From: Methanosarcina sp.
GTDB lineage: Archaea > Halobacteriota > Methanosarcinia > Methanosarcinales > Methanosarcinaceae
Direction: 5' to 3'
Assembly: GCF_028693135.1 (NCBI RefSeq)
Contig: NZ_JAQUVZ010000011.1
Location: 21,296-85,295 of the forward strand
DNA: 64,000 nucleotides
Shown here: in pieces, positions 1 through 64,000 of the stretch
Layout of the letters: every line of letters begins with the position of its first letter
How positions within the stretch are numbered: position 1 is the stretch's first letter
Program-made: the position numbers and the translations under genes
The notes under the pieces: model-generated
The model's input: the letters and a program-made list of their open reading frames with translations, nothing else
Databases searched by the model: none
What the model was told of the DNA's origin: nothing

Positions 1-1
1 A

Positions 2-259
2 ACTACAGAAAATAAAAACTGTGAAGATGCTGCACCAAAAGCTCCAGAAGCTCCAGCAACTACAGAAAATAAAAACTGTGAAGATGCTGCACCAAAAGCT
101 CCAGAAGCCCCAGCAACTACAGAAAATAAAAACTGTGAAGATGCTGCACCAAAAGCTCCAGAAGCTCCAGCAACTACAGAAAATAAAAACTGTGAAGATG
201 CTGCACCAAAAGCTCCAGAAGCCCCAGCAACTACAGAAAATGAAAACTGTGAACAGTGA
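2..259 (+). CDS. C-terminal end of a repeat-rich protein of unknown function (5' partial)
   Basis: The frame is open from the left edge and stops at TGA 257-259, so only the last 85 residues are visible. They form a perfect 57-bp tandem repeat starting at 2, 59, 116 and 173, with a partial fifth copy at 230. Each copy encodes 19 residues of the form TTENKNCEDAAPKAPEAPA, rich in Ala, Pro, Glu and Lys with one Cys per copy. Nucleotide identity between copies is almost complete, which points to recent expansion. An extended Pro/Ala/Glu tail would suit a surface or cell-wall spanning segment, but the functional part lies outside the window. No function is proposed. The reading frame is certain because the two other forward frames give a stop or lower-complexity shadows. 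Confidence 0.75.
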   Translation, partial: TTENKNCEDAAPKAPEAPATTENKNCEDAAPKAPEAPATTENKNCEDAAPKAPEAPATTENKNCEDAAPKAPEAPATTENENCEQ

Positions 260-837
260 ATATCAGGACAGGGAAGTCCTGAGAATATTATACAAGACCA
301 GTGAATGAGTAGAGTCAATTGGCCAAAAAAATAACTTATGTGCCGGAGAGTTACACACTCTCCGCACAAAAAGTTAAAATGAAACCATTGAATACACTAT
401 TTTGCCGATAATTTTTCCAATATTTTTAAAATCGCAGATTTACCTGATTTTTGGATAATTATGTAATAATAATTCGAATTCAATATACAGCGCGCTATTT
501 TTTAGAATATCTCTTTCCCCAGGTTCCCATGTTTTAACCAGTGGACTCTAATTCTCAAATCTATTATGTTAATTGATTGATGTCAATTGATTGCTGATTT
601 GAGAAAAATTGGAGGGATATTAGCATCGGCCCCATGAACATTAGCCTTAAGTGAATATGCGCTACCAATTTATATTAGCTACAATTATGTATTATAGCAG
701 ATGAAACATATCGCTATTAGATATTCTTTTTAGCCATTATACTTTTGATCATTGCACTTTTGATAATTCTAGATGATCAAATTAGAATTCTACCAAAAAA
801 TATTATTACCTCGATAATATAAATACGCCAGAGAAAT
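260..837. other. Intergenic, AT-rich, with two hairpins after the first gene
   Basis: Just after the first stop codon lies a hairpin with arms tcaggac (263-269) and gtcctga (276-282). A second, at 341-366, pairs tgc(c)ggagagt with actctccgca and may be the terminator. The rest is AT-rich with no convincing coding frame. A TATA-like aatataaatac (about 817-826) lies only about 15 bp before the moaA ATG, too near to be its promoter if the annotated start is right. Confidence 0.5.
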
Positions 838-1854
838 ATGAAGGACAACAATTCAGGGAAAAATTCCCTGCTTCCGGAAAAAAAAGAAAAAGAAATCCTG
901 GTTGACCCTTACGGACGCAAAGTAACCGGGCTCCGCATATCCATTACCGAAAGGTGTAACCTTTCCTGTATGTATTGCCATAACGAAGGAGCAGACTGTT
1001 GCACCTGTGGCCCCGTAGGGCACGAGATGAGCCCGGAACTGATCGGTGGGATTGTCCGGGAAGCAGCGAAATTAGGAGTCCGCAAAGTGAAGTTCTCGGG
1101 AGGGGAACCTCTTTTCAGAAAAGACTTTGAAGAAATCCTTGCCTGTCTCCCCCCCCTTCAAGAAGTCTCGGCAACCACAAACGGCATCCTGCTTGAAAAG
1201 CGTGCAAAAACCCTGAAAGCTGCGGGCCTGGACAGGATAAATGTGAGCCTGGATTCCCTTGTTCCCGAAAAGTATGAAGCGATTACCAGAGCCCCCAAGG
1301 GCTCTCTTGAGAAGGTCATAAAAGGCATCGACAGCGCAGTTGAAGCTGGACTGACACCGGTAAAGCTGAATATGGTGCTCCTGAAAGGTATAAACGACAA
1401 TGAGATCGATGCAATGATGGACTTTATCCGGCCTTATAAAGGTAAAGTCATCCTCCAGTTGATCGAACTCATGGATATTGACCCTCAACTTTCAAAGTAT
1501 ACTATTGACTCAAAAGCCCTTGAAAAAAGCCTTGATGAACGGGCAAGCGAGGTAAGAGTCCGGCACCTGCACCACCGGAAAAAGTATATTATCGACGGGG
1601 TGGAAGTAGAATTTGTGCGGCCAATGGACAATTCAGAGTTCTGCGCCCACTGCAGCAGGCTCAGGATCACAGCCGATGGAAAGTTAAAACCCTGCCTGCT
1701 TGTACACGATAACCTTGTTGATGCCCGGGAAGCAAAGAGCTCCGAAGAGATCGAAAAACTACTCAGGCTTGCAGTAAGCCGGAGGAAACCTTACTGTACT
1801 CCTACAATAGAAATCGAAATAAGGAAAAAAACAAAAGAAGACATAAAAAAGTAG
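838..1854 (+). CDS. moaA: GTP 3',8-cyclase MoaA (molybdenum/tungsten cofactor biosynthesis)
   Basis: MoaA is a radical-SAM enzyme that converts GTP to 3',8-cyclo-7,8-dihydro-GTP, the first step towards molybdopterin or tungstopterin. Formylmethanofuran dehydrogenase of methanogens needs this cofactor. The protein has 338 residues. The radical-SAM cluster motif CX3CX2C is at Cys40, Cys44 and Cys47. The second, GTP-binding 4Fe-4S cluster is supported by Cys269, Cys272 and Cys286 (CX2CX13C), both typical of MoaA. SGGEPL follows as the SAM-binding motif. The C-terminal Gly-Gly tail of many bacterial MoaA proteins is absent. The stop codon overlaps the first base of a dispersed hairpin element at 1854. 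No other cofactor genes are adjacent. Assignment from motifs is strong. Confidence 0.95.
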   Translation: MKDNNSGKNSLLPEKKEKEILVDPYGRKVTGLRISITERCNLSCMYCHNEGADCCTCGPVGHEMSPELIGGIVREAAKLGVRKVKFSGGEPLFRKDFEEILACLPPLQEVSATTNGILLEKRAKTLKAAGLDRINVSLDSLVPEKYEAITRAPKGSLEKVIKGIDSAVEAGLTPVKLNMVLLKGINDNEIDAMMDFIRPYKGKVILQLIELMDIDPQLSKYTIDSKALEKSLDERASEVRVRHLHHRKKYIIDGVEVEFVRPMDNSEFCAHCSRLRITADGKLKPCLLVHDNLVDAREAKSSEEIEKLLRLAVSRRKPYCTPTIEIEIRKKTKEDIKK

Positions 1855-1908
1855 TCAACTACCCCTGAGCTAAAGACTCAGGGGTTTCCTGCTGAAGTTT
1901 TATGAAAG
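1854..1908 (+). repeat. Dispersed palindromic element (copy A), probable terminator of moaA
   Basis: It starts gtcaactac, then has perfect arms cccctgag (1862-1869) and ctcagggg (1877-1884), followed by tttcctgctgaagttttatgaaag. Related copies lie at 17629, 31848, 54506 and 60253. It begins on the last base of the moaA stop codon. It resembles the terminal hairpins of IS200/IS605-type elements, an inference from general appearance only. Confidence 0.7.
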
Positions 1909-1945
1909 AAAAGAAGGAAACCCTGGAAAATAAGGAGGAGAAAAA

Positions 1946-2098
1946 GTGAAAGTAGAACTTTTAGTAGATGACAGAAAAATTCCCACGAACGAGTTTATCC
2001 AGAAAATCTTAGGAAACGTGATCAAAGCGATGGTTGAGTCACTCCACACCATTGACGACGAATGGAAGGAAATTTCCATAAAAATAGAAAAAGAATAA
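1946..2098 (+). CDS. Small conserved-looking protein, 50 residues, function unknown
   Basis: A GTG start at 1946 is preceded by a strong Shine-Dalgarno sequence, ggagg at 1934-1938, with 7 nt spacing. The frame ends at TAA 2096-2098. The 50-residue product starts MKVELLVDDRKIP and ends in a Lys/Glu-rich strand (EWKEISIKIEKE). It looks soluble, with alternating hydrophobic residues at both ends and a predicted central helix. It lies about 90 bp after moaA on the same strand but beyond the hairpin element, so co-transcription is uncertain. I do not recognise a named family; the ribosome-binding site and codon use are the main evidence that it is real. Confidence 0.6.
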   Translation: MKVELLVDDRKIPTNEFIQKILGNVIKAMVESLHTIDDEWKEISIKIEKE

Positions 2099-2314
2099 AA
2101 CAAAAAACAAAACGGAAAAAACGGAAAAAAGAATGAAACAAAAAACAAACCGGGGAAAAAGAAGAAAATAAAAGAAAAAACAGGGTTCCCGGCTGAGATG
2201 GGAAAAACCAGTATTTTCACCGGAAAGATCTTCTCCTACTTTTTTGAAAGTTATTTTATTCTTTTTTCAGTGAGCCTGTCCTTCTATTTCAGAGACTATT
2301 AAGGGCTCAAAGGC

Positions 2315-3118
2315 TCAGAGATATTTTTCGATCTCCGAAAATTCTATTCTTGCCGTCGAGTCCAGGGAGATCGGAGTTATTGAAACGTACCCTTTCTGCA
2401 TGATTGCGTGCACATCAGTCCCTTCCTCTTCTTCGCGGATAAGGTCCCCTGCAATCCAATAATAAGGCCTGCCCCGGGGGTCACGCCGCTCTTCCACGTC
2501 AGTTTTAAAGACCTTCCTCGCAAGGCGGGTTATCTCTATCGGAGTATCTTCTTCAGCGTGATAGGGAATATTAATGTTCAGGAGATCCACATTTTCGGGC
2601 ATGCCGTACCTGAGGACGTTTCGAGCCACTCTGTTTACGATTTTGATTCCGGCTTCGAAGCGTTCCCTGTGGTAGTCCCTGGGATCGTCGAATTTCTGCC
2701 CTTCGTCAAGCACCTGCATGGAAGCGGCAATTGCCGGAACGCCATAGCTTGCAGCTTCAAGGGCTCCTCCGATAGTCCCGGAGGTGGTGATCGTATCCGT
2801 GCTGATATTCTCTCCAATGTTAAAGCCCGAGAGCACCAGGTCTGGCATTTGCTTGAGAATGGTAAAGATGCCCAGAATTACAGAATCCGTTGGAGTCCCG
2901 CCCACGGCATAAGCAGGTATGCCTCCAACGTCGGTTTTTGTAATCCGGAGAGGCTCAAAGATAGAAATCGAACGTCCGACCCCACTCTGCTGGACAGCAG
3001 GAGCCGAAATTGTAACTTCCCCCAGGTCTGAAACGCTATCAAAAGCCGCTTTCAGGCCTGTGGAATAAACACCGTCATCATTGGTAACAAGAATTTTTGG
3101 GGTCATCTGTTTTCCCAT
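2315..3118 (-). CDS. surE: 5'/3'-nucleotidase SurE
   Basis: SurE is a metal-dependent phosphatase that removes phosphate from nucleoside monophosphates. The N-terminal signature KILVTNDDG holds the Asp-Asp pair that binds the divalent metal. Further family features are SGFNIGEN, where Asn is a metal ligand in SurE, and SGTIGGALEA around residues 115-125. Length is 267 residues from the first ATG, close to the family norm of 250-270. A second ATG four codons in (MTPKILV) gives a more typical N-terminus, and neither has a strong Shine-Dalgarno sequence. It is convergent with moaA and the small gene and stands alone on its strand. Confidence 0.93.
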   Translation of the reverse strand: MGKQMTPKILVTNDDGVYSTGLKAAFDSVSDLGEVTISAPAVQQSGVGRSISIFEPLRITKTDVGGIPAYAVGGTPTDSVILGIFTILKQMPDLVLSGFNIGENISTDTITTSGTIGGALEAASYGVPAIAASMQVLDEGQKFDDPRDYHRERFEAGIKIVNRVARNVLRYGMPENVDLLNINIPYHAEEDTPIEITRLARKVFKTDVEERRDPRGRPYYWIAGDLIREEEEGTDVHAIMQKGYVSITPISLDSTARIEFSEIEKYL

Positions 3119-3597
3119 AAGTTTCAGGATGATTTAAAATTAATGGAAAAGGCTTCATGGAATGAAAAGCCGGAAGAAAAATATTATATGTCAAGAATAT
3201 TATAAAAATAAGAATAATATATACGGAGCAATATATTTTAGAATAATATGTCTTCGGAGGTGGAACAAACCGGAAGGTTCCGACTCAAAAGGAATAACAA
3301 AAGGAATAAGAAAGGGCACTGTCCCTAATTGTTTTTCTTTTCATCGTATTCGCGAATCAAAAGATCCTTTACAGGGTCTTTCAGTACTGTTGATGTTTAT
3401 TATATTAACGTTCGAATTAAAAAATCAGGTTTCAGAATCAGCAATAAACCGTATTCATTCAACCCGTATTCAATCAAACATTTCATTCAACCCGTATTCA
3501 ATCAAACCTTATTCAAATTAAATCTGTATCAAAACGGTATGAAGAAAAAGAATGGAATTTCCATTAAAATTCCGGAGAAATCCGGGGAGTGGTATTG
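3119..3597. other. Divergent promoter region with a 24-bp direct repeat
   Basis: This AT-rich gap separates surE (leftward) from the transporter gene (rightward). Two perfect 24-bp copies of cattcaacccgtattcaatc plus aaac occupy 3456-3479 and 3484-3507, with a 28-bp period. Their spacing near the expected leader of the transporter gene would suit a regulatory site, but no factor is known. The reading frames present look like shadows. Confidence 0.45.
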
Positions 3598-4182
3598 ATG
3601 GTAGAAGCACAGGAAATGGTAACAGATATAAAGGACAAGACCGCAAATCCGACCCCTTTGGGATTTACGGGGCTCGGTCTTTCGGCAGTTCTCCTTAGCC
3701 TCAGTTATATAGGACTTTTCCCTGTTGATTCGATGATTGTGGCCATGGCAATTTTCCTTGGAGGTTTTGCCCAGGTCTTTGCAGGCTTAATGGCCTGGAA
3801 AAAAGGAAGTGTTTTTGGAGGCACCGCATTTTGCGCATTCGGACTGTTCTGGTTCTCCCTTGCAGGTCTTATACTCATGCCTGCAATTGGCTGGGTTGAA
3901 GCCCCGACTCCCATATCGCTTGCATCCTACCTCTTCCTCTGGGGAGTTTACACCTTCGTTATGCTCATAGCTACCCTGAAACTAGGCAGTAAAGCCATAA
4001 TGTTCGTATTCGTGACCCTCTTCCTGCTGTTCATCCTCCTGGCTATCGTAAACGCCACGGGAAACGCAGGCCTGCTCGTCATAGCCGGTTATGATGGACT
4101 TATCATGGGTCTTGCAGCCCTGTACACCGGCCTTGGAGAAGTGCTTAATGACGCATACGGAAGGAAAGTTGTTCCTATCTGA
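3598..4182 (+). CDS. Acetate uptake transporter family protein (AceTr/YaaH/GPR1-FUN34)
   Basis: The product is a six-helix membrane protein of 194 residues. It opens with the family signature NPTPLGFTGLG, close to the NPxPLGL motif of the GPR1/FUN34/YaaH family, whose members move acetate and other small monocarboxylates. FGGTAFCAFGLFWFSLA is the second conserved stretch, in helix 3. I chose ATG 3598 because ggggag at 3584-3589 gives 8 nt spacing. An upstream GTG at 3589 would leave none. In an acetate-using Methanosarcina a role in acetate uptake is plausible, but substrate is inferred from family only. A hairpin terminator follows at 4300. Confidence 0.85.
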   Translation: MVEAQEMVTDIKDKTANPTPLGFTGLGLSAVLLSLSYIGLFPVDSMIVAMAIFLGGFAQVFAGLMAWKKGSVFGGTAFCAFGLFWFSLAGLILMPAIGWVEAPTPISLASYLFLWGVYTFVMLIATLKLGSKAIMFVFVTLFLLFILLAIVNATGNAGLLVIAGYDGLIMGLAALYTGLGEVLNDAYGRKVVPI

Positions 4183-4299
4183 TGATAGAAAGCCTAAAAG
4201 GTGACAAAGGAAAAGAAATTAAACAAGAGCATAAAATTAAGAACAAAAATAAGAACAAAAAAATGCAACGGCACAAGTACCGAAGCAAAAAATAAATCA

Positions 4300-4342
4300 C
4301 AGGGCTGTTTGTTTAGTATTTGCTGAGCCCTGGTTCTTTTTA
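4300..4342 (+). terminator. Hairpin terminator after the acetate-uptake-type gene
   Basis: Arms cagggct (4300-4306) and agccctg (4326-4332) are perfectly complementary and are followed by gttcttttt. It lies about 120 bp after the stop codon. Confidence 0.5.
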
Positions 4343-4419
4343 ATCTGAGATTCTGCTTTTTGATTTGAAAATGCTTCTTTTTGATCTGAGAATATTTCTT
4401 TTTGATTTGAGAATGCTTC
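4336..4419. repeat. Imperfect 20-21-bp tandem repeat, four copies
   Basis: Copies start at 4336, 4356, 4377 and 4398. The consensus is ctttttgatttgagaatgctt. It is T-rich and noncoding and lies in the 500-bp gap before the protease gene. Nothing else is seen in the rest of the gap. Confidence 0.6.
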
Positions 4420-4683
4420 CTTTTCTGGCTATTAACCGGTTATTTGAATTCCGATTAGCTTTTTTAACCTGAGGTTTTTTGAAACAGGTGGGATATTAAG
4501 AAGGGCGCTTGAGCCACCCTATTAAGATTATTTCTCCCTCAGGTGTTTTGAAGCCATGCTTGAAGCAAAACTCCCATTTCTACGGATACGAGTTTCAGTA
4601 GAGCACACCCGTATTGTAATGCACACCTGACGCAGAGATCGAGCTTTCAAAAAGTATTTATCACAATTCAAAACATTATTTTC

Positions 4684-5478
4684 ATGAAAAACGGAACCTT
4701 TGCCCGTCCCTTTTCATTAAAAGTCTATTTGCTAATTATCTTTGCTCTTTCATGGCCTTTTCAGATTGCCTACCCATTTTTAGGGGAAGCCTTCAAACCT
4801 CTCCTTTTAGTATCAATGATCATGGTTGCTGTCGGCAGTTATATTGCCGGCAAGTTTGTATTCAGGGATGGGTTTGAAAATGCCGGTTGGCAATGGGGCA
4901 GACCCAGGCATTGTGTATATGCTTTTATACTGGCATTATTTTTGTGGGTTTTCCCGAGAGTAATTGAACAGCTGTTGGGAATATATAAAGCTCCTCAAGA
5001 AGTAAGCCCCGCAACTATTCTGGCTGGGTTTTTACTTAGCTTTACAATCACGCTTATTCCGGCTTTTGGGGAAGAGTTCGGTTGGCGTGGATATTTGCTG
5101 CCCCGCTTATTTGCTCGATACAGTACCCGCCGCGCACTACTTTTGCATGGCTTTATCACCTGGGTCTGGCACCTGCCAGTTTTAGTTGTGATGGGACTGA
5201 AAATGACGGGTAATCCTCTGGTTTCAGTGCCACTTGTTATGCTTATCAGTTTAATACCGACAGTTATGCACGCAGTTGTATTTGCCTACATCTGGTCAAG
5301 CACGCAAAGTTTAGCTGTAGCGACTGTGTATCACGCCGCATTTGATGAAGTCCGTGATACCCTTGAAGGGTCGGTTGGTTTAGGCCCGCTTTCACAAAAC
5401 TGGCAAATGCTAATTCTTACTATTTTAGGAATTGCACTATTATGGAAAGCAAAATGGAAAACGAGGCAGCTTCAATAG
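4684..5478 (+). CDS. CPBP-family intramembrane metalloprotease (CAAX/Abi type)
   Basis: This 264-residue protein has about seven or eight hydrophobic segments and the CPBP signature. EEFGWRGYLLPRL (near residues 128-140) matches the EExxxR motif. HLPVL, HAVVF and HAAFDE supply the histidines and acidic residue expected to bind zinc inside the membrane. Family members cleave prenylated or membrane peptides, and some give immunity to bacteriocins. No Shine-Dalgarno sequence is present. A TATA-like tatttat centred near 4657 lies about 27 bp before the ATG, which suggests a leaderless transcript. The gene stands alone among repeats and its codon choice looks less biased than its neighbours; transfer is possible but not shown. 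The substrate is unknown. Confidence 0.88.
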   Translation: MKNGTFARPFSLKVYLLIIFALSWPFQIAYPFLGEAFKPLLLVSMIMVAVGSYIAGKFVFRDGFENAGWQWGRPRHCVYAFILALFLWVFPRVIEQLLGIYKAPQEVSPATILAGFLLSFTITLIPAFGEEFGWRGYLLPRLFARYSTRRALLLHGFITWVWHLPVLVVMGLKMTGNPLVSVPLVMLISLIPTVMHAVVFAYIWSSTQSLAVATVYHAAFDEVRDTLEGSVGLGPLSQNWQMLILTILGIALLWKAKWKTRQLQ

Positions 5479-5769
5479 CTGTCTCAAACCGGTCATGTCT
5501 CACACCTCAGCACGACCAGAGCGCAAAACCCCTGAAAAAACAAAAAACAGAGAAATAACCCTCTTTTTTTAGAACCAAGACACGAATCCAGCCGGATTTT
5601 TACAACTTAATTTTTATCTTTATTCCAATCTGCCAATAGAGTTGTCCTGTTAATTCATTCTGAGAACTTCTTAGTGATGACTTCTTAGTGGTAGGAAGGA
5701 TTAAAAAAGTAGAAAAGTATATAATTATATTTGAAAAATATATAATCTGTTATTATAGAAAAGGTGGAT

Positions 5770-6741
5770 ATGAAACCTGAGAACCTGCTAAAAAACAGAG
5801 ATGGACTTTCCCCGGTGATAGGGACTGTTCTGATGCTTTTAATTGTTATTCTTATTGGAGCTGCCCTTGCTGTTTCGTTATTAGGAGGAGAGAATGAAGA
5901 GAAATTAACTCCAGCCCCGCTTGCAAACCTCAGAGTAAGTGAATATAACAACACTACCTTGAAAATCGACCATAATGGGGGAGATGTTATCGAGTTTGAT
6001 AATTCAAGAACGTCGGTAATTCTGAATGTTGCCGAAAAAAATTATCTCCTTAATGTGTCAACTCTTGGATCTTTTAGGGCAGGTGAGAATAAACTGCTGC
6101 CCCTGAAGGACAGAGAAGGAAATTCGGTTCCTACAAAGGCAGAAGATGCCGCCACTGTTAAAGTTATTGACCTTGGAACCCAAAAACCAATTTTTACCCA
6201 GGAAATAAGGTTTACGGAAGGATATGAGCCAGAAACAATAAACCAGTCTGAACCAGCAGTAGAATACCAGTCAGGAATTACTGGTTACTACTATCAAGGT
6301 GTAAGTTTTAGTGGCACTGCGATTAACCATACGGATTCAAGGCTGAAGCTTGCAGAAAATACATATGCATCCGCCAGTCTTTATGGCACAGATATCGAAA
6401 ACTGGCCTTATGGGATCCTGGCTACAACAGATAGTTTCAGCGTCGTTTATGAAGGTTTAATTAAAATCGAACAGGACTCCAGCTATACATTTTATCTGAC
6501 TTCAGATGATTGGGCGCAGCTTTATATTGACGGCAATCCGGTCATTACGGAATCGAGCTCTTCAGTAAGACACTCCAAAACCACAAATACAGGTACCTTA
6601 TCTCTCCCTGCCGGTTATCATCAGATAAGAGTTGAAATGAAAGAATATGCGGGAACCTCAATCCTGCGCCTTGAATGGACTTCAGAGTCCTTTTCAAGAT
6701 GTTTTGTTGAGAACTTTTACCACGAGGTTTCTTCCATGTAA
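5770..6741 (+). CDS. Archaeal type IV pilin-like protein with a PA14 domain
   Basis: The N-terminus has the archaeal pilin pattern: a short charged leader, then DGLSPVIGTVLMLLIVI and more hydrophobic residues up to about residue 40. The SPVIG signature is typical of archaeal pilins with class III signal peptides. Residues about 45-160 form a beta-rich linker. From about 163 to the end (GITGYYYQG ... LRLEWTS) the sequence matches the PA14 pattern, including SDDWAQLYIDG. PA14 domains usually bind carbohydrate, so a surface adhesin or pilus tip is the likely role (inference). ATG 5770 is preferred, with aaggtg just upstream at short spacing; a GTG at 5764 is the alternative. No prepilin peptidase or pilus ATPase gene is nearby. 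Confidence 0.8.
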   Translation: MKPENLLKNRDGLSPVIGTVLMLLIVILIGAALAVSLLGGENEEKLTPAPLANLRVSEYNNTTLKIDHNGGDVIEFDNSRTSVILNVAEKNYLLNVSTLGSFRAGENKLLPLKDREGNSVPTKAEDAATVKVIDLGTQKPIFTQEIRFTEGYEPETINQSEPAVEYQSGITGYYYQGVSFSGTAINHTDSRLKLAENTYASASLYGTDIENWPYGILATTDSFSVVYEGLIKIEQDSSYTFYLTSDDWAQLYIDGNPVITESSSSVRHSKTTNTGTLSLPAGYHQIRVEMKEYAGTSILRLEWTSESFSRCFVENFYHEVSSM

Positions 6742-6784
6742 CCCGGAATAAAGACAGCCCGCTCAGATTATTACAACTTTATTT

Positions 6785-7207
6785 TTATTTTTCTGCCGGG
6801 CTCCCCGGAAAATCCAGCTCTATTTTTTCAACAACCCGCCTGCAAACCTCATCCATCAGTTTCCAGTAATCCTTTATTTTGCGATAGATTTCTTCCGCGA
6901 CGTCCTCATGGTAAGTGTGAGATGTGAGATTTCTGTCATCCACCATTTCAAGAATTTTGACGGTTTCCTCTTCAGAAAGAAGGCCAACCTTGAAAGCTTC
7001 CTTGAAACAGGACTTGGGAGAGTTGCAGATGATTCCTTCTTGAATATCAAGGTAGCCCTTAACGACCTTCCAGAAGACCTCAGAAGTATATTCAAACCTC
7101 TGGATAGCCGCATCCCTAACTATTACTGAAAAAGGTTCTTCTGTGATAGCTTTTAAAGTTCTGAGTGCTTTTTCGGCGTATTCGATCCTGAGCTTTAACG
7201 TGTCCAT
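6785..7207 (-). CDS. hepT: HepT-like HEPN protein (HI0074 family), probable RNase toxin
   Basis: The 140-residue helical protein carries RNLTSHTY near residue 95, an exact match to the RX4HXY catalytic motif of HEPN RNases of the HepT type. It overlaps the upstream mntA-like gene by 13 bp (7195-7207), as expected of the MntA/HepT toxin-antitoxin module, in which the nucleotidyltransferase inactivates HepT by adding AMP near the Tyr of this motif. It also matches the older name 'nucleotidyltransferase substrate-binding protein, HI0074 family'. The motif is intact, so the toxin is potentially active. A broken relative lies at 7564-7778, in the same orientation. Function as a toxin is inferred from family and gene order. 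Confidence 0.85.
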   Translation of the reverse strand: MDTLKLRIEYAEKALRTLKAITEEPFSVIVRDAAIQRFEYTSEVFWKVVKGYLDIQEGIICNSPKSCFKEAFKVGLLSEEETVKILEMVDDRNLTSHTYHEDVAEEIYRKIKDYWKLMDEVCRRVVEKIELDFPGSPAEK

Positions 7208-7506
7208 ACGACCCCTTCTCTTAGCGCTTTGTTTTTAAAAACTTCCGAAACCCGGGAAAGATCTACAACATCAACTGTATATGGAATATTAAGGTCCTCA
7301 ATTCTTTCTTTTAAGAAAACCAATTTTCTCCGGTCAAAATGTTTCCCGGGAATGATCCCAATGTCTATATCAGAGACCCGACTAAAATCCCCCCTTGCCC
7401 TGGAACCGAAAAGTACGACAATAACATTTTCTTCTTTTAAAGTTTCAAAAACAAGGAATTTCAGATCCTTAATGCTTTTTTGATAGATAGGGGAAAGATT
7501 GCTCAT
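7195..7506 (-). CDS. mntA: MntA-like minimal nucleotidyltransferase (antitoxin)
   Basis: The product is 103 residues long. It contains GSRARGDFSRVSDIDIG near residues 34-50, the GSX10DXD signature of minimal nucleotidyltransferases, so the two metal-binding Asp residues are present. A third acidic residue lies in TVDVVDLS further on. In characterised MntA/HepT pairs this protein AMPylates the HEPN toxin. It is the first gene of the pair and its stop codon lies inside the start of hepT, so translation is coupled. The promoter side is the 7507-7563 gap. Confidence 0.87.
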   Translation of the reverse strand: MSNLSPIYQKSIKDLKFLVFETLKEENVIVVLFGSRARGDFSRVSDIDIGIIPGKHFDRRKLVFLKERIEDLNIPYTVDVVDLSRVSEVFKNKALREGVVWTR

Positions 7507-7563
7507 CTAGTATTCATTTAAGGGTTTTCAATACTTGAATTTAATGTTAGTCACAGACAATTT

Positions 7564-7778
7564 TCAAGTCCAACTCAGAATGTACATAAGCGACTCGCAG
7601 ACAAATCCCTCATGGACACAGAGATAGTCTTTCAGGAGCTTCCAGAAGATTTCGACGCTGCGCTGGAATCTGAGCAGAGTGGCTCACAGATAATTGGGGA
7701 GTAAGGTTCGGAGAGGATTTCGCGGAGAGAGGTCAGGGATTTTGTTGTGAGTTCGAGTTTGAGGTTCAGGTTTTGCAT
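7564..7778 (-). pseudogene. Frameshifted, truncated HepT/HI0074-family relic
   Basis: Read on the minus strand from ATG 7776-7778, the first frame gives MQNLNLKLELTTKSL and SLREILSEPYSPIICEPL. This aligns with the start of the intact neighbour (MDTLKLRIEYAEKAL, LKAITEEPFSVIVRDA). The frame then runs to a stop. A different frame continues the similarity as RFQRSVEIFWKLLKDYLC, matching QRFEYTSEVFWKVVKGYLD. It stops at 7564-7566. The HEPN active-site region (RX4HXY) is missing, so the relic cannot be toxic. No nucleotidyltransferase partner is left beside it. It is probably a second copy lost by decay. Confidence 0.75.
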
Positions 7779-7827
7779 TAATATTTCTTGATGTTTATTT
7801 CCTTAAAAGTATCTGAACTCCCTACAA

Positions 7828-9399
7828 TCACGGCCTAATCATCACTCTGGTTAAAGTAACCAAAAACAAACTTAGAGTCAGCCAACCCAAAAGTCGTTCA
7901 AGCATAGTCCATTTTCTGAAGTTATCTTTTGGATACCAATCATTGTTCCCAAAGGTGGTAAAGGTAATCATACTGAAATAAAAGGCTTCTGAAAAAGTTG
8001 CCTTTTGATTTGACATCTTATTATTTTTGGTGGATCGAGAAATTCCATTCCGTTTCCAATAAAACAGAGAATACAATAAAACTACTCCAGCACCTGCGAG
8101 TAACGTATTAAGTGGTTTCACACCATACCCGCATGTAAGGCACATAAATATATCCCCCAATTTCGAAAACGAAAACCAAGGCTTCAGTGCTTGACTTTCA
8201 CTTCGGTACTTATAATATGCAGCATCAGCATCTTCAAACTGCTCAAGGTTTCGGAAGTTTTGTATTAATTTTACATAAATTGGTCCATCAAAGACAAGCG
8301 AACTCTCAAGGGAATCCCAATTAACCTTCATTTCTTTGAAATCAGTACCGTTTAATGAAACACTGTTGAATTTAGTGCCTGAAAAATCAACAGTATCAGT
8401 AAAAGTTGCTCCCGAGAAGGAAGTGCCATAACCAAAAGTGGAACCCTCAAAGGAGGTATATTTGCCAAAAGTGGTGATCTCTCGAAAAGGAGAGTTTGAC
8501 GGCACAACATGAATATAATCTAAGATAGGGGCAAATAAGGTATAATTTCCAAAAGTGGTAAGAGTGAAGACAGTATTATCACCGAAAGTAGCACCTCCAA
8601 AATTAGTATGGTCTTTAAAAGTAGCCATACTGAAGAAAGTATTATTTGTAAACGTTGCACCAAAGAACAAAGTACCATTTCCAAAATTAGCACCAAGAAA
8701 GTCTATTTTATCACCAAAAGTAACACCCAGAAAGTTAGTACTGTCTCCAAAAGTAGCCAACTGACATGATACAGAATCACCAAAATTAGCACCTCCAAAA
8801 TTAGTATGATTCCCAAAAGTAGCAATTTCAAAGTTAGTACCGTCTCCAAAAGTAGCACCCTGAAAGTTAGTATCATCTCCAAAAGTAGCACCACAAAAAA
8901 CAGCTATATTTCCAAAAACAAGACCTTTAAAGGAAACTTTATTTCCTAAATTCGCACCTGCATTTCCAAAAACAGTATATTTAAAGGAAGCTTTATTTCC
9001 AAAATTAGCACCTGCAAAATTAGCAAAGGATTTGCAATTTACTTTAGTGAAGGATATCGATTTTTTAAATAGAGAATTTGAGAAATCAAGCTTATTTTCA
9101 AAAGTTGAATTATATATTGTAATGTTACTCTTAACAACTTTTAAATTTTTATTTATACGGGTTGGTTTCAAATCTTCTTCACTCACTCCTTTGTTCAAAT
9201 ACTCATAATACTTTGGATTTGGCACAGTTTCAAAATTAATATCATTTAAATTAAATTCTCCAATTATGCGGCAGTCTGTAAGATTTACATCTTCTCCATT
9301 CTCTATTTGTTTTAAAATTTCACTTGCCTGGATTTCTCTATATTCAGCTGCCAGACTGACCATTGACATGGAAATGAGTACTAAAAATGAAAAAAACAC
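7828..9399 (-). CDS. Pentapeptide-repeat protein with C-terminal two-helix channel-like domain
   Basis: The 523-residue protein has a hydrophobic N-terminus ending in an Ala-rich cleavage-like site (MVSLAAEY) and then a long run of pentapeptide repeats, mostly A(T/N)FG(D/N), from about residue 85 to 350. These should form a right-handed beta helix. A linker leads to two membrane segments near 415-440 and 495-520. Between them FSMITFTTFGNNDWYP has the layout of a potassium-channel pore loop (TxTTxGYGDxxP), but the GYG filter is replaced by GNN. The GTG at 9399 is the only start in frame. In a shifted frame ATG-GGA-CGT-CGA-AGA lies just upstream, joined across a T6 tract if one T is removed; that would give a normal Arg-rich signal peptide. 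Role unknown. Confidence 0.75.
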   Translation of the reverse strand: MFFSFLVLISMSMVSLAAEYREIQASEILKQIENGEDVNLTDCRIIGEFNLNDINFETVPNPKYYEYLNKGVSEEDLKPTRINKNLKVVKSNITIYNSTFENKLDFSNSLFKKSISFTKVNCKSFANFAGANFGNKASFKYTVFGNAGANLGNKVSFKGLVFGNIAVFCGATFGDDTNFQGATFGDGTNFEIATFGNHTNFGGANFGDSVSCQLATFGDSTNFLGVTFGDKIDFLGANFGNGTLFFGATFTNNTFFSMATFKDHTNFGGATFGDNTVFTLTTFGNYTLFAPILDYIHVVPSNSPFREITTFGKYTSFEGSTFGYGTSFSGATFTDTVDFSGTKFNSVSLNGTDFKEMKVNWDSLESSLVFDGPIYVKLIQNFRNLEQFEDADAAYYKYRSESQALKPWFSFSKLGDIFMCLTCGYGVKPLNTLLAGAGVVLLYSLFYWKRNGISRSTKNNKMSNQKATFSEAFYFSMITFTTFGNNDWYPKDNFRKWTMLERLLGWLTLSLFLVTLTRVMIRP

Positions 9400-9856
9400 A
9401 AAAAAGTTGTCTTCGACGTCCCATTATCATGCCTTTTGATATAGTACCTATTAAATTTTATGAAATGATCTCATCAGGCTGTATCAAAACTACATTTGAT
9501 TCTATAATTGGGCTAAAATATTCTATTTCAAGGTTAATTAACATCTGAATTTCAGAATAATTCTCTGTTTGAATTTAAACTCATTATTACTCATTATCCA
9601 ATTGTAGAAATGGGTTGAGCTTTGAGACAGCCTATCATGTTGAAATTCAAAAAATTGTCGAAAATTTCGATCTTGACTTTCCCACAGATAGTATTATTTA
9701 TCTCCCACCCTCCACAATCACCTTTAGAACCCCCAACCCGCCTCAGAGCAGTGCAAATTTAATATAATGATTCCCTTTATCCATCTATTATTTCTAACAA
9801 ATCAAGAATTTACAATTACCCTATATCCCCCGATCAATATTACGAGGAATTATAAA
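9400..9856. other. Divergent AT-rich gap before glyS
   Basis: The gap separates the pentapeptide gene and glyS, which point away from each other. The frame of glyS stays open back to 9767, but the family N-terminus and ribosome-binding site place the start at 9857. No RNA or other gene is recognised. Confidence 0.5.
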
Positions 9857-11704
9857 ATGGACAAGTACGAGAAGGTATTCGAGCTGGCAAAGCGCCGCGG
9901 CTTTTTGTGGAACTCTTTTGAGCTGTATGGCGGAAGCCGTGGGTTTTATGATTACGGGCCTCTCGGGAGCACGTTAAAGAGGCGAATTGAGCAGACCTGG
10001 AGAGAGTTTTACGTCATCCAGGAAGGGCATATGGAAATCGAATGCCCGACAATAGGGATTGAAGATGTTTTTGTCGCATCCGGGCACGTTGGAGGCTTTT
10101 CGGACCCCCTTTGCGAGTGCAAAAAATGCGGAGAGGCATTCAGGGCTGACCACCTTGTGGAAAACGTAATGAGTGCGGCAGGGACCCTGAGTGCAGAACA
10201 GCTCACACAGGTCATAAAGGAAAAGGGAATCACCTGCCCCGAATGCGGCGGAGAATTCAACGACGCCTACGAGTTTAACCTGATGTTCAAGACCACAATC
10301 GGACCCGGTACCGGAAGGCAGGGTTACCTCAGGCCGGAAACAGCGCAGGGGATGTTTGTGGACTTCCAGAGGCTGTCCCGCTTCTACAGGGATAAGCTGC
10401 CTTTTGGAGCAGTGCAGATCGGCAAGTCTTACAGGAACGAGATCGCGCCAAGGCAGGGCGTAATAAGGCTCAGGGAATTCACCCAGGCTGAGTGTGAGAT
10501 CTTTGTTGACCCCAGGAATAAGAAACACCCCAACTTTGAGCGTTTTGCGGACAGGGAACTTATGCTTTATTCGCAGGAGGCACAGCAGCAGGGTGAATCT
10601 TTCAGGATGACCGTGCGGGAGGCTGTAAAGGCTGGAGTCATTGCTCATGAGGTTCTCGGCTACAACATCGCACTCACAAATGAGTTCCTGACAAAGGTAG
10701 GTATCGACCCTGCAAGGCTCAGGTTTAGACAGCACCTGAAAGACGAGATGGCACACTATGCAATCGACTGCTGGGATGCCGAGATAGAGACGGAACGCTT
10801 TGGCTGGGTAGAGATTGTGGGAATTGCAGACAGGACGGACTATGACCTCAAAGCCCATGCAAGGGTCAGCAAGACCGAGCTTGACGTTTATGTGGAATAC
10901 GATGAGCCTAAAATGGTTACCCGCTTTGTCGTAAAACCAAATATGGGCAAACTCGGCCCCCTCTTCAAGGGCAAAGCAAAAGCCGTTGCAGAAGCCTTAA
11001 AACAGCTTTCAGAAGAAGAACTCTCACTCTCAAAAGATCAAATCAAAATCACCGTGGATGGGGAAGAACTGACTGTTAGCTCAGACGTGGTGGACTTTGC
11101 GGAGGAGACCGTAAAAGTCAGCGGAGAAAACGTCATTCCTCATGTGATCGAGCCTTCCTATGGTATTGACAGGATCTTTTACGGTGTAATGGAGCATGCC
11201 TTTGACGAAGAAAACGTTGCTCAGAAGGCAGCCGATTCCGGACTTAAAGGCGCAGGAGAAGCAGAAAAGACAGAAGATATAGAAAAAGGACCCGAAGTAG
11301 AAAAGGGTGAAAATGAAGGAGAAGGCGAAGAGGAAGCCCGCCTTGTAATGCACTTCCCAAGCGCAGTTGCCCCGGTACAGGTCGCAGTCCTTCCACTCAT
11401 GACCCGTAAAGAGCTTGCAGACCCGGCAAAAAAGATCATTGCAAAACTCAGGGAAAAGAGCCTGCTTGTCAATTATGACGACTCAGGGACCATCGGGCGA
11501 CGCTACAGGAGAAACGATGAAATCGGGACTCCTTACTCAGTTACTGTGGACTACGATACCCTTGAAGATGGGACTGTAACCATAAGGGACAGGGACGCCA
11601 TGCGCCAGGTCCGGGCCCCGATCGAAGGGATTGAAAACGTGCTCTACGAACTGATCTACAGAGGCAGAAGCTTCGAATCCGCAGGCAAGCCCTTTAACTT
11701 TTAA
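9857..11704 (+). CDS. glyS: Glycyl-tRNA synthetase
   Basis: This is the class II, alpha2-type glycyl-tRNA synthetase of archaea and eukaryotes, which charges tRNA-Gly. The start MDKYEKVFELAKRRGF is the usual N-terminus, followed by FYDYGPLG. A cysteine-rich insertion (CECKKCG ... CPECGG) looks like a zinc site near residues 85-135. Class II motifs appear in RPETAQGMF, SYRNEIAPRQG and in the C-terminal EPSYGIDR. Residues about 455-500 are a lineage-specific acidic and lysine-rich insertion. The anticodon-binding domain ends at RGRSFESAGKPFNF. ATG 9857 follows gagg at 9844-9847. The 615-residue length is normal. Confidence 0.96.
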   Translation: MDKYEKVFELAKRRGFLWNSFELYGGSRGFYDYGPLGSTLKRRIEQTWREFYVIQEGHMEIECPTIGIEDVFVASGHVGGFSDPLCECKKCGEAFRADHLVENVMSAAGTLSAEQLTQVIKEKGITCPECGGEFNDAYEFNLMFKTTIGPGTGRQGYLRPETAQGMFVDFQRLSRFYRDKLPFGAVQIGKSYRNEIAPRQGVIRLREFTQAECEIFVDPRNKKHPNFERFADRELMLYSQEAQQQGESFRMTVREAVKAGVIAHEVLGYNIALTNEFLTKVGIDPARLRFRQHLKDEMAHYAIDCWDAEIETERFGWVEIVGIADRTDYDLKAHARVSKTELDVYVEYDEPKMVTRFVVKPNMGKLGPLFKGKAKAVAEALKQLSEEELSLSKDQIKITVDGEELTVSSDVVDFAEETVKVSGENVIPHVIEPSYGIDRIFYGVMEHAFDEENVAQKAADSGLKGAGEAEKTEDIEKGPEVEKGENEGEGEEEARLVMHFPSAVAPVQVAVLPLMTRKELADPAKKIIAKLREKSLLVNYDDSGTIGRRYRRNDEIGTPYSVTVDYDTLEDGTVTIRDRDAMRQVRAPIEGIENVLYELIYRGRSFESAGKPFNF

Positions 11705-11715
11705 AATAAAGGATA

Positions 11716-11747
11716 CTGCAATTCTGCAATTCTGCAATTCTGCAATT
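11716..11747. repeat. 8-bp tandem repeat, four copies
   Basis: Four perfect copies of ctgcaatt lie just after the glyS stop codon and before its terminator hairpin. Confidence 0.7.
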
Positions 11748-11752
11748 CCTGA

Positions 11753-11795
11753 GCTGCGGGTTAAAAGTCCTGCAGCAAAACTTTTATTTTTTATT
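11753..11795 (+). terminator. Probable glyS terminator
   Basis: Arms gctgcggg (11753-11760) and cctgcagc (11769-11776) pair with one G-T wobble and are followed by aaaacttttattttttatt. Confidence 0.6.
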
Positions 11796-11880
11796 ACAGA
11801 TTAATATTACTTTTTTAGAATTGAATTAAAGCCTTGAAACAAAATAACCTTGAAACGGAATAGGCTGAAAAAAGATTTAC

Positions 11881-11975
11881 CTGAAATAAATAAACCTGAA
11901 ATAAAATAAATCTGAAATAAAATAAATCTGAAATAAAATAAATCTAAAATAAAATAAATCTAAAATAAAATAATC
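11881..11975. repeat. 16-bp tandem repeat abutting the hef start
   Basis: Six units of ctgaaataaaataaat, the first 15 bp long and the last two with ctaaaa, fill 11881-11975. The hef ATG is only 10 bp further on, so the array is in the promoter or leader of hef. Confidence 0.7.
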
Positions 11976-11985
11976 CTGAAGCAAA

Positions 11986-14559
11986 ATGAACGAAAACCTT
12001 TTTCCTGAGAAACAGGTATGTATGAAGCATCCATTGATAAAGCCCGACACAGTTGAGCAGAGGCTTTACCAGCTCAACCTTGCAGGAAAAGCCCTGGAAG
12101 GATCAAGCCTGGTTGTACTCCCCACAGGACTTGGAAAAACCATTATAGCTCTTTTTGTAATTGCTTCCAGGCTCCAGCGTTTCGGGGGAAAAGCCCTGAT
12201 CCTTTCTCCTACAAAACCTCTTGTAGACCAACATGCCGCTTTTTTTAAAAAGGTGATGACCCTTCCCGAAGAAGAAATTCTGGCTTTTACAGGCAGTATT
12301 GCCCCTGCTGAGCGGGAAAGGCTCTGGGCACAGGGAAAGCTGATAGTATCTACCCCCCAGGTTATTGAAAACGACCTTCTTACGAAACGGATCAGCCTTG
12401 AAGACGTAAGCCACATCACCTTTGATGAAGCCCACAGGGCAGTCGGAAATTATGCTTATACTTTTATTGCGGAAAAGTATTTTGAGAGCGCAAAAAATCC
12501 TCATGTGCTCGGAATTACTGCAAGTCCGGGCAGCTCAGACGAGAAAATCGCAGAAGTCTGTCAGGCTTTACATGTTGAAAATGTAGCTGTGAAAACCGAG
12601 AAAGACAGGGACGTTCGCCCTTATGTGCAGGAAAAAGAATTAGAGTGGCTTCAGGTCCAGCTTCCTGCCGAAATGGCTGAAATTCGGAGCTATCTGGAAA
12701 AGATCTTCGATGACCGGCTCGGAATTATAAGAGAAATGGGATTTTCTGCAGGCAGTGGAAAATACATCTCCAAAAAAGACCTCCTGCTCCTCCAGAAACA
12801 ACTCCAGGATAAAATCCGTATAGGGGGAGACCCTGCGATTTTCTCTGCCATGTCTGTGGTTGCTGAGATGATGAAGGTTAACCATGCTGTGGAAATGGTG
12901 GAGACGCAGGGGCTTGAGACTCTAAGAAAGTACCTGGAAAAATTGGAGGCTGAAGCCTCTTCCAGCAGTTCGAGCAAGGCTGCAAAAAGGCTCATGGACG
13001 ATATCTACATGAGAAAAGCCCTGTACAGAGTAAAGGAATGTGAGGTAGAACATCCTAAACTCGCGCTTGCACGGAAGATCGTATCCGAACAGCTGGAAGA
13101 AAACCCTGATTCCCGGGTAATTGTGTTTACCAACTACAGGGACACTGCTGAAATAGTAGCAAATGCCCTTTCTGAGGCTCCAGGAGTTATTCCGATCCGT
13201 TTTGTGGGGCAGGGTTCACGGCATAAAGACAAAGGACTTACGCAGAAACAGCAAGCTGGAATCCTCGATAAATTCAGGGCAGGGGAATACAACGTACTTG
13301 TAGCTACTTCAGTTGCTGAAGAAGGGCTTGATATCCCTTCAACGGACATGGTGTTGTTTTACGAACCTATCCCCTCGGAAATCCGCAGCATCCAGCGTAA
13401 GGGCAGGACAGGCAGACAGCAAAAAGGCAGAGTAATTGTACTTGTGACAAAGGGCACGCGGGACGAAGCCTACTACTGGAGCAGCAAAAATAAGGAAAAG
13501 AGGATGCTTAACAGCATGCACGGGCTTGAAACCATCCTTAACCCAAAGGCTTCAAAGAAGAGGGCAGAACTTTCTGATTTCGAAAGCCTATCCTGTACTT
13601 CAGACTCGAAGACGAAAATGGAAGAAATCGAGATGGAAAACGGGGATGAAAACGGGGATGAAGATGGGAATAGCTTCAATAGCAGTCCTGAAGATATTAG
13701 AAAAAACGAAGAAGATAAAGGCATATACCTGGAAACAAGCGCAGATGGTAACGGAAAGAAGGATGTAAATGAAAAAGCAGATGAAAAAGCAGATGAAAAA
13801 GCAGATGTAAACGCAAAAGAGAGGCAAAAAACCCTGGTAGACTTCGAAACTCTTTGCGGAAAGAAATCAATAAATAAACCGGAAATATCCGGAACAGAAC
13901 CCGAAACCGAGCCTCTCAGAATAGTGATTGACCACAGGGAGACAAAATGCGGAGTTGCAAAAACCCTGGATAGGCTCGGGATGGAACTCAGCTTTGCGGC
14001 TCTCGAAGTAGGGGACTACGTTTTAAGTGACCGCCTTGCGGTGGAAAGAAAGCGCACGGATGACTTTGCAAGTTCTCTGATCGACGGAAAACGCAACCTT
14101 TTTGCCCAGCTCTCAGACCTTGCGCGGGTTTATGAAAAACCTGTCCTGATTATTGAAGGAGAAGACCTTTTCACTTCCAGGCAGATCAACCCTAACGCCA
14201 TTTACGGCTCACTTGTATCCATTGCAATCGACTTTAGAGTAGCCATCCTTTATTCCAGGGATGAGGAAGAAACAGCTTCTATTTTGAAACTACTCGCAAA
14301 GAGAGAGCAAACAGAAAACAAACATGAAATCAATCCGCACGGGAAAAAATCTGCCAGCTCCCTTGTAGAGCAGCAAGAATACCTTATTTCTTCGATCTCG
14401 AATATCGGGCCAAAAGCCGCCAGAAACCTCCTTTTACACTTCGGCTCAGTAGAAGCTATTATGCGAGCTGATACTAAAGAGTTGAAGAAAGTAAAACTAA
14501 TCGGACCTAAAGCAGCAGCCAGAATAAGAGAAGTTATCGAAAGCCCGTATAAAGGGTAA
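11986..14559 (+). CDS. hef: Hef: XPF/FANCM-like helicase-nuclease
   Basis: Hef acts on stalled replication forks in Euryarchaeota. The N-terminal half is a superfamily 2 helicase with Walker A PTGLGKT near residue 46 and DEAH at about 147. SVAEEGLDIP and QRKGRTGRQ are the later helicase motifs. Residues about 520-640 are a low-complexity linker rich in Glu, Lys, Asp and Asn. The C-terminal half is an XPF-type nuclease. DHRETKCG begins it and the catalytic VERKRTDDF lies near residue 686, matching ERKX3D. A tandem helix-hairpin-helix domain (ISNIGPKAARNLL, KLIGPKAAARI) closes it. At 857 residues it is full length. The first ATG has a weak ribosome-binding site. Met13 (12022) is a possible alternative start. 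Confidence 0.94.
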   Translation: MNENLFPEKQVCMKHPLIKPDTVEQRLYQLNLAGKALEGSSLVVLPTGLGKTIIALFVIASRLQRFGGKALILSPTKPLVDQHAAFFKKVMTLPEEEILAFTGSIAPAERERLWAQGKLIVSTPQVIENDLLTKRISLEDVSHITFDEAHRAVGNYAYTFIAEKYFESAKNPHVLGITASPGSSDEKIAEVCQALHVENVAVKTEKDRDVRPYVQEKELEWLQVQLPAEMAEIRSYLEKIFDDRLGIIREMGFSAGSGKYISKKDLLLLQKQLQDKIRIGGDPAIFSAMSVVAEMMKVNHAVEMVETQGLETLRKYLEKLEAEASSSSSSKAAKRLMDDIYMRKALYRVKECEVEHPKLALARKIVSEQLEENPDSRVIVFTNYRDTAEIVANALSEAPGVIPIRFVGQGSRHKDKGLTQKQQAGILDKFRAGEYNVLVATSVAEEGLDIPSTDMVLFYEPIPSEIRSIQRKGRTGRQQKGRVIVLVTKGTRDEAYYWSSKNKEKRMLNSMHGLETILNPKASKKRAELSDFESLSCTSDSKTKMEEIEMENGDENGDEDGNSFNSSPEDIRKNEEDKGIYLETSADGNGKKDVNEKADEKADEKADVNAKERQKTLVDFETLCGKKSINKPEISGTEPETEPLRIVIDHRETKCGVAKTLDRLGMELSFAALEVGDYVLSDRLAVERKRTDDFASSLIDGKRNLFAQLSDLARVYEKPVLIIEGEDLFTSRQINPNAIYGSLVSIAIDFRVAILYSRDEEETASILKLLAKREQTENKHEINPHGKKSASSLVEQQEYLISSISNIGPKAARNLLLHFGSVEAIMRADTKELKKVKLIGPKAAARIREVIESPYKG

Positions 14560-14789
14560 CTGTACGAAAACAAAGTAAAAGAATGTAAAAGAATAAAAAA
14601 TAAATTTTCCCGAGATTCAGGCTGAAAAAGATATATTATGATAATAGGAGGATATCTGGCAACAGCATTTGAGGAAAACCGCATACTAAAGCCTGAAATA
14701 ACAGTGCTCAACCTGTAGTCTCCGGGAAAAAAATCGTTTTTTAATGAGGAATCCCCAGAGGAATTCCTGCGAGAAAAAAACCTGTCCTA

Positions 14790-14972
14790 TCAATACCTTT
14801 TGACGTTGCAGAGTGTTTTTTCGAGATGCCGCCTGTGAACTGTACATTTGGGTTCAGGCAGTACACCAAGAAAGATGAAAACCCACCCTAAAGGGAAGAG
14901 AAGGATCATCGCTCCAAGCGCCCTCAAAAAGGTAATCAGACATGAAAGCAGGTCTCTGTATATATCTCGCAT
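14790..14972 (-). CDS. Small membrane protein, 60 residues, function unknown
   Basis: On the minus strand ATG 14970-14972 follows gagaggtgat with about 6-8 nt spacing, a strong Shine-Dalgarno sequence, so the upstream in-frame TTG at 14990 is not needed. The product begins MRDIYRDLLSCL and has one long hydrophobic stretch (FLRALGAMILLFPLGWVFIFLGV), then a basic tail with CTVHRRHLEK. One membrane span, or a hairpin of two short ones, is likely. No family is recognised. It is convergent with hef and stands alone. Confidence 0.6.
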   Translation of the reverse strand: MRDIYRDLLSCLITFLRALGAMILLFPLGWVFIFLGVLPEPKCTVHRRHLEKTLCNVKRY

Positions 14973-15864
14973 GCTTTCATCACCTCTCAATATACATTCA
15001 TATGGTCATAAATATAAACACTCCTAAAAGAAATTTACGATAAATCATGATAGATCTGGTAAGTTTCAAAATGCCAATTTTCAAAAAAAGGGAGGAATCC
15101 TTAATGATAAATAATTATAGAAAAAACCCCATTCCAGATAACCTTGAGGAAACTAAAGAAGTTATAAATAAAAGCAGCATCATATGGCGAAAATTTCCAC
15201 TTTTTTAAAATACACTTACTGTATGATTGAAATCCGAAAAGCGGTTTCCTATAATCAAAAAGTGTAAAACTATAATGAAAAATCAGGAAATATGAGCAAA
15301 ATGACAGTTAATAAATATATAATTAATATATATGAAGACTATAATTAAAATAATAGTATATAAAGGGGGAAGAACCTGGAAAGATGCCACATATAGCAAA
15401 ATCGACATTGTGGGAGACTTTGCCGCAGGTATGGGAAAAAAAGGTTACACCTCAAGACCAAAGTTTCCTGAGAAAAAGCTTCAGTTTTTCAGGGAAATTT
15501 CTGCCAGTCAGGGCACATCAAACTTCGTGAAGACAGAAAAGGAACAGGAAAATCCAGATTCCTCAAGCAGATCTTCATAAGAGGTGCTTTTACCATATTT
15601 TTTCCGAAAGAGCTTTTTTTGCCCTTTTTTCCCTATAAAAGCTTCATTTTCTATAACTCAGTTTTATTGTGGTCTTTTCTTCCGATTGGTATTTTATATG
15701 CAATCGTTTCTTCCTGATTTCCTCTTTCCTTTGATCTTTTTCAACAGGTCTTTAATCCTGCATATTCTTAGCAATATTTCTACCTATTGTTAATTTTAAT
15801 TTATCTTACTTCTGGCTCACCCATCCCGGAATCTAACGATTTCAGCTCTGCCTGCAATTAGATT
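14973..15864. other. AT-rich gap with one doubtful small gene
   Basis: The gap is AT-rich and pyrimidine-rich towards its right end. Apart from the doubtful small frames around 15332-15580, I see no gene, RNA or clear repeat. The frame at 15584-15793 is a low-complexity Phe/Leu/Ser shadow. Confidence 0.4.
15332..15580 (+). CDS. Doubtful small ORF (two overlapping frames)
   Basis: Two frames compete here. The longer (82 residues, ATG 15332) starts inside an AT-rich TATA-like stretch with no ribosome-binding site. A shorter one (48 residues, ATG 15384 to TGA 15530, beginning MPHIAKSTLWETLPQVW) lies after ggggga at 15365 and has the more protein-like composition. They could be halves of one frameshifted gene. 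Neither is recognised and either may be spurious. Confidence 0.25.
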   Translation: MKTIIKIIVYKGGRTWKDATYSKIDIVGDFAAGMGKKGYTSRPKFPEKKLQFFREISASQGTSNFVKTEKEQENPDSSSRSS

Positions 15865-16473
15865 TTATACCTGCCTCAGCCGCTCTACCAGACCAATCCC
15901 TTTTTCGATCAGGTCGAACTGCTCAGCAATGCTGCGCGGGTTCTTTTCATCCTGAAGGGAAGCTGCTACACTGACCATCTTTTTAAAGAGAAGGTTTTCC
16001 AGCACTTCTCGGTCTCTATGAGCTGTAGAAACCGTGGATAGTCCCGTCCGTTTCCCTGCCCGAGCTGCGGGGACTTCAGTAACCGGTCTCCCTACCTCTT
16101 CAGCCTCATAAGGGGTCTCTGAAATCTCTTCTTCCGCAAACTGGAGAATTTCGTCTTCGCCCTCTTCAGCCTCCGGTGCTCTTTGCCCGATCCTCGATTT
16201 CGGTCTGCGTGCCTGGACTTTCTTTCTGGACTCTAAAGAGGATCTGTCTCTCTCAATAGAAGCTCTGGCTTCTGGAGCCTGGACTTCTGCCGCCGGTTCG
16301 GGAGCTGGAGTTTCTTCATTTTCTTCCCGGACATCACATATAGGGCAGATTACCGTGCCCTGGTAACGAAATTTTGGGGCTCCGCAGACTTTGCAGTGTT
16401 CGGCAAGCATTGTGCCTCCGAGTTCCAGGAAACGGGCTATTCGCTTTACTTTTTTGTCTTTGTCAGAATCCAT
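15865..16473 (-). CDS. Zinc-ribbon protein of the Sjogren's autoantigen p27 (UPF0148) family
   Basis: The 202-residue protein starts with a helical segment, KRIARFLELGGTMLAEHC, then a zinc ribbon CKVCGAPKFRYQGTVICPICD with two CX2C pairs. This is the signature of the archaeal proteins related to the Sjogren/scleroderma autoantigen 1 (p27). The middle, about residues 60-140, is charged and low in complexity. The C-terminal 60 residues form a predicted coiled helix. ATG 16471-16473 is preferred over an upstream in-frame start at 16506 because the family N-terminus begins with this helix and aggt lies just before it. The molecular role is not established. It is divergent from the UPF0147 gene. 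Confidence 0.75.
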   Translation of the reverse strand: MDSDKDKKVKRIARFLELGGTMLAEHCKVCGAPKFRYQGTVICPICDVREENEETPAPEPAAEVQAPEARASIERDRSSLESRKKVQARRPKSRIGQRAPEAEEGEDEILQFAEEEISETPYEAEEVGRPVTEVPAARAGKRTGLSTVSTAHRDREVLENLLFKKMVSVAASLQDEKNPRSIAEQFDLIEKGIGLVERLRQV

Positions 16474-16641
16474 ATACCTAACCTTCCTTTTTGCACAGTT
16501 TCTCACTTATTTTATAAGATTTTTCCTGTAGCTCCCCCTATATGAAACTACCTTTGTCACGCACAAAATGTAAAACAGCCTGTACCCAGAAGCGCAAAGA
16601 GAAGACATTGACACAATCGGGCTCAAGGATCACCGATAATA

Positions 16642-16650
16642 TTTTATATA
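16642..16650 (+). promoter_or_regulatory. TATA box of the UPF0147 gene
   Basis: ttttatata stands 69 bp before ATG 16719. Transcription would start about 25 bp downstream of it, leaving a leader of about 45 nt with the Shine-Dalgarno gaaggtga. Confidence 0.5.
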
Positions 16651-16718
16651 ACAAGCCTGTCTTACACTAATTTATAAGCTCTAATTTTTAATCATAATTG
16701 ACTGCGAAGGTGATTCAA

Positions 16719-16991
16719 ATGTCATCAAATGATTCAGCAGAAGTTATCAAACAATGTCTTCATGTCCTAGAAAGCATAACAAGTGACTCTTCAGTTCCAA
16801 GAAATATCAGGCGTTCCGTGAATGAAATCATAGATATCCTGAACAAAGACTCCGAACCTCTGTTCCTTAGAGCAGCATCAAGCATTTCCATTCTCGAAGA
16901 TGTGAGCAACGACCCAAACCTTCCTCTGCACACAAGGACTCTGATTTGGAACCTTTCAAGCCAGCTTGAAACCATTCCAGTAGATGAGTAA
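16719..16991 (+). CDS. UPF0147 family protein
   Basis: The 90-residue, all-helical protein starts at ATG 16719 with gaaggtga (16706-16713) as ribosome-binding site. The pattern [17 protein letters not shown] and [14 protein letters not shown], with paired Pro residues between helices, is that of UPF0147, a small protein conserved across Archaea. Its function is unknown. Length is normal for the family. It is transcribed away from the zinc-ribbon gene. Confidence 0.85.
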
Positions 16992-17628
16992 AGTCAGAGA
17001 AAACAAAAGAATTGTTCTAATCCCGTAAAAAGGATTTTACCCGAGACTTCTTAAAGAAAGAATTTAGCCCTCGGGAAGAAAATACGCTCAGATTCGTTTC
17101 TTGAGACGCTTCTGTTAAAAATCCCGAACTTCATATTATTCTAAACTAAGAGCCTAAAGGAAGCGGCTTCGTAATTTATATAGTCGAATCCAACTGGTTT
17201 TAGAATAAACTTAGATAAGGGATACTGATAAGGTAAAAACCTTTTTCATTTTTTTGATATAACTGATGTGTTTTTTCGATATTGTTTCTATCTAGTCTCT
17301 ACTCTATCTAGTCTCTATCTAGTCTCCATCTTTTTTCTCTGAATCGAATTTTAAAGTCATACTATGGCTATGACTTCAAAAGGGGAATAAATGTATAAAG
17401 TTTATGCGAGGAAAAAGAACCAAAAAGAGGGATAAAGATATAAATGACCTCCGAAGCATCTAATACAGACTAAAAAAATATAGAATAAAAAAATACAGAA
17501 TAAAAAAATAACAAATTAAATGAGGTAACGGGTTCAGGATATAAATATAATAGAGTTAGAAGAGAATTTTGAGATAGAGGCATAAAAGCTCAAAAAAGCA
17601 TATAAAAACCAAAAACACATCTAAATGC
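16992..17628. other. AT-rich gap with short repeats
   Basis: Contains the repeated motif atctagtctct (about 17290-17335) and repeats of aaaaaaatacagaat near 17470-17510. No coding frame is convincing. Confidence 0.4.
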
Positions 17629-17935
17629 GTCAACTACCCGTCACTAAAGTGGCAGGCATGTAATAGTGCCCCGGTTGACCAGCCTGAGTCTTAATTGACT
17701 ACGTTGGATATGTCATGATACATTTGGATGCTTCCTCAGTCCACTTCCCTATCGTGTAGCATTAAAAGTCCTGAGAGGTAGGGGCGGTGTGTTACACATA
17801 ACAAGCATATCCAACATTGGCGAGAGGAGATACGAAAGTACGTTACCTGCGGAGGAAATTCGTTTCCAAAGCAGAGTGGAGAAATCCAAACATGAAAGGA
17901 ATGCCAGAAAATTGACGGCATTCCTCTCATGACTA
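17629..17935 (+). ncRNA. Candidate structured RNA or relic of an IS605/TnpB-type element
   Basis: This island is richer in GC than its flanks and folds well on paper. Perfect stems are agtc/gact (17687-17690/17697-17700), gttggatatg/catatccaac (17703-17712/17806-17815), ggaaa/tttcc closing a TTCG loop (17854-17858/17863-17867) within ctgc/gcag (17847-17850/17871-17874), and aggaatgcc/ggcattcct (17897-17905/17917-17925) extended by catga/tcatg. A tac-GAAA-gta tetraloop lies at 17831-17840. The left end starts gtcaactaccc, like the dispersed hairpin family in this window. A plus-strand frame ending TGA 17930-17932 (ending NARKLTAFLS) could be the decayed tail of a transposase gene. I cannot tell an RNA gene from an IS relic. 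Confidence 0.4.
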
Positions 17936-18185
17936 AAGTCAAAAGCATCCTGCCTTATTTTTTCGTGAAAAATAGAGAATAACATCAACTTCTCACGCTA
18001 AACAGGTTGTCCGACAATTCAATTTCAGGGCAAAAACATGTAAAAAATAAGGAATATAAAGCCTTTAAATCAAAAAAAAGGCATTTAGGTATTACAGAGA
18101 GTGATTGTAAGACCGCCTGTAAAGACTTGGGGGTTTTACACGTCTTTCTATAAAAATATAAAAAGCTTTCCGGGGGGCAAAAGTT

Positions 18186-18818
18186 ATGCTGAAAGAAATT
18201 TCTATACGGATAAGGGAGAATTTCGAGGTTAAAGATAAGATCAGAGAAGAAGGACTGAAAATTTCAAGGGAAATTGTCAGGGAATGCCGGACAGCAAGCT
18301 TTGCCCTGCATGGGAAGGACTTTGAAAAAGCCGAAAACAGTATAGAGGCAGCTGGAAGAGCTTTAAAAAAGCTTGAATCCAGGTTCGAAGGACATGCTGA
18401 CATTTACCACGCCGGATTTGTAGAACATGCCCAGCAGGAATATACGGAAGTTTCAATTCTCCACAGCCTTTTAAAAGACGAAGAAAAGACACAAAATATT
18501 CCGTCTCCGGATGAACTGAGAGTTGAGTATGCCGCCTATCTTAACGGGCTTGGAGATGTAGTGGGAGAACTAAGGAGGCATGTCCTTGACCTTATCAGGG
18601 AAGATTCCTTTGAAAAGGCCGAAGTATTTTTAGGGATCATGGAAAATATCCATGCAGTCCTTATGGACTTTGACTACCCTGACGCGATAACCGGCGGACT
18701 CAGGCGAAAGACCGATGTATCCCGCTCCCTTATAGAAAAAACACGTGGCGATGTGGTAAACTCAATTCAGCAGAAAAAGCTTGAGCTTGCAATGCAGAGC
18801 CTGAAATTCAGATTGTAA
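18186..18818 (+). CDS. Translin family protein
   Basis: The 210-residue all-helical protein matches the archaeal translin pattern: a long N-terminal helix with REIVRECRTASFALHG, HAGFVEHAQQEYTE in the middle and YLNGLGDVVGELRRHVLD with DFDYPDAI near the C-terminus. Translin forms octameric rings that bind single-stranded RNA and DNA; with TRAX it cleaves RNA in eukaryotes. The acidic residues at E-Y-T-E (near residue 82) correspond to a region important in the TRAX nuclease, but activity here is not known. ggggg lies 9 nt before the ATG. The transcript ends in a clear hairpin at 18844. Confidence 0.85.
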   Translation: MLKEISIRIRENFEVKDKIREEGLKISREIVRECRTASFALHGKDFEKAENSIEAAGRALKKLESRFEGHADIYHAGFVEHAQQEYTEVSILHSLLKDEEKTQNIPSPDELRVEYAAYLNGLGDVVGELRRHVLDLIREDSFEKAEVFLGIMENIHAVLMDFDYPDAITGGLRRKTDVSRSLIEKTRGDVVNSIQQKKLELAMQSLKFRL

Positions 18819-18843
18819 GACAAATTCAGATTGTAAGACAATT

Positions 18844-18897
18844 CTCTCCTTCAGCGTTGGCAGAGCTACAGACTGAGAAGGAGAGCTAAATAATTTT
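18844..18897 (+). terminator. Terminator of the translin gene
   Basis: Arms ctctccttc (18844-18852) and gaaggagag (18877-18885) are perfect 9-bp complements, followed by ctaaataatttt. A short direct repeat of aaattcagattgtaagac straddles the stop codon just before it. Confidence 0.65.
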
Positions 18898-19084
18898 CAC
18901 AATAACCACTAAAATCATTTACTATTTAGTGTAGTTACATTACAATTTAGCACTCAGATACCTGAAACCTATTATCCAATGCACTTCACCGGCCGCCAGG
19001 CAGTTCAACATGTGCATATAAACGATAAAACCTTAAGGGTCTGACAGATCCAGAATTCCAATAATCAGTTACAAGAGGATATCC

Positions 19085-20704
19085 ATGAGATTTGATCCAG
19101 AAAAAATAAAAAAGGATGCAAAGGAGAATTTTGACCTTACCTGGAACGAGGGTAAAAAAATGGTCAAAACACCTACCCTTAACGAACGTTACCCAAGAAC
19201 CACCCTGAGATACGGGAAAGCTCACCCGGTTTATGATACAATCCAGAAACTGAGGGAAGCCTATCTACGCATGGGTTTTGAAGAGATGATGAACCCTCTC
19301 ATAGTTGATGAAAAAGAGGTTCACAAGCAGTTCGGAAGCGAAGCCCTCGCCGTCCTTGACCGCTGTTTCTATCTTGCAGGTCTGCCCCGCCCCAACGTAG
19401 GGATTTCTGATGAGCGGATTGCACAGGTAATAGAAATCCTTGGCGACGTAGGGGACGAAGGCATAGACAAAATCCGGAAAGTCCTGCACGCTTATAAAAA
19501 AGGGACGGTTGAAGGAGATGACCTTGTCCCAGAAATCTCAGCAGCTCTCGGAGTTTCGGATGCCCTTGTAGCCGACATGATTGAAAGGGTTTTTCCTGAA
19601 TTCAAAGAGCTTATACCTCAGGCAAGCACAAAAACGCTGCGTAGCCACATGACAAGCGGCTGGTTCATTTCCCTCAGTTCCCTCCTTGAGAGAGAAGAAC
19701 CACCATTCCACTTCTTCTCGATAGACCGCTGTTTCAGGCGGGAACAGCAGGAAGATGCTTCAAGGCTTATGACCTACTACTCGGCTTCCTGCGTTATCAT
19801 GGACGAAGATGTGACCGTAGACCACGGAAAAGCCGTTGCTCAGGGACTCCTCTCCCAGTTCGGCTTTGAAAAGTTCCTCTTCAGGCCCGATGAAAAGCGC
19901 AGCAAGTACTATGTGCCTGACACCCAGATAGAGGTCTTTGCCTTCCACCCGAAACTGGTAGGTTCCAATTCAAAGTACTCTGACGGCTGGATCGAGGTTG
20001 CAACTTTCGGAATATACTCTCCAACAGCCCTTGCAGAATATGATATTCCATACCCTGTAATGAACCTCGGGCTTGGGGTCGAAAGGCTTGCCATGATCCT
20101 GCATGATGCCCCCGATGTACGCTCCCTTACCTATCCGCAGATTCCACAGTACAGCGAGTGGGAGATGCCTGACAGTGAACTTGCAAAGCAGGTCTTTGTA
20201 GACAGAATGCCTGAGACTCCAGAAGGGCAGGCAATTGCAGATGCCGTCGTTGCTCAGTGCGAACTGCACGGAGAAGAGCCAAGTCCCTGTGAGTTCCCTG
20301 CCTGGGAAGGGGAGGTTTGCGGGAGGAAAGTAAAAGTCTCCGTAATCGAACCAGAAGAGAATACAAAACTCTGCGGTCCTGCAGCCTTTAATGAGGTCGT
20401 TGCCTATCAGGGAGATATTCTGGGAATCCCGAATAACAAGAAATGGCAAAAAGCTTTTGAAAACCATTCTGCAAGGGCAGGCATACGTTTTATAGAGTCT
20501 TTTGCTGCCCAGGCTGCCCGGGAAATTGAAGAAGCTGCAATGTCCGGAGCAGATGAGCATATTGTCAGAGTAAGAATAGTCAAGGTTCCCTCTGAAGTCA
20601 ACATTAAAATAGGCTCTACTATCCAGCGGTATATCACAGGCAAAAATAAAAAAATCGACATTAGAGGCCCGATTTTCACTTCCGTAAAAGCGAAATTCGA
20701 GTGA
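19085..20704 (+). CDS. sepS: O-phosphoseryl-tRNA(Cys) synthetase SepRS
   Basis: SepRS attaches O-phosphoserine to tRNA-Cys; SepCysS then converts it to Cys-tRNA. The pathway is found in methanogens and a few relatives. The 539-residue protein has the family start MRFDPEKIKKDAKENFDLTW and the class II motif 2 loop FFSIDRCFRREQQEDASRL. MTSGWF and NLGLGVERLAMIL (motif 3) follow. The C-terminal anticodon-binding part ends at GPIFTSVKAKFE. gagga before the ATG is a good ribosome-binding site. The partner sepCysS is not in this window. Length and motifs are normal. Confidence 0.97.
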   Translation: MRFDPEKIKKDAKENFDLTWNEGKKMVKTPTLNERYPRTTLRYGKAHPVYDTIQKLREAYLRMGFEEMMNPLIVDEKEVHKQFGSEALAVLDRCFYLAGLPRPNVGISDERIAQVIEILGDVGDEGIDKIRKVLHAYKKGTVEGDDLVPEISAALGVSDALVADMIERVFPEFKELIPQASTKTLRSHMTSGWFISLSSLLEREEPPFHFFSIDRCFRREQQEDASRLMTYYSASCVIMDEDVTVDHGKAVAQGLLSQFGFEKFLFRPDEKRSKYYVPDTQIEVFAFHPKLVGSNSKYSDGWIEVATFGIYSPTALAEYDIPYPVMNLGLGVERLAMILHDAPDVRSLTYPQIPQYSEWEMPDSELAKQVFVDRMPETPEGQAIADAVVAQCELHGEEPSPCEFPAWEGEVCGRKVKVSVIEPEENTKLCGPAAFNEVVAYQGDILGIPNNKKWQKAFENHSARAGIRFIESFAAQAAREIEEAAMSGADEHIVRVRIVKVPSEVNIKIGSTIQRYITGKNKKIDIRGPIFTSVKAKFE

Positions 20705-20712
20705 GATAAGCA

Positions 20713-20790
20713 GTGAACTACCACCAGCTAAAAAAGAGGAGAAGTTGACGGATTCATCCCACGCCTAAAAATCGTGGGTTTTCTCCTTTG
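20713..20790 (+). repeat. Hairpin pair after sepS, IS605-end-like, probable terminator
   Basis: gtgaactaccaccagctaaa at 20713 is followed by gttgacggattcatcccacg. Arms cccacg (20758-20763) and cgtggg (20773-20778) then lead into ttttctccttt. The layout 'tcatcccac ... gtgggttttctc' is known to me from the right ends of IS1341/TnpB-type elements, though no transposase gene is present. It probably ends sepS transcription. Confidence 0.55.
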
Positions 20791-20817
20791 TTTATCGTAA
20801 AAACAGGAATGGGCTGT

Positions 20818-21567
20818 ATGCAAAGAAAAGAAGTACCGTTTTCAAGATACCCGGAACTTAAAAGGTTTATGGAAACTGGAGAACCTGTATGTGTAACCTT
20901 TGAGATAGAAGAAGGAAACGAAAAAGAAGAATTTCGGGGTTCAGTACCATTTCAGGATGCAGTACCATTCCGGGGAGCAGTGCCCAAAGAAAAAGTAGCC
21001 GGAAAAGGAAGTGAAGAGCTTCCTGAAAAATCCGGCTTTCTCTTTTGCGAACTTGTGCAGAAAGCGCGTATGGGAGAAAAGTTCCGAATTTCCGGACAGA
21101 GCTGTTCTCCCGGAGACTATGTCCTGGGCCTCTCTGAGAAAAGCCCTTCTGAATATTATCTTAAATCCGGAAGATACGGAAATATGCAGGCTGCAGAAAA
21201 AGCAGCCTTATCCCTTCCAAGATTTAAGAGAAAATTTTGCTCCGTAGTGATCGAACCTCTGTCCCTCAACAGAGGTAACTTTGATGTGTTGATTCTTTTC
21301 CTTAAACCTGAGAAAGCCATGCGTATTATCCAGGCAAATGCCTATTCAGAAGGAACAAGGACAGTAATAGACACAATGGGGGCAGCTTCAATCTGTGGAG
21401 ATTGCACTGTACTGGCTCTTGAAAAGGGCATAGGCTTGTCTTTCGGGTGTAAGGGGTCAAGAAAACACAGCGGATATGAAGATTTTGAAGTTCCTCTTGG
21501 GATTGCTTTTGAAAAAGTCGAGGAAATTGAGGAAGGGCTTTCAAAACTTCCCGGAACAACTCATTAA
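20818..21567 (+). CDS. DUF169 family protein
   Basis: The 249-residue protein has the DUF169 features: KRFMETGEPVCVTFE near the start, FRISGQSCSPGDYVLGLSE with a conserved Cys, and GAASICGDCTVLALEKGIGLSFGCKGSRKHSGY, with several Cys, in the C-terminal half. The cysteines suggest metal or cluster binding, but the family has no established activity. Residues about 40-60 contain a short triplication (GSVPFQDAVPFRGAVP) unlike the rest. I chose ATG 20818 because aggaa at 20805-20809 is 8 nt away. ATG 20809 is the alternative, and a TTG at 20788 lies inside the upstream terminator T-tract. Confidence 0.75.
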   Translation: MQRKEVPFSRYPELKRFMETGEPVCVTFEIEEGNEKEEFRGSVPFQDAVPFRGAVPKEKVAGKGSEELPEKSGFLFCELVQKARMGEKFRISGQSCSPGDYVLGLSEKSPSEYYLKSGRYGNMQAAEKAALSLPRFKRKFCSVVIEPLSLNRGNFDVLILFLKPEKAMRIIQANAYSEGTRTVIDTMGAASICGDCTVLALEKGIGLSFGCKGSRKHSGYEDFEVPLGIAFEKVEEIEEGLSKLPGTTH

Positions 21568-21684
21568 GAGGCGCTGGATAAGAAATAACGAACTGAAAAT
21601 TGCATACTGAAAAGTTTGGGTTGAAGAAAAAGTTAACTCTCCAGAAGGAAAAAATCAAATTCAAGGTTCAAGGTTTGCCAGGGT

Positions 21685-21948
21685 TCAACCTTTGCGCCTG
21701 TGCAGGTAATAAGCCAGACAAAAAACACCTAGAAAACCTGGAATACCCGGGGCTGGGGCATCCATTCCTTTCTTCTCATCCGTGATTACGGAAGATTTAA
21801 CACCCTCCTGTACTCCATTGTCAACCTGCCCACTTTCAAAAGCTGATACTTTAGCAGACAGCGTATTTCCCTCAAAGAAACTATAAAAGGCAAAGATCAA
21901 CAGTAAACATAAAGCAAAAATAAAAGGTTTTAGATCGGGCTTACTCAT
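21685..21948 (-). CDS. Small exported protein with a PGF-type C-terminal tail
   Basis: The 87-residue protein has an N-terminal hydrophobic segment (PFIFALCLLLIFAFYSF) and a polar middle. The C-terminal end is APGIPGFLGVFCLAYYLHRRKG: a Pro-Gly-Phe motif, a short hydrophobic stretch and a basic end. That is the layout of archaeosortase substrates (PGF-CTERM), which are cut and attached to the cell surface through a lipid. ATG 21948 follows gagggt with 6-7 nt spacing on the minus strand. The hydrophobic stretch is short and the remaining mature protein is under 40 residues, so it may be a small surface peptide. No archaeosortase gene is visible here. Confidence 0.55.
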   Translation of the reverse strand: MSKPDLKPFIFALCLLLIFAFYSFFEGNTLSAKVSAFESGQVDNGVQEGVKSSVITDEKKGMDAPAPGIPGFLGVFCLAYYLHRRKG

Positions 21949-22118
21949 AGCCAACCCTCATTCTTGTATTTAATGGAAAGGTTTGAAAATAATTAAGGAC
22001 ATATTGGCATAGATAGAGATATACTTTATGGAAACAATATATTGAAGACTGGTCCGGGCAAATTACCCATAACTCTTTCCAGAGAATGTTCCGGAGAATA
22101 ACTTTCAGAAAAGAGAGT

Positions 22119-22166
22119 AAAATAAGGCAATAAATAAGGCAATAAATAAGGCAATAAATAAGGTAA
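22119..22166. repeat. 12-bp tandem repeat, four copies
   Basis: Units of aaggcaataaat, the last with aaggtaatg, lie between the PGF-tailed gene and the J-protein gene. Coding frames across it are shadows made of the repeat. Confidence 0.65.
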
Positions 22167-22220
22167 TGTCTGCCGGAGATTGCATACATGCTCCGGAAAC
22201 GGGTACTTGTCATCTTTTTG

Positions 22221-22931
22221 TTAGATTATTTTATCGAATAAGTCTACTACACTTTCCAGTCCGACAGCTTTTAATTGATCCGGAGAAACAACTGCAACGG
22301 TTCCCAGAAGAAAAATAAGGACGAGAGCAAAGACAAAAGTCTTCAGTAAAAATGATCCAGCTGAAAAACGCTTTTTATGTTTGCTGTCATCAACTTCTTC
22401 TTCCATCCCTTGATATTTTACTTTTACACTTGACCAATCAGCGATATCTTTTTTTGCTTTACCTGAAGGGTCTTCGTCCTCAGAATCCTGTTTATTTCCG
22501 GAATAAACATATTTGGACCAGTCAATAGTTTCAGATTCGGAAGAGGAATTGGGCTGGCCAGAGCTAAGGGGGTCACTGGAAGATTTGAAAGAAACAAAGG
22601 AAATAGTAGTCGATCTAAAGGGAGATTTAGAGCCTGAAGGCATATCGGGCATATCTGGAACCTGAGATTCCTGGTTAGATCCCGGAGAATTTACAGAAGT
22701 AGCAGAAAGTTCAGTTACCTTTTCCTCTGGCGGCAAGGACATATCATATTCTTTTCTTTTTAGAGGGTCTTTGAGAGTTTCGTAAGCCTCTTTGACTTTT
22801 ATGAATTTTTCATGGGCATCAGGGGACTTAGCTCTGTCCGGATGATATTTTTTTGCAAAATTGTGATACTTGTCTTCTATCTCCTCAGGACTTGCACCTC
22901 GGGGGACATCAAACAACTGATAATAGTCCAC
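22221..22931 (-). CDS. Membrane-anchored J-domain protein
   Basis: The 236-residue protein begins with a J domain (residues 1-65). It has HPD at about residue 30 within KKYHPDRAKSPDAHEKF, so it should stimulate an Hsp70 ATPase. A long Ser/Pro/Asp-rich linker (about 66-185) follows. Then comes one hydrophobic segment, FVFALVLIFLLGTVAVV, near residues 200-216, and a short tail. There is no Gly/Phe region or zinc domain, so it is not the housekeeping DnaJ. GTG 22931 follows gagggtga at good spacing. The gene lies 57 bp after the DnaK paralogue on the same strand, so the two probably form an operon and a chaperone pair. The J domain would face the cytosol if the tail is outside. Confidence 0.85.
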   Translation of the reverse strand: MDYYQLFDVPRGASPEEIEDKYHNFAKKYHPDRAKSPDAHEKFIKVKEAYETLKDPLKRKEYDMSLPPEEKVTELSATSVNSPGSNQESQVPDMPDMPSGSKSPFRSTTISFVSFKSSSDPLSSGQPNSSSESETIDWSKYVYSGNKQDSEDEDPSGKAKKDIADWSSVKVKYQGMEEEVDDSKHKKRFSAGSFLLKTFVFALVLIFLLGTVAVVSPDQLKAVGLESVVDLFDKII

Positions 22932-22988
22932 TACTTTTCACCCTCTGAACCTGTCTGTCTGTTATTGAGCCGTTAACCGATTAAGCAA

Positions 22989-24490
22989 TTAATCGTTGAG
23001 ACCTTCTGGCCTTTCTATAGTAACACTTCGCATGATTCCGGTTCCAAGGTCTTTGGCTGTAGCATTTATTATTCCGTTAGCGTCAATGTCAAAAGTAACC
23101 TCTATACGCGGAACGCCCTTTGGGGCAGAGGGGATATTATCAAGAACAAGCATTCCTAAGGTAACATTTTTTGATGCAGTTCGTTCCTCTCCCTGAAGGA
23201 TTTTTCCTCTAACGACCCTCTGATTATCGTAATGTGTGGTAAAGACTTTACTATTTCTTGTGGGAATTGTTGTATTCTTTGGAATTACTGGCGCCATCAA
23301 ATCTCCCACGGTTTCAAACCCGAGTGTAAGAGAGGTTACGTCAAGAAGCACAAGGTTGCCCGCGTCAAGCTCTTCCCTGGTAGACTTAAGATATTCGCGT
23401 CCAAGGATTCCTGCCTGAACAGCAGCCCCCATTGCTACCACTTCGTCAGGATTAAGGTTCTGAAGAGCCTTTTTTCCCATGAACTCTTCTACAGCTTTCA
23501 CTACAGCAGGTATTCTGGTAGAGCCCCCCACAAAAACAACGTCATCAATTTTTTCAGGAGTGAGCTTTGCATCCTCCAGGGTTTTTTCCATAATTGATAA
23601 AGTTTTCGTAACAAGATCCTCTGTCATTATGTCGAACTGTTCTCTTGTAATATCTATGTCCAGGGTTTTACTTTCAAAAATATAGGGCAGGTTAACATTT
23701 GAAGTTGTGAGGGTGGACAGGTCAATTTTGCAGCGTTCTGCAGCCTCCTTAATGCGCTGCATCGCCTGCGGCATATCTGAGAGGTCTTTGCCTTCAGCCT
23801 TCTGGAACTCGGCAAGTAGATATTCAACAATCCGGCTGTCGAAATCATCGCCGCCTAGTTGGGTGTCTCCGCTGGTAGCCAGTACTTCGAATATTCCGCT
23901 TTTAATCTTAAGAATTGAAACATCAAAAGTACCGCCCCCTAGATCATAAACCAGAACTTTTCGGTTATCAATCCCGTCTTTCAGACCGTAAGCGAGTGCA
24001 GCTGCGGTAGGTTCGTTTATGACTCTAAGTACTTCCAGCCCTGCAATTTCGCCTGCCTTTTTTGTTGCAAAGCGTTGAGAATCATTAAAGTAAGCAGGGA
24101 CAGTAATTACCGCTTTTTCAACGGCATCCCCTAAATATTTCTCCGCGTCCTGTTTTAGTTTTAGAAGGATCTTTGCAGAAATTCCATGAGGAGTATATTG
24201 CTCATTATTCAGTGTCACCCTGTAATCGGGTTTCCCCATATGCCTCTTTATAGATTGGACAGTATTCTCATGGTTGGAAATCATCTGCCTTTTGGCAAGG
24301 TCTCCTACAAGTAACTCATTTTTCTTAGAAAAACCTACAACTGAAGGCGTAAGCCTTTTTCCTTCGGAATTGGTAATGACCTTGGGTTCACCAAGTTCAA
24401 TTATCGCCATACAAGAATTGGTGGTTCCCAGATCGATGCCCAGTACTTTTCCTTTAATATTTGCCGTTGGCGCACCCCCAAATATTTCAT
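22989..24490 (-). CDS. Lid-less DnaK/Hsp70 paralogue (N-terminal frame problem)
   Basis: The conserved frame holds KVLGIDLGTTNSC (phosphate 1), VYDLGGGTFDVSIL (phosphate 2) and VVFVGGSTRIPAV (adenosine motif), so the ATPase domain is intact. A beta-sandwich substrate domain follows, with VTSLTLGFETVGDLM and FDIDANGIINATAKDLGTG. The protein ends at ERPEGLND, exactly where the helical lid begins in ordinary DnaK. The frame has no ATG, GTG or TTG before KVLGIDLGTT back to an upstream stop. ATG 24490 lies in another frame; one added T in its ttt run would join them to give MKYFGGAPTANIKGKVLG. A TATA-like sequence near 24531 fits a start there. This is either a sequence error, a recent mutation or an odd start. 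A housekeeping dnaK should exist elsewhere. Confidence 0.75.
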
Positions 24491-25384
24491 AATGTGCCCA
24501 AGAGATATTAAGTTTGTTAACACAGTCATAATATATAGTGATTTAGATTACAGAGATAGAGAAAATATGTAAATATAATATTTAGAGAGATATAGAACAA
24601 ACTCTTTCATATTATTTAGTAATACAAAGGAGATTGGATTAAAAAAAGTTTTCGCTTGAGAGAAATAATCTAGCGTCAAAATCTGAACTCATTTCAAAGA
24701 AGAAGAAGAAGCAAAGCATGAAGAAGAAGCAAAGCATTAAGAAGGACCACATAAGTCACAAAAGCATAGAAAAAATAGATGGAAGCACATTTTACCATCC
24801 CCTTCGATATTTTTTGTAGTTACCGAAAACGTAGAATTAAGTGAATTAAATATTTACACGAGATTAAATATGTATACCATGGCAAACAGTCATAGAATAT
24901 GTATGAAATCGCGAGAACTAATAAATTAAAATATTTTTAAAGAAGAGTGAAGTAAGGTTGCATAAGAGTTGATGCAAAAAAGCCTAATGTTTGTGTTTGT
25001 CCAGATAGAGAAATAAATATATCTTTGCTTCCGTTTATTGTCCTTATTTATTTTTATCGTTTGGTTTTATCGTTTGGTTTTCTGCTTTATTTCCAGTTAA
25101 TTTTCCGCGTTATTTGCTTCGGTAATCTGGAAAAAGATTGACTGCTAAAGTATATATTCAGTCTTTTTAACCTGGTTATCCAGTTTTTTAAATCTGGTAT
25201 TTTCTGTTAAAAAAATACGGTATAAAACGAGTTCATCTCAGGCTGTTCTTTAAAGGAAACAAATACCAAAGCACACTTATTACAGAGAGACCGACGGGAT
25301 GATTTTATATAGAAGTACAAACATGTAAAATGCGATTTTAATTACATAGCTATTCCAAATTCACACTAATGGAGGATTTAAATT
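24491..25384. other. Long AT-rich divergent region before the thermosome gene
   Basis: The 894-bp gap separates the DnaK paralogue and the thermosome gene, so it holds promoters of two chaperone units. It contains repeats of aagaagaagcaaagcat (about 24695-24745) and atcgtttggtttt (about 25057-25082). No gene or RNA is recognised. Confidence 0.45.
25304..25311 (+). promoter_or_regulatory. TATA box of the thermosome gene
   Basis: tttatata lies 74-81 bp before ATG 25385. A start near 25335 would give a leader of about 50 nt that ends with ggagg at 25371-25375. Confidence 0.55.
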
Positions 25385-27046
25385 ATGGCAGGACAGCCAA
25401 TATTCATTTTGAAAGAAGGAAGTAAGAGAACCAGAGGCAGAGATGCCCAGAGTAACAACATTATGGCTGCAAAGGCAGTAGCCGAAGCAGTTAGAACCAC
25501 CCTTGGTCCCAAAGGTATGGACAAGATGCTCGTGGATTCCATGGGCGACGTGGTCATCACAAACGACGGGGCAACCATTCTCAAAGAGATGGACATCGAA
25601 CACCCTGCAGCAAAGATGGTGGTAGAAGTAGCCAAGACCCAGGACGATGAAGTGGGAGACGGAACTACCAGTGCAGCTGTTGTCGCCGGTGAGCTCTTAA
25701 AGAAAGCTGAGGACTTAATCGAACAGGAAATTCACCCGACAATCATTGCATCCGGATACAGGCTTGCAGCCGAAAAAGCTATTGAAGTCCTTAACTCCCT
25801 GGCAATGAGTGTGGATATGTCTAACCGTAACCTGCTGGTCAGCATCGCCGAAACCGCCATGACCGGAAAAGGTGCAGAGGCCTCCAAGAGACTCCTCTCC
25901 GAAATTGCTGTAGATGCTGTTACAAGCGTTGTGGACACAAACGAAAAGAAGAAGACAGTGGACAGGGACAACATCAGCGTTGTCAAGAAAGTAGGTGGCA
26001 GAGTCGAGGATTCCGAGCTTATTAAGGGCATGATCATTGACAAGGAAAGAATCCACGCCAACATGCCTGAGAAAGTCAAGGACGCAAAGCTTCTCCTCCT
26101 TAACGCTGCAATCGAACTCAAAGACACTGAAGTAGACGCCGAAATCTCAATAACTTCTCCTGACCAGCTCCAGTCCTTCCTTGACCAGGAAGAACAGATG
26201 CTCAAAAAGATCGTCCAGAAAGTAATCGGCAGCGGTGCAAACGTTGTCTTCTGCCAGAAGGGCATTGAAGACCTTGCCCAGCACTACCTCGCAAAGGCAG
26301 GCATCTTTGCTATCCGCAGAGTCAAAAAGAGCGACATGGAAAAGCTCGCAAGAGCAACAGGCGGCAAACTCATCACCAACATGGATGAAGTCACCCCCGA
26401 AGACCTCGGATACGCAGGGCTCGTGGAAGAGAAGAAGGTTGGCGGCGACAACATGACCTTTGTCACAGGTTGCAACAACCCGAAAGCTGTTACCATCCTC
26501 CTGCGCGGCGGCACAGAACATGTGGTTGACAGCATCACCAGCGCCCTTGAAGACGCTCTCCGCGTAGTAGGCGTTGCAATCGAAGACGAAAAGCTCGTTG
26601 CAGGCGGCGGCTCCCCTGAAGTTGAGGTTGCCCTCAGACTCCAGGAATACGCAGCAACCCTCGAAGGAAGGGAACAGCTTGCGGTTAAGGCCTATGCCGA
26701 AGCCCTCGAAGTCATCCCCAGAACCCTTGCAGAAAACGCAGGTCTCGACCCCATCGACATGCTCATGGAGCTGCGCTCCCAGCACGAGAAAGGCATGAAG
26801 ACCGCAGGGCTTGATGTCTATGAAGGAAAGGTCGTTGACATGTGGAAGAACTTTGTAGTCGAACCCCTCAGAGTCAAGACCCAGGTCATCAATGCAGCCA
26901 CCGAGTCTGCAGTCATGATCCTCAGGATCGACGACATCATAGCTTCTACCCGTGCAGCCCCTGGACCAGAAGAAATGGGCGGAATGCCCCCAGGAATGGG
27001 CGGAATGCCCCCAGGAATGGGCGGAATGCCCCCAGGAATGATGTAA
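25385..27046 (+). CDS. Thermosome subunit (group II chaperonin)
   Basis: The 553-residue protein is a full-length CCT-type chaperonin that forms double rings and folds proteins with [17 protein letters not shown] and GDGTTSAAV are the nucleotide-binding motifs near residues 37 and 90. The GGG of [16 protein letters not shown] is the C-terminal ATPase motif. The C-terminus is a GGMPPGM repeat (three perfect 21-bp copies at 26979-27042), the Gly/Met-rich tail that projects into the cavity. Methanosarcina encodes several such subunits, so the letter is left open. The neighbourhood with a DnaK paralogue and J protein makes a chaperone region. A terminator hairpin follows. Confidence 0.97.
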
Positions 27047-27093
27047 ATTCCTGAAAAATAAGGTAAAACCGAAAAGTGATTGAATCAGAAAGA

Positions 27094-27119
27094 GGTGCAG
27101 TTTTTACTGCTCCTTTTTT
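27094..27119 (+). terminator. Thermosome gene terminator
   Basis: gg-t-gcagt, loop tttt, actgc-t-cc forms a short stem (27094-27113) with one T-T mismatch, followed by tttttt. Confidence 0.65.
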
Positions 27120-27272
27120 AAAGTTCAATCAGGAAATATTCTAAGCCTGAAAACCTGTTTCCGGCCTCTCACCGGAAAAGCCATGTGAATCTCCGTTCAC
27201 TTATTATTTTTCAGGCTTCTTTTCAGGTTTTTCAAATAATCAGACTATTTTTGCAACAAACGTCTTATAGAC

Positions 27273-27332
27273 GAATTTATAAAAAAATTTATAAAAAAGT
27301 TTGTAAAAAAGTTTGTAAAAGAATTCGTAAAA
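27273..27332. repeat. 12-bp tandem repeat, five copies
   Basis: Units such as gaatttataaaa, aagtttgtaaaa and gaattcgtaaaa follow each other in the gap between the convergent thermosome and Orc1/Cdc6 genes. The gap (27047-27358) holds nothing else besides the terminator. Confidence 0.65.
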
Positions 27333-27358
27333 GAATTTTTTGCGAATTAAATCTGTTT

Positions 27359-28480
27359 TCAGCCTTTTTTAAGGCAGTTAAGGATGTCCTCAGCCTCATA
27401 TCTTGTTTTTATTATCCGTGTCCTGCCTCGTTTACCCTTTCCTGTAAAGTCAGCGTCCACATAGTTGAGAGTCTGAAGCCTGTTGACCATGCCGTAAAAA
27501 CGGGTGTATCCGAGCTCTGTCAGCTCGTGGAAGGATTTGTAGAGTTCTCCGGCCTTAACATCATCTGTCCTTGCTATCAGTTCAAGCAGCTGTTTTTCAG
27601 GGCCTGAGAGGAGGCTTATACCCCTGCACAGATGGAGAAGTTTGGAAGCCTCGTAGGCTTTTTCCACATCTTCAGATAAAATCATACGGTTTCCCCTGCG
27701 TTCGGCGTTGAAACCCGAACGTCTTAGAAGATCGATTCCGACCCTCATATCTCCTGTTTTTTCCACATACGAAACAACAAGTTCCAGCACTTCGTCAGAG
27801 ATTACTTTCGGGTAAAAGCCGTACCTGACCCTGTCCTTAAGGATGTCCAGAATCTCTGCCTCCCCATACCTTGGAGAGGATATTTCTTCAGGCAGGAAAA
27901 CAGAGTTGACCCTTGCGTCCAGGCAATAAAGGTCAGATGCGTTGTTGACGATCCCGATAACCCCTATCTTTGCTCCGGGATACTGCTCGTGAGCCCTGAG
28001 AAGGGAATACATCACTTCATTGGCATGCCCCTCACAGCAGAGATAATTAAGGTCGTCCAGCGCCACAATCAAAACTTTTTCCGAAGAGACTAGGAAATTT
28101 ACAACGGTTTCAAAGAGTTTCCGAAAAGCAATCCCGGAATTCGGAGGAGATATCCCGAAAAGCTGCCTGTAAATCCTGGAAATTACGGCAAAACGTGTGG
28201 AATCAATCTGGCAGTTGACCTTTACAGCCAAGATCCCTGAAGCATGAGCCTCAACTTCCCTGAAAACCTTCATAACCGCACTGGTCTTCCCTGTTCCTGG
28301 AGGTCCGACCAGCAAACAATTTAAAGGCCGCATGCCGCGCAGGGCCGGTTTGAGCGCAAACCTGAGCGCATTTAACTGTGAATCCCTGTGGGGGAAATAT
28401 TCCGGGAGATAATCAGGCTCAAGTACCGAAAGGTCCTTAAAGAGGGTTTCGTCCCAGAGTAATATATCGTTGCCTGTCAA
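27359..28480 (-). CDS. Orc1/Cdc6 family replication initiator
   Basis: The 373-residue AAA+ protein has Walker A GPPGTGKTS near residue 60 and a Walker B strand VLIVALDDLNYL near 140. The usual DE is DD here. Sensor 1 is IGIVNNASDL. A C-terminal winged-helix domain includes ELGYTRFYGMVNRLQTLNYV. Orc1/Cdc6 proteins bind origins and load the MCM helicase. The Walker B change and divergence from the commonest Orc1 proteins suggest one of the secondary Cdc6 paralogues. Start is TTG 28480 with ggag about 9 nt upstream. The 690-bp AT-rich gap upstream would be the natural place for an origin, but no clear ORB element was found by eye. Confidence 0.88.
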   Translation of the reverse strand: MTGNDILLWDETLFKDLSVLEPDYLPEYFPHRDSQLNALRFALKPALRGMRPLNCLLVGPPGTGKTSAVMKVFREVEAHASGILAVKVNCQIDSTRFAVISRIYRQLFGISPPNSGIAFRKLFETVVNFLVSSEKVLIVALDDLNYLCCEGHANEVMYSLLRAHEQYPGAKIGVIGIVNNASDLYCLDARVNSVFLPEEISSPRYGEAEILDILKDRVRYGFYPKVISDEVLELVVSYVEKTGDMRVGIDLLRRSGFNAERRGNRMILSEDVEKAYEASKLLHLCRGISLLSGPEKQLLELIARTDDVKAGELYKSFHELTELGYTRFYGMVNRLQTLNYVDADFTGKGKRGRTRIIKTRYEAEDILNCLKKG

Positions 28481-29167
28481 GGAAACTTACTCCTTTGCTA
28501 TTGATGTATCCTTTATAATGTATCCTTTTGCTGCTGTATTTTTGTTACGGGATTTTTTGCAACTGCTGGATACTACTGGTTGAGTGCTGGCTTGTAAAAG
28601 TATGTTTGAATGGCTGGATCTCAATCGAATGAGGCAATAGGTCAAACTCCCGCCTTGATATAAATAAGCTAAATTTTTGGTAAATATATCGATTGCTCTG
28701 TTTAAATTTTTAATAAATATGTTTTATTACATTTTAGCTTTTTTGAATTTTTACTGGATTAATAACTACTTTTGAACCACTATTGTTTACAGTTTAAGTA
28801 ATCATCCAGGAAAATTAATAATCCAGTAATATACCAACCACTCTCCGGGTAAAGAAAAAACTTATGATTTAATCCTGTTGACGGCATTTAAGATACTTTA
28901 TAAAAAATCGATATAAGATTAGTTAAGGAATGATTCAAATATAATATCGAGGGGTTTTGTTGCCAAGAATGGTTATTGGGGGAAATGGAACTATAGATCA
29001 ATTCCCAAACTGAAATTTAGAAGTTATATTTTTATCATTCCAAAGGAATAATTAGAGGACAACTAAAAAATATAATAGATACCTGAGTACATATTTGAAT
29101 ATTGGCTACATATTTGAAGAATAAGTACATATATACTTAGTATTCACAGCGGGTGGGGAGAACAAAT
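28481..29167. other. AT-rich divergent gap upstream of Orc1/Cdc6, with an inverted repeat
   Basis: tactggattaataa (28752-28765) and ttaataatccagta (28815-28828) form a 13-of-14 inverted repeat about 50 bp apart. The gap is very AT-rich. It drives Orc1/Cdc6 leftward and the CYTH/CHAD gene rightward. An origin is possible but unproven. Confidence 0.4.
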
Positions 29168-31867
29168 ATGGAAATAGAATCGAAATTTTTGGTCCCGGAA
29201 GAGACAGATTTTAAAGCGCTTGAAAATCTCTCCAGGCTTGCATCTTATACTATTTCTGAAGCTCGGATCCAGATAATTGAGGACACTTTTCTTGATACAG
29301 AAAATAAAGACATTATGGCTGCCGGGTATTACTTGAGAATAAGAAAAGCCGCAGGTGAAAAAGGGAAATGGGTGACAATCAAAAGCCTGGGAGGTTTTGA
29401 AGGCGGGACCCACAGGAGAGAAGAATATGTCAGTTTCTTGCCTGAAAGGCTTTCTGTGCTTGAATGTCCCAACCTCAAGATCAGAAATATGATTTTTGAG
29501 TTTACCTCAGGGCTTGACCTGTATCCACTTATTAATCTCAAACAGAAAAGGCTAATTCGCAAATTAAATCTTGAAGAAAAGCAGGTAGCTGACCTCTATC
29601 TGGACAGGGTAAATCTCAAAAGCGAAAGCAGGAAAAAACTCTACAATGAGTTTGAGGTTGAACTTAAAAGCGGAGGGACTGTAAAAGACCTCGAGACTAT
29701 CCGGGATTTCCTCCTCAATAATTACAGTCTTGTAGAGAGCCCTTTTTCCAAGTTTGAAAGAGCATGTATTTTCAGAGAAAATCTTCCGGAAAAAACCTTC
29801 CTGGACCTGAAGGAAAGAGCTGTTTGCACACAGCTTGCAGATCACAAAAACATATACGGAAAGCAAGCCCAGATTCTTCTTTTAATTGACAGGGGAAGTA
29901 ATCCTGCAGAACTAAGCCTTCTACTTAAAGTTCCGGAACCTGAGATCGAAGCTCTGCTCTCGAGGTTTGAAAAAGAAAGGCTTTCGGTCTTTCCATTTAC
30001 AGGAACTAAAGAAAAAACCCCTGGAAAAAGCCTGGCATTTCATTTCCAGTCCGGAAGAGGGGAACCCCATAAAGGCTGGACTGAGATGGGCATCGAAGAA
30101 TGGACCCCTGAAGCCCTTATGGAACTGTATGGAGTTAACAGAGAAAGAGCAGAAAATATCAGGGCAGGAACCCTCGCCCTCTTTGATGGGCTTTCTGCTT
30201 ATCACGGGCTCGGAAAGGAGGAAAAGGAACTTCTCGGCCTTGCAGCCCTCATGCAAAATATCGGAAGTCCGGCTTCCGGGGAAAAAGAAACACTGATTAG
30301 CAGAGAAATTCTCCTTACCCATCCAGTTAAAGGACTGAAACTTAATGAACTGCGAATGCTTGCCCTTATAATAGAACTTCAGGACCCCGAAATAAATGAA
30401 AAAAACCTTTCATTAATCCTTGAAGAAGATAATACAGGTCTTTCTCCAGCTTTTCAGAATAAAGCCCTCATTCTTACAGCTTATCTCCGGATTGCAAACC
30501 TTTCCGACAAAGGAGCTCAGGGGTTTCTGCCCTGCCGGTTCAGGCAACTTGATGGAGCCGTCGAAATAGAACTTATGGGACCTGATGCAGAAAAAACTGC
30601 AAAAAAGGCAGAAAAAAGAAGCGAACTCTGGGAATATCTCTTCAGCACCGAACTACGGTTTACGCAGGTCAGGAAACCTCTTGAATCCGGAGACTCGGAA
30701 AGAACCTCCGAAAAAACACAAAGAGACGAAGGAAAAGGAAAAAGAGAAGAAGCTGAAGAAAAAGGAAAAAGAAAAGGAGAAGAAGCTGAAGGAAAAGGAG
30801 GGGGAAAACCCCGGGAGAAAGTTGAAGACAAAACTGAAAAAAGAATTGAGAAGAAAAAAAGAAAAGAAACTCAGAAATTCACGGTCATCCCGGAAGATTC
30901 CATGGCCTTTGTTGCGCACAGGATCTTTACATACCAGTTCTCCCAGATGCTCGCCCATGAAAAGGGAACCCGAAAAGGAGAAGACATCGAAGAGTTGCAT
31001 GACATGCGCGTTGCGGTCCGCAGGATGAGGGCGTCAACACTAGTCTTTGATGAATACCTTGAATCCGAAAAACTGGAGCCCCACCTTAAAGGGCTAAGGA
31101 GAACTCTTGGTGCCCTGGGAAGAGTCAGGGATCTGGACGTTTTCCGAGAAAAAGCAGAAACTTACCTGAAAACCCTGCCTTCCGGGCGTGAACATGACCT
31201 TGACCCTCTTTTAATTACACTTGCAGAGGAGAGAGAAAAAGCCAGGAAAAATATGCTTGATTACCTTGACAGTGAAAAGTACAGCCATTTTAAGAAAGAC
31301 TTTTCGGATTTTCTGGATTTCCCGGAAACCTGGGCTCTCCCCACAACTACAGAGAAACATGACTCTCTACCGCACAGGGTAAAAGATGTGCTTCCTTCGA
31401 TCCTCTATGCCCGTTTAGCCGACATAAGTGCCTACTCCGAATGGGTGGAAGGGCCCTATGTTTCGGTTGAGAGGCTGCACAGGCTCAGGATTGCGGCCAA
31501 GGGGCTGCGTTATACTTTAGAGTTCTTTGAGGATGTGCTCGGAAAAGAAGTTGAGACCTTAATCAAAGATTTCAAAGTTTTGCAGGACCACCTTGGAGAC
31601 CTGCATGATGCAGCCGTTGCAACCAAAATGCTGGGATATTACCTTAATACAGGGACATGGAACCTTTCAGCAAGTGAAAAAGCATCGAGTGAAACGCATA
31701 TTTCCGAAAGCTGTGGCGGAGTGGAAGCTTACCTTGCGTACAGGGAAGAAGAACTCTTAACCCTGCTCAACACTTTTCCGGATACCTGGAAAAAAGTCCG
31801 GACCGAAGAATTTAGAAAGAGAATTGAAAATGCAGTCAGAAGCCTCAGTCAACTACCGCTGAGCTAA
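29168..31867 (+). CDS. CYTH / Ppx-like / CHAD fusion protein (polyphosphate-binding)
   Basis: This 899-residue protein has three parts. Residues 1-200 are a CYTH domain opening MEIESKFLV, with the ExExK signature, a triphosphate-binding tunnel fold. Residues about 305-502 resemble the C-terminal HD domain of exopolyphosphatase (RAENIRAGTLALFDGL ... LILTAYLRIANLSD), but LHDIG has become LMQNIG. A Lys/Glu-rich linker spans about 508-575. The rest is a CHAD domain (EELHDMRVAVRRMRAS, HRLRIAAKGLRYTLEFFE), whose conserved histidines and basic residues bind polyphosphate. It converges on ppx and ppk, so a polyphosphate role is very likely. ATG 29168 follows ggggag. The last six codons and stop come from a dispersed hairpin element at 31848. 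Confidence 0.9.
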   Translation: MEIESKFLVPEETDFKALENLSRLASYTISEARIQIIEDTFLDTENKDIMAAGYYLRIRKAAGEKGKWVTIKSLGGFEGGTHRREEYVSFLPERLSVLECPNLKIRNMIFEFTSGLDLYPLINLKQKRLIRKLNLEEKQVADLYLDRVNLKSESRKKLYNEFEVELKSGGTVKDLETIRDFLLNNYSLVESPFSKFERACIFRENLPEKTFLDLKERAVCTQLADHKNIYGKQAQILLLIDRGSNPAELSLLLKVPEPEIEALLSRFEKERLSVFPFTGTKEKTPGKSLAFHFQSGRGEPHKGWTEMGIEEWTPEALMELYGVNRERAENIRAGTLALFDGLSAYHGLGKEEKELLGLAALMQNIGSPASGEKETLISREILLTHPVKGLKLNELRMLALIIELQDPEINEKNLSLILEEDNTGLSPAFQNKALILTAYLRIANLSDKGAQGFLPCRFRQLDGAVEIELMGPDAEKTAKKAEKRSELWEYLFSTELRFTQVRKPLESGDSERTSEKTQRDEGKGKREEAEEKGKRKGEEAEGKGGGKPREKVEDKTEKRIEKKKRKETQKFTVIPEDSMAFVAHRIFTYQFSQMLAHEKGTRKGEDIEELHDMRVAVRRMRASTLVFDEYLESEKLEPHLKGLRRTLGALGRVRDLDVFREKAETYLKTLPSGREHDLDPLLITLAEEREKARKNMLDYLDSEKYSHFKKDFSDFLDFPETWALPTTTEKHDSLPHRVKDVLPSILYARLADISAYSEWVEGPYVSVERLHRLRIAAKGLRYTLEFFEDVLGKEVETLIKDFKVLQDHLGDLHDAAVATKMLGYYLNTGTWNLSASEKASSETHISESCGGVEAYLAYREEELLTLLNTFPDTWKKVRTEEFRKRIENAVRSLSQLPLS

Positions 31868-31891
31868 AGACTCAGGGTTTTCCTGCTGAGG
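31848..31891 (+). repeat. Dispersed palindromic element (copy B) overlapping the CHAD gene end
   Basis: gtcaactaccgctgagctaaagactcagggttttcctgctgagg has the same order as copy A with partly decayed arms. The frame of the CYTH/CHAD gene reads through it as Q-L-P-L-S and stops at taa 31865-31867. Confidence 0.65.
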
Positions 31892-31951
31892 ATTTATAAA
31901 AGCCTCTGACGGATTTTCAGTTTATTTTTTATTTTTGAAAACCAATTTAAG

Positions 31952-32017
31952 TTTTGAAGAGGATTTTTTTTGAAGAAGTTTCAATTTTTGAAGAGGATTT
32001 TTTTTGAAGAAGCTTCA
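31952..32017. repeat. Direct repeat in the convergent gap before ppx
   Basis: Two copies of ttttgaagaggattttttttg plus aagaag(t/c)ttca lie at about 31952-31983 and 31986-32017. The second reaches the 3' end of the ppx gene. Confidence 0.6.
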
Positions 32018-33646
32018 TCCCCGAGGGACTTCCTCGACCTCAACGCTGCCCTCAAAAATTAAAGGGGCGCCCTCGGCCTGTTTTATAAGAACTTTGGACT
32101 GAAGGTTATACCCGAACATCTTTTTGAAATACTTCTTCTGTTTCTCGACCTCCCAGATTTCAAGCTGGCACTCCCGCTGGGCATGCATCTCAAGCACAAG
32201 GCCATCGGTGGAGGCAATATAAAAACGGACATGGGAGATGATTCCTGTATGGGAACGGTCAAGCCCTTCGGCAATACGGAGCAGGGCACTGAGCAACCTC
32301 ACGCTTTTTACGGCTTCTTTGCTGAGCCCTGCAAGATTGGGATGCTTCTTTTTAGGGGTGTTTTTCCTGTGGAAATACGCAAGGTTTGAAATTATTTCGA
32401 TTTCTTCAGGCTGGAAACCCGGGAGGCTACTTTCTCTTATGAGGTGATAGGCATGTGCCTGATGGGTATCGTATGAGAGAAATGTCCCTATGTCGTGCAG
32501 GGTTGCGCCGTATTCAAGAAGCTCTCTCTCACTCTCCTGAAATTCATAGACCCCAAGCGCCTGGATACTGTCAAAGAGTTCAAGAGCAAGCCTGGTGACG
32601 ATATGGGCATGTTCTTCATCAAAGTTACAGGCAAGGCCAAGCTGCATGATGCTGCGTTTCCTTACCGACATCTGCGTGACCATGTAAGAGAATTCGCTCT
32701 TTGAGATATAGTCCACGAGTAGCCCTTCCCTGAGCCCACGCTTGCTGATCGTAATCTCTGAAAGTTCGAGTTCCTCCATAAGGGTCTCGATGATTGCAGC
32801 GCCTGCAAGGATGATGTCTGCCCTCTGGGTATTTATTCCCGGAAATTTGCGCCTCTCCTCAAGCGTCAGGGCGCACATTGCCCTGACAATTTTCTTCAGG
32901 TCTTCGTACTCCAGCTTCTCGAAACTTTCATGGGCTGTTTTATGCAGGTAAACAAAAGCGATTTTTGCAAGATTTTCGACAGTTCCCGAGCTGCCAATGG
33001 CGCAGCTTGCCCTGTACCTGGAAAGTTCTTTTGTTATATCCGTGGTCTTGCGCCGTATGTAGGCTTTGATCTGCTCATACCGCTCCTCGGAAACCGGACC
33101 TGTTTCATCCGGAAGGAACACGTTTGTCAGGCGGATTGACCCCAGGTTAAGGGAATGAAGGAAGTAACACTTGCTCTGGTCCCCTATCGACACTTCAGTA
33201 CTCCCACCCCCGATATCAATAAAAAGGGCTTTTGAATAACCGAGGCGGAGCCCACTTGAGACCCCCAGATAGATCAGGCGGGCTTCTTCTGACCCTGAAA
33301 TCGTGCAGACCTCAAGGTTTGCCTCTTTTTTAATCATTTCAAGAAACTGGACCCTATTGCTCGCATCCCGGGTTGCAGAGGTTGCCACAGCTATGATCTC
33401 TTCTGCCCGGTAAGCCCTTGCAAGTTCCATGAACTTTTTACAGACAACGGTTGCCCTCTCCATTGCTTTTGGCTGCAAGATCCTGTCTATAAACTCCTTA
33501 TCTCCAAGCCGCACCGTTTCCTTCTGCTTGGTCAGGGGCTGGTAAGATCCATTGGAATTGATCCGGACCAGAAGAAGCCGGACCGAGTTAGTCCCTATAT
33601 CAATAAACGCAACAACCCTGCCTTCGGAAATTTTCTCGGGTTCCAT
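32015..33646 (-). CDS. ppx: Exopolyphosphatase (Ppx/GppA family)
   Basis: The 543-residue protein removes terminal phosphate from polyphosphate, or from pppGpp in GppA-type members. The actin-like N-terminal half has AFIDIGTNSVRLLL near residue 14 and FIDIGGGSTEVSI near residue 145, both phosphate-binding loops. The C-terminal half carries an HD-type domain with LHDIGTFLSYDTHQAH near residue 385. That is the domain matched by the middle of the neighbouring CYTH/CHAD protein. ATG 33646 follows aggtggt with about 6 nt spacing. It is 316 bp downstream of ppk on the same strand and has a TATA-like acatatatag at about 33782-33791, so it may have its own promoter. Confidence 0.95.
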   Translation of the reverse strand: MEPEKISEGRVVAFIDIGTNSVRLLLVRINSNGSYQPLTKQKETVRLGDKEFIDRILQPKAMERATVVCKKFMELARAYRAEEIIAVATSATRDASNRVQFLEMIKKEANLEVCTISGSEEARLIYLGVSSGLRLGYSKALFIDIGGGSTEVSIGDQSKCYFLHSLNLGSIRLTNVFLPDETGPVSEERYEQIKAYIRRKTTDITKELSRYRASCAIGSSGTVENLAKIAFVYLHKTAHESFEKLEYEDLKKIVRAMCALTLEERRKFPGINTQRADIILAGAAIIETLMEELELSEITISKRGLREGLLVDYISKSEFSYMVTQMSVRKRSIMQLGLACNFDEEHAHIVTRLALELFDSIQALGVYEFQESERELLEYGATLHDIGTFLSYDTHQAHAYHLIRESSLPGFQPEEIEIISNLAYFHRKNTPKKKHPNLAGLSKEAVKSVRLLSALLRIAEGLDRSHTGIISHVRFYIASTDGLVLEMHAQRECQLEIWEVEKQKKYFKKMFGYNLQSKVLIKQAEGAPLIFEGSVEVEEVPRG

Positions 33647-33962
33647 TCATGACCACCTGAAAGCCCTGCATTTTGTTTTTCTAGAAGGATTAAAAGAGCT
33701 CCATAAATTTCACAATGTCTGTTAACATTTTTATTCAATATGAGATTTATTTTTCGGATAGTATTTTCCTGAGTTCTATCTTTCTATATATGTGAAATTG
33801 TAAGTTCAAAAACCCTGCCCATATTAAACTCCAGAGAGTAGCATAAAAACTTCAACTAAAACTTCAAGTGGGAAAGGAAAACACAGGAACTAAAGGAAAA
33901 GAAGGAAAAATGGAAAGGAAGGAGAAGAGAGAAAACAAAAAAAAGGAGAATAAAAATTTTTA
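33647..33962. other. Gap between ppk and ppx
   Basis: Holds a TATA-like element for ppx on the minus strand (about 33782-33791) and a purine-rich tract (33865-33955) directly after ppk. No gene seen. Confidence 0.45.
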
Positions 33963-36149
33963 TCAGCCATTTTCCGTTTTAAGCTCCCAGCTGTCTCTGT
34001 TCTCAAGCATCCAGAGCTGAGAATCCAGTTCTTCTTCGTCGGGCTGCGGGTAGATCCTTTCAGTCCTGCCGTTAGGGAGGAGAAGGCGAGCTTTTATGTT
34101 ATCCTTCAGGTGGGTACCGAGGATGACATCGCGCACGATGGGAATGTAATCTAAAGATACGGGAAAGAGGACTTCGACCCGGTTGTCAAGGTTGCGGGGC
34201 ATAAGGTCGGCACTGCCCATAAAAATCTCTTCTTTTCCGCCATTCCTGAAGTAGTATACTCTTGAATGTTCAAGAAAACGCCCGACTATAGAAGTGACCC
34301 TGATATTTTCGCTCAAACCGTAGATTCCGGGCCTGAGGCAACAGATGCCCCTGACAATGAGGTCTACTTTTACTCCAACCAGTGAAGCTCTGTAAAGTTC
34401 CCGGATGCACTGGTAGTCCACCAGGGAATTCATCTTGAAGAGCAGGTGACCGTTCCCAAATTTCTCGTGCAGGTCAATCTCGCGCCTGATGCGCTCAAGG
34501 ATCTGATGCCTCATATTCTGCGGGGCTACGAGGAGCTTGATATAATGGTCCTTCCTTGAATAACCTGTAAGGGCATTGAAAAGATCAGAGATGTCTTTAC
34601 CTATGAAAGGGTCACCTGTGAGGTAGCCGAAGTCGGTATAGAGCTTTCCTGTAACAGCGTTGTAGTTTCCAGTCCCCATATGCACATAATACCTGATACC
34701 TTCTTTTTCAGCCCTTACAATAAGGCACATCTTGGCATGGGTTTTGCGCCCGGGAAAGCCGTAGGCTACGTGAACACCCTTGCACTCGAGTTCCTTTGCC
34801 CAGCCAATGTTGTTCTCTTCGTCAAAGCGGGCTTTAAGTTCGACAAGGACTGCAACCTGCTTGTTCCGATCCGCAGCTTTCATAAGAGCCTGGATAATCC
34901 TGGAGTTGTCATCTACCCTGTATAATGTCATTTTAATTGCCAGGACATCCGGGTCATCGGCGGCTTCTTCCACCAGATCGGTTATCGATTCGAAACTGTC
35001 GTAAGGGTGATAGAGAAAGATATCCTTCTTTTTCAGGGCTGAAAAAATGTTTTCCTTATCGGCCATAAGGGAATGTTTTCTCTGCTCAAAAGGTTCATAT
35101 TTAAGCTCAGGACGGTTAATTTGTGTAAGCTTCATAAGGCTTGAGAGGCCCAGAGGCGCCGCTGCCCTGAACATCAGAGGAGGGGTAAGCTCCAGGTTTT
35201 TAAGGAGAATATCAGAAACCCTTTCAGGCATAGTATAGTCAGTTTCAAGCCGGACAGCAGGCCCGAAGTAGTTTCTCCCCACCCTCTGCTTAACAGCAGT
35301 CAGAAGGTCCTTGTCTCCATCTTCATCAAAGCCAAGGTCAGCGTCTCGTGTGATCCTGAAAGGATAAGCTCCAAGAATGCGCTGTCCGGGGAACAGCAGA
35401 TCGAGGTTTGCAGCAATCAGCTGTTCAAGCCACACAAAACGCCCTGATTTTAATTCTTCAAAACTGGAAGTTGTTTTTTCCTGGCCTTCTTCTGGAACAA
35501 CAATCAGCCTTGTGAACATAGGAGGGATCTTGACCCTTGCAAAACGTTCCCCGTAGTCCGGGTCATCAATAAGTACGGCAAGGTTAATACTGAGATTTGA
35601 AATATGGGGGAAAGGATGCCCTGAGTCAAAACCAAGGGGAGTAAGTAGCGGAAAAATATTTCTTTCGAAGTAGTCCCTGAGTTTTTCTCTGTCTTCTCCG
35701 GAAAGTTCAAAGTAGTTAAGGACTTTAATTCCCTTTTCCCTTAGAGCCGGTTCGAGCACTTCGTTCCAGCAGCTGTCTTTTAGAGGAAGCTGTATTAGAA
35801 GTTCTTCCCGGATGACCTGCAACTGCTCCTGAGCCAGTTCATCTGTGCAGTCTTCCTTTGCTCCTTCAGCAATACGTTTCTTGATCCCGGAGACCCTGAC
35901 CATAAAAAACTCATCAAGATTGCTCCCGAAAATGGAAAGAAACTTGACTCTCTCAAGCAGAGGATTACGTTCATCCAGAGCTTCTTCGAGTACCCGGTCA
36001 TTGAACTGGAGCCAGCTATATTCCCGGTCCACATAAAGGCATTGGTCACTCAGGTCAGGCATGCCTGATACTTCAACCCGGACTCCGTCAACACTATCCG
36101 TAACCAATCTATCAAAATCTGCACACTGAATTGGGAAGTTACGCTCCAT
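33963..36149 (-). CDS. ppk: Polyphosphate kinase Ppk1
   Basis: Ppk1 makes polyphosphate from the gamma-phosphate of ATP and can run backwards. The N domain starts DREYSWLQFNDRVLEEA and SNLDEFFMVRVSG follows. The C-terminal catalytic domains show the phospholipase-D-like histidine regions: GRKTHAKMCLIVR (the phosphorylated His) and later EHSRVYYFRNGGKEEIFMGSADLM. NLDNRVEVLFPV is also typical. From ATG 36149 the protein has 728 residues. A GTG three codons upstream is an alternative and neither has a clear ribosome-binding site. The gene leads the ppk-ppx unit. The gap 36150-36830 upstream is shared with nothing else on this strand except the MutS-like gene beyond. Confidence 0.96.
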   Translation of the reverse strand: MERNFPIQCADFDRLVTDSVDGVRVEVSGMPDLSDQCLYVDREYSWLQFNDRVLEEALDERNPLLERVKFLSIFGSNLDEFFMVRVSGIKKRIAEGAKEDCTDELAQEQLQVIREELLIQLPLKDSCWNEVLEPALREKGIKVLNYFELSGEDREKLRDYFERNIFPLLTPLGFDSGHPFPHISNLSINLAVLIDDPDYGERFARVKIPPMFTRLIVVPEEGQEKTTSSFEELKSGRFVWLEQLIAANLDLLFPGQRILGAYPFRITRDADLGFDEDGDKDLLTAVKQRVGRNYFGPAVRLETDYTMPERVSDILLKNLELTPPLMFRAAAPLGLSSLMKLTQINRPELKYEPFEQRKHSLMADKENIFSALKKKDIFLYHPYDSFESITDLVEEAADDPDVLAIKMTLYRVDDNSRIIQALMKAADRNKQVAVLVELKARFDEENNIGWAKELECKGVHVAYGFPGRKTHAKMCLIVRAEKEGIRYYVHMGTGNYNAVTGKLYTDFGYLTGDPFIGKDISDLFNALTGYSRKDHYIKLLVAPQNMRHQILERIRREIDLHEKFGNGHLLFKMNSLVDYQCIRELYRASLVGVKVDLIVRGICCLRPGIYGLSENIRVTSIVGRFLEHSRVYYFRNGGKEEIFMGSADLMPRNLDNRVEVLFPVSLDYIPIVRDVILGTHLKDNIKARLLLPNGRTERIYPQPDEEELDSQLWMLENRDSWELKTENG

Positions 36150-36830
36150 TCCTATCACGCGTGGCCTGAGTTTTGTGTATCTTCAGATCCATCCTCGAAA
36201 ATATAAGAAGATCGGAATATAAGTTGCCTGGTTCATTATTTAACATTATCATCAGATGTTCGTTCAGTATAATTAGCAAAGTTGAAAAGAAGATAACCTC
36301 GAAGTTACTCAACAGCCAAAATAACCAGTTTTCGGAAAATTTTTCCCTGAACTGTGTATCAACTCTTCCAATAACCATTAGCCGAATGAGTTTTCGATCC
36401 CCTTATCCGAAGGAAGGCGCATCTTCATATAAAGTTATCGGAGATGCATTGACACTAAGAAGTATATAGACTTTTGGATTAACAGGAACGTAAAAACTGT
36501 CTGAAATCTTAGCCAACTCACTACTATTTACTGATATATAGTACTAAAGACTTATAACATTATCTCCTAGAAAACAGAGAAAAACAATCAAAAAAAGAAT
36601 ATAGAGTATATACAAAACCGAAGATAGCAAGATATTATCAGGGAAATTAGAGTATCTACAAAACCGAAGATAGAAAGATATTACCAGGGAAATCTTCAAA
36701 AATCGCCAGAAAATGCCATACGTGTTTGACATAAAGATATTTTAAAAGATTTTTAGAAATTATCCTTATAGTGGAATATAAAATATAGATTTTGACTATA
36801 AAAAATACCGCTTGACATTCAAATTGCCTT
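36150..36830. other. AT-rich gap upstream of ppk
   Basis: Apart from the 46-bp duplication at 36603-36694, I see only AT-rich sequence. The ppk promoter should lie close to 36180-36250. Confidence 0.4.
36603..36694. repeat. 46-bp tandem duplication
   Basis: Copies at 36603-36648 and 36649-36694 both read agagtat(a/c)tacaaaaccg and aagatag(c/a)aagatatta. They differ at four positions. Confidence 0.75.
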
Positions 36831-38954
36831 TTAATTTTGAAATTTACCCTTTAAATGGGCATAAAATTCCTGCTCTTTTCCCGTGGTCTTCCTCAGTAAC
36901 CTTTCCACAATCAGCTCGGGAGTGCTTCTTGCCACGCGATTGTATACCGGGTTTCGGTTTACTATCAGTTCCAGGCTGGAATCCAGACCCTCGGCTTCTA
37001 TTCCGTCCACTCTGATGTCTGTCCCGGTATTTTCAAGGATCAGTTCCGAAAGGTGTGAAACAAAAATCCCAAGGCTCTCTTCGCTCCGGGAAAGGTATTC
37101 AAGAATCCCTGCTATGATCCGGGCTGAAGCTCCGGGTTCGGTAATTGATTCCAGCTCATCGGCAAGCACAAGTTTTCCGGAAGCTTCGGAAAGCACGGAA
37201 AACTGCTTGAGGGTGGTTTCAAAGGCTCCGGCATCAAGAGTTCCTTTTGATTTTCCAAAATAATAGAATTCTTCTACAGGTCCCAGCTCAAGTTCTTTTG
37301 CAGGGACAGGAAAGCCCATGTGTCCGAGGATTACACACTGGGCAAGCAGTTCAAGTAAAGAGGTTTTGCCTCCTGAGTTCACTCCACTCAAAAGTACAAC
37401 CCTGTTTTCCAGGCCTTCGGGGGAAAAGCTCGTTTTTCCGACGGAATAACTGACAGGGTCAATTTCTCCATACCTGGCTTTCAGGAAAAGGTTTTCACCT
37501 TCTTCAAAGCCAATTCCGGCATCAGGGATTGTCTCCGGCATTTTCAGCCGAAACTGCGCGGCAAAGAAGGCTATGGAAAAACCCAGGTCAAAGTCAAGGA
37601 CCTCCCTGACAAGCCTTTCTACAGGCTGGCGGAAGGTTGAGATAACTTGTGCAAGCTCCCTTTTGCGGGTAAGCCTTGCTTTTTCAAGGGACATATTCAA
37701 TTTTTGCCTGAAAAGCTGCAACTGAGCCTGTTCTACTCTGAGAGGATAGGAAATTTCATCGGAAAAGAGGGAATCAAGCATCAGTTTTTCCAGTTTCTGG
37801 AACTTGAGCTTTTCTGCAAGTTCCTCTTTTACGGCTTCGATCTCGCCTGTGTAGACCCTGTGGAGTTCTTTTGCAAGCAGGTCTTTAATTTCCATTCCCC
37901 CACTCACAAGCTTGATGAGTTCCTGCCCACTCAGGGTAAGGGAGCTTGCTTCGAGTGTCCGGTTCATGCGCTGGTTTGCCTCATTTAAGGCAGAAGTCAG
38001 CACAGAATCAAGATTTTTCAGGGCAGCTTCAAGCCTGTCAAGTTCGGGGTCAAAACCCTCAACAGGCTTTCCATCCTCTCCTACTTTTAGAAGGGCTGCT
38101 TTAAGGGTCTCAAGCTCCTCTTCTGAGAGTTCCTCAAAGAAATCGAAGCCTTCCGCCCGCAGAGTTGATGTGATATTCAAGCAGGCAAGGATGCAGTCCA
38201 GATTCCTTGCAAAAAAAGCCAGCTCTACTTCAGGCAGGATCTGCCAGAATTCCGCTCTTGAAAGATCCTGGAAAAACTCGGGTTCAAGCCCCTCAGGCAG
38301 GTCAAAACTGAGATAAGTATCATCAAAAAGAATCACACTCGAATAACCTCTCGCAAGATCTACGAACTCGGAAAAACTCTCCACCGCCTGAACAGGCAAA
38401 AATGCCTGGAACTTTTCCCTGGCTGAGTCCAGAGTTTTCTGGTCCCCGGAGAGGATGATCCTGTCTCTTACCCGCAGGTTTCCCGGGATCGACCTGAGCT
38501 TTTTCACGCTGGAAAGGAGGTTCAAAAACGCCTTATCCTCAGAGAGGACATCTGCCAGCTCCAGGTACGCTCCTACAAAAGCCCTCCTCTCCTGAATAAG
38601 GTCCATACGGGACGCGGGAAACGGGTAAAAGAGATCCAACTTGTCCCTCGCATGCGGTGTGTGAGCAAACGTCTTTATCAGCTCAAGCAGGCGGGAGTAC
38701 AGGTCAAGGGCTTCTTTTGTCTTCAGAAAATCGGAAATTGCACATCCCTCAGCCCGGGCTCTGGCATCCCTGGCAAGGGAAAGGGCAAATGTATGGCTGA
38801 CTCCGTTGACCTCGGAAAGCGAAGCTATGTCTCCTTCAAGAATTGCCTGGAGAGCTGCATCCTCACTTCCGAAATGCTCGACAAGCCTGCAGGCTACTCG
38901 CTCACCTATTCCATTAAGTTCTCGTAAGCCTGAGATTTGCTGAGAAGAAGCCAT
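36831..38954 (-). CDS. MutS-like ATPase with N-terminal helix-hairpin-helix
   Basis: This 707-residue protein starts with a helix-hairpin-helix region (LRELNGIGERVACRLVEHFG, SLSEVNGVSHTFAL). After a long helical middle (about 90-490) comes a MutS-type ATPase: GVNSGGKTSLLELLAQ (Walker A), ADELESITEPGA (Walker B) and FVSHLSELI (switch His). There is no MutS mismatch-recognition domain and no Smr domain, so it is closer to MutS2-like archaeal proteins than to mismatch repair MutS. A role in recombination or structured-DNA processing is inferred. TTG 38960 is in frame, but ATG 38954 is preferred; TATA-like ttctataag about 22-25 bp upstream suggests a leaderless transcript. Confidence 0.82.
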   Translation of the reverse strand: MASSQQISGLRELNGIGERVACRLVEHFGSEDAALQAILEGDIASLSEVNGVSHTFALSLARDARARAEGCAISDFLKTKEALDLYSRLLELIKTFAHTPHARDKLDLFYPFPASRMDLIQERRAFVGAYLELADVLSEDKAFLNLLSSVKKLRSIPGNLRVRDRIILSGDQKTLDSAREKFQAFLPVQAVESFSEFVDLARGYSSVILFDDTYLSFDLPEGLEPEFFQDLSRAEFWQILPEVELAFFARNLDCILACLNITSTLRAEGFDFFEELSEEELETLKAALLKVGEDGKPVEGFDPELDRLEAALKNLDSVLTSALNEANQRMNRTLEASSLTLSGQELIKLVSGGMEIKDLLAKELHRVYTGEIEAVKEELAEKLKFQKLEKLMLDSLFSDEISYPLRVEQAQLQLFRQKLNMSLEKARLTRKRELAQVISTFRQPVERLVREVLDFDLGFSIAFFAAQFRLKMPETIPDAGIGFEEGENLFLKARYGEIDPVSYSVGKTSFSPEGLENRVVLLSGVNSGGKTSLLELLAQCVILGHMGFPVPAKELELGPVEEFYYFGKSKGTLDAGAFETTLKQFSVLSEASGKLVLADELESITEPGASARIIAGILEYLSRSEESLGIFVSHLSELILENTGTDIRVDGIEAEGLDSSLELIVNRNPVYNRVARSTPELIVERLLRKTTGKEQEFYAHLKGKFQN

Positions 38955-39008
38955 ATTCAAAACACTTATAGAAAATCAATTGAACCGAACCCTATACCCG
39001 AATGTTTT

Positions 39009-39989
39009 TCAGTTCAGAAGGAGCGCAAGTTCTTTTTCAAGATCGGAGCGCATGGAAGCTGTGTATCCGTGCGTTTCTTCAGTAGTATTATACATTGCCT
39101 TTGGTTCTTTTGCAAGGTCAAAGGTCCTGAGTGCCAGTTCATGCGAGATTACAGTATCATTAAAAGAGTGCATCATAACCAGCCTTGAAGGCGGCAGGGC
39201 ACTGAGGTAAGTGTCCGGGTCAATTGAAAGGCGGAACCTATAAACTTCAGGGTCAGTTGTGCCGGCAGGATCAAGCTCTTCAGTGCCGTACCCCGACGTA
39301 CTGATCCCTATGACTCCTTTAAAGGAAGGGTCAAGGGCGCAGGCAATAATTGCAAACCTGCCGCCGTTACTTTCCCCGAGGATTGCAAGCCTTTCGGGAT
39401 CTATTTCCGGCTGGACGGAAAGCACGTCTGCGGCTTTGAGGACGTCATAAACCATAAGGTATTCAACAGGTTCAAGGCCTGCCCTGAAAAGTTCAAGGTC
39501 TCTTTCAAAGTTTACTCCACCCTGATTGCGCTGGTCAAGGGTAAGGGTTGCATACCCCATTTTGGAGAGTTGCACTGCCAGTCCCTGTTCACCTTCTTTG
39601 CTAACTCCTGCTCCCGGAAGCAAAACTATACCAGCGGCAGAAGAAGGAGAGTTTGCAGGAACCCTAAGTAGCGCCTGGACTTTTTCGCCACTACTCTCAA
39701 AAGATACAAGTTTTAGAATATCCGGATCTTCAGGAGAATACAGGTCCTCAATTTCCTGAGCCGTAAACACAGGCTTTTCTCTCTGGGGAAAAGATAATGT
39801 GCCTGCCTCCGAAATATCCCACGGAAGAGTTTCCTCTATGGAATTAGCGGGGTTGTACAGAACCCCAAAGAAACCAACACCTATCAGGAGAAAGCCCAGA
39901 AGAAAAACTAAGGCTCTCGGAATTCTGACGCCTGATGAAGACTTCTTCGTTTTTTTGAGTTTTTTTTTACCAGAAATATGCCTGCTCAA
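39009..39989 (-). CDS. Membrane-anchored alpha/beta hydrolase
   Basis: The 326-residue protein begins with a lysine-rich tail and one membrane segment (ALVFLLGFLLIGVGFFGVLY, residues 28-47). An alpha/beta hydrolase domain follows. Its catalytic serine lies in GESNGG near residue 206 (GxSxG), the acid is probably in HSFNDTV near 280, and the histidine is in EETHGYTA near 305. GVVLLPGAG-like IVLLPGAGVSKEG is the oxyanion strand. It resembles dienelactone-hydrolase and S9-peptidase relatives, and the substrate is unknown. The start is TTG 39989 with gcaggg upstream. It lies 24 bp after the Sec61-beta gene on the same strand, and an operon is likely. Confidence 0.82.
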   Translation of the reverse strand: MSRHISGKKKLKKTKKSSSGVRIPRALVFLLGFLLIGVGFFGVLYNPANSIEETLPWDISEAGTLSFPQREKPVFTAQEIEDLYSPEDPDILKLVSFESSGEKVQALLRVPANSPSSAAGIVLLPGAGVSKEGEQGLAVQLSKMGYATLTLDQRNQGGVNFERDLELFRAGLEPVEYLMVYDVLKAADVLSVQPEIDPERLAILGESNGGRFAIIACALDPSFKGVIGISTSGYGTEELDPAGTTDPEVYRFRLSIDPDTYLSALPPSRLVMMHSFNDTVISHELALRTFDLAKEPKAMYNTTEETHGYTASMRSDLEKELALLLN

Positions 39990-40013
39990 GGGAACCCTGC
40001 CAGAAAACTGTAG

Positions 40014-40184
40014 TTACGGCCAGAAGCCATTTACAGCACTTAAGAATAGTACTACTATGCCCGCAATGGCACCGAAAATCAGAACTGTTTTGGGCTGAAT
40101 GTGAACCGCGTTTTTGTCAGCTTCGTAGTAGCGCATGAGCCCTGCTGAGGACTGAAGTCCGGGACCTGATCTTTTAGCCGCCAT
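40014..40184 (-). CDS. Preprotein translocase subunit Sec61-beta (archaeal SecG)
   Basis: This 56-residue gene is short and easy to miss. On the minus strand ATG 40182-40184 follows aaaggtgtttt (aggtg about 10 nt upstream). The product opens MAAKRSGPGLQSSAGLMRYYE, then has one membrane span (TVLIFGAIAGIVVLFLSAV) and ends NGFWP. The pattern GPGLQSSAGLMRYY and the single C-terminal span are the hallmarks of archaeal Sec61-beta, the small subunit of the SecYE-beta channel. It sits just upstream of the membrane hydrolase gene on the same strand. Confidence 0.92.
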   Translation of the reverse strand: MAAKRSGPGLQSSAGLMRYYEADKNAVHIQPKTVLIFGAIAGIVVLFLSAVNGFWP

Positions 40185-40416
40185 GAGTAAAACACCTTTA
40201 CAAATGATATGATATTGATTAGTTGATTAAAAGTTGCGTTTTTGATTGGAAGTTACGTTCAATTAGAAATCTAGTGAAATTTTACTGCTCATTTTGATAG
40301 TTATCAGATAATTTACAGTTCTCATATATAAATCCTGCAGAGCTATTCCGGAACAATCCTGGGCAGGAGAGGAAACATATGATTTTAAGGCCCTGAAAAA
40401 TCAGAGACGCGGGGTC

Positions 40417-41436
40417 TCAGACGAGAACCTCATCCAGCAGGAAAGGCGGGTAAAATACGCCTTTTTCAGTGATTATAGCAGTCACATTTTCCATTGGAGT
40501 TGCATCAAAAGCCGGATTGTAAACCTCAACGTCTTTTGGGGCAAGCTGTTCGCAGCCTGAGAACCGCAGTTCATCAGGATTTCGCATTTCAATCTTTACG
40601 CTTTCTTCCCAGCCTTTGAAATCGAAAGTAGAGACAGGGGCTGCCACATAAAAGGGAATTTCATGCTCTTTTGCAAGGATAGAGTGCGTATAGGTACCTA
40701 TCTTGTTAAAAACAACATCCTGGGTAATTCGGTCGGCTCCTACGAGCACGCTGTTTACAAGCCCCTGGCGCATTGCCCAGCCAGCCATAGAATCTGCAAT
40801 AAGGGTTACAGGGATTTTGTCCTGCATGAGTTCCCAGGTAGTGATTCTGCTTCCCTGGTTCAAAGGCCTTGTCTCGCAGGCAATAACTTTGATATTTTTA
40901 CCTGCTGCAATAGCCGAACGTACAACTCCGAGAGCTGTACCCCAGTCAACACAGGCGAGCCTTCCTGCGTTGCAGTGTGTGAGTACGGTATCTCCATCTT
41001 TCAGGAGTTTTGCCCCATGTTTTCCTATCAGCTTATTGGTTTCGATATCTTCTTCCGCAATATCCCTGGCTTCCTGAAGGGCAATATCCCGGATTCCCTG
41101 AACATCAAAGGCATCAGAAACTGCTTTTAAGACCCTGTCCACGCCCCATCCAAGATTTACGGCTGTAGGGCGGGTCGATTTAAGTGCTTTTGCCGCAACC
41201 TTGAGGTCTCTGGTTATGGCTTCGATGTCTTTTGCCCCGCTAAGAGAAGCTGCCAGGGCAATTCCAAAGCCTCCTGCAGCCCCAAGAGCAGGTGCACCTC
41301 TGATCCTGAGAGATTTTATAGCCTCACAGAGCGAACTCAGGGTTTTGCATTCTATTACCCTGTACTCCTGAGGGAGCAAGGTCTGGTCTACCAGCACTAC
41401 AGAATTGGACTCTTCGTTCCAGTCAATTGTCCTCAT
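40417..41436 (-). CDS. mtnA: S-methyl-5-thioribose-1-phosphate isomerase (MtnA family)
   Basis: MtnA isomerises methylthioribose-1-phosphate to the ribulose form in methionine salvage; relatives act on ribose-1,5-bisphosphate. The 339-residue protein contains RIRGAPALGAAGGFG near residue 45, the family phosphate loop. The catalytic Cys lies in VLTHCNAGRLACVDWGTALGV and the catalytic Asp in VLVGADRITQDVVFNKIGTY. MRTIDW at the N-terminus is typical, so ATG 41436 is preferred over one at 41460, and ggaaagtgat precedes it. The substrate choice is inferred. It lies 230 bp upstream of Sec61-beta on the same strand. Confidence 0.92.
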   Translation of the reverse strand: MRTIDWNEESNSVVLVDQTLLPQEYRVIECKTLSSLCEAIKSLRIRGAPALGAAGGFGIALAASLSGAKDIEAITRDLKVAAKALKSTRPTAVNLGWGVDRVLKAVSDAFDVQGIRDIALQEARDIAEEDIETNKLIGKHGAKLLKDGDTVLTHCNAGRLACVDWGTALGVVRSAIAAGKNIKVIACETRPLNQGSRITTWELMQDKIPVTLIADSMAGWAMRQGLVNSVLVGADRITQDVVFNKIGTYTHSILAKEHEIPFYVAAPVSTFDFKGWEESVKIEMRNPDELRFSGCEQLAPKDVEVYNPAFDATPMENVTAIITEKGVFYPPFLLDEVLV

Positions 41437-42087
41437 TAAATCACTTTCCAATGTGAACATAAGGTTCTGCCAGAAAATCTTCCGACTTCCATTTCAAGCC
41501 AACCATCCGATAAAAACCTATTCGACCCTTCCTTCTACAAGGGGTGAGTATTTCGTATCCAGATAATGCCCAGGCAACCTGAAAACTTGAATAGGGGGTT
41601 CAAATTAGGAAAAAGAGATTTAATAAAAAATCTCTATCCTGGATAAAATAACATATAATTAAGCTGTTTAGAAGCCAGACATCAGATTAATAATTTTATT
41701 TCATTATAAGCCAGCAAATTTTAGAATAGATTTTAGATATACATAAACAAACATAATATTTATTTCACGAAGAGCAAAGTTAGATATAATAGATTTATAA
41801 AGTAACAGTACAAATAAGAGAAGATTTAAAATCCATAGCTGAGATACAGGAAGATTCGTAATTTCAGGAATAATAATTTCATAAATTTCATGGACCTTGA
41901 ACCCGTAAATCCTTGGATCCGCAAATTTTGAAAGTGTTGAAAGTATTGAAAGTATTGAAAGTATTGAAAGTATTGAAAGTATTGAAAGTATTGAAAGTAT
42001 TGAAAGTATTGAAAGTATTGAGAATCTATCGTTTCATGCAAGTTGTGGTTTATGAGAGTCAGGGTATTCATCGGAGAGTAAGCGCTT
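41437..42087. other. Divergent AT-rich gap, leader of inositol-phosphate synthase
   Basis: It separates mtnA (leftward) from the inositol-phosphate synthase gene (rightward). Its right part contains the 9-bp repeat array at 41928-42021. ggagag at 42073-42078 is the ribosome-binding site of the next gene. Confidence 0.5.
41928..42021. repeat. 9-bp tandem repeat, about ten copies
   Basis: The unit ttgaaagta is repeated about ten times with one early variant (ttgaaagtg). The array ends 66 bp before the ATG of the inositol-phosphate synthase gene, so it lies in its promoter or leader. All frames through it are open repeats and none is in the frame of the next gene. Confidence 0.85.
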
Positions 42088-43188
42088 ATGAAAAAAATAA
42101 AAATAGCAATTGCAGGAATCGGGAACTGTGCAAGCTCTTTGATACAGGGCATCGAGTACTATAAAGCTGAAGATAAAGATCCCATAGGACTTATGCACAG
42201 GGACATTGGAGGGTACGGGCCCAGTGATATCAAAGTTGTTGCTGCCTTCGACATTGATGCCAGGAAAGTAGGAAAAGATGTCTCTGAGGCTATTTTTGCT
42301 CCCCCGAACTGCACAGCGGCTTTTTGTCCTGACATTCCCCTCTCAGGTGTGAAGGTTAAGATGGGAAAAGTTCTTGACGGGGTTTCTGACCACATGAAGA
42401 ATTATGGGGAAAATTACACGTTTGTTGTCAGCAGGGAACCTGAAACCACAAAAGAAGAAATTGTAAAAGAATTGAAGGATTCAGGCGCCGAAATGCTTCT
42501 TAATTACCTCCCTGTCGGTTCTGAAGAAGCTGTCCATTTCTATGCCGAATGCGCTCTTGAAGCCGGTGTGGCTTTTATCAACAACATGCCTGTTTTCATT
42601 GCAAGCAATCCTGAGTGGGCAAAGCGGTTTGAAGAAAAGAATATTCCTGTTATAGGCGACGATATCAAAGCCCAGCTTGGAGCAACGATCACCCACAGGA
42701 TCCTGGCAGACCTATTTGAAAAACGTGGTGTAAGGCTTGAAAGGACATATCAGCTGAACACTGGCGGAAACACCGATTTCCTCAATATGCTCAATAGGGA
42801 CAGGCTTGTTTCCAAACGTGAATCCAAGACCGAAGCCGTCCAGTCCGTGCTCTCGCATAGGCTTGCGGATGAAAATATCCATATCGGACCGAGCGACTAC
42901 GTTGCCTGGCAGAAAGACAACAAGGTATGTTTCCTTCGAATGGAAGGCAAAATCTTTGGGGACGTGCCCATGAACCTTGAACTAAGGCTCTCGGTAGAAG
43001 ATTCCCCTAACTCCGCAGGTGTGGTAATTGATGCCATTCGCTGCTGCAAACTGGCTCTTGACCGCGGGATAGGAGGAGTACTGTACTCCCCGGCTTCCTA
43101 TTTCATGAAACATCCGGCTATCCAGTACCCTGATGATGAGGCATACCGCAGAACTGAAGATTTCATAGCCGGTACCCGAGAACGTTAA
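42088..43188 (+). CDS. Myo-inositol-1-phosphate synthase
   Basis: The enzyme makes inositol phosphate from glucose-6-phosphate with NAD. In Methanosarcina inositol is a head group of the ether lipids. The 366-residue protein has the NAD-binding GIGNCASSLIQG near residue 10, which is the archaeal and actinobacterial form of the dinucleotide loop. NNMPVFIASNPEWAKRFEE and QLNTGGNTDFLNML are the family core. SKTEAV and PSDYVAW lie close to the active-site lysines. ATG 42088 follows ggagag with 9 nt spacing. The gene ends in a clear hairpin at 43263. Confidence 0.93.
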   Translation: MKKIKIAIAGIGNCASSLIQGIEYYKAEDKDPIGLMHRDIGGYGPSDIKVVAAFDIDARKVGKDVSEAIFAPPNCTAAFCPDIPLSGVKVKMGKVLDGVSDHMKNYGENYTFVVSREPETTKEEIVKELKDSGAEMLLNYLPVGSEEAVHFYAECALEAGVAFINNMPVFIASNPEWAKRFEEKNIPVIGDDIKAQLGATITHRILADLFEKRGVRLERTYQLNTGGNTDFLNMLNRDRLVSKRESKTEAVQSVLSHRLADENIHIGPSDYVAWQKDNKVCFLRMEGKIFGDVPMNLELRLSVEDSPNSAGVVIDAIRCCKLALDRGIGGVLYSPASYFMKHPAIQYPDDEAYRRTEDFIAGTRER

Positions 43189-43262
43189 AGCAAGCCGGAG
43201 AAAAATTCCCGACGGAGCAAAAAAATTTTATAGAACTAAGCGTAAGGCAGTTTTGATGCCAG

Positions 43263-43296
43263 AAAATCCCGGAAACGTCCGGGAATTTTACGTTTT
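43263..43296. terminator. Terminator between inositol-phosphate synthase and radB
   Basis: aaaat-cccgga, loop aacg, tccggg-aatttt forms a strong stem (43263-43289), followed by tacgttttt. It could serve both convergent genes. Confidence 0.7.
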
Positions 43297-43397
43297 TCCT
43301 GGTCCTGAATATTTTCTACCAGGAAATTGTTCTACGGAATTTACCGCAACGTTTTTATCAGTTTTTTCACCAGTGTTCTCACAGTTTTTTTATCAGT

Positions 43398-44066
43398 TTA
43401 ACGGATCCCTTCAGCCGTAATTTTAAACTCAGCATTTGCACATTCAGGACGGGAGCGGTGTTTGTATAGAGTGGCGCGCCTTGTCCCTTCACCTGTTTTT
43501 TCCAGCTGGATGATCGTCTTTGAGATATGTTCCAGGGAACTGCCCCCCAATGGGCGCACCCCTCCTGCAATAATATCTGAGTATACCTGATTTGTTATAA
43601 TTGCAACAAAACCGTGTTTTCGAGACAGAGCATGCAGAAACCCTATCTGGCTGGCAAGTTCTCTCCGGCTTTTTATGCCGGTCTCCTCATCTTCAAGTTC
43701 AAACCTGTAGTATGAAGTTGCAGAATCCAGAACCACTAGCCCGATGTTCTCGCCAGCGATCCTCTCCACCTCTCTTACGGCCGCATACTGCTCTTCAAAA
43801 CTCAGGGGTTCGTAGATAATTATGCTCCTGGCTATTTCCTTTGCATTGTCCCCTGCAATCTGCTTGAAACGAACAGGAGAAAGCCCTTCCGTATCTATGA
43901 AAATGACTTTCTGCCCCTGCTTTACACATTCAACCGCAAGCTGGATGCAGACATTTGTTTTTCCGGTTCCTGCGGCTCCGAAGACCTGAGTTACGATCCC
44001 TCTCTCGAAACCTCCTCCCAGGAGGTCATCAAGGGGTCTACAACCGGAGGGTAATAGTTTCTCTAT
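43398..44066 (-). CDS. radB: DNA repair and recombination protein RadB, apparent ATA start
   Basis: RadB is a RecA/Rad51 paralogue of Euryarchaeota that helps RadA. FGAAGTGKTNVCIQLA is Walker A, and LVVLDSATSYYRFELE is Walker B. GGSSLEHISKTIIQLEKTG is the C-terminal core. There is no N-terminal DNA-binding domain, as usual for RadB. Homologous length (about 220-235) and the start x-E-K-L-L-P-S-G place initiation at codon ATA 44064-44066. That codon stands exactly 7 nt after gagaggtg, and a TATA-like ttatat lies near 44110. No ATG, GTG or TTG lies at this point. The frame is open back to ATG 44207, but that would add 47 unrelated residues across the promoter. Confidence 0.88.
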   Translation of the reverse strand: MEKLLPSGCRPLDDLLGGGFERGIVTQVFGAAGTGKTNVCIQLAVECVKQGQKVIFIDTEGLSPVRFKQIAGDNAKEIARSIIIYEPLSFEEQYAAVREVERIAGENIGLVVLDSATSYYRFELEDEETGIKSRRELASQIGFLHALSRKHGFVAIITNQVYSDIIAGGVRPLGGSSLEHISKTIIQLEKTGEGTRRATLYKHRSRPECANAEFKITAEGIR

Positions 44067-44818
44067 GGTTTGACACCTCTCTTTGCACTTGACAGAGGTA
44101 TGAGAGATCAATGATATAATGCTTTTTTCATATTTTTTTGAAAACAAAGACTTAGAAACCGAAGAGATCAGAGGAAGCAGAAACAGAGGACAAGTTCTCT
44201 CAGACATTTCCCTAAAACCTGGAGGGGTTCTTCACCTAATATATTATAATGTCTTCAAGGAATAAAGCCATATAGATGGTATCCATACCTATATCCATTA
44301 AAGTGTCTTCCACACCAGATAAAGCCTTCTGTACTTGAAAATATTCCCACAAACCAGGCATTTTTTAAAAAACAGATGCCCTTAAGTTTGTTACCAGATC
44401 TGATAACAAACAACGATCTTTGTATACAAAGTAAGAGGGTGATTGTATCCAAAGATGAGTTGAAAAACCATTATAAGCAAGCTCAGGCATTTAGAATAAT
44501 TACCTGGAAATAAAGATAACATTCACTCAATAGAGTGAAAAAATGATATCTAAAGGGGCACTTTTTGAAAACTGCATGCCCTGTTCCGATATTGCTGACG
44601 AGTTTGGGAGAGTTATTATACAATTAATTGGGTTGGCTAAGGAATAGTTCCCATGCGGGGTTTTGTTTTATTGCTTTGATGCGCTCTGCGCCGACACACT
44701 CAAACCCTGCACAATCTGAATAAAAGAAATATGTTAGAAAGACGCATGTAAAAGACATGCAAGACATGTAATAAAAAATGTAAAAAAATACTGTACATAA
44801 ATCAGAGGGGCGCAAAGT
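44067..44818. other. AT-rich divergent gap before the nrd operon
   Basis: It contains a perfect palindrome ttcactc-aata-gagtgaa (44522-44539). Directly after it is a possible 34-residue ORF (ATG 44543 to TAG 44645-44647, including MPCSDIADEFG). A second doubtful 45-residue frame lies at 44376-44513. Both could be relics. The nrd promoter should lie at 44700-44790. Confidence 0.4.
44543..44647 (+). CDS. Doubtful 34-residue ORF or gene fragment
   Basis: The frame reads MISKGALFENCMPCSDIADEF and then GRVIIQLIGLAKE. It has a CX2C pair and protein-like composition, with gagtga just before the ATG as a weak ribosome-binding site that is also part of a palindrome. No family is recognised. It may be the tail of a lost gene. 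Confidence 0.25.
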   Translation: MISKGALFENCMPCSDIADEFGRVIIQLIGLAKE

Positions 44819-45070
44819 ATGGCAAAAATAATAGTTTACACAACGGAACGTTGTCCAAAATGCAATAAATTAAAAGAATTTCTGAAAACAAATTCAGTAC
44901 CCTTCGAAGTAGCAGATATGTCTACCCCCGAAGCTCTGACCGAACTGCGTTTCAATGGGGTTTTTACAGTTACGGCGCCTGTATTACAGATCAACAGTGA
45001 ATTCCTCACGTATACCGAACTCTTCCGCGGGGAAGAAGTGAATCCGGAAAAACTCAGAGGAATTCTTTAA
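44819..45070 (+). CDS. NrdH-like glutaredoxin/thioredoxin
   Basis: The 83-residue protein has the thioredoxin fold pattern: KIIVYTTERCPKCNKLKEFL with a CPKC redox site at Cys13 and Cys16, then cis-Pro in TVTAPVLQI and the C-terminal helix. gagggg precedes the ATG. It lies directly upstream of nrdD and is almost certainly co-transcribed. Class III reductase of M. barkeri is known to take electrons from a NrdH-type redoxin instead of formate, so this protein is the likely reductant of the NrdD next to it. Confidence 0.88.
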   Translation: MAKIIVYTTERCPKCNKLKEFLKTNSVPFEVADMSTPEALTELRFNGVFTVTAPVLQINSEFLTYTELFRGEEVNPEKLRGIL

Positions 45071-45144
45071 CAACCCCGCTAAGCTTCAAACCGACTTAAA
45101 TGATTTACATATCCCTCCTTAAAACAACAACTGAAGATGAGAAA

Positions 45145-47529
45145 ATGACAGGCGATATTCTCTTAACCGATAATGAATTATCTGATAATCAGCCAGTGCA
45201 AAAGACACTTGACGGGCTCTCCACCTCTTCCCTCCCCAAAAAAGACCAGTTATCTGATAATCAGCCAGTGCAAAAAACACTTGATGGGCTGTCTGTCTCT
45301 CCCCTCCCCAAAGTCAGGACAACCGAAGGTTTCATTCTTAACTGGGACAGGAATATTATTGTAAGCCAGCTCCTGAAAGAAACAAAATTAAGTGAAATCT
45401 TCTACAACAAGCCTGCAATCACAAAAGAAGAAGCCGTTGATATTGCAAAAGAAGCGGAAAGAATTATCCGAAAGATGAATCTCAAGTTCCTTTCAGGACC
45501 TCTTATCCGGGAAATAGTCAACAATATTCTTCTTGACAGGGGACGCGTAGAATGGAGAAATATAATGACAAGGGTCGGGGCTTCGGTCTACGATGCCTAC
45601 GAAATAGACTCCGGATACGGCTTTGGGGCAAACGATAATGCAAACCAGCTGAACAATGCTGAGACATCCCACAAAAGAAAAGCCGACAAAATGTCCAAAG
45701 AGCAAAATCTCCTTCTGATGCCAAAAGAGCTTGCCGACCTGCACCTGAACGGGGACTTCCATATCCATGACCTCGAATATATGGGCACAAGGCCTTTTTG
45801 CCAGGACTGGGACCTCCGCTACTTCTTTTATTATGGGCTGATGCCTGATGGATTAGGAGCACAATCAAGTGTTGCAAAACCTGCAAAGAATGCCGAAGTA
45901 GCTTTCCTTCATGCTGTAAAGGCAATGGGTTCAGCGCAGACCAACTTTGCAGGCGGACAGGGCTTTTACAATTTCCTGACCTTTATGGCCCCCTATCTGG
46001 AAGGCAAGTCAGAAGTTGAGATCAGACAGCTTATGCAGATGTTCGTCTACGAAATGATGCAGATGATGTGCGCAAGAGGCGGACAGACTGTCTTTTCATC
46101 CGTGCAGCTTTCCCCTGGGGTCCCAAAGCTCTGGAGAAACATTCCGATTGTTGCCAGGGGAAAGGTCTGGGACGGTAAGCAGGCTCCCCTCAGGACCTAT
46201 GGAGAATTCGAAAAAGAGGTCCGGCTTGGGTTCAAAGCCATTATGGATGTCATGCTTGAAGGAGATGCCTGGGGCAAACCTTTCAGCTTCCCAAAGCCAG
46301 AAATCTCTCTCGAACCTGACTTCATGGAAGAAAACGAGGATTTCAACGGAGCTCACCCCGAACTTCCGACTTACAAAGAGCTTTACAGGATGACCTTTGA
46401 ACTGGCTGCCAAATTCGGAACTCCCTACTTTGACAACCAGCTTCCCGAGTACAGGGGTGCAGGAGAAGGAATTTCATGCTACCAGTGCTGTGCCTACCAG
46501 TTCTCTTCAAACCCCACCGACGATAAAGACTTCGGGGACAAGCTGCATTTCAAAGATGGAAGGCATTTCTCCATGGGCTCATGGATGGTCCTATCCTTAA
46601 ACTGTCCCAGGGCTGCCTACAGGGCTGAATATGATGATGAAAAACTTTTCACTGAACTCAAGACCCTGATGAACCGGGGTGTGGAAGTTTTTAAGATCAA
46701 GCGAAAATGGATGAACAGCCTGATCAAGAAAAACAGGATTCCCTTTGCATCCCAGTGTCCCAAGGACCCGACCACCGGAGAAAAAGGGGCAATAGCTGTG
46801 GACTTCGATAGCCTTGTGTATACTATTGGAGTAATAGGGATCAATGAGATGGTCCAGTACCACACAGGCTACCAGATCCACGAGTCTCCTGTTGCTTATA
46901 AGCTTGCCATCCGGGCTATGTTCGAAATGAAAATGCATGCCCAGAAGCTCTCAAAGGAAAACGGCATGGAAATTGCCCTTGCAAGGACTCCTGCGGAAAC
47001 TACAGCCCAGCGTTTTGCAGTCTCAGACCTCCTGCACAGGGAATATGCCGACAAAGCCGAACTTACAATTAAAGGGGACCTGGAAACCGCAAAGAAAGAG
47101 TTCAATGAGACCCACGACCTGCCCATTTACTATACCAACGGGACCCATATTCCTCCTGGTGCCGATATCTCGCTGCCTGAAAGGATAAAGTATGAGCACA
47201 CTTTCTTCCCGATCGTAGACGGCGGAAACATCATGCATATCTGGCTTGGAGAAGGAAAACCGGACCCTGACGGCCTGCAGGAACTTGCCATGCATATAGC
47301 AAAAAATACCCAGACTGGATACTTTGCCTTCACAAGGGACATGACCGTATGCACTGATGGGGGATATGTAGCCGCCGGCCTGCTTGACAAATGCCCGAAA
47401 TGCAAATCTGAAAATGTGCAGCACCTCTCAAGGATTACTGGCTATCTCCAGTCCGTAGAAGGCTGGAACAGAGGCAAGCGCCAGGAACTCCAGGACAGGA
47501 AACGCTACAGCACAAGGGAACTCAAATGA
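45145..47529 (+). CDS. nrdD: Anaerobic (class III) ribonucleoside-triphosphate reductase
   Basis: NrdD makes deoxyribonucleotides with a glycyl radical. The 794-residue protein has GISCYQCCAYQF (candidate radical-site cysteines), a C-terminal zinc region with CPKC and the glycyl-radical motif RITGYLQ about 30 residues before the end. The first 60 residues are unusual: a 24-residue block (LSDNQPVQKTLDGLS) occurs twice, from a 72-bp duplication at 45178-45321. A conserved N-terminal region (GFILNWDRNIIVSQLL) follows it and looks like an ATP-cone. ATG 45145 is preferred; ATG 45100 has no ribosome-binding site. It is the middle gene of nrdH-like/nrdD/nrdG. Confidence 0.95.
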   Translation: MTGDILLTDNELSDNQPVQKTLDGLSTSSLPKKDQLSDNQPVQKTLDGLSVSPLPKVRTTEGFILNWDRNIIVSQLLKETKLSEIFYNKPAITKEEAVDIAKEAERIIRKMNLKFLSGPLIREIVNNILLDRGRVEWRNIMTRVGASVYDAYEIDSGYGFGANDNANQLNNAETSHKRKADKMSKEQNLLLMPKELADLHLNGDFHIHDLEYMGTRPFCQDWDLRYFFYYGLMPDGLGAQSSVAKPAKNAEVAFLHAVKAMGSAQTNFAGGQGFYNFLTFMAPYLEGKSEVEIRQLMQMFVYEMMQMMCARGGQTVFSSVQLSPGVPKLWRNIPIVARGKVWDGKQAPLRTYGEFEKEVRLGFKAIMDVMLEGDAWGKPFSFPKPEISLEPDFMEENEDFNGAHPELPTYKELYRMTFELAAKFGTPYFDNQLPEYRGAGEGISCYQCCAYQFSSNPTDDKDFGDKLHFKDGRHFSMGSWMVLSLNCPRAAYRAEYDDEKLFTELKTLMNRGVEVFKIKRKWMNSLIKKNRIPFASQCPKDPTTGEKGAIAVDFDSLVYTIGVIGINEMVQYHTGYQIHESPVAYKLAIRAMFEMKMHAQKLSKENGMEIALARTPAETTAQRFAVSDLLHREYADKAELTIKGDLETAKKEFNETHDLPIYYTNGTHIPPGADISLPERIKYEHTFFPIVDGGNIMHIWLGEGKPDPDGLQELAMHIAKNTQTGYFAFTRDMTVCTDGGYVAAGLLDKCPKCKSENVQHLSRITGYLQSVEGWNRGKRQELQDRKRYSTRELK
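45178..45321 (+). repeat. 72-bp tandem duplication within nrdD
   Basis: Copies begin ttatctgataatcagccagt at 45178 and 45250. They keep the frame and differ at a few bases, mainly towards their 3' ends. Confidence 0.8.
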
Positions 47530-47560
47530 GTCCCCTTAAACTTTTTTACGCAACCTAAAA

Positions 47561-48355
47561 ATGGTAACTGCTATGAAGGTAAACTACGCAGGCACTGTCC
47601 CGATCTCAACCCTTGACTGGACAGGAAAGGCTGTGGTCACCATCTTTTTTAGGGGATGCCCTCTTCGCTGCCCTTACTGCCAGAACCATCCGTACCTTGA
47701 AGGTCCGGAGCTTGTGGAACTTGACTTTGTGAAAGAGCAGATTAAAAGCTCGAAACCTTTTGTAAGCGCGGTTGTTTTTTCGGGTGGGGAACCCCTTATG
47801 CAGGAGGCTGTTATTCCCCTTGCAGAGTTTGCAAAGAATCTCGGGCTTGCAGTAGGGGTCCACACAAATGGTTGTTACCCTGAAAGGGCAGCCGAACTGG
47901 TTGAGCGAAAACTGGTTGATAAGTTCTTTATCGATGTAAAAGCCCCTCTTGACGATCCCGAACTTTATGGAAAGGTTGCCGGATGGGAAGCTTATAAAAG
48001 GGCAGGTAGTGCCGTTAAAAAGCCTCCGGAAGAGATCACCACAGCCATTGCAAAAACGATCGAGGTTGCCGATGCCAGCGGCCTGGAACTGGAACTCCGG
48101 ACAACCGCATTCAGAGGTTTTATCGGAAACGAGAAGGAAATCTCCCTGATAGCAGCCTGGATTTCGGAACATATCAAAAACAGAGAGGTTACCTATGTGC
48201 TGCAGCAGGGAATTCCGGAACACAGCCTGCAGGAGGAACTCAGGGAAATCAGGGTTCTGGAGCGGGAAGAAATTTTGGAACTTGGAAAAATAGCAAAAGG
48301 TTTCCTGGAAAAAGTAAGGATCAGGACAAAAGAAGAAGGAGAAGAAAGAGTCTGA
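47561..48355 (+). CDS. nrdG: Anaerobic ribonucleotide reductase activating protein
   Basis: NrdG is a radical-SAM activase that makes the glycyl radical on NrdD. RGCPLRCPYCQN carries the CX3CX2C cluster motif near residues 33-40 and VVFSGGEPLMQ the SAM-binding GGE. The 264-residue length fits the archaeal, longer NrdG type. It starts 31 bp after nrdD. ATG 47561 is the first in frame; ATG 47573 (MKVNYAG) is an equally good N-terminus. The C-terminal tail is Lys/Glu rich. Its place behind nrdD confirms which glycyl-radical enzyme it serves. Confidence 0.92.
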   Translation: MVTAMKVNYAGTVPISTLDWTGKAVVTIFFRGCPLRCPYCQNHPYLEGPELVELDFVKEQIKSSKPFVSAVVFSGGEPLMQEAVIPLAEFAKNLGLAVGVHTNGCYPERAAELVERKLVDKFFIDVKAPLDDPELYGKVAGWEAYKRAGSAVKKPPEEITTAIAKTIEVADASGLELELRTTAFRGFIGNEKEISLIAAWISEHIKNREVTYVLQQGIPEHSLQEELREIRVLEREEILELGKIAKGFLEKVRIRTKEEGEERV

Positions 48356-48911
48356 TATTATCTGGTGCCTGCTATTTACCGATATTTAGTATAATATTTA
48401 CGGCATTTTACTGGCATTTTACTGGCATTTTACGGACACTTTTTTCATTTTTTGCCTGTATTCCGGAACAGATTTTGATCTATTAACCCCTTCATCTTTC
48501 CATTAATTTTTATTTTACCAGCTTTTTACAGAAAAAATATGTTTTAGGTTCAAATGAATTTGAAGTTTACAAAAGTCTTATACGTGCCAAAGCATAAAAG
48601 ACACTTATCAAACCTTTGTTAAAACCCCTTAAATGGAATTCAATTATCCTGTACCCGGAAGTGCAGGTATCCCGGAAAGTTTCCCCATAGTTTCTCCGTG
48701 ATATTCCCTATTGTACTCCTGACAATAATCGAAAACTCCTTTATGCACACCACCAAACTTTTGTGTAACCTCCGGGGTTACAAAAATTACATAAAGGAGA
48801 GAGACTCAGTGCATTTTAACCCGAAGAAGGATACCTATCTATAAAAAGGAAAGCAAGCAAGAAGGATAGCTAGCAAGAAGGAAAGCAAGCTATCACTTCC
48901 AGAAAAGGACC
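48356..48911. other. Gap between nrdG and thiL with repeats and a hairpin
   Basis: Three 11-bp copies of ggcattttact lie at 48402-48434. A hairpin pairs tgtaacc with ggttaca around 48764-48782, in the middle of the thiL upstream region, flanked by ttttg and caaaaa. No small gene is seen. Confidence 0.5.
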
Positions 48912-49925
48912 ATGAAAGAAACAAAAGTATCTTCAATCGGAGAGCGCGCTTTAATCTCCCGCTTATCTGAGATTTTCAATGCCCCTGAAGGAAAGGAAAG
49001 AGGACAGGAAGGAATCCTTATAGGTGCCGGTTCCGATGACTGTGCCGTCCTTGACCTGAAAGGTGAAGGCTGTCTGGTTATTACGACTGATATGCTGCAC
49101 AGGACCACGGACTTTCCGACAGAGATGACCCCATGGCAGATGGGCTGGATGTCCGCCGCTGTAAACCTGAGCGATATCGCAGCCATGGGGGCAGAACCAG
49201 CAGGGATCCTTATGGCAATAGGCATGCCTGCAGACACTGAAATTGCTTTTGTAGAGGAACTTGCAAAAGGCATACAGGCATGCGCTGAGTTCTGCGGGAC
49301 TACTGTTATCGGAGGCGACCTCGATACCCATGCAGAACTGACAATTACAGGTACGGCTCTGGGAAGAGTCAAAAAAAGCCAGCTCCTCCTGCGAAAAGGG
49401 GCAAAGCCCGGAGACCTTGTCTGTGTTACAGGATATACAGGGTCAGCCGGAGCCGCCCTTAAAGCGATCCAGTCAAAAAAACCTGTTAGTGAAACCGTCC
49501 TGAAGGCTCTTTTTGAACCCGTCCCCCGCACCAGAGAAGCCCGGAAACTGGCTGAGTCGGGTGCAATCACATCCATGATGGATACAAGCGACGGACTTGC
49601 TATGTCTCTTTACGACCTTGCCAGGCAGAGTAAAGTAGGTTTCAGGGTCCGGGAAGATGCCCTTCCTATCCTCCCGGAAGTCAGAGAGTTTGCCTCAGAT
49701 CCCGGGGAACTGCTGGAACTTGCCCTTTACACAGGTGGAGACTTCGAACTCATTTTCACAGTCGACCCTGGACGGCTGAAAAAAGTACAAAATATATGTA
49801 ACTTGACTATCATAGGGGAATGCACAAAGTACGAAGCGGATATTGTACTCGAATCCCCGGAATGCAGGCTGACAGCTATAGAGCAGCGGGGATACCAGCA
49901 GCTAAAAGCCGAACCGACTGATTAA
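48912..49925 (+). CDS. thiL: Thiamine-monophosphate kinase
   Basis: ThiL phosphorylates thiamine monophosphate to the active diphosphate. The 337-residue protein has the family start SSIGERALISRL and the metal-binding GAGSDDCAVLD near residues 37-47. VITTDMLHRTTDF and SAAVNLSDIAAMGAEP follow, then GGDLDTHAELTITGTALG and DTSDGLAMSLYDLA. All the expected Asp-rich motifs are present. aaagga stands before the ATG. No thiamine riboswitch is evident upstream. It stands alone on its strand between nrdG and the S-layer gene. Confidence 0.95.
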   Translation: MKETKVSSIGERALISRLSEIFNAPEGKERGQEGILIGAGSDDCAVLDLKGEGCLVITTDMLHRTTDFPTEMTPWQMGWMSAAVNLSDIAAMGAEPAGILMAIGMPADTEIAFVEELAKGIQACAEFCGTTVIGGDLDTHAELTITGTALGRVKKSQLLLRKGAKPGDLVCVTGYTGSAGAALKAIQSKKPVSETVLKALFEPVPRTREARKLAESGAITSMMDTSDGLAMSLYDLARQSKVGFRVREDALPILPEVREFASDPGELLELALYTGGDFELIFTVDPGRLKKVQNICNLTIIGECTKYEADIVLESPECRLTAIEQRGYQQLKAEPTD

Positions 49926-50119
49926 CCTTCCTGAATAAACTGATGTTAACCCCCCATAAATAAAAGCCTGGAGTGAGATTAAAAAAAATTAAAAATTATT
50001 TGCTGATTAAAGTTCACACAACCACAAAAAGAGAGGAAACTTCAGGCTAAACTAACTAAATTAGTAACTATAAAATTCATAACTATACAAATTATGCACA
50101 AGGTTTAGAAGGATAGAAT

Positions 50120-53100
50120 ATGAAAAAAGCTAGTTTACAAATATTTACAGCAATTCTGGTGCTGGGGCTATTCTGTGGGACTGCAACTGCAGTTCCTGTT
50201 ATATCAGGAGATGTCACCCCCTCCCAGAATTCTACCGTTACTGGGACGGTGGGTGCACCTCAAGTGTTCACCGTTCCTTTAAACGAAACAGCTAATGTTA
50301 TATGGACTGAAAATGGTACGGCCACAACAATAACAACTGATGCAAGCAATATTTCAACTCTCAGTCACGTCATACAGTTGGGTTCGTACCAGGTAATAGC
50401 AGCAGTAGAAGGCACAGGAGAAACAGTAACCTGGAATGTAGCAGGTACAGCAGGAGTTCCTGTGATCACTTTATCTGACCCTTCTTCTTCAAGCGTTAGC
50501 AATAACGTAGGAGAATCAAGGACATTCACCGCGACTGTGAGCCAGACATCGAATATGACATGGGCTCTTGACGGCGTTACTCTTTACACAAACTCGTCTG
50601 TAGATTCGTCTTCATATACAAATAGTTCGGCAGTAGCAGGCACACATACAATCAAAGTGGATGCGTCGAATGTTAACGGAAATGCAGAATCAAAATCCTG
50701 GACATGGACAGTAGGAACAACCGGCGTACCTGTTACTGTTGATCCCTCAGAAGGGACAATTGAGGTAGCTCAGGGAGGGTCCAAGACTTTCTATGTCAAT
50801 TCTACAAACGGCCAGAATGTCAACGTAGATTGGCGTGTCAATGACGTGTCGACGAAAACCGAAACAGGTGTAACTTCCTCTTCATACGAGTTTAAAGGAG
50901 ATACTACCGGCGAATACAATCTAAAAGCAGTGATCACCGACCCCAACGGCGTTTATGCTTCATCGACAAAAACATGGACTGTTAAAGTCCAGTCCAAATA
51001 CTATTCAAGTGGGAACAGGATCTGGGATGAAAGCCTTGGGATGGCCACTACATACACATGGACTGCCCAGAGTTACTCAGGCTTCTATTATGACCTTGAT
51101 ACCGGCGTGTCTTCTGAAGAGATGACCATCACGGACATCGGCAGAAACATAAATGACGGAGATATCGAGTACAGCACAAAACCTACTGAGACTGAATTTG
51201 AATACGGGACGTGGGGCTCGTACCAGGTCATAGGGTTCATGGCGGATAAATACTTCGCAGGCTACAGTGATAACACCTCAGTTAGCGGTGTAGACGATGT
51301 AAGCCTGATATCCGACGGTATACTTGCCAAGATCCTGATAGACAATGATGATAAAGAGTCCGCCTATTCGGGAGACGCCCTTGTACTTGAAGATGGTTAT
51401 TCCCTGAACATTGTGGAAGTAGATGTTAATGGAAACACCGTCTGGGTCCAGCTTGAAAAGGACGGAGATGTGGTGGACGATGATTTCATCACCTCCGGAC
51501 AGGACTACACATATGAAACCGAACTCGGAGAAGCAGAAGACGTACCTATAATCATTGCCCATTTCGGCACGGTTTTTGCAGGCGCTGAGACCTCGGCTGT
51601 CTTCATACAGGGCCTCTTCCAGGTCTCGGACAACTATGTAGAACTTTCAAATGGAGATTCCTACGGGGAAATGGAAGTAACATCCCTCAGCAGCAGTGAA
51701 ATAAAAATGAAGAATGAGGACGATATAAGCCTTGATAAAGGTGACACAATCGACCTTATGGGTAAAATACAGATTCAGGTGGCTGATGACAACACACTGC
51801 GCTTTGCTCCGGTCCTTGATACCACAGAAGAAGGAACCTACGAACTGCGCGGAACGGTCTACGATGAAGATGACGACGGGGACTCTCTTCCAACCTGGAC
51901 GCCCTTCAACTTTGAAGGTTTCTATTACAACATAGATGAGGGAATAGGGACCGAACAGCTGAAAATAGAGGAATTAAATGACCGGGAAATCCCCTCAGGA
52001 AAATTAGTCTACCAGTCCTCACCCCAACCTGTTGAGTTCGAACATGACGAGTGGGGCAATTTCACAGTTGTCGGGTTCATGGCAGAAAAATACTTTGCAG
52101 GATATCCAGATGATACCGCCGACGGAAAAATTAACGATGTGAGCGTTCTTTCGGATAATGTCCTTGCCAAAGTCCTTACAGACAGCGATGACAAGGAATC
52201 CATGTACTCGGGTTCTGCCCTTGTGCTTGAAGAAGGCTATTCCCTGAACATCCTGGAAGTCGATGTTAATGGAGAAACTGTCTGGGTCCAGCTTGAAAAA
52301 GACGGAGACGTGGTAGACGATGATTTCATTACCTCTGGGCAGGACTACATCTATGAAACCGAACTCGGAGAAGCAGAAGACGTACCCATAATTATTGTCC
52401 ATTTCGGTACGGTTTTTGCAGGTGCTGAGACCTCTGCTGTCTTTACACAGGGCATCTTCCAGATCTCGGATGATTACATTGAAATTAATAATGGAGATGT
52501 CTTCGACGAGATGGAGATCTCAACCGTCTCAGAAAGCGGCATCACAATGAAGAACGATGATGACATCGGACTTGGTGATGACGATACCATTGACATTATG
52601 GGTGACATCAAATTCAAGACGGCTGATTCCAACACTCTCAGGTTCTACCCCTTTGTTGAAGTCGACAGTGAAGGTGGAGCCAGCAAGGCACTCAAGATAA
52701 ATTTGCCTGATGAGATTATTGTAGGCGACACTTTTGAGATCGAGGTTACTGCAGGTAACGAATCGATAGAAGGCGTCACCGTAAATTTCAACGCAGTCAG
52801 CGCAGGCAAAACCGATGCAGATGGGATTATTGAGTACACTGCCGAAGAGGAAGGAACCTTCAAGGTAACCGCAGAAAAGGACGGGTATACCACTGCAAAC
52901 ACGAACGCAAAAGTTATTCCTCCGAAAGAGAAGATGAGCCTCAATATCTCTCCTGAAACCGTGTATGTGGGAGATACGATTACCATAGAGACCTTAAAAA
53001 CAATCGGAGGAGACCCGATTGAAGGTGCAAACATCTCAATCGATAGTAAAGCCCTGGGAAAAACCAACTCCAATGGAACGATTACGTTCACCACGGAAGA

Positions 53101-53599
53101 AATCGGAAAAATCAAAATAAGCGCTACCTTAGAGGGCTTCCTTGACAAGAGCGTTGACGTCAATGTGAAGGACTATGAAGCTATCTTCGAGTTCTCCAAC
53201 CTGGTAATTGACCCGATAGAGGTCAGAGCCGAAAAGGAAGCAACAATTACCATTGATGCCGAAAACACAGGTAATGCTGCAGGGAATTACAGCGTGGAAC
53301 TGGTTGTGAACGGAAGTTCAGTTGATTCACAGCAGATTTCCCTTGACGTAGGAGAAAGCACGACAGTAACCTTCGAACACAGTGAAGAGGTACCAGGAAC
53401 CTATACTGTCGAAGTAGGAGGACAGGAAGCCACCTATACGGTAAAAGAAAAGTCTTCTCTGCTGATTTATGCCCTGATAACTATTATCCTGTTATTGGGC
53501 GGCGGGATAGCTTACATGTTTACCAAAGGCGGCTGGACTATGGCAATGTTGCAGGCAAAGGTAGATGAACTTATCAAATCAGCAAACCTGAAAAAGTAA
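50120..53599 (+). CDS. Methanosarcina-type S-layer protein with duplicated S-layer domain
   Basis: The 1159-residue protein has a signal peptide (residues 1-24, AILVLGLFCGTATA). Three immunoglobulin-like repeats follow at about 25-292 (the GTVGAPQVFTV, VGESRTFTA and AQGGSKTFYV types). Then come two copies of the Methanosarcinales S-layer duplication domain (DUF1608), about 294-565 and 568-850. Two more beta-sandwich repeats and a CARDB-like domain lead to a membrane anchor, LLIYALITIILLLGGGIAYMF, near 1113-1135. The two S-layer domains are nearly identical in places, for example VWVQLEKDGDVVDDDFITSG in both. It is a cell-envelope tile or an S-layer-associated protein; the main S-layer protein may be another gene. 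A strong terminator follows. Confidence 0.9.
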   Translation: MKKASLQIFTAILVLGLFCGTATAVPVISGDVTPSQNSTVTGTVGAPQVFTVPLNETANVIWTENGTATTITTDASNISTLSHVIQLGSYQVIAAVEGTGETVTWNVAGTAGVPVITLSDPSSSSVSNNVGESRTFTATVSQTSNMTWALDGVTLYTNSSVDSSSYTNSSAVAGTHTIKVDASNVNGNAESKSWTWTVGTTGVPVTVDPSEGTIEVAQGGSKTFYVNSTNGQNVNVDWRVNDVSTKTETGVTSSSYEFKGDTTGEYNLKAVITDPNGVYASSTKTWTVKVQSKYYSSGNRIWDESLGMATTYTWTAQSYSGFYYDLDTGVSSEEMTITDIGRNINDGDIEYSTKPTETEFEYGTWGSYQVIGFMADKYFAGYSDNTSVSGVDDVSLISDGILAKILIDNDDKESAYSGDALVLEDGYSLNIVEVDVNGNTVWVQLEKDGDVVDDDFITSGQDYTYETELGEAEDVPIIIAHFGTVFAGAETSAVFIQGLFQVSDNYVELSNGDSYGEMEVTSLSSSEIKMKNEDDISLDKGDTIDLMGKIQIQVADDNTLRFAPVLDTTEEGTYELRGTVYDEDDDGDSLPTWTPFNFEGFYYNIDEGIGTEQLKIEELNDREIPSGKLVYQSSPQPVEFEHDEWGNFTVVGFMAEKYFAGYPDDTADGKINDVSVLSDNVLAKVLTDSDDKESMYSGSALVLEEGYSLNILEVDVNGETVWVQLEKDGDVVDDDFITSGQDYIYETELGEAEDVPIIIVHFGTVFAGAETSAVFTQGIFQISDDYIEINNGDVFDEMEISTVSESGITMKNDDDIGLGDDDTIDIMGDIKFKTADSNTLRFYPFVEVDSEGGASKALKINLPDEIIVGDTFEIEVTAGNESIEGVTVNFNAVSAGKTDADGIIEYTAEEEGTFKVTAEKDGYTTANTNAKVIPPKEKMSLNISPETVYVGDTITIETLKTIGGDPIEGANISIDSKALGKTNSNGTITFTTEEIGKIKISATLEGFLDKSVDVNVKDYEAIFEFSNLVIDPIEVRAEKEATITIDAENTGNAAGNYSVELVVNGSSVDSQQISLDVGESTTVTFEHSEEVPGTYTVEVGGQEATYTVKEKSSLLIYALITIILLLGGGIAYMFTKGGWTMAMLQAKVDELIKSANLKK

Positions 53600-53652
53600 A
53601 AGTAATAGAAAAGCTGAAAAAAAGGAAGTTCAAAGAAAAACGAATTTAAATT

Positions 53653-53683
53653 CCCGCGTTAACTGAAAAACGCGGGTTTTTTT
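53653..53683 (+). terminator. Terminator of the S-layer gene
   Basis: Perfect arms cccgcgtt (53653-53660) and aacgcggg (53669-53676) are followed by seven T. Confidence 0.85.
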
Positions 53684-53763
53684 CTATTTTTAAAAAAGAG
53701 ATTCGATTATTCTGTACTCGATTATTCTGTACTTATCCTAAATCTTTAGGTTTTGCAGGTAGT

Positions 53764-54285
53764 TCACTCCATCTTCTTGATCGCACGTTCGATGGCATCT
53801 ATCAGGCTGTTCTTCGGGGCGATGGTTGTAACGGGGATGTTCAGGATTTTTTCCACTGTTGGACCCACAATTGGAGCACATACCAGGGCTTTTGCTCCAT
53901 CCCTTTCGGCATTTACGGCTGAGATAATTGCTTCTTCCATAGATGTTGCCGAGTATTCCCTGATGGTGACAAGCTTGCCACCGATCTTTTTCTTTGTCTC
54001 AACGATGTTATCGAGCACCGAGCGGGCAGCAATTACGGCGATAAAGTCTCCACTGTTGGACTCCTTTATTTCACGGATCGTTTTTACTATCTGGCGGAGA
54101 GTTTTTATGTTAGGGTCCCGATTACCTGATAGGATCTTATAAAGGGTACTCGGAGGGATGCTTGCCTTTTTCGCAAAATCCACAGCAGTCAGATTAAGGT
54201 CCTCCTTAATTACAGTGGAAAGTGTTTTCTGAAACACTTCATCGGACTCGAATGCGGATTTGATGACCTTGTCTGCAACGTTCAT
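53764..54285 (-). CDS. Predicted transcriptional regulator with XRE-type helix-turn-helix
   Basis: The 173-residue protein has a helix-turn-helix in residues about 28-70 (TAVDFAKKASIPPSTLYKILSGNRDP), similar to the Cro/XRE fold. The C-terminal half (DFIAVIAARSVLDNI ... APIVGPTVEKILNIPV) is an alternating alpha/beta domain, which suggests ligand binding. Related predicted regulators are common in methanogens, with unknown effectors. ATG 54285 follows gaggttga with good spacing. It is divergent from the ABC transporter genes across a 470-bp gap and may control them or itself. Confidence 0.75.
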   Translation of the reverse strand: MNVADKVIKSAFESDEVFQKTLSTVIKEDLNLTAVDFAKKASIPPSTLYKILSGNRDPNIKTLRQIVKTIREIKESNSGDFIAVIAARSVLDNIVETKKKIGGKLVTIREYSATSMEEAIISAVNAERDGAKALVCAPIVGPTVEKILNIPVTTIAPKNSLIDAIERAIKKME

Positions 54286-54757
54286 TAAAATTCAACCTCT
54301 AATCCTGTAAAAATTTTCAATCGATATAAAGGACTTACGTTTTACAGGAATTTTGTTCCTGAATGAGAAATATCTCCAGATGTATTAATACATTTGGGAC
54401 ATAATAGAAAGGCATTTGAGAAACTATATATAGCAAATTTCAAAGAATATTAATTCGTAAGAAACTACGATTTATTTTCACGGGAATTGTTCTTTCAAGC
54501 AAAAAGTCAACTAACCCATGAACTAAAGACTCAGGGGTTTCCTGATGAGGTTTTATGAAAGAATGGGATGGAACGGGGGGACGGGACCGGATGGCTTTTC
54601 AACAAATTTATAAAAAGTTAACGAAAAATGGTGTAAAAACTTTCAGCTTTTTCCGAAGAAAACCCGATCCCAGTAGATCTTATTTAGCAGGCAAGATCTA
54701 TTAGTGCTATATTAGTGTTATTAGTTTTAGAAGAGGCAATTATTGAGGTGAAGTTTT
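54286..54757. other. Divergent gap between the regulator and the ABC transporter
   Basis: It includes hairpin copy C (54506-54560) and little else. The ribosome-binding site of the transporter is gaggtg at 54745-54750. No conserved operator was found by eye. Confidence 0.45.
54506..54560 (+). repeat. Dispersed palindromic element (copy C)
   Basis: gtcaactaacccatgaactaaagactcaggggtttcctgatgaggttttatgaaag matches copy A in order. Its left arm is decayed (acccatga against tcaggggt, one mismatch). It lies in an intergenic gap, away from any gene end. Confidence 0.65.
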
Positions 54758-55780
54758 TTGAGAAAATCAAGCATACTTATCCTTGCTTTACTGCTGGTCG
54801 TATCGATCTTTGTATCCGGTTGTGTATCCGAAGATACAGATAAAAACGCAACTGAAAACGCCCCTGCAATTACTGAAATTAACTTCGGCTACCAGCCGAG
54901 TACCCACCAGATTGCATATATGACTGCCTATGAAAAAGGATGGTGGCAGGAAGATCTTGCACCTTACGGAATTGAAAAAATAAATGAAAACCAGTTTCCG
55001 ACAGGTGCCCCGGAAATGCAGTATATGATGACCGGACGCCTGGATGTAGCTTATGTTGGAGCAGCTCCTGCTATTACAGCCCTCAGCCAGGGCCTTGATG
55101 CTAAAATCGTTGCGCCTGTGCAGATAAATGGTTCAAGTCTTGTTCTCAGTACTGAGAAAGCCTCCCAGTACAAAAGCCCTGAAGACCTGAAAGGACTCAC
55201 AATCGCTACCTTCCCAACAGGAACAATTCAGGATACCCTGCTCAGAGAATGGCTCAAAGAAAACGGACTTGACCCTGAGAAAGATGTGGAAATCAAAGGA
55301 ATGACTCCGGGAGATGCTATTACCTCTATTTCAGCCGGACAGGTTGATGCCGTATTCCTGCCTCATCCCTCCCCTGCAATTATTGAAAAAGAAGGTAATG
55401 GACGTACTATCGTACAATCTGGAGAGATGAGTCCGAATCATGCCTGCTGTGTGCTTCTGGTTAGTGGAAAACTTATAAGAGAACACCCTGACCTTGTGGA
55501 GCAGATTGTAAAGACCCATATTAAGGCAACCGAATACAACACGGAACACATCGATGAAGCCGCCCAGATATATTCAAATAAGACCGGAACAGATCTTGAA
55601 ACTGTAAAGCTATCTCTAAATGAATGGGATGGAGCCTGGATTACAGATCCTGCACTGATTGAAAACTCAACTGTCGACTATGCCAGAATCCAGTATGAAC
55701 TCGGATACATCCAGAAACCTCTGACAAAGGAAGAAATCTTTGACACAAGCTTCTATGAAGCAGCCACCCGTGAAGAGTAA
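54758..55780 (+). CDS. ABC transporter substrate-binding lipoprotein (sulfonate/nitrate/taurine type)
   Basis: The 340-residue protein has a lipoprotein signal ILALLLVVSIFVSGC with lipobox Cys near residue 22. A SsuA/TauA-like binding domain follows: FGYQPSTHQIAYMTAYEKGWW, then GAPEMQYMMTGRLDVAYVGAAPAITA. The start is TTG 54758, well supported by gaggtg 7 nt upstream. It leads a three-gene importer with the permease (55911) and ATPase (56701). Family members take up sulfonates, taurine, nitrate, bicarbonate or thiamine precursors; which one here cannot be read from sequence. Confidence 0.9.
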   Translation: MRKSSILILALLLVVSIFVSGCVSEDTDKNATENAPAITEINFGYQPSTHQIAYMTAYEKGWWQEDLAPYGIEKINENQFPTGAPEMQYMMTGRLDVAYVGAAPAITALSQGLDAKIVAPVQINGSSLVLSTEKASQYKSPEDLKGLTIATFPTGTIQDTLLREWLKENGLDPEKDVEIKGMTPGDAITSISAGQVDAVFLPHPSPAIIEKEGNGRTIVQSGEMSPNHACCVLLVSGKLIREHPDLVEQIVKTHIKATEYNTEHIDEAAQIYSNKTGTDLETVKLSLNEWDGAWITDPALIENSTVDYARIQYELGYIQKPLTKEEIFDTSFYEAATREE

Positions 55781-55910
55781 GAAAAAATTAATACTGAAAA
55801 GAGATGAAATGTTCAACTGTCCTCTTAATAAAGGGCAGTTTGAACCCAATTTTCTCTGAAAAACAAAACGTGCCGGAAAGATAAAAAACTAAGAATCCTT
55901 TTAATAAAAC

Positions 55911-56699
55911 ATGAAAATTAATTTCAGAAAAACAGTCGAAGAAAAAGGCATTGAGACATTGTCTTTCGTCTTCGTAATTACTCTGTGGCAGCTTTTAGCA
56001 AACAGAGTTGTACAGAACAAATTGCTTCTGCCGAGTTTTTATGATGTGGTACTCGCTTTTTCCGTAATTGTCAAAACTGGACTAATTTATACGGATACCA
56101 TGACAAGTTTACTTCATTTTTCAATTGGCATTGCTGCTGCACTCATACTCGGAATCCCTCTGGGAATAGCCATGGGATGGTTCAAAGCAGCAAACAGGGC
56201 ACTCGACCCTATAATCGAAATCCTGCGTCCGATTCCTCCTCTTGCCTGGATCCCTTTTGCAATAATATGGTTCGGGCTCACCCATCAAGCAGCAGGTTTT
56301 GTTGTGTTTGTAGGAATGATCTTTCCTATTATCATCAATACCTATACGGGTTTCAAAAATGTACCGAGGGTTTATGTTGAGGCAGCAAAGGTTCTCGGTT
56401 GTAACCGGAACATAGACCTCATCCGCTTTGTTGCGCTTCCCTCAGCTATTCCCACTATTGCTGCAGGAATCAGGATTGCAATGGGCGTAGGCTGGATGTG
56501 CCTTGTAGGTGCAGAGATGTTTGGAGTCAGCAATAATGGGCTCGGATACCAGATATGGCACAATTACTACCTGCACAGGATGGATTTCGTACTCGTCTAT
56601 ATGCTCCTGCTGGGGTTCATAGGTCTTTTGATAGACCGCTTCTTCAGATACTACGTGGATGAAAAACTGCTCAGATGGAAGTCCGGGACTGTGGTATAA
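55911..56699 (+). CDS. ABC transporter permease (SsuC/TauC type)
   Basis: The 262-residue membrane protein has about six spans. The EAA loop of ABC permeases is in VYVEAAKVLGCNRNIDLIRFVALPSAIPTI, near residues 155-185, and binds the ATPase subunit. A hairpin around 55811-55843 (gttcaactgtcc against gggcagtttgaac) separates it from the binding-protein gene. That could lower downstream expression so that binding protein exceeds permease. The stop codon at 56697-56699 is one base before the ATPase start, so translation is coupled. Confidence 0.9.
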   Translation: MKINFRKTVEEKGIETLSFVFVITLWQLLANRVVQNKLLLPSFYDVVLAFSVIVKTGLIYTDTMTSLLHFSIGIAAALILGIPLGIAMGWFKAANRALDPIIEILRPIPPLAWIPFAIIWFGLTHQAAGFVVFVGMIFPIIINTYTGFKNVPRVYVEAAKVLGCNRNIDLIRFVALPSAIPTIAAGIRIAMGVGWMCLVGAEMFGVSNNGLGYQIWHNYYLHRMDFVLVYMLLLGFIGLLIDRFFRYYVDEKLLRWKSGTVV

Positions 56700-56700
56700 A

Positions 56701-57465
56701 ATGGGAAGAGTAAGTGTAAAAAACGTTTCGCGTGTATTTAGCAAAAAAGAAGATAATTCCGGGACCGAAGCTCTGCATAATATAAGTTTTGATGTACAGG
56801 ATGGAGAGTTTATCTGCCTCCTCGGCCCTTCAGGCTGCGGAAAGACAACGCTGCTCCGGATAACTGCAGGGCTTGAGACCCTGACCTCAGGAGAGATCAC
56901 ACTCAATGGAGTTCCTATAACAGGCCCTGACCCCAAAAGAGGCATGGTTTTCCAGCAGTATTCCCTCTTTCCCTGGAGGACCGTGATAGACAACATCACC
57001 TTTGGGCTGGAAATGCAGGGAATCAAAAAGAAGGAAGCCCGGAAACAAGTGGAAAAGTATCTGGAACTTGTTGGCCTGGGGCAGTTCAAAAACAGCTATC
57101 CGCACGAGCTTTCAGGAGGCATGCAGCAGAGAGCAGCCATTGCAAGAGCCCTCTCTAATGAGCCAGAGGTCCTCCTTATGGACGAACCCTTCGGAGCTCT
57201 TGATGCCCAGACTCGAAATGTACTCCAGGATGAACTCCTGAAGATATGGGAACAAAAACATGTAACATTCCTTTTTGTAACACACAGCGTGGATGAAGCT
57301 GTCGTCCTCTCTGACAGGATAGTGGTTATGACCTCCAGACCAGGAAGGATAAAGGAGATTATAAAAGTGGAACTCCCACGTCCGCGAAGCCGCACAAGTC
57401 CGGAAGTAAACAATTTAAGGGACCATGTCCTCAAACTTCTGGAAGAGGAACGGTTCAGTAAGTAA
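56701..57465 (+). CDS. ABC transporter ATP-binding protein (SsuB/TauB type)
   Basis: The 254-residue protein has all ABC motifs: LLGPSGCGKTTLLR (Walker A), QQYSLFPW (Q-loop), LSGGMQQRAAIARAL (signature), LLMDEPFGALD (Walker B) and FVTHSVDEAV (switch His). ATG 56701 lies one base after the permease stop. A longer in-frame start at 56659 would overlap the permease and is not needed. It powers the importer described at 54758. Confidence 0.93.
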   Translation: MGRVSVKNVSRVFSKKEDNSGTEALHNISFDVQDGEFICLLGPSGCGKTTLLRITAGLETLTSGEITLNGVPITGPDPKRGMVFQQYSLFPWRTVIDNITFGLEMQGIKKKEARKQVEKYLELVGLGQFKNSYPHELSGGMQQRAAIARALSNEPEVLLMDEPFGALDAQTRNVLQDELLKIWEQKHVTFLFVTHSVDEAVVLSDRIVVMTSRPGRIKEIIKVELPRPRSRTSPEVNNLRDHVLKLLEEERFSK

Positions 57466-57506
57466 ATTGTTAAAAAAGTGCAAAGAAGTCATGAACTAAC
57501 AGAAGA

Positions 57507-57935
57507 TCATTGTTCGGCACGAATAATTACTTTTGTTAGCGGTTCCACTCTTTTCACGACAACCTTTCCCACAAGCTCAAGAGTCCCTCCCGCCTTTACT
57601 GAACCTAGAGAGCAGCCAGGTCTTACACGGATGTCCCCCTCACAGGCTGCAACATTTACCTTTGCTCCGTCAAGGAGAACAAGTTCGGAAACCGTTTGTA
57701 TACTACCCAGAATTTGTACTGCCGCACAGACAAGGGCACTTCCGGCTTTCACATTGCCCTGAATAATCGAACCTTTTCCGAGTTCAAGCCGGCCCGATAC
57801 GGTGAGATTTTTCCAGAACTTCACGTCCTGCCCGACAATAACATTGCCGTCCAGCATAAGGGCCTCTTCAAAAAAAGCTCTTTTTTCAATCACGTAAGTA
57901 TTGGACCGGGGGTGGTACTTGATAAAGCGCATCAT
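57507..57935 (-). CDS. Bactofilin-like polymer-forming protein
   Basis: The 142-residue protein is almost all short beta strands with regular Gly and Val: DGNVIVGQDVKFWKNLTVSG, RLELGKGSIIQGNVKAGSAL, VNVAACEGDIRVRPGC. The period fits a narrow beta helix as in bactofilins (DUF583), which form filaments without nucleotide. Two adjacent ATG codons at the start are both possible. It is convergent with the ABC ATPase gene. A cytoskeletal or scaffold role is inferred from fold pattern only. Confidence 0.65.
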   Translation of the reverse strand: MMRFIKYHPRSNTYVIEKRAFFEEALMLDGNVIVGQDVKFWKNLTVSGRLELGKGSIIQGNVKAGSALVCAAVQILGSIQTVSELVLLDGAKVNVAACEGDIRVRPGCSLGSVKAGGTLELVGKVVVKRVEPLTKVIIRAEQ

Positions 57936-58219
57936 TAGTTAATCACTCTGGGTTACTGTCCCCGGCTATCAATCTAAGAAAGCCGCAAACAACTGGTTTT
58001 TAAGGCATCGGAAAAAACTTTATCAATTGGATTTCAAAGTATGATTGAACATCTATTATATAATAGCATCGAATGTTCACTATCAGAGACCCCAACAAAA
58101 GATTGGTAAAGGTTAATGTGTGAACAAGGGAAACGAAACCAGAAAAACCAGACTGAAAAAAAGAGATCCCGACACATTCTAGAAGCCGGAAATTAGTGAA
58201 AATATCTAAAATTTACAAC
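57936..58219. other. Gap between the bactofilin-like gene and the TRAM cluster
   Basis: No gene seen. The bactofilin-like promoter lies at its left end and the TRAM terminator follows its right end. Confidence 0.4.
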
Positions 58220-58258
58220 AAAAAGACTGAAAAATGATTAATTTACGATTTTTCAGTC
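58220..58258 (-). terminator. Terminator of the last TRAM gene
   Basis: gactgaaaaat (58225-58235) and atttttcagtc (58248-58258) are perfect 11-bp arms. Read on the minus strand, TTTTT follows the stem. It lies about 30 bp after the TRAM stop codon at 58287. Confidence 0.8.
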
Positions 58259-58286
58259 CTATTGTCCTTATATTAAATTGTCCTGC

Positions 58287-58493
58287 TTACTCAACAAGGC
58301 TGGCAAAACCGTATTTGGGGAGTACCCTTTCGATTTTAATCCTGACCTCATCGCCGACCTTGGTGCCCGGGACAAAGACTACAAAGCCCTCTATGCGGGC
58401 AATGCCATCTCCCTGGCGGGCGAGGTCCTGAATTGTAACATCGTAGACTTCGCCTTCTTCAACAGGAACAGGGCTACTTTCTTCTCTGAACAT
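58287..58493 (-). CDS. TRAM domain protein (copy 1)
   Basis: The 68-residue protein is a single TRAM domain, an OB-like RNA-binding fold: EGEVYDVTIQDLARQGDGIARIEGFVVFVPG, then VGDEVRIKIERVLPKYGFASLVE. In methanogens free-standing TRAM proteins act as RNA chaperones, like bacterial cold-shock proteins; one from Methanolobus is cold-induced. The start is ATG 58493 (MFREES) since the AAAGGAATGAT ribosome-binding site lies before it; an ATG three codons upstream is part of that site. It is the fourth and last of a minus-strand cluster. Confidence 0.9.
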   Translation of the reverse strand: MFREESSPVPVEEGEVYDVTIQDLARQGDGIARIEGFVVFVPGTKVGDEVRIKIERVLPKYGFASLVE

Positions 58494-58550
58494 TAAAATC
58501 ATTCCTTTAATTTAATAATATTGGCGTAACAGAGTAGTTATCAGTTGAAC

Positions 58551-58757
58551 TTACTCGACAACGCTTCCAAATGCAAATTTTGGAAGTACTCTTTCGACCT
58601 TTATGCGAACTTCATCGCCGACTTTGGTGCCTGGGACAAAGATAACAAAGCCCTCTATTCGAGCAATGCCGTCTCCCTGACGAGCAAGATCCTGAATTGT
58701 AACATCGTAAACTTCGCCCTCTTCAACAGGGACTGAGCGACTTTCTTCTCTGAACAT
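58551..58757 (-). CDS. TRAM domain protein (copy 2)
   Basis: It is almost identical to copy 3 across the first 45 residues (FREESRSVPVEEGEVYDVTI) and ends VERVLPKFAFGSVVE. Its own AAGGAATGG site precedes ATG 58757. It differs from copy 3 by PGTKVGDEVRIK against PNTSVGDEVQIK. The 58-bp gap to the next copy is AT-rich. Confidence 0.9.
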   Translation of the reverse strand: MFREESRSVPVEEGEVYDVTIQDLARQGDGIARIEGFVIFVPGTKVGDEVRIKVERVLPKFAFGSVVE

Positions 58758-58823
58758 AAAAACCATTCCTTAATTATTTGATTTAATTTTTAGCATTAAT
58801 TTAATTGATTCTTTTACCCACAC

Positions 58824-59030
58824 TTACTCAACAACACTTGCAAATGCAAACTTGGGAAGAACCCTTTCGACCTTAATCTGAACTTCATCGCCAACACTGG
58901 TGTTAGGGACAAAGATAACAAAGCCCTCTATTCGAGCAATGCCGTCTCCCTGGCGAGCAAGATCCTGAATTGTAACATCGTAAACTTCGCCCTCTTCAAC
59001 AGGGACTGAGCGACTTTCTTCTCTGAACAT
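58824..59030 (-). CDS. TRAM domain protein (copy 3)
   Basis: A single TRAM domain of 68 residues with the same N-terminus as copy 2 and the same ribosome-binding site as copy 1. Nucleotide identity with copy 2 is very high over the first two thirds, which points to recent duplication or gene conversion. Confidence 0.9.
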   Translation of the reverse strand: MFREESRSVPVEEGEVYDVTIQDLARQGDGIARIEGFVIFVPNTSVGDEVQIKVERVLPKFAFASVVE

Positions 59031-59105
59031 TAAAATCATTCCTTTAATTTTACTTTAATTTAAACTTACATAATTAACTAATTTAACTAATTTCTCAACC
59101 CAAAC

Positions 59106-59312
59106 TTACTCGACAACGCTTGCAAATGCAAATTTCGAAAGTACCCTTTCGACCTTAATCTGGACTTCGTCGCCAACACTTGTATTCGGGACAAAAACTA
59201 CAAAGCCTTCGATACGGGCGATGCCGTCTCCCTGGCGAGCGATATCCTGAATAGTTACGTCGTAAGTTTCGCCCTCTTCAACGGGCACAGAAATACGTTC
59301 TTCTCTAAACAT
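59106..59312 (-). CDS. TRAM domain protein (copy 4, first of the cluster)
   Basis: The most diverged copy (FREERISVPVEEGETYDVTI, ending LSKFAFASVVE) and the promoter-proximal one. Its upstream region (59313-59520) should hold the main promoter, though each gene also has an AT-rich gap of 50-70 bp that could contain its own. Confidence 0.9.
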   Translation of the reverse strand: MFREERISVPVEEGETYDVTIQDIARQGDGIARIEGFVVFVPNTSVGDEVQIKVERVLSKFAFASVVE

Positions 59313-59862
59313 TAGATTCATTCCTTTAACTTCTGTTAATCAGCTTATGAAAGCTCCATAGACAGAACAGAAAAGAGTAAAAACAGTACTTAACAAGCCA
59401 AACTTGAGTAAACCAAATTTAGGAAGTACACATTCTACTTAATCTATTACGGTGAACTAATCCACAATAGAGCTTCGGATAAGTCAATTAATTGGTCATA
59501 CTCATATCCGCTTGTATATAATATTTTGCTTTAATACATTGCAAAAAAGAAAAATAAAGAAGTTAGAAGGTTATTTGAAACTTGGTTTCCAGAGTTCATT
59601 GGTCTTAATTCAAAAACACAATAAGTAAGGACAATTTGGAACAATTAATATAGAAAATAAAACTATACAGAATAAAAGTCATTATCACTATAGAAAGTAA
59701 CTAGTTCACATAAAAGAATAATTTATCCGAATATTAAGGCGAACGCAATAAAACCTGCATTTATGTTCTGAAAAACTATATGGAGTGCCTTCGTAGGCGT
59801 AACCTATAAATATTTGAAAATACATTCTGAGAGTCGCTCATTAAATGAGAACTACAATGCGT
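59313..59862. other. Divergent gap between TRAM genes and tRNA-Lys
   Basis: AT-rich. A TATA element cctataaata (59803-59812) lies about 55 bp before the tRNA and fits its promoter. The TRAM promoter is somewhere near 59350-59520. No other gene is seen. Confidence 0.5.
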
Positions 59863-59936
59863 GGGCTCGTAGCTTAGTCAGGCAGAGCGATGGACTCTTA
59901 ATCCATAGGTCGGGGGTTCAAATCCCTTCGAGCCCG
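59863..59936 (+). tRNA. tRNA-Lys, anticodon CTT
   Basis: GGGCTCG (59863-59869) pairs with CGAGCCC (59929-59935), with discriminator G at 59936. The anticodon stem is ATGGA/TCCAT with loop CTCTTAA, so the anticodon is CTT (59897-59899). The T arm is GGGGG-TTCAAAT-CCC with one offset pair. No CCA is encoded and no intron is visible. Confidence 0.97.
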
Positions 59937-60374
59937 CTATTTCACTAATCTCTTTTATAGTTTTATCATTTTATAGTTCTTTCTCATAATTCTTTTTCGG
60001 AAATCGTTTCAAACCTTTATCAGGTTCTTTTCAGGTTCTTTTAAACCTTTATCCGGCTCTTTAAATTTCAGCTGATGATGCAGATAACCCGGCTGAAGAG
60101 TATTTATGAAGCCTTAAAGTTTGGGAATATGATAAGAAACCTTATGCGCTATGCTCTCCTAAGCATATAAACTCTCAGATTTAGGCAACTCTAAAAGATC
60201 TTTCAGAAACCCTATTCAGTAAAAGAAACAATCGAATCCGGTAGAGAGAAATGTCAATTACCCCTGAGATAAACTCAGGGGTTTCCTGTTGAAGGTTTAC
60301 GAATTGAAGGAAGAAGTTATCAACCAGAAAGACAAAATTTGAAATTAAAAAAAGAAAAACATTGGAGTGCCCTG
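59937..60374. other. Gap between tRNA-Lys and the CopG-type gene
   Basis: T-rich tracts after the tRNA (59941-60060) probably end its transcript. Hairpin copy D lies at 60253-60295, just before the CopG-type gene. Confidence 0.5.
60253..60295 (+). repeat. Dispersed palindromic element (copy D)
   Basis: gtcaattacccctgagataaactcaggggtttcctgttgaagg has perfect arms cccctgag (60261-60268) and ctcagggg (60274-60281). It is upstream of the CopG-type gene and so cannot be its terminator. Confidence 0.7.
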
Positions 60375-60545
60375 ATGCCAAAAGTAAGTGTTGAAATCCC
60401 TCAAGAGCTCCTGAATGACCTCAACAGGCATGTGGGAGATAATAAAAAATTCGTCAGCCAGTCTGATGCTATCCGAACCTCAATTCGTAAAATGCTGGAC
60501 ATGATGGACGACATAGATAGGAGACGCGGAAGGCTGAATGAGTAA
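60375..60545 (+). CDS. CopG/ribbon-helix-helix regulator
   Basis: The 56-residue protein MPKVSVEIPQELLNDLNRH continues to SQSDAIRTSIRKMLDMMDD. A beta strand and two helices make a ribbon-helix-helix fold of the CopG/NikR N-terminal type. ggagtg (60364-60369) precedes ATG 60375. It has no partner toxin next to it, so it is more likely a free-standing transcription factor than an antitoxin. The target is unknown. Confidence 0.8.
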   Translation: MPKVSVEIPQELLNDLNRHVGDNKKFVSQSDAIRTSIRKMLDMMDDIDRRRGRLNE

Positions 60546-60879
60546 CTCGTGAAATTCAAAGAGAAGCCCGTGAAGATAAAAAATAGAAAATAGAAAATAG
60601 AAAAAGTCACGCGGAAGCAAAAACAGAAACTTAACCTGAAAAATGATAACGGAAACCTAACCTGAAGGCTGATCTGAACCCGAAAATTTTATAAAATTAT
60701 CAGAATCTGAAAAACCACCCCTTTATTTCTACTGTGTTTTGGAATCAGTCGCTAATTTTAAGAGATTCCTGCAGTCCAGCAGAATTTCCACTGGAAATAA
60801 AAATGAGGGCTGAACTGTATAGTTCAGAGAACTTTTTGAATGTTTCTGAGAGACTTATCAAAAAGAAATGGTTTCAGGG
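60546..60879. other. Gap after the CopG-type gene
   Basis: Three copies of an 8-bp atagaaaa unit lie near 60580-60605. Nothing else is recognised. Confidence 0.45.
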
Positions 60880-61914
60880 TTAACAACTTTCCCTGAAATC
60901 CCTGATGCCCTGCGCAACGTTCGAAAGCAGGATAAAAGCTATCTTCTGGTTGGGCCAGGCGCCCAAACCGCAGTCCGGACCCACATACTTAATCAGGCTG
61001 CCAAACCGTCTGTAAGCCAGCTTCAGCCTTTTTGCAATAACGGCCGGTGTTTCCAGTTGCGTAACAATTTCAGGAAGATACTGTTGATCCTTCCAGATGT
61101 TGGTAGAGTATTTCTCGTTCAGGACTCCTGCCAGGGAATAGATATCTGTTCTTGCAATTCCGAGCCTCAGGAAAGAATCCGTGTCTTCAAGCATTTTTTT
61201 GTCAATAAGCTCCAGATAGGAAGGCGTGCCCGCAGACTCCACCCCTATTACATTGATTGTAGGAGTCTCGCACGCAAAATTATAGTAAAGGGCGGAATGA
61301 AGATGAATTTCCACATCAGCTCCCCGCTTACTCGCTGCCCTGGAGGCTTCGGTAAGGGCAGAGACGATATCGTTCTCATCAAAGGCAAGTTCAGGGTTCA
61401 GCCCTATGCTTGGCTCATCAATTGAAACTGTTGTAATCTTGAAATGTTTTGCAGATTTCATTGAGTTCCGGACGAATTTGTTTACACTTTTTGCAAAAAG
61501 AGAATATATGTCCGTATAATGTGTACCCCCAAATTCCTTCAGGTAAAGTTCGGTTGGGCCGGTTACGCAGATCCGGACCTTTAAGGTTTCCCCGAATTTT
61601 TCTTTATAGGCTTTTGCAACCGTTTCTATAGCCTCAAGCTCTTCGATCCTTGCGCACTCCAGTTTTACTTCAAAGGGGCTTTCAGTACATTCAGAATCCC
61701 GGATAACCTTCAGGAATTGTTCATTCATATCCTGGTACTGAGGATAAGTGGGAACCTCTACGCCTGCATCGATTTTCTGCTGAAAAGCATCATTGATTAC
61801 AGTAAAGAGTTTCTCATCTTCTGATCTTGTTTTAAAGGCGTTTTGTACCCATTCCTTGCTGACTCCTTCGGGGAGGGGATAACTTCCGATATCGTCAAAA
61901 ATGATTTCTTGCAT
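60880..61914 (-). CDS. MetE-core methionine synthase (archaeal, short form), paralogue 1
   Basis: The 344-residue protein corresponds to the C-terminal catalytic half of cobalamin-independent methionine synthase; the N-terminal folate-binding half is missing. DIGSYPLPEG, VTGPTELYL, SIDEPSIGLN and GPDCGLGAWP are family motifs. Zinc ligands expected from MetE are a His in EIHLHSALY, the Glu in VIGVESAG and the Cys in PDCGLG; the usual second ligand of the HxC pair is a His here. Short forms of this kind in methanogens take the methyl group from a corrinoid protein instead of a folate (the Mes families). It follows paralogue 2 by 115 bp on the same strand. Confidence 0.88.
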   Translation of the reverse strand: MQEIIFDDIGSYPLPEGVSKEWVQNAFKTRSEDEKLFTVINDAFQQKIDAGVEVPTYPQYQDMNEQFLKVIRDSECTESPFEVKLECARIEELEAIETVAKAYKEKFGETLKVRICVTGPTELYLKEFGGTHYTDIYSLFAKSVNKFVRNSMKSAKHFKITTVSIDEPSIGLNPELAFDENDIVSALTEASRAASKRGADVEIHLHSALYYNFACETPTINVIGVESAGTPSYLELIDKKMLEDTDSFLRLGIARTDIYSLAGVLNEKYSTNIWKDQQYLPEIVTQLETPAVIAKRLKLAYRRFGSLIKYVGPDCGLGAWPNQKIAFILLSNVAQGIRDFRESC

Positions 61915-62028
61915 GCTCTCTTAGTATACCTTTAAGAATTTATCATTATTGGGAAGACAGTAAAATTATAAAAAAACAGAGGAGAAAACAGGGGAATTTT
62001 CCTGCTCTTATCCGGTGATTTCCCCGAG

Positions 62029-63072
62029 TTACTCCTGATTTTTCATTTCTGCATTAAATGCATTGATGCCTTTTGCCGTATTCTCAAGCAGCCTGAAAGC
62101 AAGTTCCTGGTCCGGCCAGTATGCCAGCCCACAGTCCGGACTTGCATATTTTATGCGGTCCCCGAGAATAGAAGAGGCTTTCTGAAGCCGCTTTTTAATG
62201 ACCTCGGGAGTTTCCATATCAGTAACAATCTTTTGCATGTATTCTTTTTCCTTCCAGGCATTGACTCCATAGGTCTCGTTAACCATACCCATAAGGCTGG
62301 AAATATCAGTCCTCGAGACCCCAAGCCTTATGTAAGTATTCGAGTCCTCCAGGACTTTTTTGTCCATCAGGTCTATGTAAGAGGGAGTTGCAGCATACTC
62401 AAACCCTATAACATTGATAGGGGTCTCACAAACAAGTTTATATTTTAATGGAGAGTGCAGATGGATCTCCATATCTGCTCCCTGTTTTCGCGCGTAGGTA
62501 GAAACCAGAGTCAGGGCAGAGATAATATCAGAGTCAGAAAACTGGATTCTATCGTTCATTCCAAGACTTGGTTCATCCAGAGAAATAACCTTGATTTTGA
62601 AATTTTTCGCAGCTTTAAACGCCTGCTTTATAAAATATTCGATATTCAGAGCCATGATATGATATGCATCTGAAAAAGCAGTTGCTCCGAAAGCCTGAAG
62701 GTACAGGTCCGTAGGGCCAGCAACGCAAACTCTAACCCCTAGAGTTTCTCCTGTCTCTTCCCTGTACTGCTTTGCAACCTCATCAATTATCTCCAGCTCA
62801 AGGATTTTTGCGTTTTCCTCTTTTACCACATAAGGTTCATAACAGTTCTTTTCATCTTTGATTATGTCCAGAAACTGCCCTATCATATCCCGGAACTGCG
62901 GATAGGTAGGAACGTGCACTCCAACATCTATTTTTCTCTGGAAAGTCTCCCTTACCAGAGAAAAGAGTTTTTCGTCCTCGTCCCGGTTTTCAGCTGCAAC
63001 TTTCACCCATTCCCTGGTGAGGCCCTCAGGTGTGGGAAGGCTGCCTCCATCGATAAAAGTAATGTCCTGCAT
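62029..63072 (-). CDS. MetE-core methionine synthase (archaeal, short form), paralogue 2
   Basis: The 347-residue protein is a clear paralogue of the gene at 60880, with the same motifs (DGGSLPTPEG, VAGPTDLYL, SLDEPSLGMN, SPDCGLAYWPDQ) and the same HLH in place of HxC. The conserved catalytic features in both copies suggest that both are active. They may use different methyl donors or act under different conditions. It has no ribosome-binding site; TATA-like cttataatac lies about 33 bp upstream of ATG 63072, so a leaderless or short-leader transcript is possible. Confidence 0.88.
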   Translation of the reverse strand: MQDITFIDGGSLPTPEGLTREWVKVAAENRDEDEKLFSLVRETFQRKIDVGVHVPTYPQFRDMIGQFLDIIKDEKNCYEPYVVKEENAKILELEIIDEVAKQYREETGETLGVRVCVAGPTDLYLQAFGATAFSDAYHIMALNIEYFIKQAFKAAKNFKIKVISLDEPSLGMNDRIQFSDSDIISALTLVSTYARKQGADMEIHLHSPLKYKLVCETPINVIGFEYAATPSYIDLMDKKVLEDSNTYIRLGVSRTDISSLMGMVNETYGVNAWKEKEYMQKIVTDMETPEVIKKRLQKASSILGDRIKYASPDCGLAYWPDQELAFRLLENTAKGINAFNAEMKNQE

Positions 63073-63674
63073 ATGTGTTAAGTAAGACAGATCGAGTATT
63101 ATAAGTATTGGAATTACTCTGAGTAATAAATTAAAAAGTGATCGATGCTGAAACTTTTTTAATTAAAGAATAGATGCTGAGACTTTTTAAAGTATGATTG
63201 TATTAATTATTTCAATCAGTATATATAAAAAGAAATTTAAGGTATTGAAGATTATGTAGAGAAAGGGAGATTTAGAGAATAATTCTCTAAAACGTTCTTC
63301 AAGGGAAAAGGGCGGTAATTAAAGGGAAATAAAGTAAGGCTTGATGGGGATAAATAGCTAGGTAAAGCCTTGAATTATGTAAAAATAATATAAATGTTCA
63401 GCCCTTAAAGGCGTATAACATTATTGAAAAAATGTATATGATTCTTTAAGATAATTTCTCAAAACTGATCCAGAAAGAAGAGCTTCCAGAAGCTGAATTT
63501 TTCCGGAAATTAAGTTTTCCAGGGACTGAACCAGAAAGCAGGATCAAGAACCAGATAAAGAGTTAGATCCAGACTAAAATCCCATAATTTCAGCCCTTCC
63601 CTGATATTGTTGAAATAATCCTCAGCATTCAACCATAATTGTGTCTTCAATCAGAAATTTTGGGGGTATGAATT
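63073..63674. other. Divergent AT-rich gap before the asparagine-synthase-like gene
   Basis: Contains short inverted repeats (aaggctt near 63334 with aagcctt near 63364) and an open but startless frame around 63460-63560 that is probably noise. The Shine-Dalgarno sequence of the next gene is ggggg at 63662-63666. Confidence 0.4.
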
Positions 63675-64000
63675 ATAAAAACTGAAATAAAACTATTGAA
63701 TGAGTATTATCCCTGGAGAAAAATAAAACTAAGGGGAGCCGAATGTTATTTTAAAGGGAATGTCTTTTTCGAAAATACACTTCTGAGTCCGGAAAAACTT
63801 GCTGAGTTGATATTCACTTTAATCTGTAAAGAAGAGCAGGGCAAGGAAAAAGAAACCGGAGAGTTTCTTGAGAAATTAAACGGGGAGTTTGCATTTATTG
63901 CCGAAACTAAAGATATTATATTTTGTACTGTTGATAAAACAAGAAGTATTCCTTTGTTTTACATAAAAACAAAAAATAGCCTTATTATATCAGACAGTGC
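63675..64000 (+). CDS. Asparagine-synthase-like protein, N-terminal part (3' partial), apparent ATA start
   Basis: The frame runs to the window edge. It contains FLEKLNGEFAFIAETKDIIF and then DKTRSIPLFYIKTKN, which match the N-terminal glutamine-amidotransferase-like domain of asparagine synthase AsnB and relatives (NGxFAF...DxxGxxPLyY). The catalytic N-terminal Cys of AsnB is absent, so glutaminase activity is doubtful. A TGA lies two codons before ATA 63675-63677, so no ATG, GTG or TTG can start upstream; ggggg is 8 nt before that ATA. A nearby ATG at 63668 is in another frame. The C-terminal synthetase domain lies outside the window. Confidence 0.65.
   Translation, partial: MKTEIKLLNEYYPWRKIKLRGAECYFKGNVFFENTLLSPEKLAELIFTLICKEEQGKEKETGEFLEKLNGEFAFIAETKDIIFCTVDKTRSIPLFYIKTKNSLIISDS

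Follow-up and report, generated by a model that had tools for sequence, protein, structure and literature searches.

Polyphosphate serves as a phosphate store of the cell, and its metabolism in archaea has been little studied. In the Methanosarcina sp. DNA analyzed here (a stretch of 64,000 nucleotides, called the window below), the genes for polyphosphate kinase and exopolyphosphatase have as their neighbour a gene whose product joins a CYTH domain, a middle region resembling a part of Ppx, and a CHAD domain. What may such a fusion protein do at this locus, where does its middle domain come from, and can that domain still act as an enzyme?

Fusions of CYTH with an HD hydrolase or with CHAD were listed by Iyer & Aravind 2002, as cited in PMC8233210. 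A study of M. mazei reported that ppk1 is induced once phosphate is restored, with CHAD and CYTH unmentioned in its text (PMC6864096). In the literature searched, no paper brought CYTH and HD domains together with Methanosarcina, and none treated an HD domain as a pseudoenzyme in connection with exopolyphosphatase. CYTH-CHAD and CYTH-HD are known partnerships. The metal-site loss, the domain origin and the HTH-like insert presented below are, as far as these searches reached, undescribed.

Layout of the polyphosphate locus

When coordinates and Pfam matches were compared, the gene and domain content of positions 29168-36149 was as the earlier note had described it (Table 1). The orientation, absent from that note, is convergent: the fusion gene lies tail to tail with the ppx-ppk1 pair and is not co-directional with it. 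The source genome encodes one CHAD protein and two CYTH domains (the fusion and a standalone protein of 177 aa). Besides Ppx and the fusion, a standalone protein encoded on contig C18 matches Ppx domain III below an E-value of 1e-3, which makes three such matches in this genome.

Table 1 Features of the polyphosphate locus, with positions in the window and residues of the encoded protein
Feature	Position	Strand	Details
CYTH / Ppx-domain-III-like / CHAD fusion gene	29168-31867	+	899 aa from ATG
CYTH (triphosphate tunnel) domain, residues 1-205	29168..29782	+	Pfam PF01928 at residues 2-199, 3.8e-24
CYTH motif residues			ExExK (E2, E4, K6), YxRxR (Y55, R57, R59), K72, R84, R128, E161/E163/E165, K195
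Helix-turn-helix-like module, residues 206-282	29783..30013	+	weak matches, model, conservation
Predicted pseudo-HD domain, residues 301-500	30068..30667	+	homologous to Ppx/GppA domain III; metal ligands lost
K/E-rich linker, residues 501-570	30668..30877	+	composition; 31-94 aa in orthologues; median dN/dS 0.50
CHAD domain and C-terminal extension, residues 571-899	30878..31864	+	Pfam PF05235 at residues 586-822, 5e-56
ppx, exopolyphosphatase	32015-33646	-	543 aa; Ppx-GppA 2.2e-66, domain III 4.8e-28 (Pfam)
Ppx domain III, Ppx residues 328-502	32141..32665	-	HD residues kept
ppk1, polyphosphate kinase 1	33963-36149	-	728 aa; four PP_kinase Pfam domains; TIGR03705 6.5e-241

CYTH and CHAD domains

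The PF01928 match of the fusion is over the cut-off, and all 28 of the 28 orthologues also match this family. When the 29 sequences were aligned, E2, E4, K6, R57, R59, K72, R84, R128, E163 and K195 were invariant, and the YxRxR motif and the ExE strand as wholes were invariant or close to it. The E. coli protein YgiF (5a60) aligned end to end with the CYTH profile at 4.5e-9, with the catalytic motifs in register. Since every catalytic motif is kept and the domain aligns with YgiF, the CYTH domain is probably an enzyme and more than an end-binder. The earlier note had suggested that it may bind the chain end; a role as a mere binder is not supported, given the intact ExExK, YxRxR and ExE motifs and the YgiF alignment.

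In the case of CHAD, the solved domain 6qv7 aligned with the fusion at 3.4e-23 and both His-Arg half-motifs are kept. The putative polyphosphate-binding basic residues H611, R614, H771, R774, K778 and R781 are invariant among the orthologues and align with the solved domain. CHAD domains have been reported to bind polyphosphate specifically, and the CHAD domain of YgiF boosts the activity of YgiF (PMC6537752). From the motifs and the homologues, we infer that CHAD of the fusion binds polyphosphate and that CYTH is catalytic.

Because of the CYTH and CHAD alignments and this effect of CHAD in YgiF, we consider YgiF (an inorganic triphosphatase; 5a60/5a61), which is also the best relative with a solved structure, the nearest known system. 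Both proteins have an N-terminal CYTH domain with aligned catalytic motifs and a C-terminal CHAD domain. Unlike in YgiF, these domains of the fusion are separated by an insertion of about 370 residues (the HTH-like module, the pseudo-HD domain and the K/E-rich linker).

Homology of the middle domain to Ppx domain III

In the single sequence, the Pfam family Ppx-GppA_III matched residues 312-421 of the fusion at 2.9e-4, below the curated cut-off, and BLASTP aligned residues 305-454 with the neighbouring Ppx (23 % identity, E-value 7e-4). PF21447 was matched by 26 of the 28 orthologues (best 7e-9), and a copy from genus g2 (L091) passes its curated cut-off. The search of a middle-region profile against Ppx, which the earlier note had proposed, was made with the orthologues and matched the solved C-terminal domain of Yersinia Ppx at 3.7e-7, together with other exopolyphosphatase structures. 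The middle domain also matched the local Ppx domain III in hhalign (98 %).

AlphaFold was run on residues 206-506 and on the full protein with few input sequences, and the mean pLDDT was 49.8 and 37.2, respectively. As the confidence of these models is low, they were not used for geometry. When the poor model was searched with Foldseek, the first 13 matches were all Ppx/GppA, with E-values above 0.001 and low TM-scores.

The matches of the orthologues, the profile and hhalign place the homology to Ppx domain III beyond chance, and the alignment of the middle domain with the HD domain of Ppx proposed in the earlier note stands. So does the change of LHDIG in Ppx to LMQNIG in the fusion, as the same residues are paired in the BLASTP alignment. 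PF02541, which represents the N-terminal phosphatase domains of Ppx, had no Pfam match in the fusion, which is not a whole Ppx enzyme. Compared with Ppx/GppA domain III (PF21447; 3rf0, 1u6z, 8jgx), to which it is linked by the profile matches and the Foldseek pattern, the middle domain is detached from the phosphatase domains, lacks the metal ligands and lies on a separate branch.

Origin of the middle domain

When a tree of 67 domains was drawn, all fusion copies formed one clade (99/99), and this clade was grouped with the standalone HD and CYTH-HD families (100/99), apart from Ppx domain III. Comparison by hhalign gave an E-value of 2.6e-32 against the active HD proteins and 3.4e-14 against Ppx domain III. 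Within this archaeal family, the nearest kin of the dead domain are thus active HD proteins, either standalone or fused as CYTH-HD. Kinship specifically with the neighbouring Ppx, with which the earlier note had aligned the domain, is not supported.

A copy of the neighbouring Ppx was considered as the source of the domain and was rejected, with long branches as a caveat, when the fusion copies were held together with the local Ppx domain III (AU test, p 1.4e-5). Holding them with all Ppx domain III gave p 0.008. Since the branches leading to the fusion clade are long, the local Ppx is excluded with more certainty than the point at which the clade joins the tree can be placed.

The closest relatives are of two kinds. 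A standalone protein of about 215-245 aa with intact HD ligands is present in nearly every Methanosarcina, and in genera g5 and g21 a CYTH domain is fused to a ligand-intact HD domain (about 420-450 aa), encoded near CHAD, ppk1 and ppx. In contrast to the fusion, both kinds keep the HD ligands and have neither CHAD nor the HTH-like module.

In the source genome the standalone protein (214 aa from ATG) is encoded outside the window at G000:C18:113911-114504 (L032:9364-10008), and the dead domain probably has its active sibling in this protein. Its gene adjoins a histidine-phosphatase/phosphoglycerate-mutase-like gene. Near-identical duplicates of a gene for a 213-aa membrane protein (L032:11329-11970 and 14913-15554) flank aminotransferase-like and nucleotidyltransferase-like genes in the same region.

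Loss of the metal site and constraint

When 36 distinct fusion copies were aligned to the active relatives, none of the 36 retained the first His or the third ligand, whereas 7 retained the HD-pair His and 2 the fourth His. No such loss was seen in the standalone, CYTH-fused, metallophosphoesterase-fused or Ppx copies, all of which have the four ligands. The more distant fusions of genera g22 and g146 are degenerate to the same extent; in two of them a lone His stands at the first position, with no other His ligand. With the H...HD...D ligands lost, the middle domain is predicted not to be an active HD phosphohydrolase, and the inactivity claimed in the earlier note extends across the 36 copies.

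The median pairwise dN/dS was lowest in CYTH (0.14), CHAD (0.15) and the HTH segment (0.16), higher in the pseudo-HD domain (0.28) and highest in the linker (0.50). The invariant positions of the pseudo-HD domain include D340, H346, E380 and W488. By these measures the domain is under constraint despite its dead site. As the metal residues are gone and the domain is nevertheless kept across several genera, the comparison suggests a structural or regulatory job rather than a catalytic one.

The same data bear on whether the pseudo-HD domain is an inert spacer that has decayed slowly since the standalone active HD protein took over, leaving a protein that works as CYTH-CHAD. A dN/dS roughly double the CYTH and CHAD values, freely varying metal positions and truncated copies consisting of CYTH and HTH in three genomes (G002, G016 and G020) would fit such decay. 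However, the value of 0.28 is well below neutrality, the four residues named above are invariant, and the domain has been retained in at least five genera. We consider an inert spacer quite unlikely.

HTH-like module and linker

Residues 206-282, missed in the earlier note, matched almost only HTH families, all weakly and none significantly. In the AlphaFold model, which is poor overall, they form the stretch of best confidence (block pLDDT 73-80) with three helices. The motifs YGKQAxILLxLDRG, AELSLLLKVPExEIEAL and FEKERLSIFPF follow one another in this order, and the module is recognisable as far as the distant genera g22 and g146. We call it HTH-like and not a proven HTH. No HTH-like module was found in the CYTH-HD proteins of g5, and no relative of the HTH-plus-middle region was found in the plasmid collection.

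A conserved HTH-like module (median dN/dS 0.16) followed by a K-rich linker might bind DNA, so that the protein would tether granules, held by CHAD, to the nucleoid. This is highly improbable. With 11 K+R and 12 D+E, the HTH segment is charge-neutral, its third helix is acidic (PEPEIEALLSRFEKE), and neither the sequence nor the length of the linker is conserved.

In the g146 fusion at L089:9472-12543 (-), CYTH and HTH are separated by a long tandem repeat of the TNIDKTDVEK type.

Distribution and co-occurrence

A total of 112 genomes of the family were surveyed, in which a match to the fusion profile represents the fusion or a separate CHAD protein with or without CYTH-HD. Such a match was found in 74 genomes and ppk1 in 74; 73 have both, and each occurs alone in one. 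The co-occurrence of the CHAD carrier with ppk1 is significant (Fisher 2.5e-27) when related genomes are counted as separate; because the 112 genomes are related, they are not 112 independent observations. The association of the fusion with ppk/ppx that the earlier note expected, and named as a check, is borne out by the 73 of the 112 genomes with both CHAD carrier and ppk1.

The CYTH-HTH-pseudoHD-CHAD layout was observed in five genera (g1, which is Methanosarcina, g2, g20, g22 and g146). As read from coordinates, at least 28 of the 37 genomes of g1, g2 and g20 have the fusion in a convergent position near ppx. The full fusion lies away from ppx in at least three genomes (G002, G004 and G010), and the linkage is therefore not essential. 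The Ppx of g22 and g146 is a short form, with frames of about 294-365 aa, that lacks domain III. No active HD domain was found in these two genera, several of whose genomes are incomplete.

These observations bear on the role proposed in the earlier note, a scaffold in which CHAD holds the chain and the pseudo-HD domain recruits Ppx (by a contact between the two domains III) or Ppk to it. The frequent convergent neighbourhood with ppx and the Ppx domain III fold speak for it. Against it, the domain is not descended from the local Ppx, the full fusion occurs apart from ppx in the three genomes named, and the dead domain persists in g22 and g146, where Ppx is without domain III and no active HD domain was found. 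Because of this persistence, domain-III pairing is not the general role, and for the same reason we favour a structural or regulatory role within the protein over such pairing. The pseudo-HD domain might bind Ppk1 or the phosphatase part of Ppx. On the whole, we regard the scaffold as unlikely.

Proposed function

Our favoured explanation, held with moderate confidence, is that the fusion is a YgiF-type, polyphosphate-tethered triphosphatase or short-chain polyphosphatase into which an HTH-like and pseudo-HD module has been inserted. The independent fusion with CHAD beside ppk1 in another family (L071, described below) also speaks for this reading. CHAD would hold the protein on polyphosphate chains or granules, and CYTH would hydrolyse tripolyphosphate or short chain ends and so complete the work of Ppx or limit chain length near Ppk1. 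The HTH-like module and the pseudo-HD domain would act as a structural or allosteric unit between them, which may orient CYTH with respect to CHAD, oligomerise, or sense a ligand and leave it unhydrolysed. What exactly the pseudo-HD domain does is a guess.

The dead domain descends from an active HD lineage that is still seen as CYTH-HD in related genera. In Methanosarcina and the near sister genera, the active HD domain survives as a gene of its own, and the fused copy has lost its metal site and been kept. Some genera thus have an active CYTH-HD and a separate CHAD and others a dead HD domain between CYTH and CHAD, which provides an evolutionary series. The fusion is also a concrete and genetically tractable candidate for a polyphosphate-bound enzyme or regulator in Methanosarcina.

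A more specific and speculative reading, to which we give a low probability, makes the pseudo-HD domain a pseudoenzyme sensor that would bind a ligand rich in phosphate (either a nucleotide or polyphosphate in cyclic or short form) without cleaving it and switch the tethered CYTH triphosphatase. If this were true, a duplicated enzyme domain would have become a polyphosphate gauge in methanogens, with its active sibling remaining a separate gene.

Other architectures

In genera g5, g19 and g21 the cluster is made up of a gene for a separate CHAD protein, ppk1 and a short ppx; g5 and g21 also have CYTH-HD close by. The separate CHAD protein (L033:6254-8167 (-) and its g5/g21 equivalents) has about 600-660 aa; at L033 its N terminus is hydrophobic and probably membrane-spanning, which would make it a possible membrane-anchored CHAD. 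In order-level relatives (L042:7274-7948 and L044:8721-9395), the N-terminal region of the CHAD protein resembles a degenerate CYTH without ExExK, with an hhalign probability of 49 % and an E-value of 1.7e-4.

Truncated copies ending after CYTH-HTH (about 293-311 aa) were observed at L047:9035-9913, G016:C544:17930-18865 and G020:C80:3160-4056. The three genomes with such a copy carry the full fusion elsewhere, and in G002 it is the truncated copy that adjoins ppx. Two further cases were noted at L040:6820-8862 and L038:12127-12768: in G018 (90 % complete) the only copy is broken into three frames with CHAD partly missing, and G014 has a second cluster with a fragmented ppk.

When contigs were scanned with a single protein as the query, not an alignment, four loci were returned. 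The Ppx domain III fold is a mobile module that occurs with CHAD in several architectures and is hidden by annotation as Ppx only. In another family of the phylum, an independent fusion of 810 aa (L071:5789-8218 (-)), encoded directly beside ppk1, combines CHAD, a metallophosphoesterase and a ligand-intact HD domain of the Ppx-III type.
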